A stretch of 64,000 nt of DNA from Plazaster borealis (Eukaryota > Echinodermata > Asteroidea > Forcipulatida > Labidiasteridae): the NCBI GenBank assembly GCA_021014325.1, contig JAJGQC010000627.1:1-64000 (forward strand), in the 5' to 3' direction. The translations under genes and the position numbers were made by a program. The notes below the pieces were generated by a model that worked only from the letters and a program-made list of their open reading frames with translations, was not told the DNA's origin and did not search any database. Numbering within the stretch: position 1 is the first letter of the stretch; each line of letters begins with the position of its first letter. Below, one piece after another: positions 1 through 64,000 of this stretch.

Positions 1-186
1 CCTTTCATCACATCCAAAGTTGATAAAATACAGATTATAAGATTTGTGTTCTTCTATTGGGCTGTGTACAAATTGTGCCTGCTCTGTTGCCCTTTTGAAG
101 ACGTGATGTCATTGGTTACATGGTCTATACTCAGCAGCTTTAAAGGTTAATATTTAACGAAAATATGGCGTTTTATATTTTCTCAG

Positions 187-313
187 AAACAACCCGACTG
201 AAGGTATGAACTTTAAACTCAAGTGGGAGATTAACGAGAAACAAAAACACATGAATGTGGCTTACTTGTCAGGAGAAGGAAATAACAATGGATTTAATAA
301 CACTACAGAACAG
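187..313 (+). CDS. nvd: nvd-A exon 5 equivalent
   Basis: The exon is preceded by a pyrimidine-rich acceptor ending in ctcag and followed by the donor gtgagg. It enters in phase 2 (one base completes a codon) and leaves in phase 0. It encodes [15 protein letters not shown] and onward to TTEQ. The same acceptor context, donor and phases recur in paralogue B at 24880-25009. Confidence 0.8.
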
Positions 314-3300
314 GTGAGGAAAGCAATCAAATAATAAATACTAAATTCCCATTATGTTTGGAATTTGTTAAACTTATCAATATACACAAAAAAGTAAGAA
401 ATATTTTTAAAACGGTGCAGTATTTAAAAACTATCTAAAACAATTTGCACACATGGCGCCACTTGAGTAGGGCGACCTCCAGCCTCGTTCCCAGGGGTGA
501 TCAATCTAGCTGCACCTCCTTTTTCAGCACACGCTGCGCAGTGGGCCAGTTCAAGGTCAAACTGTGCCAAAATAGGCAAATAACGACTGTTTTTACTCGA
601 CCACCATGACCACCATAACGACTTGCGCGTGTGTCAGGTTGTAATACTTCAGCATCAAAGAAAGATAAGACCCCATTAAACAAAGTCCAACGAGACCAGT
701 AAGTTGTAGGCCTACTGTTGACATGTATATGCTTTTTTCTCCACTGTAAAAACAACTCGAAGTTAATGATGGTCAAGTCTTTACAGAGAGGGTCTTATCT
801 TTCTTTGATGCTGAAGTATTGCAACCTGACACACGCGCGAGTCGTATACGCGTTATGGGTGGTCATGGTGGTTGAGTCAAAACAGTCGTTTTGCGTATAG
901 GGGCCTACCACTTCAAAATGACATATCTTCCAAAGTCGCAAAAAGTCGCAGCCAATTTTTATTTTAAACTGTTGCTGAAGGTTCAGGCTTTTAGAAAAGT
1001 GAGAATTAAAGCGGCAATCGGCAGAAACCAAAAAAATTGCCTCTTAAGGAAAAATAATGACTTTAAAAGGCATTTTATGTGGTGTTTTAGGCTTTTTCAA
1101 ACAATAAACAGAAAAAAAAAGATTATAAATTAAATTTTCATAAAATATAGACTGTAAACAACTATCAACACGGTTTTCATGGCATTATCTTTTATGAAAT
1201 GCTCAGAGCAGCAAGTTAAAATACTCGTTAATCTTAACGATTTACGTCACATGTTTTACAATTTTGTGACTATACAAGGGATTAACCCGTAATTTAAAGT
1301 GATTTTGTCATTAATTCTTTAATATAATATGCCTCTGGACCACTGGGAACAGTACAAAAATAGGAGTATTGACTTTTGAAACAATCATTATTTGCCTGTT
1401 TTGGCGCAGTTTGACCTTGAACTGGCCCACTGTGCGCTGCTCCCTCCTAACCACTGGTAATGGTTAGTTAGAAGGTGTCAGTGTATTGCAATTTTGTATT
1501 AAGGCCTGTGGCCGATCCACTGCACGTTCGTGCTCAACTACGGTAGCTCGCAAAGGAGGCATGGAGTCATTGGGGTGCTTCCCACTGAGTATAAGTCCTG
1601 TATACAAGTCTCCCAGTCTTTCGAAGAAAAAAACCTAATTGTACATTGACATGTCCATTTTATTTTAGTTTTCTATATTATGGGGGTAGTCCGTCAAAAA
1701 AAAAATTGAACAAAATTGAAGAAAAAAAACCCGCTACAAGAATGCTAATTTCCGAACAGAAAATCTACCATCTTTGGAAATAGGTCCTACGCTTGTGAGC
1801 AAAAAATTACCAATATTTCTGGGTCAAGCTTTATTAGGCCTGTGGCTGAGGTACTCTACGTGTGCGCTCAAGTATGGTTGCCGGCAAAAGAGGCATCAAG
1901 CATAGAGTGATGATTAAGAACTAGAGGGTGCGCATGCCTGGTTACACGGCCCGACAAGGGGCAGCAGAGGCCATTTTGTACGACTAGGCAAAAACAACAT
2001 ATCGATGTGTGTTCACCGGTGTGTGAACCATAGGGAAGTTCGTTTCTTTATGGTTAAAGGTATCGTACACGTTTGGTAATGACTCAAAACAAGTATAAGC
2101 ATAAAAAACTTACTTGGTAACAAGCAAAGGAGAGCTGTTGATAGTATAAAACACTGTAGGAAACGACTTCTGAAGTAACGTAGTTTTTGAGAAAGAGGTA
2201 ATTTCTCACTAAAATAATAAAACTTCTTACAAGAAGTTTTTATTCCTATTTGAAAGCACACAATTGTACAACAAGGGTGTTTTTTCTTTCATCATTTTCT
2301 TGCAACTTCGATGACCAATTGAGCCCAAATTTTTACAGGCTTGTTATTTTATGCATATGTTGGGATACACCAAGTGAGAACACTGGTCTTTGACAATTTC
2401 CAAACGCGTTCAGTGCCTTTAACAAAAGCATTTATCGTCAAAGTACATAATACTTGTTTTTGCTACGGCCGCACCACCCCAGTCGTAGCAATAAAGAGAG
2501 AAAAAAACATCATTTCATTCGTTAGTATTTTTTTGGTTTAGAAACAGGCATAAATTGTGTTTTTTAAAGATGATTTTGACCGAATCTGTACCAAAGTCTG
2601 GACGTTAGGCCTACACTAAACAGTTCAAACGTCGGGTGTGCTTTTTAAAGGTTTTGGGGGGTTTGTTTGTTTTTTTGACAATGCATCTCTGGAAACTCTG
2701 CAGTGCCACACCGGGTGCTTCGTATTCAATGTAGCCCAATACAAATGGGCGCGCATTTTAATGAACCAATTCCAGGGGTTATTAGCGAGCAAGGCATGCT
2801 TGGAAAAAATGGCGCGGCGAGATCGATCACCCCTAAGAACGAAGTTGATGCACAAGGTCAAGACCAATAACCACACATTAATCACCATTCTAGTGCAATC
2901 TCTTCATATAGATTGGACCAGGACTGACTTACGTCTACGGATTTCGTAAAAATGAATATTACATCGTGAGCAATACTCCCGTCGGGCCGATGAGGCAAAG
3001 AAACATGACAGTGGGTTATTCTGGAAGAGGCATCATGGCTAGAATTACAACAAAGATCGCGGTGAAGGTCTTCTTACAAGTAGTAAGTCATATGTTTTTC
3101 GTATTTCCTCTAAATTTAAAGGGAGTGCAACGTTAGTTTTCATAACACTACATTATTAACGTTTCAACATGTTCAAGAAGTGAGGTCTGTTATAATACTT
3201 TGTCACAGGATCTTTTCTTTCCTGCTTAAGAAGAAAAATAACAGCCCCTCAGCCCTTGTAAATTTTAGCTATCCAAAGATATCCACAAACCATGTTCCTA

Positions 3301-3953
3301 TACCTGAGCACTGTGATCTCCACATTGTCCTGTTGACCTTAAGTTGTCTTATCTCTATGGTTTTGATGCAGAAACCATGTAATAACTTCGGCCTCAAAAG
3401 GACTGCCCACTAACCTTTACCCTAAGGCCACCCCTATCCCACCAAAGTAACAAGTTACAAGTCCGAATGTCATTTCTAACTTGAGGTACTTTTACAGCTA
3501 TACCTCATCACCTTATGACTTTTACCAAATCATACATGATATTTTAAGTCATACTTCTTTCTTAATGTTCCTTTAATGATTCCGTAGTATTAACCAATTC
3601 AGAGTGGCCCACTTCCATGACGTCATCACCCGCAATGAATTTTGGGTGCGCCATTTTGACTCCCAAAAGGGCAGACCACGAGCACACAATGCATGGGCTC
3701 TATATCTACAGAAATTCAGAATGTATTTACCTTAAGCTTACATGCAATCATAATTCTGGCCTTAAACAATTATTTTATCATGTTCCTCTGATAGGTGAGC
3801 GCTGATATTTTGATCTGGGCCAACAAAACATACAGGCCATCACCGCCATTCCTTAAAGAGGATCGTCTTATAAGCGAACACCGAAGATGGTTTGCTCAGT
3901 TCTATACAGAGAACAGTCCGAGATACAATCCTAAGACTTCATTGGAATGGTAG
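187..3953 (+). CDS. nvd: Neverland-type cholesterol 7-desaturase, paralogue A (last three exons only)
   Basis: This is the 3' end of a Rieske oxygenase gene of the Neverland/DAF-36 family, which by family knowledge desaturates cholesterol to 7-dehydrocholesterol at the ER membrane. Three coding exons are visible: 187-313, 2912-3082 and 3861-3953. They encode 42, 57 and 30 residues in a continuous frame, ending in ...KTSLEW and TAG. They are the counterparts of exons 5, 6 and 7 of the complete paralogue B that follows on the same strand. The Rieske and iron-binding exons lie upstream of the window, so catalytic competence cannot be judged. Exon 6 is in frame here, with 57 codons, unlike in B. 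Introns and the first 70 bp after the stop still resemble B, which indicates a fairly recent tandem duplication. Positions 1-186 are intron. Family assignment is by homology to B and by recalled family motifs. Confidence 0.85.
535..1440. mobile_element. Fold-back DNA element (about 0.9 kb) in nvd-A intron 5
   Basis: Inverted ends of about 45 bp begin CAGTGGGCCAGTTCAAGG (540-582 and 1391-1430). A second palindrome of about 95 bp per arm lies inside (582-680 against 786-890). The flanking (a/g)CGCTGC occurs on both sides. The homologous intron of paralogue B (about 25240-25270) has GCGCTGC once and no insert, so B serves as a natural empty site. No transposase is visible, so the element is non-autonomous. 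CAGTG-type ends with a short duplication suggest hAT-like origin, which is inference. Confidence 0.7.
2054..2422. mobile_element. TTAA-flanked MITE, family 1 (copy 1)
   Basis: The element starts TTAAAGGTATCGTACACG and ends with the inverse CGTTCAGTGCCTTTAA. Further copies lie at 23029, 43167 and 57992. It has about 20-bp inverted ends, about 370 bp total length and no coding capacity. TTAA ends are the insertion preference of piggyBac-type transposases (family knowledge). Confidence 0.7.
2912..3082 (+). CDS. nvd: nvd-A exon 6 equivalent
   Basis: The exon has 57 codons, phase 0 to 0, acceptor tatag and donor gtaagt. It starts [10 protein letters not shown], contains the conserved TPVGPMRQ segment and ends KVFLQV. 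It is open throughout, in contrast to the paralogue B copy, which is one base short. Confidence 0.85.
3861..3953 (+). CDS. nvd: nvd-A terminal exon
   Basis: The exon encodes [15 protein letters not shown] through KTSLEW and a TAG stop. The WF..FY and NP-rich C-terminus is typical of Neverland proteins as I recall them. Paralogue B has an almost identical exon at 26530-26622. Confidence 0.85.
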
Positions 3954-4007
3954 GAGTACTCTCCAGAATCGGACGCATATCGGGACATACACATTTCTTA
4001 ATATCCT

Positions 4008-4325
4008 ACTGTTACATCAGGTCAAAGGTTTTTACCAAATAAACATATCCTCTCATATCCTATCCTGGGAAACACTATATCAGATAGAATAAGCAAGCTT
4101 AGGCTGCAATTTATCCACTTAAGGTTGATATCTGTATTCACCTCGAATAAAGTACAAAGGGGAAAGTCTGGGGCACACAAGTGAGCACATCGTTGCCTTT
4201 TTAAATTTAGGTTTTGTAGTAAAAACTCAGTATCAAAAAGTCAAAAGTTAAATAAATACTTCTGTTCAGAAACCGTAATCTAATAGTTGTGGCCACGGTT
4301 CGTCCTTCCTCTTCCATTTTAACTG
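4008..4325 (+). other. Decayed duplicate of the nvd 5' flank
   Basis: This segment aligns by eye with 8095-8390, the 5' flank and start of nvd-B. Shared words include AACATATCC, GCAAGCTTAGGCT, AGTACAAAGGGG, AAAAAGTCAAAAG, TACTTCTGTTCAGAAACCGT and CGGTTCGTCCTT. No start codon or open exon is kept. It is read as the remnant of a further tandem copy lying directly after nvd-A. Confidence 0.6.
4038..4043 (+). promoter_or_regulatory. Candidate polyadenylation signal of nvd-A
   Basis: AATAAA lies 85 nt after the nvd-A stop. It sits at the edge of the segment that resembles the 5' flank of paralogue B, so its use is unproven. Confidence 0.35.
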
Positions 4326-4664
4326 AAACCCCTGTTAGATCATTATTTAAAATAAACATGGACTTTGATTCTAATGTTGTGTTTATGGGGGGTTTTAATC
4401 TCCACAATAACCCGGACAAATTGCACTAGTTACTTATCTTTTTGCGAATTTTTTTTATTTTGTTTAACCGAAGTCATTAAATATGAATACATGGCGTGAT
4501 TAAAGAAAATAAAACTAGAAACAAGTGTTCGTAAAAACAAACACAGATGGGTTTCGGTTGGTAGAACAAAAAGATTAAATATCATGATTTCATACTGAAA
4601 ATCAATCGTCATATCAAATAATAAGCTAAGTTTAGTCGTAAACCCCTTTAACTTACTGTATAGA

Positions 4665-5150
4665 CCGTAAGGAAAGGTCAAAGTGGGGTATGTTTTTGAA
4701 TAGCATGTCAAATGTGTAAGATTATGACTTTATTAAAATGTGGTTCAGGAGAGATGATTTTGTATCTTTAGAACTTCCTCTTTAAACCAGAAGGAAATAT
4801 CAAGTGGGATCATGTTTAAAAGAAAGGAGTGTCAATGGCTACAAGAGGGCACAAAGATTATGTCTTTATGACATGTGATTAGGAAAATGTGATTTTTGTT
4901 TTACTTCCTGTTCCAACAGGAAGGAAAGGTCAAAGTGGGACATTTTTATAATAAAATGTCAAATGTGTCATAAGCTACAAGACGGCTTAAGGATGGTGAC
5001 TTTATAACACGTGGTTCAGCAGATATGATTTGTTTCATTTTAGAGCTTCCTGTTTGAACCGGAAGTACGAGTAAAAGTGGGTCACATTTTAACGATAAAT
5101 GTTACATGTGCTGTGAGCTTCAAGACGGCACAAAGATTATATCTTGATAA
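4665..5150. repeat. Tandem array of about 130-bp monomers with CTTCC...GGAAG palindromes
   Basis: Roughly three and a half diverged monomers each contain AGGAAAGGTCAAAGTGGG or a close variant, a 'gctacaag(a/g)(c/g)gg' word and a 'cttcctgtt..aac.ggaag' inverted motif. The same palindromic theme recurs in the array inside nvd-B intron 2. Confidence 0.65.
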
Positions 5151-5364
5151 TGTTTAAGTAATAACAAATAATAAACTATGAATAATGTATTTTGACACCT
5201 GATTACGTCAGATAACGAATTTATTTTAGGCTTGCTCATTTGTATATAAATTATTGACAAAAACTACTCATAAATATATTTCCAATATACTGTAAAAAGT
5301 ACACTCCTCAAGGCTTTCTTCGGTCCACACTTCACACCACTCACTTTAATGTTCCCGTGCAAAC

Positions 5365-5493
5365 AAAGTTCTGGTTCACAAAGAATTCAAAGTAGTAGGG
5401 CCATTGATTTGGAACGATCTTCCTCCTGTCATATGGGAATCTGCTGATTTATATATATTTCGTAAAACTAAAACTCACCTCTATCAATGTTAA
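5365..5493 (+). pseudogene. LINE reverse-transcriptase C-terminus (stub)
   Basis: One frame reads ...VVGPLIWNDLPPVIWESA...FRKTKTHLYQC then stop. This resembles the C-terminal 'GPxxWNxLP...FKxxLKTHL' segment of CR1/L2-type LINE polymerases. It has no upstream domains and is a dead 5'-truncated copy. Confidence 0.5.
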
Positions 5494-5619
5494 TTTCCAT
5501 TATGTGCGCTGATCTTGATGGAATAGCGCTTTAGTTTAAAATATACAAGGAAAACAATTAAATTTCGTACTGATTGATGCATTGCTTTGGTGATTGAGAA
5601 CGATATTTTGGTTAAACCC

Positions 5620-5832
5620 GTCAACCGATGTGTGGTAAGCGGTTTCACCCATCCACCGGTGTGTGGTAAGCAGTTTCACCCATCCAGCCATGTGTGTTAA
5701 GCGGTTTCACTCGTACACCGATCTGTGATAAGCGGTTTCAATGATCCACCAATGTGTGGTGAGCGGTTTCACTCGTACACCTATGTGTGATAGGCGGTTT
5801 CACCCGTATGTCCTACCACGATGTGTGGTAAG
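5620..5832. repeat. About 38-bp minisatellite, about six copies
   Basis: Repeats of 'acc.atgtgtggtaagcggtttcac' follow one another with substitutions. The last copies merge with unique sequence before 5840. No coding frame is implied. Confidence 0.75.
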
Positions 5833-6104
5833 TTCATTTACCTTTCAATCCAAGAGTTAAGTTCATTCCTTTACCCAATCTATAGTTTACGGAGCCCGGG
5901 AAGGGACAGTGAAAGAAAACAATATGCAGGGGTTAATTCGTTCGCACGGTTTAGTAATCTGTTCGAACGAGTTTATAATCTGTTTGCACGGTTTAATAAT
6001 CTGTTCTAACGAATTAGGAATCCGTTTGCACGGATTAGCCAAGGCACAAACTGGCGCTGCACGCATGCGTAAATGATCCCCTCACAACAACACTTTGCTT
6101 CAAG

Positions 6105-6224
6105 ATGGCGGAGGGCCGTGACACAAAAAGTTCTGACATATATGATGATGACCTTGTTGGTAAGTTTATCAACGATGAATCGTTCGAACGGATTACATTT
6201 CTCCGCCTTCTTAAGGATCATTGA
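6105..6224 (+). CDS. Short ORF inside the fold-back arm (39 codons)
   Basis: The ATG sits in CAAGATGGCGG, a good initiation context. The peptide starts MAEGRDTKSSDIYDDDLVG. A GTAAGT donor follows codon 18 (at 6160). The opposite arm, read on the minus strand from 6751, has the same start (MAEGSDASSSDISDN) and again a donor-like GTAATT at the equivalent place. The peptide is not recognised. The pattern suggests that both arms derive from the first exon of one gene, either of an autonomous parent element or a captured host gene. Translation is unproven. Confidence 0.25.
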   Translation: MAEGRDTKSSDIYDDDLVGKFINDESFERITFLRLLKDH

Positions 6225-6239
6225 TTAAATCACACAGAG

Positions 6240-6660
6240 TATTAGATGTTCAATTTGGCTGCATGCAGGTCGTGAACTGGCCCCTGTTTGGTTTCCCTTC
6301 CCTATTGTTGTTTCTGTGTTCATTGTGTTTGTTGGTCATGCGTGGGGTAGCATACTTCCGAGCAACAGTAATTTAGTTTACTTTTGTTACCCCTGACCCG
6401 CATGATTGCTCCGCCCTCAGTCGCCCTCATTTAGTTATTTATTAATTTATATATTTATTTAACATTTATTTAATATTTTTTATTTATGTTTTCTCTTTTA
6501 TTTTCTTATTTAATTTATTTGTTAATTTATATAATTTTGTATTTATTTTTCTTATTACTTGCTTTTTTCTACCTGTTTTTTATTTAATGTTCTTTCTTGT
6601 GCTATTGTAACTTTGGTTTGTTTGTTTTGGTCGAATAAATAATAATAATAATACTAATAA
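6240..6660 (+). repeat. AT-rich central insert with (AAT)n tail, possible LINE 3' end
   Basis: The segment runs from a G+C-normal start through long T/A runs to 'tcgaataaataataataataat'. It interrupts the inverted arms of the fold-back element. A 3' tail of short AT-rich repeats fits a LINE 3' UTR on the plus strand, but no coding remnant is visible. Confidence 0.3.
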
Positions 6661-7539
6661 TGCATCTTTATCCATGATAAAGATTGACAGAATTACCAAC
6701 ACGGTAATTATCGGATATGTCAGAACTACTTGCGTCGCTGCCCTCCGCCATCTTGAAGCATTGTTGTTGTTAGTGGATGGTACGGATTACTAATTTATTG
6801 GCACGCAATACTGAACTGTTGGAACGGACTACTAAAATTCGTTCGCACTGATTACTAAACCGTGCGAACGGATTAATATAATTCATTCGAACGGCTTATT
6901 AAACCGTGCGAACGGATTACTAAATCGTCCGAATGGATTATTAAACCGTGCGAACGGATTACTAATTCGTTTAAACGGATTATTAAATCGTTCGAACGGA
7001 TTACTAAACCGTGCGAACAAATTAGTCCCTGCATATTTTGTTTTCTCCTCCTGTCCCTTCCCGGGCTCCGTAAATGTTACTATAACAGTGACGTAAATCC
7101 CTGTTGGAAACTAGGGGAGATTTCACTTTTGTGTATCTGCAGCTTCGAAGGGTTTTCAAAGTCCCACCATACGGTGATACTGAAATACGGATGTTGCGTA
7201 AGTCCTTGTATAGCAGGGGCGAGTCTGGGGTTCATCAGGGTAAAAGCATCGTTGCCTTTTCAGCACAGATACTTGGCTTGAGAATTAAAGGAGATAAATT
7301 GTGGGGTGTTTTAATTGTCAAGTTAATGCTGAAGTATAGGCTTTCTGAAAAAATACACTATTTTGTTCAGGTTCATTACCAAAGTATGACCCTACGTTTA
7401 ACCGGGTGAACTTGTGTGTATGGGTTAAGGACGCCAACTACAAAACCACATATGGGGGAAAACATTACATACGAACCACTAAGCTGAAGCAACCATTACA
7501 AACCCTCACAGTTTGGCAATAGGTCAGTCGGTAGGTACA

Positions 7540-7640
7540 TCATTGAACATTTAGTTTTGAAAAATCAAGAGTGAAGTTCAAAGTTCGAGTTTCGTTTCTG
7601 TTCTGAAACTGTGTTCAGAGAGTCGGTTTAATGTGAAGAA
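7540..7640 (+). other. Second decayed fragment of the nvd 5' flank
   Basis: The stretch 'tttctgttctgaaactgtgttcagag' and the following 'agtcggttta.tgtga' parallel 8320-8360 just before the nvd-B start codon. It is shorter and more decayed than the copy at 4008-4325. Confidence 0.4.
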
Positions 7641-7739
7641 TCAGCTTCTTGTTAATTTAATGTTAGTATAACTTTGCACTCGAAAAGTTGTTCTGAATCA
7701 CATATTAAATGATATTAATTACTTAAGTCACCTTTATAT

Positions 7740-8045
7740 CTAAAGTATATAAATAATAATAATAATAATTACCTCATTATAGAGCGATAAATACGTATGT
7801 TTCTACGCGCTATAACCGGACTATTCAGAGTGACAAAACAGATGGGTTTTAAGTAATGAATTAAAAGTATCCAATGAAGGAGCCGCTGGAATGTGGGTGG
7901 GTAGCTTGTTCCAAAGTGTTGGAGCTATGACCGAAAGGGCACGATCGCCATGGCGTGTCATGGTGCGGGGTCCCGGGAAAGCTGGAAATGAGCGGTGGAA
8001 GAAGAGCGAAGGCGTCGGGTAGCTGATGATAGTGAAGATAAGCAA
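7740..8045 (-). mobile_element. 5'-truncated CR1/L2-like LINE 3' end
   Basis: The minus-strand frame contains RHGDRALSVIAPTLWNKLP and SLDTFNSLLKTHLF, the usual C-terminus of CR1/L2-type polymerases. A 3' UTR and (ATT)n tail follow, at 7752-7770 on the plus strand. Only the last 70 or so codons are present. Confidence 0.7.
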
Positions 8046-8094
8046 TAAAGGTTAAATTTCAGTCATGGCCCATGCCCTAAAAACATACTTCATC

Positions 8095-8364
8095 GGGTCA
8101 AAGTTTTTTGAAGAAAACATATCCACTTATCCTGGAAAACAAAGTTCATCACAAAGATACTGCAAGCTTAGGCTAGACATAATCAACTCGAAAAGGTTGC
8201 TATGTTTAATCACGATGCAATAGAGTACAAAGGGGCAAACTAGTAAACTTATCGTTGTCTTTCAGATTTAGGTACAGCATTGATAATTCAGTACTGAAAA
8301 GTCAAAAGCTGTGAGTTGTACTTCTGTTCAGAAACCGTGTTCAGATAGTTGTTTCAAAGTGACA
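8095..8364 (+). promoter_or_regulatory. nvd-B 5' flank
   Basis: This is the non-coding segment directly upstream of the nvd-B ATG. It is partly repeated at 4008-4325 and 7540-7640, so it was part of the duplicated unit. I see no clear TATA box. The cttt-cag at about 8263 could also be the acceptor of a 5' UTR intron. Confidence 0.4.
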
Positions 8365-8830
8365 ATGGCGGCGGTTCGTCCTTACTTGATTATGGTGATA
8401 GCTGCAACAGTTGTAGCCGTCGGTGTTTACGGCCCTACGCCAGTGTATCAAGTTCTACTAACCACATTTAGGGATGTCAGTCGTGTTAATAGCACCGACA
8501 TTCCTCTTGTGACGTCAGTACTTCACACAGGACTCGGATACATCAACGTCACTTTCCTGTTGGTGTTTTCACTGCTCTCGATTTTAATTTACACAACACG
8601 AATTGCCTGCAACTTTATCTTCAGCCCAGTTGAGTACTATGGGAACGAAGCTGAGATGTCATACAACATCAACAAACCATCCCAGGGAATAACCAAGGAG
8701 GAGCGCGTGCGGGAGATGAAGCATACACGGTATTTTGGGGAGATCCCTCCCGTCTATCCCAACGGGTGGTTCGCAGTGATCAGAAGTGACGAACTCAAGA
8801 AAGGAGAAACAAAATGTGAAAACGTTCTTG
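8365..8830 (+). CDS. nvd: nvd-B exon 1
   Basis: The exon runs from the ATG to the donor gtaagt and leaves in phase 1. It encodes the N-terminal membrane segments and the family block ...[20 protein letters not shown] that precedes the Rieske domain. Confidence 0.9.
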
Positions 8831-11800
8831 GTAAGTGAACAACACAAATCCAAATTGTTTAAGAAGCACGGAGGAGGCCTCTAGTATCAGGGATTATTCA
8901 ACAGCACCGCGTCTAAGCTTTCTGTTAATTCAGTTAATTTGTATTTTTATTTTGTTTGAGTAATTCAAAGCAATTGTAGGGAAAGCTATCATATGATCAA
9001 TTATGTTTTCGAAAATAATGTTTCAAGCAAGAAAAATCCTAAAGAGGAAAGATTCATTAAATATGTCAATTTTTTCCCCTGGTGATCGCCAATCAGTATA
9101 ACGTCTTCTTAATTTCCCCGTTATCAAGGTATGAATCTTGCCGTATTCCGTGGAGAGAGTGGTCGCTCTTACATCTTAGATGCGTACTGTCCTCATCTTG
9201 GAGCTAATCTTGGGATAGGAGGTACAGTGGACGGTGACTGCATCGCTTGTCCATTCCATGGTTGGACGTTCAGTGGAGACGATGGTAAATGCGTCAAGAT
9301 TGCCTACGCAGACAAGGGTAACGTTCGTGTCCCTTCTGTTTCTGTCTTTTTTCATGATTTATTAGGTGTTCGTGCAATATGAGCACGAACACCTCTTTGT
9401 TTTTGTTCTGTTTTTTAGGTGTTCGTGCAATATGAGTACGAACACCTCTTTGTTATTGTTCCGTTTTTGTTTTTTGTTTTGTTTTTTTTAGGTGTTTTCA
9501 GCAATATGAGCACGAACACCTCTTTGTTATTGTTCCGTTTTTTTTTTTTTTTTTTTTAGGTTTTCGTGCATTATGAGCACTAACACATATTTGTTTTTGT
9601 TCCGTTTTTTTTTTTTTTTTTTTTTTTTCTTCTCCTTCTTCTTCTTCCACTCAACTCATCTCTGGATCATAACTCTAGATTGAAACTGAATTGAACCTTG
9701 AAACTCATCAGATAATTGAACCTTAATAAGAAGACGGCACAGTTGTCATTACGTCATGATGACGTCATCAGGTGTTGAATTACAGGGTTTTTAAAGTTGA
9801 AAATGACCTTTGCTTTTGCTGTATCTCAACGAATATGAAAGCTATGATGTTCAAAGTTTTTGCATCTGATAGACCAAGGTGGGGGCAACATTTGAAAAGT
9901 TAACGCCGAAATTGTACGACCCTAGCTTCCGGGTCGTTACCCTGGGTCGAAGTTCACCTTCGTTTTTCGTCAAAAACAACTTTCGAGCTTATCTACGGAA
10001 TAACTCAAGATTGAGATTGAATTGAATATTAAAACTCAATAGATAGTTGAACTTCAGTATCGAGACAACACATACCTAATTACGTCATGATGACGTCATC
10101 GGGCATTAAATTACAATAAATCAAAGTTTAATATTTGTAAAAATCATAACGCAAAAACTATAATTCGGATTTTGGCAATCTACACATCATCGGATAGGTC
10201 GTCAAAAGTTTGACAAACGCTTCACAAAACCCGTACAATATTTTAACTTACTTTTGGTTCAAAACGGAAGTTTAAAATTTCGTAATATCTTATCGTATTC
10301 ATATCTTTAAAACTACTGATCATTTCAGCATAATTTTTGTATCAGATTGTAGAACAGCAATCCCTCTTAAACTTTTGCACAGAGATAACAACATTTTAAC
10401 CTTGAACATCTTGTCAAAAGCGGACAACGATGGGCACCTTCCCACTCGTACCCCCTCCACTTTAATTGACAAAGCATTATGTACCCATAACGTTAAAACT
10501 CATGCAAGCTACAGTTCACGCGCTGACTGTTTGTACTGTCGCCGTCCTTGTTTGTTAGATGTGGCAGCGGCAAACAACATAATCAACAGCGCCCTCTTTC
10601 GTTGAATATTAAATAAACAGCGCTGATAATAGAATCGTTTTGGGGGGCTTATCTACGAAATAACTCAAGATTGAAATTGAATTGAACATTGAAACTCATA
10701 GGATAGCTGAACCTCAGTATCAAGACAACACAAACTTAATGACGGCTTGATGACGTCATCGGGCATCGAATTATAATAAATCAAAATTTTATATTTGTAA
10801 AATTCATAATTGACAAAGCATTATGTACCCATAACGTTGAAACTCATGCAAGCTACAGTTCCTGCGCTGACTGTGTGTACTGTCGCCGTCCTTGTTTGTT
10901 AGATCTGGCAGCGGCAAACAAAATATTTCAACGGCGCCCTCTTTCGTTGAATAAACAGCGCTGATAATAGAATCGTTTTGGGGGCTTATCTACGAAATAA
11001 CTCAAGATTGAAATTGAATTTAACATTGAAACTCATAGGATAGTTGAACCTTAGTATCAAGACAACACAAACTTAATGACGTCTTAATGACGCCATCGGG
11101 CATCGAATTATAATAAATCAAAATTTATCGTTGTAAAATTCATAACTCGGGAACCATTTATTTGATTTTTACTATCTACACATCATCGGATAGCTCATTT
11201 AAAGTTCGACGAACGCTACACAACACCTTACACTCTTTGACCTTGACTTCCGGTAATATCTTATCTTATTAATTATCTTTAAAACTACTGAACATTTCAC
11301 GTTCCCAACAACATATATAATTTTCATGGCCAGAAACTTCTTTAAATAAAAGTACTTGACTAAAAGAAAATCCGGCCCACGTAAACCTCCTTAAGGTTGG
11401 GACCACAATGGTCCCAGATGTTCGAATACGCGTGAGACTTGCACAGTCTATAAGTAACAACGTCTTGCACCAACACTACCATATCAGCTGCATTCATGAT
11501 CAATGTAAAAAAAACCTAAACCATCTAAAAGGTAGTCAAAAACTAATCACGCGCTATAAAAATGTGACCCTATTTGACCTTGACTTCCGGTCAAAACCGG
11601 AAGTTGATGTTTAATTTTTGAAAAATTCATAACTCCTGAACCAGGAATTGGATTGATAAGGTATAATGACCTATTCATTCAATCACTCACCACGAACACC
11701 GTGTTTTTGTAGTAGACAAAAACTCAAGGTCTAGTTTTTTTTTCTTCTCCTTCTTCTTCTTCCACTCAACTCATCTCTGGATCATAACTCAAGATTGAAA

Positions 11801-14800
11801 CTGAATTGAACCTTGAAACTCATCAGATAATTGAACCTTAATAAGAAGACGGCACAGTTGTCATTACGTCATGATGACGTCATCAGGTGTTGAATTACAG
11901 GGTTTTTAAAGTTGAAAAATGACCTTTTGCTTTTTGCTGTATCTCAACGAATATGAAAGCTATGATGTTCAAAGTTTTGCATCTGATAGACCAAGGTGGG
12001 GGCAACATTTGAAAAGTTAACGCCGAAATTGTACGACCCTAGCTTCCGGGTCGTTACCCTGGGTCGAAGTTCACCTTCGTTTTTTTTTTCGTCAAAAAAC
12101 AACTTTCGAGTTTATCTACGGAATAACTCAAGATTGAGATTGAATTGAATATTAAAACTCAATAGATAGTTGAACTTCAGTATCGAGACAACACATACTT
12201 AATTACGTCATGATGACGTCATCGGGCATTAAATTACAATAAATCAAAGTTTAATATTTGTAAAAATCATAACGCAAAAACTATAATTCGGATTTTGGCA
12301 ATCTACACATCATCGGATAGGTCGTCAAAAGTTTGACAAACGCTTCACAAAACCCGTACAATATTTTAACTTACTTTTGGTTCAAAACGGAAGTTTAAAA
12401 TTTCGTAATATCTTATCGTATTCATATCTTTAAAACTACTGATCATTTCAGCATAATATTTGTATCAGATTGTAGAACAGCAATCCCTCTTAAACTTTTG
12501 CACAGAGATAACAACATTTTAACCTTGAACATCTTGTCAAAAGCGGACAACGATGGGCACCTTCCCACTCGTACCCCCCCTCCACTTTAATTGACAAAGC
12601 ATTATGTACCCATAACGTTGAAACTCATGCAAGCTACAGTTCCTGCGCTGACTGTGTGTACTGTCGCCGTCCTTGTTTGTTAGATCTGGCAGCGGCAAAC
12701 AAAATATTTCAACAGCGCCCTCTTTCGTTGAATAAACAGCGCTGATAATAGAATCGTTTTGGGGGGCTTATCTACTAAATAACTCAAGATTGAAATTGAA
12801 TTGAACATTGAAACTCATAGGATAGTTGAACCTCAGTATCAAGACAACACAAACTTAATGACGTCTTGATGACGTCATCGGGCATCGAATTATAATAAAT
12901 CAAAATTTTATATTTGTAAAATTCATAATTGACAAAGCATTATGTACCCATAACGTTGAAACTCATGCAAGCTACAGTTCCTGCGCTGACTGTGTGTACT
13001 GTCGCCGTCCTTGTTTGTTAGATCTGGCAGCGGCAAACAAAATATTTCAACAGCGCCCTCTTTCGTTGAATAAACAGCGCTGATAATAGAATCGTTTTGG
13101 GGGCTTATCTACGAAATAACTCAAGATTGAAATTGAATTGAACATTGAAACTCATAGGATAGTTGAACCTTAGTATCAAGACAACACAAACTTAATGACG
13201 TCTTAATGACGTCATCGGGCATCGAATTATAATAAATCAAAATTTATCGTTGTAAAATTCATACCTCGGGAACCATTTATTTGATTTTTACTATCTACAC
13301 ATCATCGGATAGCTCATTTAAAGGTCGACGAACGCTACACAACACCTTACACTCTTTGACCTTGACTTCCGGTAATATCTTATCTTATTAATTATCTTTA
13401 AAACTACTGAACATTTCACGTTCCCAACAACGTATATAATTTTCATGGCCAGAAACTTCTTTAAATAAAAGTACTTGACAAAAAAAGAAAATCCGGCCCA
13501 CGTAAAACTCCTTAAGGTTGGGACCACAATGGTCCCAGATGTTCGAATACGCGTGAGACTTGCACAGTCTATAAGTAACAACGTCTTGCACCAACACTAC
13601 CATACTAAAAGGTAGTCAAAAACTAATCACGCGCTATAAAAAATGTGACCCTATTTGACCTTGACTTCCGGTCAAAACCGGAAGTTGATGTTTAATTTTT
13701 GAAAAATTCATAACTCCTGAACCAGGAATTGGATTGATAAGGTATAATGACCTACTCATTCAATCACTCACCACGAACACCGTGTTTTTGTAGTAGACAA
13801 AAACTCAAGTCTAGTTTTTTTTTTCTTCTCCTTCTTCTTCTTCCACTCAACTCATCTCTGGATCATAACTCAAGATTGAAACTGAATTGAACCTTGAAAC
13901 TCATCAGATAATTGAACCTTAATAAGAAGACGGCACAGTTGTCATTACGTCATGATGACGTCATCAGGTGTTGAATTACAGGGTTTTTAAAGTTGAAAAA
14001 TGACCTTTTGCTTTTTGCTGTATCTCAACGAATATGAAAGCTATGATGTTCAAAGTTTTTGCATCTGATAGACCAAGGTAGGGGCAACATTTGAAAAGTT
14101 AACGCCGAAATTGTACGACCCTAGCTTCCGGGTCGTTACCCTGGGTCGAAGTTCACCTTTGTTTGTTTGTCGTCAAAAAACAACTTTCGAGCTTATCTAC
14201 GGAATAACTCAAGATTGAGATTGAATTGAATATTAAAACTCAATAATAATAATAATAATAATAAGACTTGTAATGCGCACATATCCACCCTGCTGGGTGT
14301 TCAAGGCGCAGTAAAAAAACAAAAAACAAAACAAAACAAAACGAAGACAAAACAGACACAACAAAATTAGTCCTTGAAAACCTGTGACATAAGATGAGTT
14401 TTGAGAAGAGATTTGAATTTTGTGGTACAAAGACAAGATCTAAGATTAAGCGGTAGAGAGTTCCAGATGCGTGGCGCAGCTGAAGAAAAAGACCTGTCAC
14501 CCCATCAGTGTCGAGACTTGGGTTCAATGAGGAGAAGCATGGAACTTGATCGAAGATTCCTTGATGGAGTGTAAACTTGAAGTAGTTCAGAAATATAGTG
14601 GGGAGCCTTGCCATTAAGTGCTTTGTGGACAATGAGCATCAGCTTGAAGATGATTCGTTGAGAGATAGGGAGCCAATGTAGTTGTTTCAGAATGGGGTGA
14701 TAGAACAGGATTTTCTAGACAGTGTCACAATGCGGGCAGCGGTATTTTGGAGGCGTTGAAGACGGGAAATCTGGTTGTTAGGAAGACTGTAGAGAAGAGC

Positions 14801-17800
14801 ATTGCCGTTGTCAAGACGAGAAGTAACAAATGCATGAATGACCTTTTCAGTGGCACTTTTGTCCAAGTACTTGCGAATCTTACCAATATTCCTGATGTGA
14901 TATGATGACAGACGAACGATGTTGTTGATGTGTGGTTGAAGTGTCATCGATGAATCAAAAATAACCCCTAAGTTCCGAGCTTGCAGCGAGGGAGCTATCC
15001 GAGCATCACCGATGGAAATGTATGGCTCTGAAACCTTTGTTAACTGTTGACGTGACCCAAATAGAAGGAACTCTGTCTGATCATCATTTAACTTCAGGAA
15101 GTTTTGTTGTGTCCAACGTCGAATCTCTTGGATGCATTTCTCAAGTCTTGCAATAGATGCATTGGCGTTTTCTTGAGAAGATTTAAACGTGATGTATAGC
15201 TGAGTGTCGTCTGCGTACACATGGTAATTCAGATTAAATTTCAGGATGATGTCACGAATCGGTAAAGTGTACAGCGTAAACCACTGCGGGCCCAGTACCG
15301 ACCCCTGTGGCACAGAGTAGTTCAAAACAACAGGGTCTGATATTGCGGTGCCAATACATACATGCTGAGTTCTATTGTAGAGATACGATTTGCACCATGC
15401 TAGGGCTGTGTCCTCTATGCCAAGGTGATTCTGGAGCCGAGAGAGAAGGATGTTGTGATCAACAGTGTCAAAGGCAGCACTCAAGTCTAGCAGGACTAGT
15501 GCTGTTAGGTTACCATTGTCCATTGCAGAAAGAATATCGTTGCTCACACGGACTAGTGCAGCTTCTGTCCCATGGAAAGGCTTGTATGCTGACTGGAACA
15601 CGTCGGACAGGTTGAAATTATGAATGTGATCAGAAATGCGTGATGAAACTACTCGTTCGATGACTTTTCCAAGATATTTTAAGTTTGCAACCGGTCTGTA
15701 GTTTTGAATATCTCCTTGTCCAGGTTTGGTTTCTTGATGAGCGGCCTGATGTAGGAAACTTTGAGGCTATCAGGAAACAACCGGAACTGAGAGATTCGTT
15801 TACAAGATTAGTGATGTAGGGTAAAAATATATCAATGTTTTGCTTCATCATGGATGTTGACACTGGATCCAGCTCACAGGATTTTGAAGGAGATTTCATA
15901 ATAACCCTTTGAATCTCAGCAACAGTGGCAGGCTCAAACACAGATAGTCTGCACTCTGGTTGAAGATGTGGCAATGTCTGCGGCACGTTGTAAGGGACTG
16001 ATGAAATGATGAGCGGATGTCTGAAATTTTGGTGACAAAGAATTTCTGGAATTCATTTGCCAAGTCCTGATCATTGTAAGTGGATGGAAGGACGGGGGTT
16101 TTGGGTTTGAGCAACAACTTACCAATTATCTTGAAGAGCTTCTTTTGATCTCCTGAGGATTCTTGTACTTGGGATGAATAATAGGTGATCTTTGCCTGGT
16201 TGATCAAATTCCTGACTACTTTACATTGGTTGCGATATTCTTGTCGTTGTATTTCCAACTTGCCATTTTTCCGCCATTTCCGCTCAAGTTGACGACAGAT
16301 CTTTCTTGCTGTACGAATATCATCATTGAACCAAGAAACTTCAGTTCGGACCTTGACTGATCTTGTTTTCCAGGGTGCGTATTTATCCAAGATGTCACTG
16401 ATAGTACTCTCATATTGGCTGACATAGGAATCCAAGCAGCCGTGATCAATTTCCAGCTTTGCTAAATGAGTTCCTATGTCGCGGAACACTTCAGGAGAAT
16501 TCACATGTTTCCACTGTCGGCTCTTTATAGTGACGGTTGGGACTTTGGGCTTGCACAGACTCAAGTTACACATGACTGCATAATGGTCTGAAAATCCAGG
16601 TAGAATAACAAAGTTTGAGACAATAGGTGGGGTGATGTCACGAGTTATGACAAGGTCCAGGCAATGACCGAGACGATGAGTCGGCTCCTTGATATGCTGG
16701 GTAAGACCGAAAGCCTGAAGTAGATGCTTAAACTGGTTTGCATTGGTGTTGTGGATGTCATCAACATGAATGTTAAAGTCACCGGTGATGATGATTTCCG
16801 ATGGATGAAGGAGATATTCTAAAATCAAATTCTCAAATTCCTTAAGAAAACTTGAGAAAGTCACATGTTGGCCGTTAGAATCTCTTTCAGGTCTGTATAC
16901 AATGACAAGGCGAACAGATTTAGAGTTTCCGGAAACCTCAGCATGAAGAGATTCAAAAGTTGTGTATTGGACGTCATTACTTTTCACAGAGACAGATAAA
17001 GTAGATCTGTACAGTATTGCAACTCCTCCACCGGTCTTGTGAGGTCTTGGGATGTGTTGAAAGTAGTAGCCAGCAGGGGTACACTGACGACATGTTAGGT
17101 TGTCATCTGGTCTCAGCCATGTTTCTGAAACGGCAACAAGGTCCAGATCTTTTTGCAGAACAAAATCAGCAAAATCGTCATACTTGTTACAGATGGACTG
17201 TGTGTTCAGAACACAAAGGCTGAGTTGAGATTTGGCAGGAGTCACTGGTGCTAGAACAGATGGGGGTGTAACTTCAGGTATAGGGAGTTTATTAACAGTT
17301 CTACGGCGACCAGCTTTTACCACGATGTGTAGGTCGGTAAACAGTGCTGGGATTTACAAAAAGGCCAAGATTCTGCAATGTAAATTTACAGGAAGGCAGA
17401 GTTGAGGCACGTGTGGATGGGGCATAACGGAGACTGAGAAGCTTGTTACGTGAGTAGGAATTTGCAGAGTTTGGACTAGCTTCTGCTGAGTTTGAGTTAT
17501 TTTCAGCTTCAGGGCCAGGATTTACAGCAATGTCACCGAAGATCACAATTTCCAAATGAAAAGTGGCTGGGGAATTGTCATAATATGACACAGGGCGTTT
17601 CAAATATTTTCGATGCTGGATGAATCCTAGCTGTGACTTTGGCAGAATGCAAGCACTAAGCCCAATTGATGCTGATGGAACAAAGCTGACCACAGATGAG
17701 TCAGTGCAGTACAATGGTCTAGCAAGCAGGGAGAGAATAAAAAGGATACTTACCTCCATTGTCCCCAGATGGGCGAACAATGTCCATGGACGAGGTGGCT

Positions 17801-20800
17801 GACTGCACAGCATGCAGCCACCAAAGTGTGTGTTAGCTTTGTACACCAGAATTTTCAAATGAGACAGTGAAAAATTCCAACAGAAAAACACTATTTACAC
17901 AACTCAGATGACTCCAGGACACACAGAAAAAAGACTTGTAGATTCCAGGTGTAGTAACAAATCCAGTTGTATAAGAATAAGAACACAAAATGAGCAATAT
18001 ACTAAGAAATTAACAAACAAATACAGAGCTGATTTGAGTGGCTGCTGTCAGGCGCTCAGTCAAATATGATCAATAGATAGTTGAACTTCAGTATCGAGAC
18101 AACACATACTTAATTACGTCATGATGACGTCATCGGGCATTAAATTACAGTAAATCAAAGTTTAATATTTGTAAAAATCATAACGCAAAAACTATAATTC
18201 GGATTTTGGCAATCTACACATCATCGGATAGGTCGTCAAAAGTTTGACAAACGCTTCACAAAACCCGTACAATATTTTAACTTACTTTTGGTTCAAAACG
18301 GAAGTTTAAAATTTCGTAATATCTTATCGTATTCATATCTTTAAAACTACTGATCATTTCAGCATAATTTTTGTATCAGATTGTAGAACAGCAATCCCTC
18401 TTAAACTTTTGCACAGAGATAACAACATTTTAACCTTGAACATCTTGTCAAAAGCGGACAACGATGGGCACCTTCCCACTCGTACCCCCACTTTAATTGA
18501 CAAAGCCTTATGAACCCATAACCTTAAACTCATGCAAGCTACAGTTCACGCGCTGACTGTGTGTACTGTCGCCGTCCTTCTTTGTTAGATGTGGCAGCGG
18601 CAAACAACATAATCAACAGCGCCCTCTTTCGTTGAATATTAAATAAACAGCGCTGATAATAGAATCGTTTTGGGGGCTTATCTACGAAATAACTCAAGAT
18701 TGAAATTGAATTGAACATTGAAACTCATAGGATAGTTGAACCTCAGTATCAAGACAACACAAACTTAATGACGTCTTGATGACGTCATCGGGCATCGAAT
18801 TATAATAAATCAAAATTTTATATTTGTAAAATTCATAATTGACAAAGCATTATGTACCCATAACGTTGAAACTCATGCAAGCTACAGTTCCTGCGCTGAC
18901 TGTGTGTACTGTCGCCGTCCTTGTTTGTTAGATCTGGCAGCGGCAAACAAAATATTTCAACAGCGCCCTCTTTCGTTGAATAAACAGCGCTGATAATAGA
19001 ATCGTTTTGTTGGGCTAATCTACGAAATAACTCAACATTGAAATTGAATTTAACATTGAAACTCATAGGATAGTTGAACCTCAGTATCAAGACAACACAA
19101 ACTTAATGACGTCTTAATGACGTCATCGGGCATCGAATTATAATAAATCAAAATTTATCGTTGTAAAATTCATAACTCGGGAACCATTTATTTGATTTTT
19201 ACTATCTACACATCATCGGATAGCTCATTTAAAGTTCGACGAACGCTACACAACACCTTACACTCTTTGACCTTGACTTCCGGTAATATCTTATCTTATT
19301 AATTATCTTTAAAACTACTGAACATTTCACGTTCCCAACAACATATATAACTTTCATGGCCAGAAACTTCTTTAAATAAAAGTACTTGACTAAAAGAAAA
19401 TCCGGCCCACGTAAAACTCCTTAAGGTTGGGACCACAATGGTCCCAGATGTTCGAATACGCGTGAGACTTGCACAGTCTATAAGTAACAACGTCTTGCAC
19501 CAACACTACCATATCAGCTGCATTCATGATCATTGTAAAAACCTAAACCATCTAAAAGGTAGTCAAAAACTAATCACGCGCTATAAAAATGTGACCCTAT
19601 TTGACCTTGACTTCCGGTCAAAACCGGAAGTTGATGTTTAATTTTTGAAAAATTCATAACTCCTGAACCAGGAATTGGATTGATAAGGTATAATGACCTA
19701 TTCATTCAATCACTCACCACGAACACCGTGTTTTTGTAGTAGACAAAAACTCAAGGTCTAGTTTTTCTTCTCCATCTTCTTCTTCTTCTTCTTCTTCCTG
19801 GAACTCTACTCTAGAGCATAACTCAAGATTGAAACTGAATTGAACCTTGAAACTCATCAGACAATTGAACCTCAATATGAAGACGGCACCAACTTACTGA
19901 CGTCATGATGACGTCATCAGGTGTCGAATTACAAGGGTTTTAAAGTTGAAAAATGACCATTTGTTATTGGCTGTATCTCCTTGAATTTGAAAGCTGTGAT
20001 GTTCATAATTGAGCATCGGATAGATCAAGACTTGGGCAACATTTCAAAAGTTAACGCAAAAATCGTATGACCTTTGCTTCCGGTCGTACCGGAAGGTCAA
20101 AGTTTGCCTTTGTTTGTTTTTCTTAAAAAATGAATTTCGGGGCATAACTCAAGATTAAAATTGAATTGAACATTGAAACTCACCAGATAATTGGACCTCA
20201 ATATCAAGACGACACAAACTTGATGATGTCATGATGACGTCATCAGGTATTGAATTAAAATGAGTCAAAGTTTAATATTTGTAAACAAATCATTACTCTT
20301 GAACCACATATTGGATTTTTACAATCTATACATCATCGGATAGGTCGTTAAACGATCAACAAAAGGTACACAAAGTATGACCCTGTTTGACCTTGACTTC
20401 TGGTTCAAACCGGAAGTTGAAAATTTCACAAAATTCTTATCTCAAAACCACGTATTTTTTTATCAAAGTTTTTGCATCAGGTGATAGATGATTGAGCCTG
20501 CTCAAACTTTTGCACAGACATGACAACATTTTGACATTTACATCTGGTCAAAACCGGACGTTAAAGCCAACGTTGGTTAAAGCGCACGTGTCTCTTGACG
20601 TGACTCACGTTGACAACGCACGACGGCACAACAGTGTATTAACACATGTAGGCACTACGCACACACTGAACATGCACGTAGCACGTGAGCACGTGTAGTT
20701 AGTTTACATTGTGTATAGTCTTGGTTCCAAGACGCTCCGGTTGAAGACTAATGTATGTACTGTACAGCTACATGTATGGATACATTTGGCGTGACTGTGC

Positions 20801-23800
20801 AATATACAAAGAAACAACGAGCGAAAAATGCAATATTTGAAAATGTTGTAACTCTTGAACCACACATTGGATATTAACAATCCATACATCATCTGAAAGG
20901 TCTTAATAAACCTAACACGCGCTACACAAACTGTGACCCTGTTTTACCTTGAATTCCGGTTAAAACCGGAAGTTGAAGTTTAATATTTAAAAATATCTTA
21001 ACTTCTGAACAACTCATTCGATTTTTACAATCTATTCATCATTGGGAAAGTATGTAACAACTTTAGAAACGATATACAGAATGTAACCCCAATTGACCTT
21101 TACTTCCTGTTCAAACCGGAAGATAAAATTTAAAATTTGAAAAAATCAGAACTCCTGAACCACACATCGGTTTTTTATCATCTATACATCATCAGAAAGG
21201 GCTCCAAAGATTTAAGAAACGCTACACACTGTGACCTCATTTGACCTTGACTTCCGGTTCAAACCGGAATATGAAAGTAAATGTTCCAACAAATTGTTGG
21301 AGGTTTACAATCCATACATCATCTAAATCATCTTCATAAACTAAACGCGCTACACAAAATGTGACCCCTATTTGACCTTGACTTCCGGTCCAAACCGGAA
21401 GTTGATGTTAATTTTTTTGAAAAATTCATAACTCCTGGACCAGGCATTGGATTGATAAGGTAGAATGTTTATTCATTCAATCACTCCCCACGAACACCTT
21501 GTTTTTGTCACATGACAAAAACTGAAGCTCTAGTTTTATTTTATTTTGTATTATTTTGTACTTTATGCAGTCTTGTAGCTTACAACACTTGTAACATTGT
21601 ACTTCAAAACATGACCCATTTTCACTTCCGGTTCAAACAGGAAACTCTAAAAAGTAATGAAATCTAATCTCCTGAACCACATGTCAAAAATCAAAGTCTT
21701 TGTTCCATTTTGTACCTCACTACATATTTTATTCAAGACATGACCCCACTGTGACCTTCCATGATGGTCCAAACAGCAAGTTCAAAGAGTTCCTTTAGGG
21801 TTTACGACCAAACTTAACATATTGGATATGACATGTTAATTTCTCTTTTTGTTTCACCAAGCGAAACCCGCAGTGTGTGTTAGGGAACAAACACGTTTCT
21901 TATTACTATTGTCTCTTTTAATGTTTTTAAACTTGTACAAAACGTACGATTCAGCCTAACCCGGCTGTGAAAGTGTTTTTATTGTAATAAACCATTCAAT
22001 TCAATTCAATTCAATATACAATTAGAATGATAACATTCGAGTCCATAGAGAAGAGTTTGTTTGTTTCTTTGTTTGTTGGGGTGTTTGTTTGTTTGTTTTT
22101 ATTGTTTGTTTTTATTTCACAAGTTATTCCTTACAATGATGGTCACTACATGGGCGATCAAGATCAATCTATTGCAAAAGAAAAACGAATTTACAACTGA
22201 ATTTCCTTTTACAGTGCCCGAATTTGCTAAGGTAAAGACACATCGTTCTTTGGAGATCAATCATCTGATCATGATATGGTACCACGCTGAGGGAGAAGAA
22301 CCTTCCTGGTTCCCACGTGAGATTGAGGAAGTCAAGAGTGGTAAATGGATTTACCAAGGATTCAGTGCTGCCTTCTTTGATTGCCATATACAGGTTCTTG
22401 TAATCTTGTATGAAATTATTTTCACATTCTTACATGCGTGATATAAACAATGATCGCGATTGGAAAATGTTTACCCCTGCAGGGCACAACGTTTTCAGTT
22501 TAACACTGACAGAGACATGTGTGTGGAAGAACCTTCACAAATTAGCCACAGTTATTTGTCAATAATGTTCCCAGAGTAGGATTATGTCGGTGTTGTTATT
22601 TCGATGATGAGAAGTACATGATTTTACCGAACCCGCCAAGCTGCGTGCCCCTGAAGTGTACAGCGCTTAGATTGCCTTGCCTCCCGAACACCATTGATGT
22701 AATACTTGGCACAATAACTTATTAACTGCTAAGACCCCTCTAATCAGAATTTTTTTTCTTCAACTAATTGGAATATAACTATAATCTTACAGGATATTGC
22801 AGAGAACCATGGGGATGTACCACACTTACATTACTTACACGCGTCGTAAGTATAACATATTTAATTTGTACATTTCTTCCTGCTGTCTTCATAGACTGGT
22901 CCCTTGTATATACTACAGGCCCACTCAATGATTTCACTGGATAAACTTGCAGTGACGTAACCTTTCAATGTTGTGTTACGGTTGGTCTGCTCCTAAGTGA
23001 CGTAGTTTGTCAGCTACATCAGCAGCAGTTAAAGGCATCGTACACGTTTGGTAATTGAAGCCTATTGTTTGTTTCAAACCTATATAGTTGTAGATATATA
23101 CCATTAAACTAACCTGTGAAAATTTCATTTCAAAAGGTGGTAGCGTTTTTCAGATATTGCCGAAAATCTGGAGCGGTTATGTCCACGCAGGAAGACTAAT
23201 CTGCATGGAATACACACTCAGAGAAGCGTTACGCGTAACACTTCTCAGATTCAAATGTTTTTGGGGATAAAAAGTGATATATATTTTCCAAAACCGCAGT
23301 ACTTCAAAGTGAAAAGTTTCTTAAAATGCATTATACTATCCAAAGCTGCTGTACTTCTTACCAAGTAATGTTGTATTGCCATTAATTATAAGAGTCAATA
23401 CTAAACGTGTACGATGCCTTTAACTGTACTTTCGATCGTCTGCTGATGCTAATGATTGTATGTAATGTTGTTTTATTCACATTGTTGTGTGTGTTTGTGT
23501 GTGTTTATACTACTAATATCCGTCCGCATGAATTGGGACGCGAGGTCAAAGGTAAATTTGGCAGGCGGGCAAGAACGGAATCTGGCGTTGTTCACGAGCC
23601 TGGAAGTGTCACGTCAGATGTTCAGGCTGTTGTCTTCATTGATGCTTTCTTAATGTATTTGGCTAGAGGACCGAAAAACCTTACATTTTGTTATTTTAAT
23701 AGTTCAAGACTATGTTTGTGAATGTTGTGATGGTGGTGGTGTGTGTGGTGTTGCATGCAATCGTTGCCATCGTCGTCGTCTTTGTCGTTGCTGTTGTTGT

Positions 23801-24413
23801 TGCTGCTGTTATTGCAGTTGTTACTGTGGTTGATGTGGTTGATGTGGTTGTTGGTTGTCGCTGTTGCTGTTGATGTTGCTGTTGCTGTGGTTGTTGCTTT
23901 TTTTGTTGCCGCCGCCGCCGGTGCCAGTGCAGCTGCCGGGGCCGGTGGTTGTAGCTGCTGTAGCTGTTGTGGCTGATGTTGCTGCTGTGGCTGTAGTAGC
24001 TGCAGTGGCTGCCGTTTTAGCTATTGTAGCTGTTGTAGCTATTAAAGCTGTTGTAGCTTTTGTAGCTATTGTAGCTGTCGCTGTTGCTGTCATTGCTGTC
24101 GTTGATGCTATTGTCACTGCTGCTGGTGCTGCAGCTGCTGCGGCTGCTGCCGTTCTTGTTGATGCTGTTGTTCTTGTTGTTGTTGGTCTTGGTATTCTTG
24201 TTTTTATTGCTCTTGTTATTCTTGTTGTTTGTTGCTTTGTTATTCTTGTTGTTTGTTGCTTTGTTATTCTTGTTCCTGTTGCTCTTGTTCTTCGTGTTGG
24301 TTTTCGTATTGTTATTGTTCTTGTTGCTCTTGTTATTCTTGTCGTTGTTTTTGTTGTTGTTGTTGTTGTGGCTGTTGCTACTGCTGCTGCTGTTGCTGTT
24401 GCTGTTGATGTTG

Positions 24414-24445
<32 letters not shown>

Positions 24446-26622
24446 GGTGGTGGTGGTGGTGGTGGTGTTATTCTGGTTGTCGTGTAAAGGGCCGTTAACA
24501 CGCTTTTATAAAAATAATGTAACCTCTGTTTACAAAAATAGTGAACTTGTACATTCCAGGGCATTTACTGGCAGGCAAGATACTACACTGATCATGGACG
24601 AAAGTGCAGTTTGTGTCTTATTGATCACATATATTTAAGAATTATAGCCCAACAATTTCTGAAATGTGCCCCCTTTTATCACATCAACATTTGATTTAAA
24701 AAAACAGACTATCTATAAATTATAAGATATCCATTGGGATGTGTACAAATTGTGGCTGCAGGTAGTCAGGGCTCTTTGGCTGTTTTGTTAACATGTGATG
24801 ACACAGGTTACATGGTCTATAGTCAGCAGCTTTAGTGGTTAAAACTAATCGAAAAATATGGCTTTTTGTATTTTCTCAGAAAAGACCCACTTAAAGGAGC
24901 AAACATAAGGTACAAGTGGAAGATTCACGAGGAACAAAAATACATCGCTCTGGCTGAAACGTCAGGGGAAGAAAAAGATAAGACAGACATATATTCCGTG
25001 GCAGAACAAGTGAGAAAAGCAATCAAATTAATAATAATTTTCCATTATGTTTGGAGTTTTTTAAACTCATCAAAATGCACAACAAACTTAAGATAAAAAT
25101 TAGCCGATACAAAAGATTTTTGTTTTAAACGGTAGAGTAGTTTTAAGGCTAAAAAAACCTATGCACATTGGGAGTCACTTGAGTAGGGCGATATCCAACC
25201 TCATTCCCAGGGATGATCGATCTAGCTGTGCAATTTTTTCCAGCACGCGCTGCTTGCTCATAACCCCTGGCATTGGTTATTTAAGTTGTGTCAGTGTATT
25301 GCAAATGTTCATGAGGCCTGTGGCCGATCCACTCTACGTGCGTGCTCAACTATGGGTGCCCGCAAAGGAGGCATTAAGTCATAGGGTTGCACCCCACTAT
25401 ATAATTATAAGTCCTGAACAACCAACGCTAAATGATAAATATACACACACGAATGACATTTTTTAAAAACCAGTTAGAAGTCTCTCAGTCTTTTGAAATG
25501 AAAACACTAATCTTCATCGACATCTCCTTTCTTGCTCCTTTGTTCACGCTTATTATTGTTTCATCATCAAATAACCTAACATGACGGTGGGATGACGTCT
25601 TTGCACAAGGTCTATACTGAAGCTAAAAAGAGATTGATGAGCCATACATACCATGATTTATTACTGGTAAACTGTTTAACAACTAGTTTACCAGTTTACC
25701 TTGACTACCATACATAATTATTCACCATTCTCGTGTAATCTCTTCATGTAGATTGGACCAGGACTGACTTACATCCTAAACGGCAGAGAATTTCCACCAA
25801 GTTCATATTTCATCCTGTGCAGTACTCCCGTCGGGCCGATGAGGCAAAAAGCATTACCATGGGTTATTCTGCTACAGGCATCTTCGATAGAATTAAAGCA
25901 AAGCTTACGGTGAAGTACATCTTGCAAATAGTAAGTCTTATTTGTTGGTATTTCCTTACAATTTAAAGGAGGTTAATGGTCTCTATTGTACGGACATTGA
26001 GAGAGAAAGAAAAGAAGGTCATAATTATGACTTAGATCTCATGACGTGGTGCAAGTCATAATACTTGTACTATTAAGTCATATTCCGAGATATACCTTAT
26101 AAATATTACTTATGATTTAGATATTTCAAAATTATGAGACTTTTGTTTCTCAGTGTCCCTTTCATGCTTCCGTAGTATTGACTCAGGGAGGAAGATTGAC
26201 CCGCTTCCATGACGTCATCACCGACAATAACTCTTGGCTGCGCCATTTTGGGACTTCCCCGTATGCTGTGCATTGAACATTTTGGGCGGGAAGCGCGTGC
26301 AATTTGACTCCCAAAATGGCAGACCATGGGCACACTGTCTCCCAGAGTGTGACTTCAGTGCAAGGGCTTTATATCTACACAACTTCAGAATGTCTTTTCT
26401 TTAAGAACACATACATTATAATTCCGGCCTTATACACGTTTTTGTATCATGTTCATCTGATAGCTAAGTGCCGACATGCTGATCTGGGCCAACAAAACAT
26501 ACAGGCCATCACCGCCATTCCTTAGAGAGGATCGTCTTATTAGCGAACACCGACGATGGTTTGCTCAGTTCTACTCAGAGAATAGTCCAAGATACAATCC
26601 CAAGACTTCATTGGAATGGTAG
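8365..26622 (+). CDS. nvd: Neverland-type cholesterol 7-desaturase, paralogue B (seven exons, frameshift in exon 6)
   Basis: This is a complete Rieske non-haem-iron oxygenase of the Neverland/DAF-36 family. By family knowledge it makes 7-dehydrocholesterol from cholesterol on ER membranes. Coding exons are 8365-8830, 9129-9317, 22215-22393, 22793-22845, 24880-25009, 25752-25930 and 26530-26622. They would give about 429 residues, normal for the family. Two N-terminal hydrophobic segments lie at residues 7-24 and 62-80. The Rieske ligands are C176, H178, C196 and H199. The mononuclear-iron motif E282-x3-D286-x2-H289-x4-H294 is complete. The ATG in gacaATGg is chosen because the upstream GTG-led extension has no ATG. 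The odd point is exon 6, which is 179 nt where frame demands 180, giving an early TGA. The missing base falls in an A-run, so a null allele, a pseudogene or a base-calling error are all possible. The family call is firm; functionality is not. Confidence 0.9.
9129..9317 (+). CDS. nvd: nvd-B exon 2 (Rieske domain)
   Basis: The exon has acceptor atcaag, donor gtaacg and phase 1 to 1. It carries [10 protein letters not shown] and [11 protein letters not shown], the C-x-H and C-x2-H ligands of the [2Fe-2S] cluster. The ORF runs on past the donor to 9382, but that extension is intronic hairpin repeat. Confidence 0.93.
9364..9588. repeat. Four tandem hairpins starting 47 bp after the exon 2 donor
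   Basis: GGTGTTCGTG, a loop CAATATGAG, then CACGAACACC forms a 10-bp stem at 9365. Copies follow at 9417, 9490 and 9558 with growing decay, separated by T-rich spacers. The stem CACGAACACC recurs near the 3' end of every unit of the array that follows. Confidence 0.8.
9604..11734 (+). mobile_element. Array unit 1, Helitron-like non-autonomous element
   Basis: This 2.1-kb unit begins in a T-run plus CTTCTCCTTCTTCTTC and ends CACGAACACC, then the hairpin GTTTTTGT-AGTAG-ACAAAAAC (11703-11723), then CTAG at 11731 before T. A 3' hairpin about 10 nt before CTRR and a following T is the Helitron 3' signature (family knowledge). Inside are about 340-bp sub-repeats (10470 and 10811) and TGACGTCA pairs. 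No Rep/helicase coding is seen. Confidence 0.6.
11735..13814 (+). mobile_element. Array unit 2, Helitron-like
   Basis: This unit is a close copy of unit 1, joined directly to its CTAG. The 3' hairpin is at 13784-13804 and CTAG at 13811-13814. The sub-repeat at 12591 returns at 12933, a 342-bp spacing. Short ORFs in it are repeat-driven. Confidence 0.6.
14370..15986 (-). pseudogene. LINE reverse transcriptase, frameshifted
   Basis: Pieces lie in different frames: 15986-15630 (N-terminal finger, [13 protein letters not shown]), 15601-14687 (palm) and about 14690-14370 (C-terminal [17 protein letters not shown]). The palm shows [22 protein letters not shown] and the catalytic YADDTQLYI. This order and wording is of the CR1/L2 type. 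The breaks near 15610 and 14690 rule out a functional product from this copy. Confidence 0.8.
15896..17323 (-). pseudogene. LINE APE-type endonuclease region
   Basis: The 475-codon ORF holds an apurinic-endonuclease-like domain in its first 240 residues. The visible blocks are [42 protein letters not shown] and FSDHYAVM. The GDFN and SDH motifs carry catalytic residues in the family. In LINEs the enzyme nicks target DNA to prime reverse transcription. The rest is the linker to the polymerase. The frame is lost at about 15950, where the polymerase N-terminus ([13 protein letters not shown]) continues in another frame. Confidence 0.8.
17301..17891 (-). pseudogene. LINE leader ORF with 2A-like motif
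   Basis: Up to 196 codons are open. A likely inner start at 17759 gives [18 protein letters not shown], a signal-peptide-like stretch. About 70 codons later GDIAVNPGP appears (17511-17537). Active 2A ribosome-skipping peptides end D(V/I)ExNPGP, and such peptides are known at the N-terminus of echinoderm non-LTR elements (established knowledge). Here the usual E is A. The ORF then runs out of frame with the endonuclease ORF, overlapping at 17301-17323, so a frameshift probably separates two parts of what was one polyprotein. Confidence 0.6.
19762..21533 (+). mobile_element. Array unit 4, diverged Helitron-like copy
   Basis: The start is related to the others (cttctccatcttcttc) but the interior is older. 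Its second half consists of about 150-bp monomers, each centred on CTTCCGGTTCAAACCGGAAG or a variant (20397, 20953, 21104, 21251, 21383). The 3' hairpin has a 10-bp stem, GTTTTTGTCA-CA-TGACAAAAAC (21501-21522), and CTAG is at 21530-21533. Confidence 0.55.
21790..22013 (+). repeat. LINE-like 3' end with (AATTC)n tail
   Basis: The sequence ends 'tgtaataaaccattcaattcaattcaattcaat', a pentamer tail as on many non-LTR 3' ends, after a stretch with no coding signal. The call rests on the tail only. Confidence 0.35.
22215..22393 (+). CDS. nvd: nvd-B exon 3
   Basis: The exon has acceptor ttttacag and donor gttctt. It enters in phase 1 (G plus TG gives V) and leaves in phase 0. It encodes [18 protein letters not shown], the conserved [11 protein letters not shown] and ends FFDCHIQ, all close to Neverland proteins as I recall them. 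It lies 12.9 kb after exon 2. Confidence 0.92.
22793..22845 (+). CDS. nvd: nvd-B exon 4 (iron-site exon)
   Basis: This 53-nt exon has acceptor cttacag and donor gtaagt, and runs phase 0 to 2. It encodes [17 protein letters not shown]. The E-x3-D-x2-H-x4-H array holds the two histidine ligands of the catalytic iron and the bridging aspartate (family knowledge). Its shortness keeps it out of simple ORF calls. Confidence 0.88.
23029..23423. mobile_element. TTAA-flanked MITE, family 1 variant (copy 2)
   Basis: The ends CAGTTAAAGGCATCGTACAC and its inverse complement are perfect to about 24 bp. The interior differs from the other copies. It lies in nvd-B intron 4. Confidence 0.75.
23743..24480 (+). 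repeat. Trinucleotide-rich tract (GTT/GCT/GGT) in nvd-B intron 4
   Basis: About 740 bp consist almost only of TTG, CTG, TGG and related triplets, ending in a pure (GGT)n run at 24428-24467. The long ORFs on both strands (poly-V/L, poly-T/A) follow from the lack of stop triplets. On the nvd transcript the tract is U/G-rich with CUG-like runs. Confidence 0.9.
24880..25009 (+). CDS. nvd: nvd-B exon 5
   Basis: The exon has acceptor ttctcag, donor gtgaga and phase 2 to 0. It encodes [18 protein letters not shown] and ends SVAEQ. It is homologous to 187-313 of paralogue A. One extra codon relative to A keeps the frame. Confidence 0.87.
25752..25930 (+). CDS. nvd: nvd-B exon 6, frameshifted
   Basis: The exon starts [20 protein letters not shown] and reaches TPVGPMRQK. 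After that the reading frame slips by one base against paralogue A and stops at a TGA about 22 codons on. Splice sites (tgtag, gtaagt) and downstream homology in the other frame are intact, ending KYILQI. One extra A in the CAAAAAG run at 25844-25850 would restore the frame. Confidence 0.8.
26530..26622 (+). CDS. nvd: nvd-B terminal exon
   Basis: The exon encodes [15 protein letters not shown]...KTSLEW then TAG, 30 codons nearly identical to nvd-A. About 70 bp of 3' flank is shared with A before similarity ends near 26682. An AATAAA lies at 26919. Confidence 0.87.
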
Positions 26623-28204
26623 GAGTACTCTCCAGAATCGGACGCACAGCCGGACATACACATTTCTTAATATCCTACTGTGAGGCGACTTATTAGGTAA
26701 TATTGTTAGGTAACTCGTAGTTCAAATCATTCTTGTGTGATAATGGAGGAAGAAATATGTATTACGAAACAAAGCAAAATTGTTATCTGTCCTAAATTGT
26801 ATCAAATTGAATGTTTGTATTAAAACCAAGTTCATTTATAAATTAATCTAGTCGCCCTTAAACCATGAAGCAGTTAAATAACAAATTAAATAGCGATCAT
26901 TGTGCCCATGCCCTAAACAATAAAACTCTAAGTACCTGGAGCCAAATATAATGGAAAATGTCCAATCACCCTGGGATGGTTCTTTGATTGAAAATTCCAT
27001 TAAAATGGCCACCCCTTTAAAAAATTCCACAGGAATTGATAATAAATCTTTTAGCCTTGGGCTAATTATAGCAACTACTGGCTGAAATCAGGTCTTTCAG
27101 GTGCCTTGGCGGGTTGCAATGTTATTATGGTGTATAAAGGCTCTCATCTGATGGTTTAAACCATTTCATAGGATTGTGTTCACCAAAATATATACATGTT
27201 ACATATTTTACACGCTATTATAAAGGTACAGTTGCGAAAAAGTACTATGGTGTGAGCGTGTGAGTATTATCTTATGGTGTCACGCCCCCTATGGTCATAC
27301 AAACCAATAAGCCCACGTAAAACCATAGTTCGAATGTGTTTTTGAGCACAACAAATTACATTTCACTCCAAAGGGTAGTCGGTATGGGTTGGTTAATTCC
27401 GTCTCCATATCATACTGACCCTAAACATTATAATTTGAACATTGTTTGACGTAATTAATAGCATAGTGGTAATGTTGGCCCTACCGTGCACTCTCCCTGG
27501 TGCATATCTGACTCTAATTTGGTATATGATTTATTTATTTAATTATTTTTACCGAAAGCATTGCAATTTATAGGTTAAAGTTGAAAATTTGTCCTGCAAA
27601 TTAGAGAGAAAAAGAAACAAATTGTATGCAAATAAACAATATTTAAAAATAAATAAAAAATAAACTGTTATAAACGTCTTCTTTTGGACACCTGTTTTAC
27701 TTATCGATTGCAACCATGACTACAACATTGCTTTCATTAAAACTGCCTTACTTTAACACTGCCTTCATATTAATAATTTCGGAGAGGGTGATATCGGGCC
27801 ATCGGATTCTCTAGATCGCGATTTTAACAGGTTACATTTTTCTTTAAAAATCTAATTTTAAGAATTGTTATAAAAATGTTAATTTGATTGTTCAAATCAT
27901 CACAATGTTAATGTTGCGAAGATCAAGTTTCCATGTATGGAACTTTACCAGGAAAAAAATCACTACAACGAGAGAGAATATCGTTTGTAAGAATTTGAGT
28001 TCAAATTGTAAAAACTAAAATCAATTATTTTAGTACGGCAGGTAGGTGCTCGGATTGTGCCTTTGATGATGGAATTTGGCACACAATCAGAGTATGTCAT
28101 GAAGAAGATACTTAGCTATAGGGTCATCGCAGTTTTGTCCTTTGAAAACAATATATAGGTAGTATAACAAGCAATGGTAGCCATTTTGAGTATTTTGAAA
28201 ATTG

Positions 28205-28300
28205 CTCGTTACCAGATTACGTGGGTTTTCTCTGGAAAAATTCTCCGGTTTTCCTCCCACATCTAAAACTGAAACTTCTTCATTGTCTTCTTTCCATGGG
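28205..28300. repeat. Dispersed repeat fragment with a 'GGTTTTCCTCCCAC' word
   Basis: The line 'acgtgggttttctctgg...ccggttttcctcccacatct' resembles a motif common in repeats of marine invertebrates. Both class and limits are unsure. Confidence 0.3.
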
Positions 28301-29269
28301 ATTATTGGCTTAGTATAGTGATTAAGTTTTCTGATAAACTGACATCTTAGGCTCGAAAAGCAAGCTTATAGAAATATTTGTCTGTGTCTGTGTGTGTGTG
28401 GGTAGGTTTCCACATTCAAACAGTGGACCTATAAAAAAAGGGACAATAGGTCCATGGGTTGCTATCACAAAGGAAAACATTGTGGTCCACGGTTGCTATT
28501 ACAAAAAGTTGAACAAAGAAGGGTCCACGATTACCGGTGTTTACACACGAGTGTGTGCCGGGGGGGGGGGGTGGGGTCACAACCCTGGTAGCTTTACCCG
28601 CTTTAGGTATTCCATATCAGATGGCCCAGTGCTATAAAACTGGTTTTAAAAAGTGCAAGAACACTTGTTTTTAAGCTGGCGTGGCTCACATGTTCAATAC
28701 ACTCTAAAACATCAAATGTCATACATGTATATGTAGTTGTACCTCAGATGTTTTAAAACCCTCGGATATAATACTGCTAAATGATTGTCTGATTAACTGT
28801 ATGTCTGCTGTGGCTGACTAGTTTGGAAATAATTAATCTGTGTGTAGCGCATGGTGGATCTAAAGTCTCACATTTTGGGGCATAGTTCTGAAGCTGTTAG
28901 CTGATGAAAGATAAAGAATATGGGGCTTTCGCTAAAAGGAGCCTATGTTTGGCATTTTCTACGCTATAATAAGAACCATTGTTTGCTTTAAACAAACAAA
29001 TAAAGAGTTTATAGTCTTATCTATTGTACTATGTACTGTCGTTCGCTGCACTTGACATATTGTACGTGTTTTTTTCACAATGCATAGCAGATAGTAGCAC
29101 ATACTGAAGTGCTGTGTGATAAGGCACCGAAAACGTTATCAACAAACAGTGTTTTTGTATAGCAAAAATTGATAAATTAATTCATATAAGTTAGTTCTTA
29201 AAAAAAAATCGTTTTAAAAAAACCCTTAAATATGCGATAGACCTCCGACCCAACAACTAATATTCTGCG

Positions 29270-29460
29270 ACCTGTGCCTAATTTCATAGAGCTGCTTAAG
29301 CAAAATAACTAGCTAAGCACAACAAAATTATGCTGACCAGAATAAGGTTACCAGCTTAAAAATACAACTTCACGTGTACTATCTGTGACTGGCCTGTTGC
29401 TTATTTTTACTGAGCAGAATTCTGCAGTGCCTAAGCAGATGCATGAAATTTAGCCCAGGT
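29270..29460. repeat. Dispersed short repeat ('gctgcttaagca' type)
   Basis: The words AATTTCATAGAGCTGCTTAAG, TTATGCTGACCAGAATAAGG and a closing 'gcatgaaatttagcccaggt' form a degenerate inverted pair. A second copy is at 58735-58890. Confidence 0.5.
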
Positions 29461-29812
29461 TTTTGAAGATGGTAGGTACTTAATTGTAACACAATAATAG
29501 TTGATACTACTGGCTTTGCCAAAATCGCAGATAAAGGCCAAGTGTTCAATTTAAAGTTATGGTTAACTACACACTCTAACAGCTCCAGGGTTATAATTGC
29601 CCCGGTTGCGAGTCCCAAGGGACGAAGCCATATTTGGGGTCAGTGTGACCCGGAATCTGTTTCGAAATGACAAAGCAATGGGTCAAACGGACGCAGAATC
29701 CGAGCTTAATTTACTTTTTTTAAACCAATTTATGAGTCAGCATGACTTGGAAATGGGTCAGACTTACGCGGCTTTGTTTGGGGAAAAGGGTGTATCTCGA
29801 AAAATCATTGAG

Positions 29813-30128
29813 ATAAAAGATTTTGAAAGTTCCATTACCTACCATTTATACATATCCAATAATAAATGTTCTGATTGTTCTTTATAAAAAATGTGTAATA
29901 ATAAATAGATAAATTACACAATAAATTCGTTTTTTTTTTTTATGTACAGCTAGTTTTTTTTTTATACTAAGGATAAAAGATTTTGAAAGTTCCATTACCT
30001 ACCATTTATACATATCCAATAATAAATGTTCTGATTGTTCTTTATAAAAAATGTGTAATAATAAATAGATAAATTACACAATAAATTCGTTTTTTTTTTA
30101 TGTACAGCTAGTTTTTTTTATACTAAGG
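29813..30128. repeat. Near-perfect tandem duplication, about 160 bp x 2
   Basis: GATAAAAGATTTTGAAAGTT at 29814 recurs at 29974. The whole unit up to 'tatactaagga' is repeated with differences only in T-run length, so it is recent or a slippage or assembly product. Confidence 0.85.
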
Positions 30129-30159
30129 ATTTGTTTAATGTTACTCCGTTCTGTCAGCA

Positions 30160-30455
30160 AATTTTGGCTCGATAGTTTTAAATGAATTCTATGCAAAAGG
30201 GTGTATGCCGTGTTAGTCATTTTCATGACGTTGCGTACCGTTAGCAAAGAATCGGCGCTTATGGAAGCAGGGAATTCCGCGCTTACGTCAAGCGTTTCAT
30301 AGGTGAGCAGGGAATTTCTGCACTTGCGTAGTCCACGTTACTATATGCATTCTTCGCTTACACAGCTATCGCAGAAATTATGTAAGCAAAGAATGGTGAT
30401 TGCGTGCGCAGAATTCGGCGGTAAGCAGAGCCATGAAATTGGGTCCAGGTTGGAT
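30160..30455. repeat. Dispersed repeat, 'agccatgaaat..ggtcc' family (copy 1)
   Basis: It shares CCACGTTACTA, GCATTCTTCGCTTA, GTAAGC.AAGAATGGTGAT and GGCGGTAAGCAGAGCCATGA with 32847-33112. It is non-coding and looks like a MITE. Confidence 0.55.
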
Positions 30456-31381
30456 ACATAACAAGGCAAAAAGGCGTAACTTATGAGTACACCAACCACC
30501 GGCTGTTAATAACAAACAATCTTCACGGCAAAAGCGTGCATCAAGAGATAAACTGAGACCCAATATCTGGACCAATGGGGACCCGGGAGGTTTTAGAGTG
30601 TAAACTCACTGTTTGTGATGTAAAAACACTGGGTTTTCAGGAACAAATGTATATGAAGAGTTAGACGTCAACATGTTCTAGCGGTTTTTTAAAGATTTAG
30701 TCGTTATGGACGCAATAAATAACAATTAAGCTTCAAACAATAAATCTCAGTTGATTTATCAGTTTGCACAGGAAGCAATGTTAAATCAAGTCACCACGGT
30801 AGATCCAAAATATCGCATACACTATCATCTGAACGGAAGACAGGAATAAAGGCCATGTAACAAATTGTGTCCTCACAGAGCGATGGATGAAAGATTGGCA
30901 TTCCTGTGTACATTTATATCAACAGTCAGGATGCATGTAAAAGGTGCAGCAAGACGTATTGTTACCATACCCTTTTGGGCAGACGAAATGAAAAAAACCG
31001 ATGATAAACAAGGGACAGGTTGACAGCGCCATCAATTTTGGCAACTCCAGGTATATACTAATCAAAATGTTTGTGATCAAACACGTTTTGGCTGTTGACG
31101 TTGGTCCACAGGAATAACGTCACATGTGCTTTTCTGATCGCGCAAAAAAACCCAAAAAACAGAACATTCTTTTTACCAGCACAAACAATAGTAAATAAAT
31201 AAATAAACTTAAAAATCCGTTTCGTTCCAGAATTATGTGGGGTTTTTATGGGTTTTTTTAACACAACATTTGATATTTAAAGTAATTTAACATATGATGA
31301 CGTCATCATTACGTCAATGTTCAGGTGGAAAGAATAACTACACATTAAAGGTAGAAAATAATGAAGTCACCTGTCCCAGTC

Positions 31382-31413
31382 TTATGAGAGGAGGAAGGAG
31401 GAACAGTCCTCTA
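31382..31413 (-). CDS. CUB/LDLa gene, tentative terminal exon
   Basis: After the acceptor ttttttcag the phase-1 frame reads VEDCSSFLLS and TAA. It fits in phase and position but is only 32 nt, so it could be chance. Confidence 0.3.
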
Positions 31414-34400
31414 CTGAAAAAAGGACGAGCATTCACCAAATTCTACAAATAATGCACAATATGACGTCTCAACTATTAAAGATAAATCTCCTGCAACTAA
31501 TTTATCCCTTACAGGAAAGTAAAAGTACACGAAATAAAAATGGCACAACACAGTCACAGTAGTTATAAATACAATAACAATATGTGAAGGTCAAGGGTCA
31601 AAACGTGGCTGGTTACTATACGATATAATACATACACAATTTACAAGAATACCAATTCAAATGAGTAAATGCACCATTGTACTTGAAATATCTACATATG
31701 AATGGAACTGATAACTTACCTGTAGCTGAGATGATTAGAAACAATACACTTACCACATTCAAACTCGTCCTCCAGTCCGTTGCACTCTCCAAAACCATCG
31801 CAAATCCAGTCAGAATGAATGCAGTGTTCTCCATCGGGACACATGTAGAAATTGTCGGTGCATTCGGGGTCTGTGAAAACAAGCAAAATTTGAGAAATTT
31901 AAGACATTTGATGAGGCTGAGATTACACGAAAAGTTGTTCAACAAAAAATGTATTATTAACAGTAAAAGTTAACGCCAATTTGGGATCCACTGCGGATGC
32001 CGCAGGTCAGTTGCTTAACTATACCCTTAAGGGCGTGGCAACCTCCCACTTTATCCCGACTCTGGGCGGTACCAATATTTATATCCATACCATCCAATAT
32101 GTTAAACATGTTATTTGTTTTTGCATTTCCCAACACTGTTTACATACTTCTTTACATGACCAGTCTATAATGATTATTGGAGCCCTGTTTTTCTTTGTTT
32201 ATTTAATTACAGACGGCTTCACTTATCAGAGGGTTAGATCTTGGTAGGTCTGTATTTGACATGGTATATATGTGCTTAGTATATTAGTGGAAATAGTTTT
32301 CTGCCCCTAAAAAAAACATCTCTGAGACCTGACCCCCCCCCCCCCTCTTTCCTTTGATATGTGGAATGGTCCAGTCTAGAAAATATCAAGGAATATGACT
32401 CTCACAGGTCATTACACTTTGGAGAAATGGCTTAATTAGTCATGGAGGATTGATTTATTGGTACAGCCTCGCCTATAAAGGTTTTAAAGTGAACAAATAA
32501 ACTAGTTTTAATATCGTTGTATTTGCATTTTTTTGGACGAATGAGTAAAAAAATGAACAGGTTGAGTTTGACACCAAAGCAGTGTCCGAATTGGCAGCTA
32601 CGGTTTTGACTACGGCTTGGTTGTCACGTGAACAAGCTTTGAAGCATATATGATGCCCATTTAGCAACAGCCGCCGTAGCCGCAGCTGCCAATTCTGACA
32701 GAGCCTCATATCAATACAGGATGAAATGTGTATAATACCAAGGTCACTTGAGGGCGCCCTATAGCCTAAGTATACTTGCCAGTGCTGTTTGTTTCTATCG
32801 TGGCATAACAGTTGGTCACACTTTGCCAAAGTACGAGTCTAACAAAGGGTGGCCAGGGCCTATTTGTGTGGCTCTGCTTACCTTTAGCAAATAAACTCGT
32901 CGCTTGCGGAAGCAGGGAGTGGTGCGCAAATGATAAGCGTGGTTCACAGGTTAGCAGGGATTTGCCTTTGCGCCTGCGAACTCCACGTTACTAGGCATTC
33001 TTCGCTTATAAAGCTAGCGCAGAAAATTGGGGCTTGGCCTGTAAGCGAAGAATGGTGATGGTCAGCGCAGAATATGGCGGTAAGCAAAGCCATGAAATCA
33101 GGCCCTGGCTGTGTTGTATAGTTACTTTTTTAGAAGGCGGGAAAAAAGACAAGAATAAAGATGATGATTTTACCGCATCCATATTCATCCTCCTTGATGA
33201 AGCAGTCTGGGATGCCGTCACACATTGCAGACCCAGGTAAACACTCCTGGTTGTAGCATTGAAACTCACCTGGGTCACATTCTACCAAACACAAATATAT
33301 CATCGAGGTTATCAATCGAGAGGTATTCAAGTTATGGTAAACAAGTACCCATCTAAGTGACCAATCAAGCGGTTCGTTAGTAATGGGAAACAAGTACCCA
33401 TCGAGGTTGTCAATCAAGAGGAATTCAAGTTATGGTAAACAAGTACCCGAATGATCAATCAAGGGGTTAAAGTTACGGGAAAACGAGACCCATCGAGGTT
33501 ATCAATCAAAAGATATTGAAGTTTTAGTAAACAAGTACGGTATCCTGTTCACAACATGAAACTCCAACTGCGCCAGCATCAAAGTTACTGAAGCAGTAAG
33601 TCCAGATCATCTTCATGCAAATTGCGAAAGCAAAGCTTATTTTATCTTGTCACAATTAGAAAAGGGCGTGTACAGGTTACCAACTTTCGCTTTACATTCG
33701 CTTTCCCGTGAAGTATTGACTAGTAGGCCAATAGCGTTAAATATAACCTGGACATAGCTCATAAAAAGCTGATTTGTTCAGGATAGGTCCAGGAATGTGT
33801 CTAAAATGACATACCAAAAGTGATATTCGCTTGGCCTTGAAGTATTAGCTAGGCCAAGAGCGTTAGCTATAACCTTGACATAGCTCATAAAAAGCTGATT
33901 TGTTCAGGATAGGTCCAGGAATGTGTCTAAAATGACATACCAAAAGTCCCCAAAAATCCCCGGGAGCTCTTTCCAAAATCCAAGATGGCGTCAAAAATGC
34001 CCGCCATTTTCAAATCTTACCATAACTATGCAACCAGACATGTTATAAATACAAATAAAGTGTCTAATTATATGTTTTGAGGCACAAATAATCCACTAGA
34101 ATCATTATTTTGAGATTTTAGAACTCATAAGTATCTAAAACCAAGATGGCGTCTAAAAGGGCCGCCATTTTCAAATATGTTCATAACTATAGGCTTTACG
34201 ATGCGCTTAAAACCCCTTGTTCCTTGGTGTGATCTAGCAGGATCCTTATAGAATGCACTCCAACAAAACCAACACCTCATGTTAAACGCTAGGCATGATC
34301 ATTTTGGCAGTGCGGTTCTCAGTCAAACGCCTTATCGACAAACTTCTCAACCCAACTGTTGGACTCTGATTGTGGTGGTATACCTTGCCACATGCTGGCA

Positions 34401-37400
34401 TCATCAGTTTACAAGTGCATTACTCTTCAATCTATCAGAATCAAATAAACAACGCCATCGTATTTTGCTGTGTTTGGGGTAGGGCTGCTAAGGCACTTTC
34501 TTAAAAACTATTCCAGGATAACTTGAATGATTTCTCCACAGTTGATTTTCCAACCCGCAATTTATCACCATAAGCAGTACAATTATATTGTGGATAACTT
34601 TGAGGGGAAAGTGTTGCAACAAGGCCTTGAGATTCGTATCTATTTGAAACCAGCATGTGGTCCAGGTTAGGCACTTTCATTTAGACTTCCCACAAGTAAA
34701 AGAGTGTCCTTGAGGAATAACTCAAGCAAGTCACAAGACGTTAACATTACCAAGGGCTTTGAGATCTTTACTGCTCAGTAGGGAGCCTATCAACATAAAA
34801 CAATTATCCACATCCTCAACGATCTTCCCTTTGTGGATAAACTTTCCGCAACTTATCCTGGAATTGTTTTGAGAAGATGCCTAAGGGAGGTTCCCTAAGG
34901 GAACACAATGAAATCAAGAAATTGAAACTTACCCTCTTGTTTGTAAGCGGTCAGTTTGATTTCAGAAACGGTTCCCCTGTTGAACAATGCAGAGATGATG
35001 TCGGAATGTATCCAGATGCTAGAAACGGCTGTGTACATAATCCCGGGATCCCGAACGGGTTTTCTGATGTCAAACAACCGCCCCGATTTGTCGTTAGCGC
35101 CGTCCACGGCGGAACCAATGTGAATGTCAGGGCCAATCGAGTTCATGGCGAGGATGTTGATCTCGATGACTGTGTCATTTGGAGCACTGATTACCCAGAA
35201 ACAGTCCATTTTGGGCGGGTTCCAAGTCGAGTGCGACGGGTATCCGGGTGCGTACCCGGGAACACCGTAAATTAAGACGATCGGGGTGTTGGGAACGAGT
35301 GTGATGTTTGTATCACCACACATTTCTGTGAAAAAGGGATAGCACGTACGGAGAGCATTGTGATTTAAACTTCTGGGGGAGGGGTAATCAGAAGAGATGT
35401 GTCATGTCATTCCCTGGTATACAAATCCATTAATGAGAAGGACATCAATATCAGAAACACACAAATCGGCTAGAATTTAGTATGTTGTTAGCGATTTTGT
35501 CATCGAATGGAAGAAGCGACTTGGTTTTTTAAAACACAAAAAGGACAAGAGGCATACACAGTAGACAAAATGTATTATTATTATTATTATTATTTTTTTT
35601 TTTTTTTTTTTTTTTTGTGGGGGGTGTTTGGGCCGTTGTTTGTTTGTTTGTTTGTTTGTTTTATTACTGGAAGATTGGAATTAGGCTCACAAAATTATGT
35701 TATGGTGTTCTTTAGTTTCCTTTAATAAAAGTCAATGAGGGAACTCGTCAGCTCACACTTACCGCAATTGAGTTGGTCCGAAAAATCCCCACAGTCTACA
35801 AAGGTATCACAGGTAGCTTCGGAAGGAAGACAAACTGACGAATATGAGCACAGTGTTGTACCTCTATCACAAAAACCTGGTAGTTTATAATGACACAAAT
35901 AATACAAAGAAACATAAAATACATGTTTTTATAGGCAATGGTTGGAAACATCATCTCTGACGTCTATAGAGCATTGAAAGACACACTGCAAAAACTTGGG
36001 TGTTAAAAATGGCACCATGGGTGTTGTCACATAGATACCAAAGAGAGAATCAAAATTAACATCGTGGGTGTTAAAATAACACCAATGTGATTGTTTCTGC
36101 AGAAATTAGTGTTATTTTAACACCCCATTTTAACACCCCATGGTGTTAATTTTGATTCTTTCTTCCGTATTTATATGTGACAACAAGCATGTTGTCAATT
36201 TTAACACGTCAGTTTTTACAGTGCGGGGGTTAACAGGAAAGTGTACATATATGACAGTTGGACACATTTTGTAAGAAGTTGTTCTTTGGTAAAACAAAAT
36301 TGAGCCTATGCACAGCAAAAACTCCGGTGTTAAATAGATTATCTTTGTATCTATATGCTGTGACAACACCGACATGGTGTTAATTTTACCAACGATATAG
36401 TAATGTGGATAACTAAAACACCATGTCGGTGTTAACACTTTTGGTCACATCTTTGGCAAAGTATAAGTAGGCCCTATAGGTTGTTAACTTATCCTCCTTT
36501 AAATTAAAACAATTCAGTGGTTCCTAATTAAACACTTTCACACTGCTTAAGCCTCGTATGACTTAACCGTTTATAATTCGTCGTGAAGTAAAGAAAACGT
36601 ACCAAAGGTAAACTGCGCATAATACATATAAACTGCGCATGTTTGTTGCAACTACCTGGGTCTTCTAAATATATTTGTTTATAAATATTCTGGTATTTTT
36701 GTTATAATGTTAATGCATGTTTTGTTGTTTATACTAACCTGTTTTTTCTCGTTGAGTGAAACTCATCTCAAACCAGACACAGTCAGGATAGGCCTCGCTG
36801 TGTGCAAATATCCTCACCCAGGCTAGGTTGCTGTCAACTATGTAGACCCTCCCATCGTCCAGACGCCGTTTGTAGAACAACTCGACCTGAACGACGACAC
36901 TGCTCGTGTTGAAGGGGTCGTGGCCCCTCCCTATTACCACTTCATCGTACAGGCTGTAGGAATACGAGCTGTGAGATCCTCTCTGGGCGTGGACTTGGAT
37001 GTAAATAGAGCTGCCAGGGTCGCTTGTAATGAACCACGCGCACGACAGACTGTCAATGCACTGGTTTTCATCTACTCCTGGGGGTGCTTGAACTGTGCGG
37101 ATTGGTGACGAGTCGTTTAGGAGAACTTCGGCGTTTCCGCAGCGAAGATCTGAGTGTCAAAAGTTAAACTGCCTAGGTTTGTTGATGCTTTAAAATAGCA
37201 ACATTTAAGAAAGGGCAACGAATTTGACTGGCACAAAATCTAAATTGAACACAGTATTGCAAACCCTACCCGCCACGATTGATAATTCAACAAAATAGGA
37301 TATTGTTCTCGAAAAACTTACAGTTTACTGTCACTCAGCAACTGGTTTCAATTGTTATCATGCGACTATAGTGATACTAGTCAGCATGGACTAGAATGTA

Positions 37401-39139
37401 CATGCATATCATGTACATATCTATTGCTTGAAGTTTGGCACCCCAGTCAATTATCATTATTTCGTTTAAATTATTGTAATTTTAAGGAAAAAACGGTTGC
37501 GGAAATCTTGTAAATATTGCAAACAATATCTAACATTTAGCGAATGAAAGCTGAACCATAAGTTGAACACAACAAGGTGATTTTCGCACACAAATGTTTT
37601 CCCACATTACAAGCTACAAAAAACAACACATGATTATGGTGCAATCCATCAATTTCTAACATTTAACATTCCCTGTAAACAAACTGTTTTGCAAAGTAAA
37701 AGTTGAATAAAAGTATCTCTGGTTTAAAAAACAATCTATATCACACTGATTGTCAGTTTACAAATTATTATAAACAATGACACGTTTAAAACCACATTAA
37801 GTTAAAAAAAAAATGTATATATATTAATGAGGCCGACACCTTTTTTTCCCTAGTTTGGGGGTGTACCCATAAATAGGGAAATCTGCCCCGGAGATTCTGT
37901 CCCCCATTGGGAAACTAACAAGGGCTGAAGGAGCTTAATACAAAAGAGGGCGCTATCAAAAGAAATTCGTACACATCCCAGTTCGCCATGTGGGGGACAG
38001 AATCTCCGATAGAGGGGACAGCATCTCCTGCCACACAGGCAACCATGACGGCGCGCTGGTTTTGAAGCAATGCGATACACAACACTATGAAACCTGGTTA
38101 CATGGTTACATGTAAACTACAGAATGGCGTCAATATTGGCAGCTTGATTGATTTACTAACTGTATTCAGTTTCCCAAGATGCATTGCGGTATATTTTTTA
38201 GGATGGCGCTTGTGCCTGTATATGGCCTACTGGGTCCAGAACGGTCGCTGTGTGTACCAATAGACAAATACACCGATAAGTCTCGGCAATGGCAGCAGCG
38301 TTTGACCCATAAGTCATGTTCGAAGTAACAGCTACAGCTACAGCTATGGCTAGATTTCCGCAACAGCATGCGTTGCAGTACAGGGCGCCCTTAGCAACAC
38401 CCTGAGCAACAGTCGTAGCCGTAGCTGTAGCGGCCAATTCGGACAGGCCTACGTCCACAGTCATTTTCAATCAGAAATGTCGTAAAGGTAATATCATAAT
38501 TGACAATGTTTCGACAAATGAAATGAAGATTACTGGGATTACCTTCCAGAAAGTCGGCACATCCGTCTAAGTTTGTATCAGCTACTGATGAGCAGTTCGG
38601 ATACTCGTCGATGTAAATAGATTGTGACGAACTGAAGGGATAATCAAGTATGCTTCCTGCACAATCACAAGTTATTTTGGACAGTTCTATTAAAATGTAA
38701 AATATCATCGTTTGGGGTGGGGTGCACTCTAAAACTCCTGGGTCAGAACTGACCCTGATCCCGGGTTCCATGGGGCCTGACTCATTTCTGGTTCAAGCTT
38801 ACACTGAAACTGGTTTTAATTTTTTTTAAATTTATTTTAGCACGGATTCTTCGTCAGTTTGACCCCTTTCTGGGTCATTTGGACACATATTGCGGGTCAC
38901 ATTGACCCATAAAGGGCAGGCCCCCTGGGACCCGGAACCGGATCAATTCTGAAACAGGGGTCTTTACTATCATCTATTAAATTACCGTCTATTAAATACT
39001 ACAGCCGTGGAAAAGAACATTTTGGCGGTCACTTTCAATGAAATAATTTGACAACATGCTTGAAGATATGCTTCTTACCTTCAGAATTGGCGATCGCAGT
39101 CCTTGATCCAACAAGAAGAACAAATGTACACATCCACAT
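31382..39139 (-). CDS. Secreted CUB / LDL-receptor class A mosaic protein
   Basis: This is a minus-strand gene with a signal peptide (MWMCTFVLLVGSRTAIANS), a short spacer exon, then CUB - LDLa - CUB - LDLa - LDLa. Coding exons are 39079-39139, 38543-38656, 36739-37149, 35763-35876, 34933-35325, 33174-33281, 31754-31870 and, tentatively, 31382-31413. Every internal exon length is a multiple of three and every intron is phase 1, so modules are symmetric (1-1). The sum is 449 residues. CUB domains bind proteins or carbohydrate; LDLa modules are calcium-dependent ligand-binding cysteine modules. No protease or membrane segment is visible, so a secreted binding protein is the best reading. No specific orthologue is recognised. 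The last exon is the weakest part, and more exons could lie below 31382. Confidence 0.85.
31754..31870 (-). CDS. CUB/LDLa gene exon 7 (LDLa 3)
   Basis: It encodes ECTDNFYMCPDGEHCIHSDW then ICDGFGECNGLEDEFEC, a complete LDLa with E-D-E-x-x-C. The acceptor is cacag and the donor gtaagt, phase 1, so at least one more exon must follow. Confidence 0.87.
32570..32765. repeat. Dispersed repeat, 'tccgaattggc' family
   Basis: It has ends GTGTCCGAATTGGCAGCTAC and, inverted, GCAGCTGCCAATTCTGACAG around a centre with 'tacgg' words. A related copy is at 38200-38455, and a fragment at 53540-53605. It lies in an intron of the CUB/LDLa gene. Confidence 0.6.
32847..33112. repeat. Dispersed repeat, 'agccatgaaat..ggtcc' family (copy 2)
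   Basis: Inverted ends are CCAGGGCCTATTTGTGTGG and GCCATGAAATCAGGCCCTGG. This is a MITE of about 265 bp in an intron. Copy 1 is at 30160, and a short fragment is at 42340-42372. Confidence 0.65.
33174..33281 (-). CDS. CUB/LDLa gene exon 6 (LDLa 2)
   Basis: It encodes ECDPGEFQCYNQECLPGSAM then CDGIPDCFIKEDEYGC. This is a complete LDLa: six cysteines and C-D-G-x-x-D-C-x-x-x-E-D-E calcium ligands. The phase is 1-1. Confidence 0.88.
33300..33540. repeat. About 65-bp tandem repeat, four copies, intronic
   Basis: 'atcgaggtt.tcaatc.a' and 'ggtaaacaagtaccc' alternate four times with drift, next to LDLa exon 6. Confidence 0.7.
33705..33950. repeat. About 128-bp tandem duplication, intronic
   Basis: Two adjacent copies of a block that includes ACATAGCTCATAAAAAGCTG and GGATAGGTCCAGGAATGTGT are nearly identical. 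Confidence 0.8.
33975..34180. repeat. Paired 'CAAGATGGCGTC ... CGCCATTTTCAAAT' segments
   Basis: The pair occurs at 33982-34016 and again at 34142-34177. Each is a loose inverted repeat built from AAGATGGC/GCCATTTT, which matches the YY1 core motif. The intronic location makes a repeat origin likelier than a promoter. Confidence 0.45.
34495..34875. mobile_element. MITE with 'ATTCCAGGATAA' inverted ends, intronic
   Basis: The left end AACTATTCCAGGATAACTTG and right end CAACTTATCCTGGAATTGTT are inverted copies, with paired 'tccaca/tgtgga' further in. About 380 bp, no ORF. Confidence 0.6.
34933..35325 (-). CDS. CUB/LDLa gene exon 5 (CUB 2)
   Basis: This 131-codon exon starts EMCGDTNITLVPNTP, then PGYPSHSTWNPPKMDCFWVI and SAPNDTVIEINIL, a CUB pattern. 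The plus-strand ORF at 34877-35275 is only its antisense shadow. Confidence 0.82.
35575..35660. repeat. (TTA)n, poly-T and (GTTT)n microsatellites
   Basis: Simple repeats adjoin in the order TTA, T, then GTTT, in the intron between CUB 1 and LDLa 1 / CUB 2. No function is implied. Confidence 0.8.
35763..35876 (-). CDS. CUB/LDLa gene exon 4 (LDLa 1)
   Basis: It encodes FCDRGTTLCSYSSVCLPSEA then CDTFVDCGDFSDQLNC. The six cysteines and the D-C-x-D-x-S-D-Q-x-x-C ending are a standard LDLa calcium site with small variations. The phase is 1-1. Confidence 0.82.
35982..36223. mobile_element. MITE, 'GTGTTAAAA' family (copy 1)
   Basis: It starts CACTGCAAAAACTTGGGTGT and ends inversely with ACACGTCAGTTTTTACAGTG. 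The interior is rich in GTGTTAAAAT/ATTTTAACAC inversions. About 240 bp, able to fold as one long hairpin. Confidence 0.7.
36305..36445. mobile_element. MITE, 'GTGTTAA' family (copy 2, partial)
   Basis: CAGCAAAAACTCCGGTGTTAA opens the element, and inverted words AACACCGACATGGTGTT and AACACCATGTCGGTGTT face each other. It is related to the element at 35982. Confidence 0.55.
36739..37149 (-). CDS. CUB/LDLa gene exon 3 (CUB 1)
   Basis: This 137-codon exon starts DLRCGNAEVLL, with CAWFITSDPGSSIYIQV and YPDCVWFEMSF later. This is the C...C-x-W-x-I and hydrophobic-strand pattern of a CUB domain. The acceptor is ctcag and the donor gttagt. Confidence 0.8.
37865..38025. repeat. Inverted repeat GGAGATTCTGTCCCCCA / TGGGGGACAGAATCTCC
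   Basis: The 17-bp arms at 37892 and 37991 are perfect, with an 80-bp loop. A MITE remnant is likely. Confidence 0.55.
38200..38455. repeat. Dispersed repeat, 'tccgaattggc' family (copy 2)
   Basis: The region contains a run of 'agctac' hexamers, GCCAATTCGGACAG at the right end, and a shared GGGCGCCCTTAGCAACA. It matches the element at 32570 in reverse. Confidence 0.55.
38543..38656 (-). CDS. CUB/LDLa gene exon 2 (spacer module)
   Basis: The exon has acceptor gtgcag, donor gtaatc and 38 codons, 1-1 phase. It encodes GSILDYPFSSSQSIYIDEYP and ends GCADFLE with two cysteines. No domain is recognised; it might be a reduced CUB or a linker. Confidence 0.65.
38725..38960. mobile_element. MITE with 'CCTGGGTCA..TGACCC' words
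   Basis: The left end ACTCTAAAACTCCTGGGTCA and right-side words GGGTCACATTGACCC and GGGACCCGGAACCGG are inverted variants. It is intronic, with no ORF. Confidence 0.45.
39079..39139 (-). CDS. CUB/LDLa gene exon 1 (signal peptide)
   Basis: This is the first ATG after an in-frame TGA upstream. It encodes MWMCTFVLLVGSRTAIANSE, a hydrophobic leader, then the donor gtaagaag in phase 1. It is too short for ordinary ORF calling. Confidence 0.7.
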
Positions 39140-39253
39140 CACATTAACGCACCCTCCATAGTACAGGATCAGTCAAAAGAGATTTTCTAAACTGATGCTG
39201 TAAACAAGTGCGATTCGAGGCTTGTTTGAATATCGCTCACTGTCCCTGACCTG

Positions 39254-39259
39254 TATATA
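39254..39259 (-). promoter_or_regulatory. TATA-like box of the CUB/LDLa gene
   Basis: TATATA on the minus strand lies 115 nt upstream of the start codon, a plausible core promoter with a 5' UTR of about 85 nt. Confidence 0.35.
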
Positions 39260-39744
39260 ACACAATCAAGGAAGGGTGACCTGTAATGTAGACTGTTTTT
39301 CTCCCTTACAAATTGTACTACAAACTAATGTGAGTAGTAGCTCAAGCTGTCGAAATAGATTGGTTCTTTATCTCCGGTTCTTTAGTCAAGTGGAAACATT
39401 TCCCCAGAGCGTTGCAGTAAGTGTAACAAAATTCACTATAACGCTAAAGTTTAGTTGCAAAAGTACTCGTCTTGCACTCTCTGGCACTCAGAAAACGTAA
39501 AGATTACTACAAAGGGGGATTCACAATTGAACAAAGTGTTTTGTTTCGAAGCTATCATTCATCACCAACTCTTTCAAATTCGTCAAATAAATCGTATGTA
39601 CACCAAACAATAAAAAGGAAGTGAAATTCACACGCAACCGGTCATTTTTACGCGTGTTAAATAATTTACAAACGCCTACAGTGACTACAAATTTGCAGGG
39701 CTGTGTATTAAAAGAGTTGCCTCATGAAAATACTTTGGTCACGT

Positions 39745-39835
39745 TGTGTCTGGGCGCCATTTTCGGTCCAAGTGCATCACAACTCATCAATGTACACCCT
39801 TTATGCGCACTTTCGTTTATATAATTGGACCGAAA
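39745..39835. repeat. Hairpin CCATTTTCGGTCCAA / TTGGACCGAAAATGG
   Basis: Perfect 15-bp arms with a loop of about 50 bp. It is small and non-coding. Confidence 0.65.
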
Positions 39836-42520
39836 ATGGTTTCTTATCCTAAGTTGTCACAACTCTCTCAATAAACATTTCTAAAAAATTGTAGACAATG
39901 GCACCCTCAGATCCTCGTTCATAAAGCAGATTTAAAAATGTCCCCAACAGAGAAGTTTAGAAGATCGTAACTAGACCTTATGGCCAGAAATGTTCATGAC
40001 AGTCAGTATTTGATGAAGGAGAAATCAAAATACATCAAAGGCATAAACTGCAGCAGTATTGAGCCTAACTCAAACCCAGAAATATCAAACAAACATTAGA
40101 TTCATTTTGTTTTTATTTGGTTTCTTTACTGTCACCTGTCTCCCTACACCCCCCCCCCTTCCAGATGGGTGTCTCGATGTAGCGTATGCCCCTTCTACCC
40201 AGGGGCAGTTTTGTATAACTTTAATTTTCACACACATCAACCCCTCACATAATTCACTCAGCAAATATACAGAAAAACCCAGGAACACAACCATTCCAAC
40301 TATTAAATAATCATTGAAATCCCGAGGGTTAACAGAAACAGCCCACCCATACATAGGTCAGGCTTCGGGGAGAAAAAAAAATAAAACACGGAAAGGGTTG
40401 AAGTATTCCGGTGTTCTTGGCGCCTCCCTATTTGTACAGTTTGCAACGATTTTTTTCTGGTGTAAAGTTCGTTGTGTAAAGATCGCAAAGGACTCTGTTT
40501 TGTGAAACAGGTCACCATTCAACAACAACAAATACCTTATTAAAATACAAAAAAATGACAAATAAATTTGATATAATTACAATGGAGTAAGGATTCATTT
40601 CATGGGTCTTGTATATAAACAGCTCATGAAAGAATGTATAAAAGGCCCAATGGAAGCAAAAACAGAGGTCTTGATTTATGAGTCTTCTGTAATCATTTAA
40701 AGGGGATTGTAATTCAATATCTGGTTATCAAGGTTTCGAGTACTTTATGATTTACAGTGCACTTATGCAAGGAAATTAGAGAAGCACTTTCTTTAGCAAT
40801 GTGCTACATCGATAAAGGAAATTTCAACTCGTTTGAAGGGTATTAATTGTCTGTCTTTTTTTCTGTAGGGTTCTTCTTTTCTCTCTCTCTCTCTCTTCTT
40901 TTTTTCTTGAACATGCTAAAACAAATTTTACGTGAAAAGTCTAGATCCGACATATACAACTTTTCGCAGTCTTTTTTATTTATTTGGTTTATTATTATGG
41001 TTGTGAAGCCAACGATTCTCAAAAAAGGCGAGCTTAACCACTAAACTAGCCAAGAACCATGGAGAGAAGACAAGCATTCAGGTTGAGATGTGGGAGAAAA
41101 AACCCGGACATTTGTTCAAGGGGAAGCCCACGCAATGATCAGGTCGGGACTGAAAACCCATTCCTAGCGCCCGGCTGGATTCGAACATAGAGATGGAAGG
41201 CTAACCCGACCGCCCTAAACACTTTCAAACACGTGAAAACCAACATTAATTTCATGACAGTTCTATGGTTGCTTGTTCCTTGTAATCCGAAGTACTGTCC
41301 GTGGATAGATGTAAGCTTAAAACAAACTCAGAGTCACATTTAGACGTTTACCACTTTTCAAGATTTTGTTGGATTGTGACAGGTGTGTTTTGTAAAATTC
41401 CATCATGATTGATTACTCACTCGCGTATTAACCGCGCATGCACTTAGCTTTTTGCAAACATTTCTCGTTTAGCAGAAAGAAAGTTTCGCGTGGTTTTACA
41501 GCTCATGAAGAACATGACTTGACACGGAACCATTTGTATATTCGGTTTGCGGTAAAAACCATTGTGTATCTACTTTGATGTATAGATGTTGTTCTTTGAG
41601 CACCTGTCTTGCAATGTATTCTACTGCTGCCGAGTAGATTTCAGAATTCGTGAGACTATTCTACTGCCGCAGAGTAGATTTCGGAATTCGGGAGACTACC
41701 AAGTTCTGAAAAGAACTGTCCTGCTTCTTATAACTACTACCTGGGCGGAACGTATAGAAAATCGGTCGGGACTACTACTTCCGCTTAGTGGATCGGGGGA
41801 CTTCTCGTTAATAACTTCACTGTCGCGGAGTTAGTTCTTACATGGTCTCAACGTTTCGACAATAGCTTGCTCTAGTCATCGTCAGGAGACTTTCAGAACC
41901 ATGTATAGAACCACTTGTATAGGCACGGTCGGTTTTTTTTATCCCTGGCACGCCTGACTTGCACTATAGTTTATCAATTAACTTTTAACTTAGAACCTGA
42001 TTCAATAACATTTTGTATTTCATTTGCAAACAAATCATTGAAGTTAAAACCAAGGATTCTCCTTTATTTTCCATATTCCTAATTTGTCAACTACAGGGTT
42101 ACCTGACTGTAATCATAAACTTTTCACGGGGCACAACCAAGGCACAATACCAAGACACTGCTCTCAATATCTCTCTGCTTACCGGTGCCCAGCATGCAGA
42201 GCGCCGGTTTGAGGCGTGATACAAAAAATACACACACAGTTGGAGGCATCATCAGTAACTACCGGTAGTCGCTGAATACGCTGGCAATCATCATCGTTCG
42301 ACGGTTATCATCGCCCGACTGACTTAAAATCGGCCTTTATTCCGCTGTAAGCAGTCCAATGAAACTGGGCCCTGATAGGTATAACACAATAGTAACAAAC
42401 CCCACATTTTGAGACTTTATCAAAAACGTGAGCCCCTTTTCGTGACTATTTTCATGTTCTAATAGATGTTTGAAATGAATGTGCACTTCCAAAAGGCGGG
42501 CATTTTTGGTAATTGTCAAA
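39836..42520. other. Gene-free stretch
   Basis: I see no supported exon. Within it are a 40-bp tandem pair at 41617-41697 (tctactgc.gc.gagtagattt), a CT-rich tract at 40880-40905, and GGTCTCAACGTTTCGACAAT at 41843, a word often seen in Penelope-like element flanks (weak). Confidence 0.5.
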
Positions 42521-42523
42521 AGC

Positions 42524-42906
42524 TTAAAGGGACACGTTGCCTTGGACTGGGCAATTTTAGCTACAAAAAGCGTATATACAAGCATATGGTTGGAAAGATG
42601 TTTAAAAAGTAGAATATAATAAACCACACAAAATAATATGCCTCAAAAAATATGTGTGAATATCCTTTTACTTCGTGAATTAACACGGTCCGCCATTTTG
42701 TAAAACCACATTTTTGAATGCACAAAATAGCGGACCTTGTTAGTTTATGAAGTAAAAGGAAAACAACACAATTTCGAAGCACATTTTGTGTAAATCATTA
42801 TATTCTACTTGTAAGACATCTTTCCAACCATATTGTTTTCATAACAGACGCCTTCAGATTCTTGTTAAAGCCCAAACCGCCCAACAGAAGGCATCGTGTC
42901 CCTTCA
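42524..42906. mobile_element. TTAA-type MITE, family 2 (copy 1)
   Basis: It starts TTAAAGGGACACGTTGCCTT and ends with the inverse GAAGGCATCGTGTCCCTTCA. The interior is palindromic around CGCCATTTTGT...ACAAAATAGCGG. Other copies lie at 58358 and 59113. Confidence 0.7.
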
Positions 42907-43166
42907 AGACAGTATCCGCTCTTGATGTGACCCAACATACATGAAAAAAACAAACCTGTGAAAGTTTGAGCTTAATCAGTCATGGATTCACGACGAGAAA
43001 CGGGTGAAAACCCCTCTTATGTTTTCAAACAACGGGTTTAGGACTCGCGGGATAAAAACTGCTTGAGTATAGTATTTCAAACAAAAACATATATACAAGG
43101 GAAGTTTTGTACCATTACCCTATTTAAACTTTGTAAGTTATGTGAAAGTCTGCAAACATTCATATG

Positions 43167-43546
43167 TTAAAGGTATCGTACACGTTTGGTAATGACTCAA
43201 AACAAATATTAGCATAAAAAAATTCCTTGGTAACAAGCAACGGAGAGCTGTTGATAGTATAAAACATTGTAGAAAACGACTCCCTCTGAAGTAACGTAGT
43301 TTTTGAGAAAGAGGTAATTTCTCACTAAAATAATAACAACTTCTTGCAAGAGGCTTTTATTCCTATCGACTGGAAGCACACAAATTTGTACAACAAGGGT
43401 GTTTTTTCTTTCACCATTTTCTTGCAACTTCGATGACCACTTGCGCCCAAATTTTCACAAGCCTGTTATTTTATGCATATGTTGGGATACACCAAGTGAG
43501 AATACTGGTCTTTGACAGTTCTTCCAAACGTGTTCAGTGCCTTTAA
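43167..43546. mobile_element. TTAA-flanked MITE, family 1 (copy 3)
   Basis: It matches copy 1 at 2054 nearly base for base, from TTAAAGGTATCGTACACG to GTTCAGTGCCTTTAA. Copies in the same orientation give a good consensus. Confidence 0.75.
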
Positions 43547-43794
43547 ATCTTATTACCGATGATATACACACCCTTTAAACGAATGATGTGCCAACCCCTT
43601 AACTGTCGTACCATCGTTGACTTACCAACTGCGGAATCTATGAAATTTAATTCAAATACCAACGTTCGACTCCTTTTAAATTACACAGCAATCCTCATTT
43701 TTGTTGAATGAATAAATATGGTGAACGTTCTGCCTAAATATTGGAGTAGATTGCATTAGTTGATAAACACGAGGAGACCGTAAATTGGAACTGT

Positions 43795-43995
43795 ACACTC
43801 TAAAAACTAATTGCTAAATTCAAGACTTAAAGAGTGCGGTGAGTGACAAATCTTTGTAAAGTAAAATTTATCTGATTAAAAGAGAGTTACAACACTATAG
43901 TACATTATATTTAATTTTGACAATGTTAATTTAACTTGTTAATATTGTTATATCTAACTTTTATAAAGTTGTCACTGACCGCACAGGACAGTTTC
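43795..43995. repeat. MITE-like inverted pair
   Basis: GAGTGCGGTGAGTGACAA at 43833 faces TTGTCACTGACCGCACAGG at 43969, with AT-rich DNA between. The limits are unsure. Confidence 0.45.
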
Positions 43996-44066
43996 AATAA
44001 TATGAACACATGTTAATGACACCATGAATATCACTGTTGGTAATGTGGACAGAAAGTGGAAGAAGA

Positions 44067-44135
44067 ACAATTAATTTCAGGGGTGCCCGGGCTCGGAACA
44101 ACTTGCCGCATACTCTGAAATCTCCGCAGTAAACA
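44067..44135 (+). pseudogene. LINE reverse-transcriptase C-terminal stub
   Basis: The frame INFRGARARNNLPHTLKSPQ then stop resembles the 'FRGPxxWNxLP' end of CR1-like polymerases. It is followed by T-rich DNA that may be the 3' UTR, up to about 44510. Confidence 0.4.
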
Positions 44136-44524
44136 GATCTTAATCAATTTTTAACACAACTCAAATAGCTCAGTTAATTCTTATTTCCACTGACATTTGT
44201 TATTTCTCCATTGTGGTTTTCTTACTCTGTTTTAAGGTGTTTTGGGTTTGGGGTTTTTTGACCAATGTGCAATTTTTTCCTTGTAACTTTTTATTCTTTC
44301 ATATTTTAATTGCTTCTCTGTAGTTTCTATGTAACCCTGTAAGCAATACTAATGAATGTGTAATTTTTTTCTCTGTAACCTTTATTCTTTTGTGTTAATT
44401 GCATTGTTGTAGTTTTTTGTGTGAGCTGGGGACAATGGGAGATCAGTGAGTTTTTCGTACCGAATAGATCGCCCCGGGTAAAGTAAATTGAACGTAGTAC
44501 ATATTTTGATCCACTTTGTGTTTA

Positions 44525-44815
44525 TTTAACGTTACGTATGTTACATTATTATGTTACGTCATAACATGACATTACATTATTTCGTAATATAAGTTATGCT
44601 AGATCATAACATTGCATTATGTTGTGACGTTACAATTTGTTACACACTCGTAATGATTTAAAATAATCTTATGACATTACGTAATGAAATGCTATGATGT
44701 AATGTTACGATGTAACGACGTAATGTAAAGATACATTGTAAAATTACAGTGTAATATTACATTACGACGTAACATTACGTTAAGCCTTAACGTTACGTTA
44801 CATCATGACGTTTTG
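44525..44815. repeat. Degenerate (ATTACGTTAC)-like low-complexity array
   Basis: For 290 bp the sequence is made of 'ttacgt', 'acgtaa', 'tgttac' and 'cattac' words in both senses, with no fixed period. It is quasi-palindromic throughout. Confidence 0.75.
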
Positions 44816-45035
44816 TTAAGTTGGTTAAAATGGGGAACCGTAAAACGCGCCTGTCTTCAATGGCATTTGTTTACACTGCGTACAGCAACGCGCGGCCCAT
44901 TGTTTACACTTCACGCAGCAAACTATGGCCCATAACAACGGAGAAGGCCAGTGAAACTAAGGAATTTCACGATCACCATCGATATGCTCCATACAATTTT
45001 CACAACCTTTAGATAAAAAGTGAGAGAGCTCTTAA

Positions 45036-45475
45036 TGGATACATACATACATCCATACATTCTTGTATCGATTTATTGCTATCACCGTGCGGACTTTTTT
45101 TGTCCCTCTAACTTAACACTCTCCATAGACTAAACGCATGAAAAAAGTGAGGACACACAGGATTCCAATGTGAGAACAGCATTGTTCCTTTTGTGTTCCT
45201 TTGTTCTACTGTCACCTCTGTTCTAATAATTCCATGCCACACATACATACAAGCATACACACATACATACATACATACATGTACATGCTTGTATCAATTC
45301 ATTGCTATCCATGTGAGGACTTTCCCTTGTCCCTCTATCCCTCTAACTCACGCTCTCCATAGACTAAAAAGCGCCATAAAAAGTATTCCAAAGTGAGGAC
45401 AGCATTGTCCCTTGTGTGTTCCTTTAGTTCTGCTGTCCCCACTCTGCTGATAATACCATGTCATACATACATACA
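45036..45475. repeat. About 210-bp tandem duplication with (CATA)n junctions
   Basis: Both halves hold 'cttgtatc.att.attgctatc', 'ctctccatagactaaa' and 'gtgaggaca.....attcca', separated by CATA runs. Simple-repeat-mediated duplication is likely. Confidence 0.7.
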
Positions 45476-46047
45476 GCAATGCGTGAATTATCGTAAGATA
45501 AACCGATGTAAACAATAAAAGGTTACTCCGCCACAAATTATTAATTAAAAATGTACGATTGAGTCACATTCTCTTGTTTCGGAAGAGTTCTCAAGCCTGT
45601 CACGCATAATGTTAGTATGTGTACATTCACTCCGTCGCTTGTAATGGTTTGTCACTTTGGTTTTATTATTTATTCGATCGAAGGGAGAATGTGGAGCAAG
45701 GACAGAAACTCAATGATAATTTCCCCAAGTGGAAATGTCTCTTAATGCGTTGACTCGAACAGGAGCGAGCGGAATGGGTGATTGAACGATTTGGTTTATA
45801 TTTCCTGATTGTCATTACGACATTGTGCTTTAGAGGTGTACTTTCCTCACTCCAAAGATGATCAATGGTAGATGTTCAAAGTATCTTTGTGTTATGGGAC
45901 TTCTAAAAGGAATTGTCAGTGTAACAACTCGAGTGAAGATACATTTTGATCTCCATCAGTTAACACGCCTACTGAACAATAGATGGAACTTTGGGTTAAT
46001 TAATAAGTACGGAAAACTTACAAGGCAATTACAAATATATATTTGTG

Positions 46048-46300
46048 GAGTGTCGTGGCCGAGCGGTTAAGAGCATCAGACTCAAGCTTTTGTGTTTCTG
46101 ATCAGCAGATTGGGGGTTCGAGTTCCTGTCATGACACCTGTATCCTTGAGCAAGATGCTTTACCATAATTATTGCTTTGTCCTTCGGATGGGACATTATG
46201 CCGTAGGTCCCGTGTATAGTAGGATTGGTAGTGCACGTAAAAGAACCCAGAACACTTATCGTGGGTTAACCCCGGTGTTTCTGGTTCACATAGCAAGCTC
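46048..46300 (+). repeat. tRNA-Leu-derived SINE (copy 1)
   Basis: The head GTGTCGTGGCCGAGCGGTTA with GACTCAAG (Leu-CAA-like anticodon arm) and GGGTTCGAGTTCC gives Pol III A and B boxes. The body carries CTTTGTCCTTCGGATGGGAC, shared with the copies at 50041 and 53611. It is cut short by a G-rich repeat. Confidence 0.8.
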
Positions 46301-46309
46301 CCAATCAGG

Positions 46310-46440
46310 GGCGTCAATCCGTCTTGAAATGTGGGGGGGGGGGACATCAGGATCATTTACGGCGTGGGGTCCAGGGGCGAAGCCCGTGGCGGGGGTTCAG
46401 GGGGCTCCGCCCCCTGAAGCTGTTGGGCTTTAGTATGTTT
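46310..46440. repeat. G-rich repeat with CAGGGGGCTCCGCCCCCTG palindrome
   Basis: The 19-bp palindrome at 46398 and the preceding 'ggggtccaggggcgaagcccgtgg' match the interior of the transposon at 46822. It is a partial relative of that family. Confidence 0.6.
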
Positions 46441-46821
46441 GAACGACCTAGAAAAGCTCTCCTTGCTATAAGTATTTACATATCAAACTTGGACTTGGTT
46501 CAGAGAGAGATAGAACAAGCGACACTTAAATAAAAGACCAACATACATGATATAGGCCTATTATTCTTATGGGCAATTCCACTGTGACTCGTGCTACAAT
46601 TCAAGGTGTCTTTTTACATACTACATGCTCCAGGTATTAAACAACCAACATTCAAGGCTAGATCCTCATAGTATTTTGACATTTTTTTTGGTTTTACTTT
46701 TGTATGCATGGGACAGCGGCGAACATCGGTAACTCGCGCTACACGCAGAGGACATGCCAAATTTGTTTACTCATTTTCATTTTGATGGTGTCCTATTTAG
46801 AACAAAAAACAATAAACTCTC

Positions 46822-47908
46822 CAGGGGCGGATCCAGGATTTTCCAAACGGGGGGCGTGAAAATGTACCAAGCAGCAAAATTAAGGGTGAATGCAATTTGT
46901 GGCGCCTGAGAACGCGTAACTCGAAGCCCTAACGGCATGGGTTAAGGGGCCCGCCTACATGCTCCGAAACAGTTAGGATTCTAGATGCTCTGTGGTGCGA
47001 TCTCATGCAGGATCTGACCACTTTAACCAATTTTGTTTTTGCAAGATCATTATTTAATCATCATTTTCGAGTTGGGAGTCATTGAATCAGCCATCCTGAG
47101 TTATAAAATAAAAATGCAGTCTACAATTAATATTTATTCAGGGACAAAAAAGTGTTGGGTGAGGAGGATCCTTCCTCCATGGTGAGACAAACGATATGAT
47201 AGTGCAATTTTCAATATAATTAACCAAAAACAGAGAAATAGAAACACTTTTTAAACACTTCTGATCCATTTCACTCTTCTAAATTTACTGGAAAATGTTA
47301 CTGTAACATTAATGGTGGGTCTAGGGGTGAAGCCCCGATGGGGGTCCAGGGGGCGAAGCCCCTGGCGGAAGCTCTGAGCTTTTGGCCTTTTGAGGGGTGA
47401 AAAATCAAGCCTCTGTTTGCCTAAAACAGAGAAATAGACACACTGTCTTTTTATAAGCACTTTTGATCCATATCAATCTTCTAATTTTACTCAAAGAAAA
47501 TTGTAATACCACAAATCTCACGTTTGGATCTGGTCGCTGCATTATCTGGTTTCATGCATATTCACATATTCACTAGTGGGTAAGATCGTTTTTTCAAATT
47601 CAAGCTAACTGTCGTATTATCCCGGACAAATTGGCACATCAGGTTTCGAATGTTACGTTACTGTTGCAAATCTAATCAACAATTAAAAGATTCATTTTGG
47701 CAGAAAGAAAAAATGTGAATGGTATAGTATGACAAAGAAATCCATCCTGCCTCTGGGGGAAAAATTTACACCACACACACTTGTGGCTAATTTTTAAACA
47801 GGCAGCACTAAAAAAGAAAATAGAAAAGGGTTTGTTTTTTGTTTTGTTTTTTGTTTTGTTTTGGGGGGGGGCTGACGCCCACGCCCCCCCTCCCTGTATC
47901 CGCCCCTG
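46822..47908. mobile_element. 1.1-kb non-autonomous DNA transposon, CAGGGGCGGAT ends
   Basis: It starts CAGGGGCGGATCCAGGATTT and ends inversely in CTGTATCCGCCCCTG, with GGGGGGCGTG/CACGCCCCCC further in. CTCTC flanks both sides (46817-46821, 47909-47913), a likely 5-bp target duplication. The interior holds the palindromic CCAGGGGGCGAAGCCCCTGG. There is no transposase. Confidence 0.75.
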
Positions 47909-48602
47909 CTCTCATGGATTGTAAAATTAACAATTTTGCTTCGGTTCAGGAAACTTGTAAAGTCCATGGTTGTTTATGATAGGTTCTTTCACTTTTGTCA
48001 TCTTTTGATTTTCAGATAGAAAGTTCTATCATCCTTTTTTTTAGGCCACTTCCAGTAACATACATTTCCACCTTTGTGCGTAACAATACAGTAAGCGATG
48101 AAAAGAAAAAGGAAGGATGTTGATTAAAATTTGATGAATATTTCTTGTAGGGCCTATGCCAAATTTCAAAGATATAAAATGTATCAAATTTTAAGGACAA
48201 CTGTTTAAGCTTAAAACAATGGGCCGATTTATAGAATATCTAAGTTACACAGGATGTTTTTACTTTAAAATACTCTATCAGAACAAATACAAATCTTTTA
48301 CAAACAAACTGTTAAGCAAACTCAGAAAAAAAAAATTAATGAGTTGTGATCCTGGCATGTGTTTGGAATAATATTGCTATTATTGTTGTTAATTATTCGA
48401 CCTCAACAACACAAGAACAACAAATACAACACAAGGCAATAAACGGAACAAAAACAACAACAAAACAGACAAAAACATAGCACCAAAAAAAAAAATAATA
48501 AAAAAACAATCAAACAAACAAACAAACAAACAAACAAGCGTCTTGCTGAAAATATCAATCCGGTCTTGTTGTAAGAGACAAGATGTAGGCCGTGTAATCA
48601 TC

Positions 48603-48782
48603 CTAGCAGATGGCTGAATATAAAAATTGATCATGGAGTAGACTGCTTGCAATGTCCAGGGCAGTGTATACGCCCATTGCTTTGTGCTGATATTCATCAT
48701 TCAAGTACATCCAGGAAATGGCAAAATTACGTAGAGCGCTCAGCGTGTAAAGAGTGGGAGGGTCGGCGTACAAATTACAGAA
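48603..48782 (-). other. Coding-like 59-codon open frame, unidentified
   Basis: On the minus strand a frame without ATG-led start reads ADPPTLYTLSALRNFAISWM and later HKAMGVYTALDIASSLLHDQ, then stop. The composition is protein-like with a possible membrane segment, but there is no acceptor in frame and no family is recognised. It may be a gene fragment or chance. Confidence 0.2.
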
Positions 48783-48908
48783 TTAATCTAAGGTCGATCT
48801 GAGCATTTTGAAAAATGTTCGTCTCCAATCACGCTGAGATTCAAAGTAGCAGGAGATATAGCATGCGTTTTAGTCCACTTGTCCGGCTTTTACTCTAATG
48901 TAATAACG

Positions 48909-49016
48909 GCATGGGCGAAAAACATGGGGGGACATTTGATAATGTGTCCCCCACCCTTGAAAACTTGGGGGGGACATGTCCCCTGTCCCCCTATATGACG
49001 CCCATGCTCCCAATTG
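48909..49016. mobile_element. Short MITE, GCATGGGCG ends
   Basis: GGCATGGGCG at the left and CGCCCATGC at the right enclose about 100 bp rich in GGGGGGACA/TGTCCCCC inversions. Confidence 0.55.
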
Positions 49017-49019
49017 TAT

Positions 49020-50040
49020 ACAGGTTTCCTTGTGTCTTTCAATACAACCAATTTATTTTAAATAGATGGACTGATGTAAAGCTATGTTCAAGTTAGTGTT
49101 GCGTTTTGCTAAGTTTAATTGAGTTATTGGTCATGTTTCTGTGTATAAGAATATGAGCAAAAGTGAGTTAAAAAAATCTCTACAAATTATCACAGAAATA
49201 AGCAAAAGGTTTCTCGAGTCTAGTAGACGGTGCTTTTAAACTATGTTATACTGTTTTGTAAAAAACATTTCTTGTCATGTCTTCGTCTCTTTTGTTTCTT
49301 TTAAAATTGTTTGTATGCATTTTAATGATTTGTTTTATAATTAAATTAATACATTACTTAATTAAACTAATAAACGAAATTAATCAAACGGGGAAAATGG
49401 TACAATGGACTCGTCATCAGAGGAGGTCAAGGCTCAACTTCCCCAATATTTCGGTATTCAATATTATCTTGTATTAATTTGTTAATATTGTTAATATCCT
49501 AATATTTGTTTATACAGGATACAGGATTTCAACTGGCCTCCCTTGACTTGCAACGCACTGAGTATAAGGTGCTTATCAAATATCGGTGCATTGGCGTACT
49601 GAACGTGACCCCCCCCCCCCTGGACTTTTGAGATTACAAATTACCCGAAGTTTATGGGCTATTATGTACTAGTTTTTCAGTGTTTAAACAAATTATTTGT
49701 CTATTAACACGCAAACAATAAATTTGCTTTTACCTCCACGGTAGAATATCTCACAGAAATAGTCAATGAGTGCCGAGAAGGGGGCTCGTGTAGGATCAGA
49801 AAAAATGCAAACAGACTACCCAGTTTTAATTGGCCAGAAGTTCCCCCTTGAAAACAAATGGTGCACCCATTTTGCCCCTAAAATGTTACCCTAGTTTTGT
49901 ATTGGTGAAAGCCTATAATGGTAAAACCAAGTTTAATGCAGTTTCGTTTTTATGTGTGTCAGTGTAAGTCCACAGCTTTACATGTGTTATATCATTTCCA
50001 TTTTATAGTGTATTGTTGGAAATTTTAGGCTTTGAATACG
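49020..50040. other. Gene-free stretch
   Basis: AT-rich unique DNA with a C-run at 49610. No exon or repeat structure is recognised. Confidence 0.4.
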
Positions 50041-50310
50041 TGGCGTGTAGTGGCTGAGCGGTAGGAGCATCGGGCTCAAGATGTTTTGATGTTTCTGTTC
50101 AGAGGAGTGGGGATTCGAATCCCGGTTGTGGCACTTATTTCCATGAGCTAGTTTACCATAATTGCTTTGTCCTTCGGATGGGACGTTTAAAAACCTCGTG
50201 TCCCGTGTACTATGATTGGTATAGCGACGTAGAGGAACCAAGAACAATTATCGTGGAAGAGTAGAGGGTAATCCCAGTGTTTCTGGTTCACAGCAATCAC
50301 CCTCGTTTAC
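50041..50310 (+). repeat. tRNA-Leu-derived SINE (copy 2)
   Basis: TGGCGTGTAGTGGCTGAGCG, GGGCTCAAG, GGGGATTCGAATCCC and TTGTCCTTCGGATGGGACG follow the same order as copies 1 and 3. It is older, with more substitutions. Confidence 0.75.
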
Positions 50311-51231
50311 AGATTTCTTAAGGCTTGAGAGCTGTGATTAAGTTCATTTAAGGGGCATCGTTGACTTCATTACCAAAAAATATATAATAATAATAATAAT
50401 AATAGTAATAATACAAAAAATAGTAATACAGGAGCTGAACGTTTGGGAGATAAATTTAATTTTTTTATATTGTACTTTTACGGGCGTCTCAAAGCCTGTT
50501 TTATTTTAATAACTGGTGTGCTACTGGGGTTTTGTTTTTCATTCTGAGACCCATATAGCACCTTGTAAGGGTTAACGTATTGGAGCGCTATCTGATTCAC
50601 ACCGGGGCGGGGCACCTTTTCTTAGCTATAAGTTTACTTCGTTCTTTTACCATAATTTTGACATCAGAAACAAAACATAATCGTAATGTTAAAACGAGTT
50701 TTAGACCAAAGAAGATACGGTATCAAACGCAGCAGAATTATCACAAACATATTACAAATATTTGCATCACAACATCATCAGTTCTTAACCGACATACAAC
50801 ACTCAGCAGCACAATCGGCAGCACTACTGTAGTAAATAGGGCAGAAAAGTGCGTCATTCTATAGATTTAACATATACCTATCATTACGGCTAACATCGAG
50901 TGTCAACATTAGGCAAAACTATTTCCTCGTGATCTAACCATGATGATTTCTATAGTAAGAACAAATTATTCTCCGAGGCGATGAGATTAAAATTGCAAGG
51001 ACCGTCTTGCCAAAAAATAAAATTATCTACTTGAGTACCGGCACGAAATATTGAAATGATAATCAAATTAGCACGTGGCGTTCAGCTTTTAGCAAGACTT
51101 CAAATCAATGTTTGTTCTTTAGTGTGCGAATTTGCAAAATGGTTGATATTCTCGCTGTTGAACCATCTGATGGTCACGTTTGGGTCCATGAATAGGATCA
51201 AAAGGCTTTTTTCGTACTTACCTGCTTAATG

Positions 51232-51330
51232 TGTCTGCAGTTTGCTTGAGTTCAGAACTGATAACTAGAATACCGATAGCAAAAATGTCGAACTGCAATC
51301 GGCCGATAAGTGTTTTCTTCGGTTCTAGGT
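51232..51330 (-). other. Possible non-coding 5' exon
   Basis: The minus strand shows TTAAGCAG then gtaagtacg, a strong donor, at 51232. No ATG lies in the 90 nt before it. Nothing else supports it. Confidence 0.15.
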
Positions 51331-51385
51331 TACTTGAGACGCAAACTTTTCAAGGATTATTCCTGTACTCCTTTTCTGCGTACAG

Positions 51386-51424
51386 ATGTCTGTTGTTATA
51401 GTAGATCAGCCGATGGTTGTTAAG
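51386..51424 (+). CDS. Possible short first coding exon
   Basis: A good acceptor (ccttttctgcgtacag) is followed by ATG and MSVVIVDQPMVVK, then gtaagt, 13 codons in phase 0. No continuing exon was found downstream. Chance cannot be excluded. Confidence 0.2.
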
Positions 51425-51429
51425 GTAAG

Positions 51430-53605
51430 TTCTGCTGATTCTCCAATGTTTGCCAGGCCCCTAGAAATGTGTTGCGTTTCATTCCCGCCCTATGCAAGGT
51501 GATGGATTGCGATACAGTCACTGACGGTAGTCTTTCCCTCGACTCGTCCAATCGATGTGCAATGTAAAGCAGCAACAGAATTTGAAATCACAGTCGGTTG
51601 GTTTCCCATTTGAGAAAAAAACATAATTACTCAGTTACGAAACGATATTCAAAAAATGCGGCAGTCGATCTCTAATAAATTGGCATCTTGAAACAGGCCT
51701 AGCCTTTGCAACAATTTTCTGCCGTTAATGGTAGTGACTGGTTATGAATTTCCTTACTCAGTTGTATGATGCCTGCCAACAAGAGCTTTTGGCGTCCATA
51801 TCAATTTTGTCACTGACATGACAATGTGTGCAACGCAATTTGACAACAATCGGCCACTCGTTTTGTTCGTACGCTTAGCTCCTCTAAAACTATATCGGGT
51901 CTCCCGTGTCACTCCGAGTAGCATGACGTCACTCGAGTGTCTTTTACACGGAACAACGGTGTCCGTGAAGCGGGTAACGGAGGCTGACCTGCGTTAATAG
52001 TGAAGTCATATAGTCGTATAAAAAAATATAGCGTCTTATTAGGCCTAAAGCAGTGTAACAGTATTTATCTTAAAACATCGGGTAATTGTGTTATACGAAC
52101 GGTAGGTATAACCATGTTAATTTCAAAACAAAATGAAACCGCTTAAATTATAAACAAATTGTGTTAAGGTGAAACGTAACTAACAGGAAACTTTGAACTT
52201 TGACATTTCTACAGCCACAGGAAACTCAAATGGTCGTTCTATAATACAAGAATTGTCGGGGCCTGCTCGGATTACTTAACCTGGGTAATATATTGAAAGC
52301 TATACTCGAACGCACCCACCTATGACTATGTACATAAATGGCTGAAAACATTACGTCAATACTTATTTTTATTAACTGACTTTAGTTATACAGCTATTTA
52401 AATAATTACAATTTTGTGGACGATGACTTTGGTGTCTTCTAAATATTTTATTTATTTTATTTTCAATCTTCGGACATAAAATACATACTTATAACATTTA
52501 AATTGTCCGCGTCAAGACAAATGTTTTCAGCAGTGTTTCGATAAAAGATCCTCAAACCAGTTCAAACCTATCTTTCACTTGTTTGCCATCTAGTTTTCGT
52601 AACCCAACAACAATCTGATAGGATTTAATTGAAATCGTGCTCAGCATTACGTGGCAACATTGCCTCAATAGGAGGTATCACAAAACCCAGTACCAACTTC
52701 CGGAAAACCACCAGAGAGAAAGAGGAACTACGCTTCGAGATTAATTTTGGATTCGCAATACCGAAGCGGCAATATCAACAAACTGTTTCTCCAGACGCTG
52801 GCTCGAGAAATCTTAACTTTAGACTTTGTTAATATAGAGTCTGCTCTTAGCTGTGCTATATTCACACTGTCTGCTGGTTATGACACGTATTGATTCAATA
52901 ATGTTCGTTTCCCTCTTCCTTTTGTTATTTACTTTTTTGTCATCTTGAGATGTAATCACATTTTTTGAAAGCCTTGGAGATTGAGTGGCACACCTCATCA
53001 TGTCTCTAACCAATTTCTTCCACTATGTGTATGCTTTACTGAGGATGTCAGGTCATACAATTGCGGTAGAATGAAGACAAATGATAATGATACAAATGAC
53101 ACATTGATATTACCTAACGGTTGTCCCCTTCCCAACGCATTCGAAGTGTTTTGCTCCATTTATCTTCCCGTTGCACGCGTCCGGGCAAAGCGATACCCAA
53201 ATCACCATTGGATTATTGAACGATTACGAGACCTATAAAATACGAATCATCACACCTTGCGGGTGTGTATTTGAAAGCTGGTTGAGGGCAATTTTTCAGA
53301 TTTTCAGGGGGCTAGAGAGGGCTTAGGTAATATGTTTTGAAGCTCTCTTATTAAGTTTGTGTCGAAATGTATTGTGTTTTATTCTTCCAGCATTTTTGCA
53401 CAGCGAAATAATATTTAGACTGAACAAGTTTTGTACACACTGAACGCTAATTATCCGATAGCCACCCAAATGATGATTTTTTTTTGTAGTAGCAACTGTT
53501 TTGTGTAGCATTTTGCTACGCTATACAAGGGAAATCGTACACTGTTCCGTATCTATAGTTATGGCTGTGGCTATAGTTACGGCTGCGGCTATTGCTAAGG
53601 GTGTT
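51430..53605. other. Gene-free stretch
   Basis: No exon with splice support is seen. The short ORFs here have no recognisable content. A fragment of the 'tccgaattggc' repeat family ('tatggctgtggc') lies at 53540-53605. Confidence 0.4.
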
Positions 53606-53610
53606 ACTGA

Positions 53611-54055
53611 TGGCGTGTCGTGGCCGAGAGGATAAGAACACCGGTCTCAAGCTCTGGTGTTTCTGACCAGCAGAGTGTGGGTTCGAGTCCCGGTCGTGAC
53701 ACTTGTGTCCTTAAAAGCAAGACACCTAACCATTATGGCTTCTTCCTTCGGATGGGACGTAAAGATGCAGGTCCCTTGTGTTGTGAAATGAACGTAAATG
53801 AAGCCAGTGCACTTAACGTAAAGACAAGGGGTAAGCCCCGGTGTTCCTGATTTGATCGGCAGCATATGCACCATTGTGAATCAGCACATGGTGCTATAAT
53901 GTAAAGGAAAATAGGCCTCATACTTCAAAACAGCGTACTCCGCAAACCTTGCAGGAAAATATACTGAGTGCTTTGATACGCCCATCGGGTGTGATAAAGC
54001 ACTATACAAGAACTCAGTATTATAGACCTATTATTGTAATTCTTCTTATTGTTAT
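53611..54055 (+). repeat. tRNA-Leu-derived SINE (copy 3, complete)
   Basis: The head GCGTGTCGTGGCCGAGAGG, CTCAAG and GGGTTCGAGTCCCGG, then the body CTTCGGATGGGACG, then the tail GATACGCCCATCGGGTGTGA, GCACTATACAAG and a TATTAT run. The tail matches the 3' end of the LINE at 14246, which suggests that LINE type mobilises it. Confidence 0.82.
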
Positions 54056-54059
54056 TGGG

Positions 54060-56590
54060 CATCCTGTTTCACCTGCTTGTGAGTCGTGACAAATCAAGTC
54101 GCAGCGCCTTATATTCACGGCCTTATATTCATGCGGATTAGACATACATGCACTATTTGTCATGTAATATAATTCCAGACACTATGATCACATGAGTATT
54201 TGTTTTCCTCTTTAATAAGACACAATAATGAAGTAGGTTATTGCAACGCAAATAACAATTATCCCCTACCGAAATAGCCTTCCAGAGGTTTTTAGAACCA
54301 ATGGTTATATTAATTTAGACCATGCATTGTTTTTCTGTCTCAGGTCTGTGTCGTTGTTTTTACAGCCCACGTATTTTTATGTAAACAACACATCAGCAAC
54401 AACCATTGCACATGATATTATTAGCAACGCAATACGCTGTTTGCAATGGTCCTGGCGACTTAATTAAATTTGCAATAATAAATAATTGTCACCAGATAAT
54501 GCAATCCCCGTCCCAATTACACTACAGTGGGTCTAATGTTCGACATATATTCCTTGAAGATAACAGTATACTTCATGCAGTTTCCATTGTATATGATGTG
54601 TTGCCTGTCTAAAACATACTCTTTAATCTTAGCCCAACCCCACCACACCCCCATCCGCTAAACAAATTATTTATCGAGCGAAGACTTTATTTTTCTGTGA
54701 ACTCAATCTTCTTTTTAAATTCTATTTACGCACAATTTTTGAAAATGAAAATACCCAAATAAATTTCTTATAAATAAACTTTCAATTTGTATTTGATACT
54801 ATTTGTTCAAATTAACATTAAAATAAAATTTTAAATTGGGAAGACGATGAAACCCCATTTGCTAATCACTCACGAATTTGTGCGACCATCACATAGGCCT
54901 AGGTTTAATGTATAACTAATGTAAGTTGGGCAACATTCATATTTCTGTAAAAGTAACTGGAAACAGAGGTCAAGTCCTAGTATCGGGTTGTTCTTTGCTG
55001 ATTTGTTTACAAAATTTACATTTATATATTCATTGCTAAATTTTACTTATCCTAACAATACGGTATAATTTGTCATAAACTACTTTAAACTAACAATACG
55101 GTATAATTTGTCATAAACTACTTTAAACTAAAGCATTTGAAGAAACGGAATCGAGCACACAAGTAAAACTCATTATGGTTGGGACCAATTTGGTCCCAGA
55201 AGTTCGATTACGCGTTTAGACTAGAACACTTTATTGGATACAACTGCAGAGACGGACCTGAAGTGTAGAGGTTGTGAGGAAAGAAGCAAACACAATCTCG
55301 GTGAGAGCTTGATGCTGCATGGAGGATAGTAACTCAAGAGCCTGGAATAACGTAGCCCCTGGAAAATACCCAGAGAGTAATTAACATAATATCGAAGAAA
55401 AACCAAAACGTCCAACACACTAAGACCACATATGAAGTTGTCAACGCTGCCCAACAACCTTATCAAATGAAATCAATTTCTCGATAAAGTATGACTAGTT
55501 TGAAACTAAAAGCGTGTACTGAGCCGTGCTGATGGCGCCAACGCAAATGCATTTATAGATTGGCCAAATAGAGCGACTGGTATTTTTAGAGAACGAATAA
55601 TTATTTGAAGTGACAATTGAAACGCGTGGCTATGATGAATGAAGCTTGCTATTCGGGCTGAACATGTTCAAAGGGGAAATGAAGTGGCCCACTCGACCGC
55701 AGTAACTATCTGATCGGTTGTAACTGCCCTGCAGTTTTTCAGAGCGTGTGTAAGTCTTGCGCTACGCTATGCTAACTGGGGCACCTGGGGCACCTGGATG
55801 CATACCTGTTTTAGTTCAATTCAAATCGGATCTAAATTTAGAAGGTGAAGCACAAATAAAAGTCATTGTACAATGGCATCATCACGCCGCCATCTTGGAG
55901 GTAAAACTACGATGAAACAATGAGAACACAAAGCGTCGCAGTGCGGAGCACAGCTCATTTTATTTGAAATACCAGCGAGCAACTATCTGTCAGAGGGTGC
56001 CCTACTCAAATGACGTCATGTGTAGAAGCTCTAAAAAGCAGTTGGAAATTGGTATAGAAAGGTACTTCTTCAACTGTAGAATGAAGCAGTCAACTTACGT
56101 ACAAACATGTAAACTACTCTTGCAATATTTTACAATCTGTCAACTACATCCTACCTTTAACAAAGTTTCAAACCGTATGGACAAGCTAATGTCTGAGAAG
56201 TCTCCCGAATTTCGAACAGTAGAATAAAAAGCAAGACAAATTATCAAAGAACAAAATCTACCTAGCAAGTAGACATAAACATGGTGTTACCGCAAACCAA
56301 ATATATATTGATACCTCACCATGTAATGCCTCAAATCCTATAGACAAGCTAATGATTTACATATTAATTATACAAACATATATATTGTTATGACCAACAG
56401 AGACTTAAATCTGTAAAACTGAAGCTTCTGTCACAGTGCTTTCTTGACCTACTATCGACAAGCTGCAACAGAGTATACGCGCTTGTGAATGGGTTGATTA
56501 TACACTTTGGTTGTTCATATTTCATAATTCACGTGAAAGAAAATAAATAAACAAATAGAAACGAAGATATATGTTTTCAATTGTTATTTC
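54060..56590. other. Gene-free stretch
   Basis: AT-rich, no exon recognised. A 35-bp direct duplication (aacaatacggtataatttgt) lies at 55055-55125, and CGCCGCCATCTTGGAGG is at 55888. Confidence 0.4.
55160..55215. repeat. Fragment related to the Helitron-like array
   Basis: TTGGGACCAATTTGGTCCC with AGTTCGATTACGCGT corresponds to 11396-11437 in array unit 1, so the family also exists outside the array. Confidence 0.55.
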
Positions 56591-56594
56591 AGAT

Positions 56595-56844
56595 AATTTT
56601 GAGTTGAACAAAGAAGCTTTTGATTAGAGCGGGACTTGAACCTGCGACCTCCGGATAAACGTGCCGGCGCTCTAACAACAGATCGGAGTGGGTAGAGCGC
56701 CGGCACATTAATCCAGAGGTCGCATGTGTAATCCCGCTCTCATATTTTCTTTGCAGCTCAGTTGGTAGAGCGCCGGCACATTAATCCGGAGGTCGCAGGT
56801 TCAAGTCCCGCTTAGTCAAATTGTTCTCTGATCAACTCAAAATT
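56595..56844. repeat. Inverted repeat built from tRNA-like sequences
   Basis: The outer ends AATTTTGAGTTGA and TCAACTCAAAATT enclose one minus-strand and two plus-strand copies of a tRNA-like unit. The best copy (56755-56812) reads GCAGCTCAGTTGGTAGAGCG, CCGGCACATTAATCCGG, GGTCGCAGGTTCAAGTCCC, so A box and B box are kept. No 7-bp acceptor stem forms and position 33 is not T, so these are not tRNA genes. The arms are about 85 bp. Confidence 0.75.
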
Positions 56845-57266
56845 GTTAACAATTTGCCCAGTAGGTTTCCCCTGTTGAAATTAACGTATTTACAAATTTT
56901 AGTTTCCATTCTTTGTGTCCGTCTTTTTTGCCTTTTTTCTTTTTCTTTTAATCGTTTTGTATAATATAATTTTTGTCAGTTGACAGAATAATGCGAATAT
57001 GCAATCTGTGTTCGATGTCGGCGAAGAATTGATGTTCAAAGTCTCATGTGGGGGATCCATTGCTTAACAGGAACGCTAAATCCGTTTGATCTGCACAACA
57101 AGGATGTCAGTCTCCAATCATTTCTAAATTCCCAATTGTCTGGATCGTGAAACAAAGTTATCCATTAATGATAATCTCAAGATTGCAATACACAATAAAC
57201 GGGTTGCATAGTGATTCCTCGATCTGTTGCAAATAACAACTAGACATCGCTCGTACAAGTGCCACT

Positions 57267-57539
57267 CTAAAAAATCTTCGTTAAGTGCAAATGACCGATT
57301 CGACTTGATAGATTTAAATCACTATACATGATTGAAAGCATTGAGGCAAGAGGCAACGGCAAGGTCAGCATCTTCACCGCGAAATGTCGACTGTTTAACA
57401 CAATTTGCGTCAAACGTACGCCACTTGATAGATCTAAAGCATTATAAATGATTGAAAGCATGGAGGCAAGAGACACCTCCTCGGCATCTTCACCGCGAAA
57501 TGTCGACTGTTTAACACGATTTGCGTCAATCTTCGCCAT
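57267..57539 (-). CDS. Unidentified ORF with an internal tandem duplication
   Basis: The minus-strand ORF of 90 codons starts MAKIDANRVKQSTFRGEDAE in a fair context (gcaacATGGCG). Its two halves come from a 116-120 bp duplication (TCTTCACCGCGAAATGTCGA at 57371 and 57487). Because the period is not a multiple of three throughout, the halves are partly read in different frames. It has no known domain and may be spurious. Confidence 0.25.
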   Translation of the reverse strand: MAKIDANRVKQSTFRGEDAEEVSLASMLSIIYNALDLSSGVRLTQIVLNSRHFAVKMLTLPLPLASMLSIMYSDLNLSSRIGHLHLTKIF

Positions 57540-57991
57540 GTTGCAGGGGCTCGCTGAGGATGTGTCTCCAAAATACCCTATAAACGCGCAATGTGCCCTA
57601 TTCGTTAATTTGACAATGGCTGAAACGATTTATTCAATCGGTTCGCTTCAGATTATAACCGGAAACATAAGCAAGAGACGGGCGAACAGGGATCAACAAA
57701 GAAGATTGGTCTACATGTTAATTTACAAGTTGCTTATAAAGTTGTAGAACTGTGCAGCTGCACAGTTTTACAACTTAATAAAATTGCATGTTATTTTTCA
57801 GAGGTTAGGCAAATAGTTTCAAAAAGCCAACTAAAATTTAATTGTTTTTTAAATTCACAATTTGCTTTGTGAATAAGTTTCTTCATTTGGACTATTTGTC
57901 ATTAATCACAAATTTATCTTTATACTTAAGCCACGGTCGGAATAAAAATTGCACTCCGTCTCCAACTCCAGGGTGCAATTTCATAGAGCTG

Positions 57992-58361
57992 CATAAAGGC
58001 ACTGAACACGTTTGGAAACTGTCAAAGACCAGTGTTCTCACTTGGTGTATCCCAACACATAAAATAACAAGCCTGTGAAAATTTGGGCTCAATTGGTCAT
58101 CGAAGTTGCAAGAAAATGACGAAAGAAAAAAACAAACTTGTTGTACAATTGTGTGCTTTCAGATAGGAATAAAAACTTTTTGCAAGAAGTTTTTATTATT
58201 TTAGTGAGAAATTACCTCTTTCTCAGAAACTACGTTACTTCAGAGGGAGTCGTTTCCTACAATGTGTTATTCTATCAACAGCTCTCCGTTGCTTGTTACC
58301 AAGTAAAATGCTATGCTAATAGGTGTTTTGAGTCATTACCAAACGTGTACGATGCCTTTAA
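57992..58361. mobile_element. TTAA-flanked MITE, family 1 (copy 4, inverted)
   Basis: It is the reverse complement of copies 1 and 3: AAAGGCACTGAACACGTTTGG at the left and GTGTACGATGCCTTTAA at the right. Its right TTAA is shared with the next MITE. Confidence 0.75.
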
Positions 58362-58734
58362 AGGGACACGTTGCCTGGGATCGGACGCGTTTGTAAAGCG
58401 TTTGAAACCGTTTGTTATAAAATGCATATGGCTAGAAAGACGTTATAAAAGTAGAGTACAATGATCCACACATATGCCTCGAAATTGCGTGGTTTTCCTT
58501 TTACTTTGTGAATTAACACGGTCGGCCATTTTGTGGAGTCAAAAAGCTGACTCCACAAAATGGCCGACCGTGTTTGTTCACGATGTAAGGAAAACCACGC
58601 GATTTCGAGACATATTGTGTGGATCATTGTATTCTTCTTTAAAACATCTTTCTAACCATATGCATTTTATAACATACGATTACAAATGCTTTGATAGACC
58701 AACTCGCCCGATCCAAGGCAACGTATCCCTTTAA
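58358..58734. mobile_element. TTAA-type MITE, family 2 (copy 2), with perfect palindrome
   Basis: The ends are TTAAAGGGACACGTTGCC and CAACGTATCCCTTTAA. The centre has perfect 25-bp arms (58516-58540 and 58549-58573) around an 8-nt loop. It directly abuts the family 1 MITE. Confidence 0.8.
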
Positions 58735-58890
58735 GCATACAAAGCACAATAAAATTATGCTTACCAGAATAAGGTTACCCAAAAATAAAATACCATTCAA
58801 CATGCAATATCTGTGACTGCTTCCTGCTTATAATTGGCTTAACATAAATTGTTAAGCAATATTAACTGCTTATAAGCAGATTGGGCCAAG
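58735..58890. repeat. Dispersed short repeat ('gcttaccagaataagg' type, copy 2)
   Basis: It shares ATGCTTACCAGAATAAGGTTA and ATCTGTGACTG.C..CCTG with 29270-29460. Confidence 0.5.
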
Positions 58891-59112
58891 GACGTTTTTG
58901 GATTGTTATAATGACCCAAATTAATGACTGGTGCTATGAAACAAAATACCGCAAAATAAAAGATCCCAGCTGCACAGCCTTGCTCAGCCCAATAACCCAG
59001 ATTACTTTCTTATCAAATTGAATGTAAAAATCTTTCAAAAATATTGTCCACTTCAACTGTGAGCTAATAATGTTGAATTCGCCACAATTGCTATTCCCCG
59101 TCCCATGTAAAT

Positions 59113-59493
59113 TTAAAGGGACACATTGCCTACAATTTTTGTAAAATGATGCTGTTTGGAATTACTCCTTATCCTTTTTAAAAGTTGTTAATGCACTAAA
59201 ACACCAACAGTGTGTTGTAATAAGTGAGTAGTGATAACAACAAATTTTAAAAAAATGCCTCTGGAAATACAACCAGTGAAACATACGGTCCACCATTGTG
59301 GAGTCGAGAATTTGGTCCCTCATTGTGTTAGACCGTGTTCAGTCATCATGAATTAAATAAATTAAAAACACACACCTTTCAAGGGATGTTCATGTGAATC
59401 ATTATATTCCACTTTTAAAATATCTTTCCAACCATATTATCATAACAAATGCTTTTTATAGCCCAAAGCACCCAATCAGAAGGCCACTTTTAA
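59113..59493. mobile_element. TTAA-type MITE, family 2 (copy 3, diverged)
   Basis: It begins TTAAAGGGACACATTGCC. The far end 'aatcagaaggccacttttaa' is a weak inverse. Internal words 'catattat..taacaaatgct' match the other copies. Confidence 0.55.
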
Positions 59494-60210
59494 ATGTCTC
59501 TAAACAGTTCAAAAGAAGGTCGTTTTAAAATAAACTATTCATTCAAATAGCTCAATTCCATCTTCAAACTAGCAGAGTTGTTAGCAAGGACGGGAAAGTA
59601 CCAATGGGACGTAGTGCATTTAAAAACATATGGATTATAACTATTTCAATCTTTTAGGTGAACTCAACTCGGTATAGAGGGCGCTAATCCTTCTTTTCAA
59701 ATCTGGTAACGGCGGAACTCGGAAATTCTCAATCACTTTCTTTTATTTGAACTGTGAACTGTTAATCTCTTTCTTCTTCCTCTTTTGTTTTTGTTCCTGA
59801 GAAAGATTATTTTATTTACATATCCCCTACATGCATTATGAGGAAAAATTTACGATAGATTTTTGAAGTGGAACAATCGGAGTGTTTTTTGGTGGGTTTT
59901 TTTTTTACCCCGGGGATAACAGTTTATTATCGACATTTCACAATCTACATTCGAACAATTTAATACCAAGATGAAAAAACGTGTAAACAAATCACAACGA
60001 TTGCAAAGAATTAGTACTTCTATAGCATTAGTCTTGACAAAGTACGGAGAAGAAATCCCAGTTATGGTAGAAATCAGCAAAATTTTCGCTATGTATACAA
60101 GTATAAATGAATTTGTCAATGAAGTAAATATTTATAAGTTCTTTTTTGAGGTTTAAAAAGGATGGTGTATTCTTGGCTACTTTCCTTTTGAAAATATGAA
60201 CACGATAAAT

Positions 60211-60344
60211 TAAAGCAATAAGGTATGGTATGGTGGACACTATAAGAGTGCATTGTTGGTTTGGGTGTACACAAACAAATTTACCCAAACCTAAATAATG
60301 TTACAGTAATGTGTCCACCATCTCTCAAAATGGCTTATTGCTTT
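60211..60344. mobile_element. Fold-back MITE, 134 bp
   Basis: AAAGCAATAAGG and TGGTGGACAC at the left face GTGTCCACCA and CTTATTGCTTT at the right. Arms of about 35 bp with a few mismatches. Confidence 0.65.
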
Positions 60345-60349
60345 ACACT

Positions 60350-63300
60350 TGAAGTCGGATTCACCAAACAAAAATGCTTTATTGTCTGGGATTATGTTTT
60401 TTCCAATCGCTTACAATCGTTTTTGTTATGAAAATATTAATCTCGCTGAAAATCTCATACTGAGCATTGATTTTGTCTTATCGGTATTCCCAAATATTTC
60501 GTTTGAAATCATTCAAACTGCCATCCTATCGTGAGAGTTTCTGTCTAGACACACATATGGAAACAGAACGAATAATGGCACACTACAGATACGAACAAAA
60601 CCATCCCTCATCAATAAATGGAACGTCCCAACAATTAATAACTGCAACAGGTGTTAGATTGCAAACGGAGATTCGCCTATTGAATATACGGTTCAATTGT
60701 AAACCTTAAAATGAGACTGATTGTTTTATGAAGGTCTCTACTTTGGTATCAGTTTTTTATTTCAATGCCATTATTCCTGGAGAGAAAAATTATTTAAAGA
60801 CCATTGTCTCCTTAACAATGAAATACTACAACAATTAGTGTGTTTCATTACAGAAGATTATTCGCAGTAGGGTGTGCGTAAAATTTATAAATTGCATCCT
60901 TTACAAACCTAAATCTTTCGCTTGGCCATGGTAAAATTATTAATTATTGTTGAGATAAGAGGCTTATTTGTTTGTTTTCTTTACTATTTAGGTTTGTCCC
61001 TCGCCAATGTAATTGATTGATAGTTATAATAGTTTCCTTCTTATTCTCCTTCAAAATACCCAATGGCCTCATCAGTTGGAATATACTTTTGCTTTAAAAG
61101 GTAACGTGTTAATGTTAATGTCACAACTATTGTTTTAAGAATAATTTACCACGACACCATGAGAAAAACTGTAATTTGATGTTTTGAGAGTGGAAGAATT
61201 GTCGTCTTGCACTGACGTTAGTAAATTTTTATTTAATTATTGTTCTTAGCAGGCTACATAAATTTACAAAAATTACCCTTGGCGGTTCAATTTTTACCTA
61301 AAAACAACTTAAGTGTAATAAAATTAAATTAAAATTCAATTATTCTACGCGTTCTGTATTAGTATTAAATTGAAACACGTTCTTAATAATTTGGAAGTCA
61401 GCGGTGCTCGGTGCATTTAGTTGACCATCAAGCCAACACGATGAGGTTATTAATAGATTGGTATGAATATCAAATTCCCATTGCAATTATAATATTACCG
61501 ATCGTTCAATGCATTATATACTTTGTGATTAGTATAACCACATGCTAAATGATGGGTGTGTTCTTTTAGGTAGGACGGTTATGTTTTTCTTTGTGTATTA
61601 AAGCCATACGAGGCCAGTTTGTTGTGATTGACACCATTGTTAGCAGGTGCGTACATAAATTGTCATGTATGGCAAAACAAATGTATGTCTATTATAATGT
61701 TCTGTATTATGCATTATGCTTCCTCCCTCCCCCTTTGTGTTTTTTTTTGGGGGGGGGGTGGTGATGTAAGAGAAACCATTTGCAAGAAATGCAAGGCATG
61801 GGCTTAATTATTTGACAAACCTTGCAATATATATTATGTTTTTCCTGTTGAGTTTAATTAATGGACTTACTTTGCTTTGTGGTATGAAACTTCATGTTGA
61901 GTTAAAGGAAATTAAAGAGTTGACAACCCATCTTAAGATGAATCTTGTGCCATTGGACTTGTTCGAACGCCTATCTCTACACATTGTAACGTCACAACGT
62001 TGGGGTTTCGGAATTTGGATTTGTCCATCCAAAAACCAATATAAAATCACCCGCAACTAGTAAATTATTATTTTTAAAAAAAGGTGATGGTCACACATTT
62101 CGACACTAGCAGAGTTTTTCTTTCAAAGGCTAACATTTGAAAATAATAAATGAGTAATTTATTTAGTAGGCCTACATGTATATAATTATTTCAATGTACA
62201 TTTCAACACCCAGCAATTGTTAGAATATGCCTAATAAGTGCCAGGAGCTACAAATTAGTGTGTACTTTCGATTTGACAGTATAATACAGAGACGATTTTG
62301 TCTAACAGACATGCGTTCCGCATCGTAAATAGTTATGCCAAGTTTAACTACCATAAACTGTGTAATAAGCTCAGTGGCGCTGGTGGGTGTTTTTACTCCA
62401 GTCAGTATCCATTTACAAAGACTATGACCGCGTGATAAACGCAGCACGGACTAGTACCAAGTCTACGTCCAGATGTTATTAAATTTCAATTAAAAGTGTT
62501 CACAGTGGGCTTTGCACACATCCACATGGCAGCTATCTTTAATGATATTCACGTTAGATATTATATTGGATATCGGTAATACAACCCCAAGGCCAGAGTG
62601 CATATACCGCGCTGCCAGTGGTACAAGTTGGCACACATGTTCATCTCAATACGCAAAGATATAATCCCAGTTTGATTTTGCCTACAGTACAGTCAGTTGT
62701 TTTAACATTTGCGACATCACAAATTGTAAGTACTTTCATTTATGTTGGTGTTCTTGGTTTCATAATTTGCACAATATGTTCTAAATGAATGTGTATGGTC
62801 ATCACGTAGTGTGTTAGCATTTTATGTCTGCTTCCACAAACATTCGCTGATGTTTTCCCAATATGGGACAGTAATCATGGCAGCCATAATTGTTTCCGAT
62901 CCATTCAAATCGAATTCAAATTAAACTAACGGCGCCTGGAAAAATGAATGCCACTCGTTAACCAGTAAACCAAAAAAGACAAAAATGGGGAACCTGAAGA
63001 GATGAAAAAAAGAGAAGCCTTGTAACTGGTTTTACAAAAAAAATACGACTAATTACCAAATCGCCTTTTGTTGGATTTACTTCCCACCACGGTGTTCAGT
63101 AAATTTTTAGTCAGCTGGTGCATGTATATACAAATACATATCTTCCGTTTCAAATAGAACCTTTCTCAAATAATTTAAATTTTAGTCACACCCATTTCTT
63201 CATTAAACATACACGGCTTTTCATGTGCAAGTGCCTCAGCTTACGCAGACATAATTACTATCAGACAAAGAGTCAATTACAAAATCCGACTGCCGTCTAG

Positions 63301-64000
63301 GACAGCAATTATGGTCGCCTTAGTTAGTGAATATCAGATAAATAATGTTGTTGCCATACCGTCCTCAGATCATCCAACAAACTTCTAATTGGACTCAGTG
63401 TTTATCAAGGTTAAGAAAGCTTCATTATTATCAAGCGCACCGAAGAAGCGAAATGATCTTCACATGGGCAACCCCATTAATTATACCCTCCATCAGGGTG
63501 TTTGAGCGTGAAACCAAGCTCTCTGCTTGTTCTCATCCACACACGCTTGCTTTGCTCAGATGAAGAACAAGATCCTTGACATCTGTTTTTTCTTCAGCTC
63601 CTCTGAGTTATTTTCATCTTAAATGTTTTCTTCTTAACCACTTACCAAGAGTGGCTTTCAGCCTTGTTTTGCTTTATCGTTGTGCTTCATACAGCAGGAC
63701 AAAATGTTTGAACTCTTAATTTCCTTGGCCGTACTATTCAAAAGCATTAAACAAAAAAAACTACTAGACTCCTTACATATCCTCAAAGCCAGCATATACG
63801 ACACAACTTTTCTTTGCTTATCATTACTGTAGTCCGTTGCATTCACTTGTCATTTTATCATGAAACCTTTGGGCTGTTTTGTCTTTGAATTCCTTCACTT
63901 CACTACGCGGCTTAGAATTAAAAAGCTAGAATGACTGGTTGTTTATTATACTGTTATTATTGTAATTTTAATATATTTCTAGTAATGAAACCAAGGATGC
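60350..64000. other. Gene-free stretch
   Basis: AT-rich unique DNA with a G-run at 61749. No splice-supported exon, RNA gene or recognised repeat is seen. Short ORFs have no known content. Confidence 0.45.

Follow-up and report, generated by a model that had tools for sequence, protein, structure and literature searches.

Helitron-type elements and their arrays

Canonical Helitrons start with 5′ TC, end with 3′ CTRR and insert between A and T. The way in which Helitron-type elements give rise to tandem arrays or satellites remains a matter of debate. Non-autonomous Helentrons of the HINE or DINE-1-like kind, such as Cg_HINE of the oyster and HINE-Mo of a mite, are organized, according to excerpts of PMC4067079 and PMC7492417, as a subterminal inverted repeat (subTIR) with an inverted repeat (IR), a microsatellite, central repeats, a 3′ subTIR, a hairpin and a T-rich flank. 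FoHeli, a Helitron2-type element of Fusarium oxysporum, has asymmetric terminal inverted repeats and short 5′ ends stacked ahead of the body; the combination of such stacked ends with one 3′ end was attributed to self-insertion (excerpts of PMC5148889). Head-to-tail Helitron-type units at one locus are also described for plant centromeres (Xiong et al. 2016, as reported in the portion of PMC12628747 available).

The array described here lies in a 64,000-nucleotide stretch of Plazaster borealis contig JAJGQC010000627.1 (the window). Its element, taken alone and without the route by which the array grew, is very probably a HINE: the left subTIR with its IR, the microsatellite, central repeats, 3′ subTIR, hairpin and T-rich flank occur in this order. 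The microsatellite, central repeats, 3′ subTIR, 3′ palindrome, T-rich flanks and noncoding nature are those of the HINEs in the excerpts, and the 5′ subTIR with a complementary IR is that of Cg_HINE; the comparison is one of plan and not of primary sequence. This anatomy, a subterminal inverted repeat plus a 3′ hairpin, supports a Helentron-type element over a canonical Helitron and, as originally predicted, over an ordinary satellite. The locus as a whole is best read as a HINE composite grown through events at T-runs (probability about 0.55), the growth route being less sure than the identity of the element. It differs from the HINEs as excerpted by having four stacked 5′ modules and four 3′-ended bodies at one locus, and a CTAG 3′ end. 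In those FoHeli cases only the 5′ termini are multiple and the 3′ terminus is single, whereas the 3′-ended bodies are multiplied here too. Many of the plant arrays pair a series of 5′ ends with one 3′ end; this one pairs multiple 3′ ends with a single 5′ cluster. The 3′ hairpin 10–11 nt before the end, and CTAG as a form of CTRR, are shared with canonical Helitrons (compared in excerpts of PMC5148889); the subterminal inverted repeats, the palindromic 5′ end and a T-rich context instead of A/T are not. We judge the locus to be a well-preserved composite of a kind already known, with new details. No sea-star HINE array is named in the titles and abstract openings on Helentrons and Helitrons among the matches listed, which is no proof of absence, and this probable sea-star case joins those of oyster, fly, mite and fungus. 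Its stacked 5′ modules and stacked 3′ ends are readable and carry relative ages, making nesting, exchange and rolling-circle origins distinguishable on comparison with other copies in the genome.

Array organization and host intron

The array comprises four head-to-tail units (U1–U4; Table 1), each closing with a subterminal CACGAACACC, a hairpin, CTAG and a T-rich stretch. U1 (2129 bp), U2 (2080 bp) and U3 (2117 bp, LINE excluded) are 98.5% (U1/U2), 98.7% (U1/U3) and 98.6% (U2/U3) identical, while the older U4 (1772 bp) shares 67% with them, as expected from the three near-identical units of about 2.1 kb and one older unit seen at the outset. The left limit first placed at 9604 falls short, the stack of 5′ modules at 9364–9604 having been overlooked: it is part of the element, which reaches approximately 9361. 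The array is flanked by TTTATT and TTTTATTTTATTTTG. No second copy of the array family, no empty site and no partner gene was seen in the window, which counts against the composite reading.

Table 1. Position of the features of the array, its host intron and family B in the window.
Feature	Position	Strand	Description
B1, family B copy	4515..5135	-	3′ end: hairpin GTGTTTGT-TTTT-ACGAACAC (one mismatch), 6 nt, CTAG, T; upstream limit not defined
Host intron	9318..22214	+	donor 9318, acceptor 22214; Rieske exon 9129-9317 before, next exon from 22215; splice sites and spliced translation
LF1, outermost 5′ module	9364..9410	+	12-bp perfect palindrome: 5′ subTIR and complementary IR, 7-nt loop
LF2, second 5′ module	9417..9463	+	3/47 substitutions relative to LF1; followed by interrupted T-run
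LF3, third 5′ module	9490..9537	+	mutated left arm; followed by 20 T
LF4, fourth 5′ module	9558..9604	+	most decayed; followed by 24-T run
U1	9606..11734	+	T-run, CTT microsatellite, body with central repeats, 3′ subTIR 11691-11700, hairpin, CTAG; start coordinate arbitrary (within the 24-T run)
U2	11735..13814	+	plan as U1; starts without 5′ module
U3	13815..19761	+	plan as U1; interrupted by LINE
LINE in U3	14246..18069	-	endonuclease and reverse transcriptase; Pfam RVT_1 E 7.6e-28, Exo_endo_phos E 1.5e-19
U4	19762..21533	+	older relative (67%); conserved ends, different middle, 150-bp central repeats, 9-bp 3′ hairpin, CTAG
B2, decayed family B copy	21561..21906	+	directly after U4, orientation as U4; 5′ end unrecognisable; right limit set by eye

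The whole array is contained in a single host intron, as had been proposed. The exon upstream encodes a Rieske domain (E 9.8e-21) and the gene matches the cholesterol 7-desaturase nvd (neverland), the best match being from a sea star. The array is intronic in a Rieske/cholesterol 7-desaturase (neverland) gene that looks like one of a sea star. A PDB search with the reading frame of the first exon gave no matches, and no Rfam family reached its gathering score in positions 9000–22500. The 3.8 kb LINE that interrupts U3 lies on the strand opposite to it and has TCAATA repeats at both sides. All five ORFs of 130 or more amino acids that overlap the array fall in this insert, one of them extending 6 bases past it. 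Pfam searches with 7 of the 16 ORFs of this size in the window found a reverse transcriptase in one and a LINE-type endonuclease in another, with no match for the remaining five. The array has, as in HINEs, no coding capacity together with a microsatellite (T-run plus CTT tract) and satellite-like central repeats of 150 bp and 337 bp (142–337 bp for internal repeats overall). In U2 the first 337-bp copy carries the sequence of the second (conversion), and thus exchange between repeats operates at the locus.

U1–U3 differ at 41 alignment columns. When these are polarised by U4, 20 are private to one unit (8, 6 and 6), 16 are unpolarised and five are common to two units, three of the latter in one misaligned T-rich stretch. 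An unpolarised count of 15, 14 and 12 private changes was discarded as a star pattern: three sequences make every two-state difference private. U1–U3 look like a recent amplification within an older composite.

The 3′ ends

In all four units CACGAACACC sits upstream of the 3′ hairpin, and not inside it as the inverted end had been predicted to be. Its first base is 43–45 nt and its last base 33–35 nt before the CTAG end, so that it is borderline, depending on the base measured, relative to the approximately 38–60 bp at which HINEs carry their inverted 3′ subTIR. The stem (8–9 bp) stops 10–11 nt before the end in 4/4 units, within the 8–35 bp typical of the HINE palindrome. The predicted common ending of hairpin, spacer, CTAG and T was found in every unit, with a spacer of 7, 6, 7 and 7 nt in U1–U4 rather than 7–8 nt. 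On folding, the stem of U4 has 9 bp and closes a 4-nt loop, and those of U1–U3 have 8 bp and close a 5-nt loop. The oldest unit does have the longer stem, as first noted, but by one extra C-G pair, which is neither the 10 bp claimed for it nor a compensatory change. A stem scan with one mismatch allowed gives 10 bp in U1–U3 and 9 in U4.

With at most one mismatch, CACGAACACC occurs 16 times in the window versus 2.95 expected, a number reached in 0/100 shuffles; ten matches are accounted for by the stacked 5′ modules and the ends of the units, and the six others, each with one mismatch, are scattered. Among the 29 CTAGTT sites on both strands, a hairpin precedes five: the four unit ends and 4515(-). 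Random sequences of the same dinucleotide transitions yield 0.94 such sites on average and at most 5 over 100 sequences. This count is therefore weak on its own and the case is carried by the mutual match of the four ends. The 3′ end had one match in viral contigs and three in prokaryotic contigs; none of these four contexts contains a hairpin-CTAG end and they are taken as chance. Further scans of viral contigs had no match.

The stacked 5′ modules

Four palindromic 5′ modules stand in tandem at the far left, the only ones of this type found in the window. They follow the plan AGGTGTTCGTGC-7-GCACGAACACCT (at 9364 in LF1), which mirrors the 3′ repeat and corresponds to the palindromic 5′ subTIR with complementary inverted repeat of HINEs. 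The LF1 subTIR is the exact inverse of the 3′ subTIR. The left end reads T(T)AGG, and the 5′ subTIR would be at the 2–4 nt from the terminus usual for HINEs if the latter is formed by the T's directly preceding 9364. LF1 folds as DNA with -14.3 kcal/mol (z -7.8), while for LF4 (z -0.9) 40/200 shuffles fold equally well or better.

The modules differ at 3–8 of 47 positions, compared to 1.3–1.5% among U1–U3, and for this reason the stack of 5′ modules seems to predate the U1–U3 amplification. For LF2, LF3 and LF4 to be partners of U1–U3 at 1.4% divergence the P values are 6e-4, 6e-6 and 5e-7, respectively, treating sites as independent although the altered stretch of LF3 may be one event.

Junctions and growth of the array

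The three internal junctions have the form CTAG-T(5–10)-CTTCTCC, all within a T-run and without a 5′ module; those among U1–U3 are near-identical (T9 and T10). An end-to-end joint should place AGGTGTTCGTGC...GCACGAACACCT right after CTAG. The 5′ module is present in 0/3 cases, and therefore these are not simple end-to-end joints, contrary to the rolling-circle products originally proposed. The junctions fit events at T-runs, either self-insertion into the one dividing the body from the 5′ module or exchange between T-runs.

The composite reading would start from an intact element with a 5′ module, a poly-T/CTT microsatellite, a body with central repeats, a 3′ subTIR, a hairpin and CTAG in a T-rich target, presumably mobilised by a Helentron Rep-helicase whose gene lies elsewhere. 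At an earlier stage, members of the family would have inserted into the T-run of a resident copy, downstream of its 5′ module and ahead of its body, piling up 5′ modules at the left and 3′-ended bodies at the right and leaving internal junctions devoid of modules. More recently, one body between the 5′ stack and U4 would have become three (U1–U3), most likely by unequal exchange between flanking T-runs. The LINE split U3 afterwards. The presence of four modules and four bodies counts for a composite. Yet two processes must be assumed, because pure nesting needs bodies as old as their modules and LF2–LF4 are too diverged for U1–U3. The equal numbers may be a coincidence or result from tandem duplication of the short module.

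Pure nesting, in which four successive self-insertions each added one module and one body (LF1 pairing with U4 and LF4 with U1), would account for these numbers and for the T-run at every joint, but is improbable. LF4 is the most decayed module where the youngest is expected, and the contrast between LF2–LF4 (11–17%) and U1–U3 would require later homogenisation of the bodies alone; on this mismatch four nested insertions were rejected as the sole history. Rolling-circle read-through is a somewhat stronger candidate, albeit an unlikely one: Rep would miss the 3′ hairpin stop, or copy a module-less circle, and a U1–U3 concatemer would be inserted at once. The nearly equal ages of U1–U3, close to a three-way split in the polarised columns, also fit a single concatemer event, as do near-identical junctions placed exactly at CTAG, and a joined-end product of a Helitron2-type element is suggestive of circles (excerpts of PMC5148889). 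Against it, the 5′ end is missing from every joint and published tandem Helitrons are described with the opposite polarity: either multiple 5′ ends share a single 3′ end, or the inner copies are truncated on their 3′ side (excerpts of PMC12628747 and PMC7492417). A variant in which the Helentron machinery uses the internal poly-T as an alternative 5′ start, body plus 3′-hairpin circles then inserting as tandem multimers, is doubtful to the same degree as pure nesting; if true, it would generate many 3′ ends with one 5′ end, the reverse of known tandem Helitrons. An ordinary satellite, produced by local tandem duplication without transposition, would explain head-to-tail copies and the internal repeats and is very improbable given the transposon-type ends at both array limits and the occurrence of the same 3′ plan in a separate family.

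A second Helentron-like family

This family B is represented by B1 at 4515(-) and by B2 at the right side of the array. The best BLASTN segment between them has 151 identities in 212 columns (71%). B2 and the four array units share one orientation, which is expected if T-runs are strand-specific targets.

Host intron and array organization

The intron at 9318-22214 separates a Rieske-domain exon from the following exon of its gene and is mostly occupied by the array of four head-to-tail units (U1-U4). The spliced exon piece matches Pfam Rieske (E 9.8e-21). The top database match of this piece is the Asterias amurensis cholesterol 7-desaturase nvd (74% across the full query), with matches from Patiria and Acanthaster next, so the host gene is probably that of a sea star. 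The tandem units of the original prediction were all recovered.

Coordinates of the array units and of other transposon-like elements
Feature	Position	Strand	Length	Description
U1	9606-11734		2129 bp	Sequence reading and unit alignment; start arbitrary, within the 24-T run
U2	11735-13814		2080 bp	Sequence reading and unit alignment
U3	13815-19761		2117 bp without the LINE	Sequence reading and unit alignment
U4	19762-21533		1772 bp	Sequence reading and unit alignment
LINE	14246-18069	-		Within U3; endonuclease and reverse transcriptase, each in its own frame; TAA-repeat 3′ end
B1	4515-5135	-		Family B copy; ends in hairpin, 6 nt, CTAG, T
B2	21561 (approximate)-21906	+		Decayed family B piece after the U4 CTAG, oriented as U4

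All four units end with CACGAACACC, a hairpin, 6-7 nt, CTAG and T. The predicted common ending thus holds except for its spacer (7-8 nt had been proposed). The U4 stem is indeed the longest, with 9 bp instead of the 10 bp claimed (4-nt loop; z -3.2, folded as DNA), the hairpins of U1-U3 having an 8-bp stem and a 5-nt loop (z -2.2 to -2.3). Directly left of U1, at 9364-9604, are four copies of a 47-48 bp module that the original prediction did not include (LF1-LF4, outermost to innermost). LF1 is a perfect 12-bp palindrome (AGGTGTTCGTGC, 7 nt, GCACGAACACCT; -14.3 kcal/mol, z -7.8 by DNA folding) whose arm matches the 3′ repeat CACGAACACC in inverted form; the z-scores of LF2, LF3 and LF4 are -5.3, -2.2 and -0.9. 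Allowing one mismatch, this repeat has 16 matches in the window (2.95 expected; 0 of 100 shuffles), ten in the 5′ stack and unit ends and six elsewhere, all with one mismatch. T-runs follow all four modules; the one after LF4 reaches 24 T and leads into the CTT tract opening U1.

Judged by anatomy alone, the elements match the published plan of non-autonomous Helentrons (HINEs), described as a 5′ subterminal inverted repeat (subTIR) with a complementary inverted repeat, a microsatellite, satellite-like central repeats, a 3′ subTIR, a 3′ palindrome and a T-rich target (PMC4067079, PMC7492417). The central repeats are ~150 bp long in U4 and 337 bp, duplicated, in U1, U2 and U3. The 3′ subTIR begins 43-45 nt from the unit end and finishes 33-35 nt from it, which is borderline relative to the "approximately 38-60 bp" given for mite elements. 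An echinoderm host is unsurprising, as sea urchin has been described as having both Helentron proteins and DINE-1-like elements (PMC4067079).

Relative ages and formation of the array

U1-U3 are 98.5-98.7% identical at aligned positions (pairwise differences of 1.3-1.5%), while U4 has 67% overall identity to them. U4 most resembles U1 at both ends: the first two 100-column blocks are 84 and 86% identical and the final two 94 and 87%; in columns 900-1999, ten of 11 blocks are at 40-57% and one at 70%. Among the 41 columns varying within U1-U3, U4 polarises 20 as private changes (U1 8, U2 6, U3 6), which makes the three units nearly equal in age; 16 are not polarisable. Five are common to two units: three fall in one misaligned T-rich stretch, one in the poorly alignable middle, and one (column 363) is a possible U1+U2 change, giving at most slight support to these two as the closest pair.

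The modules differ pairwise at 3-8 of 47 positions. At a 1.4% rate, and treating sites as independent, P is 6e-4, 6e-6 and 5e-7 for the differences among LF2, LF3 and LF4; LF1 and LF2 are closer (3/47, P 0.03). The 5′ stack thus appears to predate the U1-U3 copies, and the equal numbers of modules and bodies (four each) cannot be taken as a record of four recent nested insertions.

The internal junctions read CTAG-T9-CTTCTCC (U1/U2), CTAG-T10-CTTCTCC (U2/U3) and CTAG-T5-CTTCTCC (U3/U4), with T-run lengths as assembled, where assembly error may occur. None of the three carries the 5′ module, and the proposal of rolling-circle products joined end to end therefore fails as a simple joint of full-length elements. 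A T-run followed by CTTCTCC is also found behind LF4. Insertion into that T-run, or exchange there, would produce exactly CTAG-Tn-CTTCTCC junctions and leave the 5′ modules stacked at the left. Self-insertion has been invoked to explain Helitron2-type elements that carry several short 5′ ends (PMC5148889, which also records Helitron tandem insertions in bat, fly, rice and maize); in fly populations, transposon dimers are reported to arise mainly from insertion-site preference (PMC12628747). The near-equal ages of U1-U3 fit both a quick local amplification and the insertion of one concatemer.

Neighbouring elements

Both copies of family B, a second Helentron-like family, are decayed; the B1 repeats are spaced about 135-145 bp. 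Scanning both window strands for a hairpin followed by CTAGTT gave five sites among 29 CTAGTT, namely the four units and B1. This count is supportive, not decisive, because random sequences averaged 0.94 such sites and reached 5 at most in 100. Among the best 120 matches listed for the LINE reverse transcriptase, four carry an organism name, all of them echinoderms (Asterias, Apostichopus twice, Anneissia).

A foldback-like element at 5886-7074 has 40-bp ends that are 88% complementary (TTTACGGAGCCCGGGAAGGGAC...), with inverted 21-bp tandem arrays inside both (5940-6038, 6822-7018). A 31-bp tandem array (ACCCATCCACCGATGTGTGGTAAGCGGTTTC; 6.1 copies, 79%) occupies 5616-5805. The unit segment 13450-13572 (GGTTGGGACC..GGTCCCAGA.GTTCGA.TACGCGT) is 75% identical to 55112-55234, which adjoins a 38-bp tandem duplication; it may be a captured piece or a further repeat.
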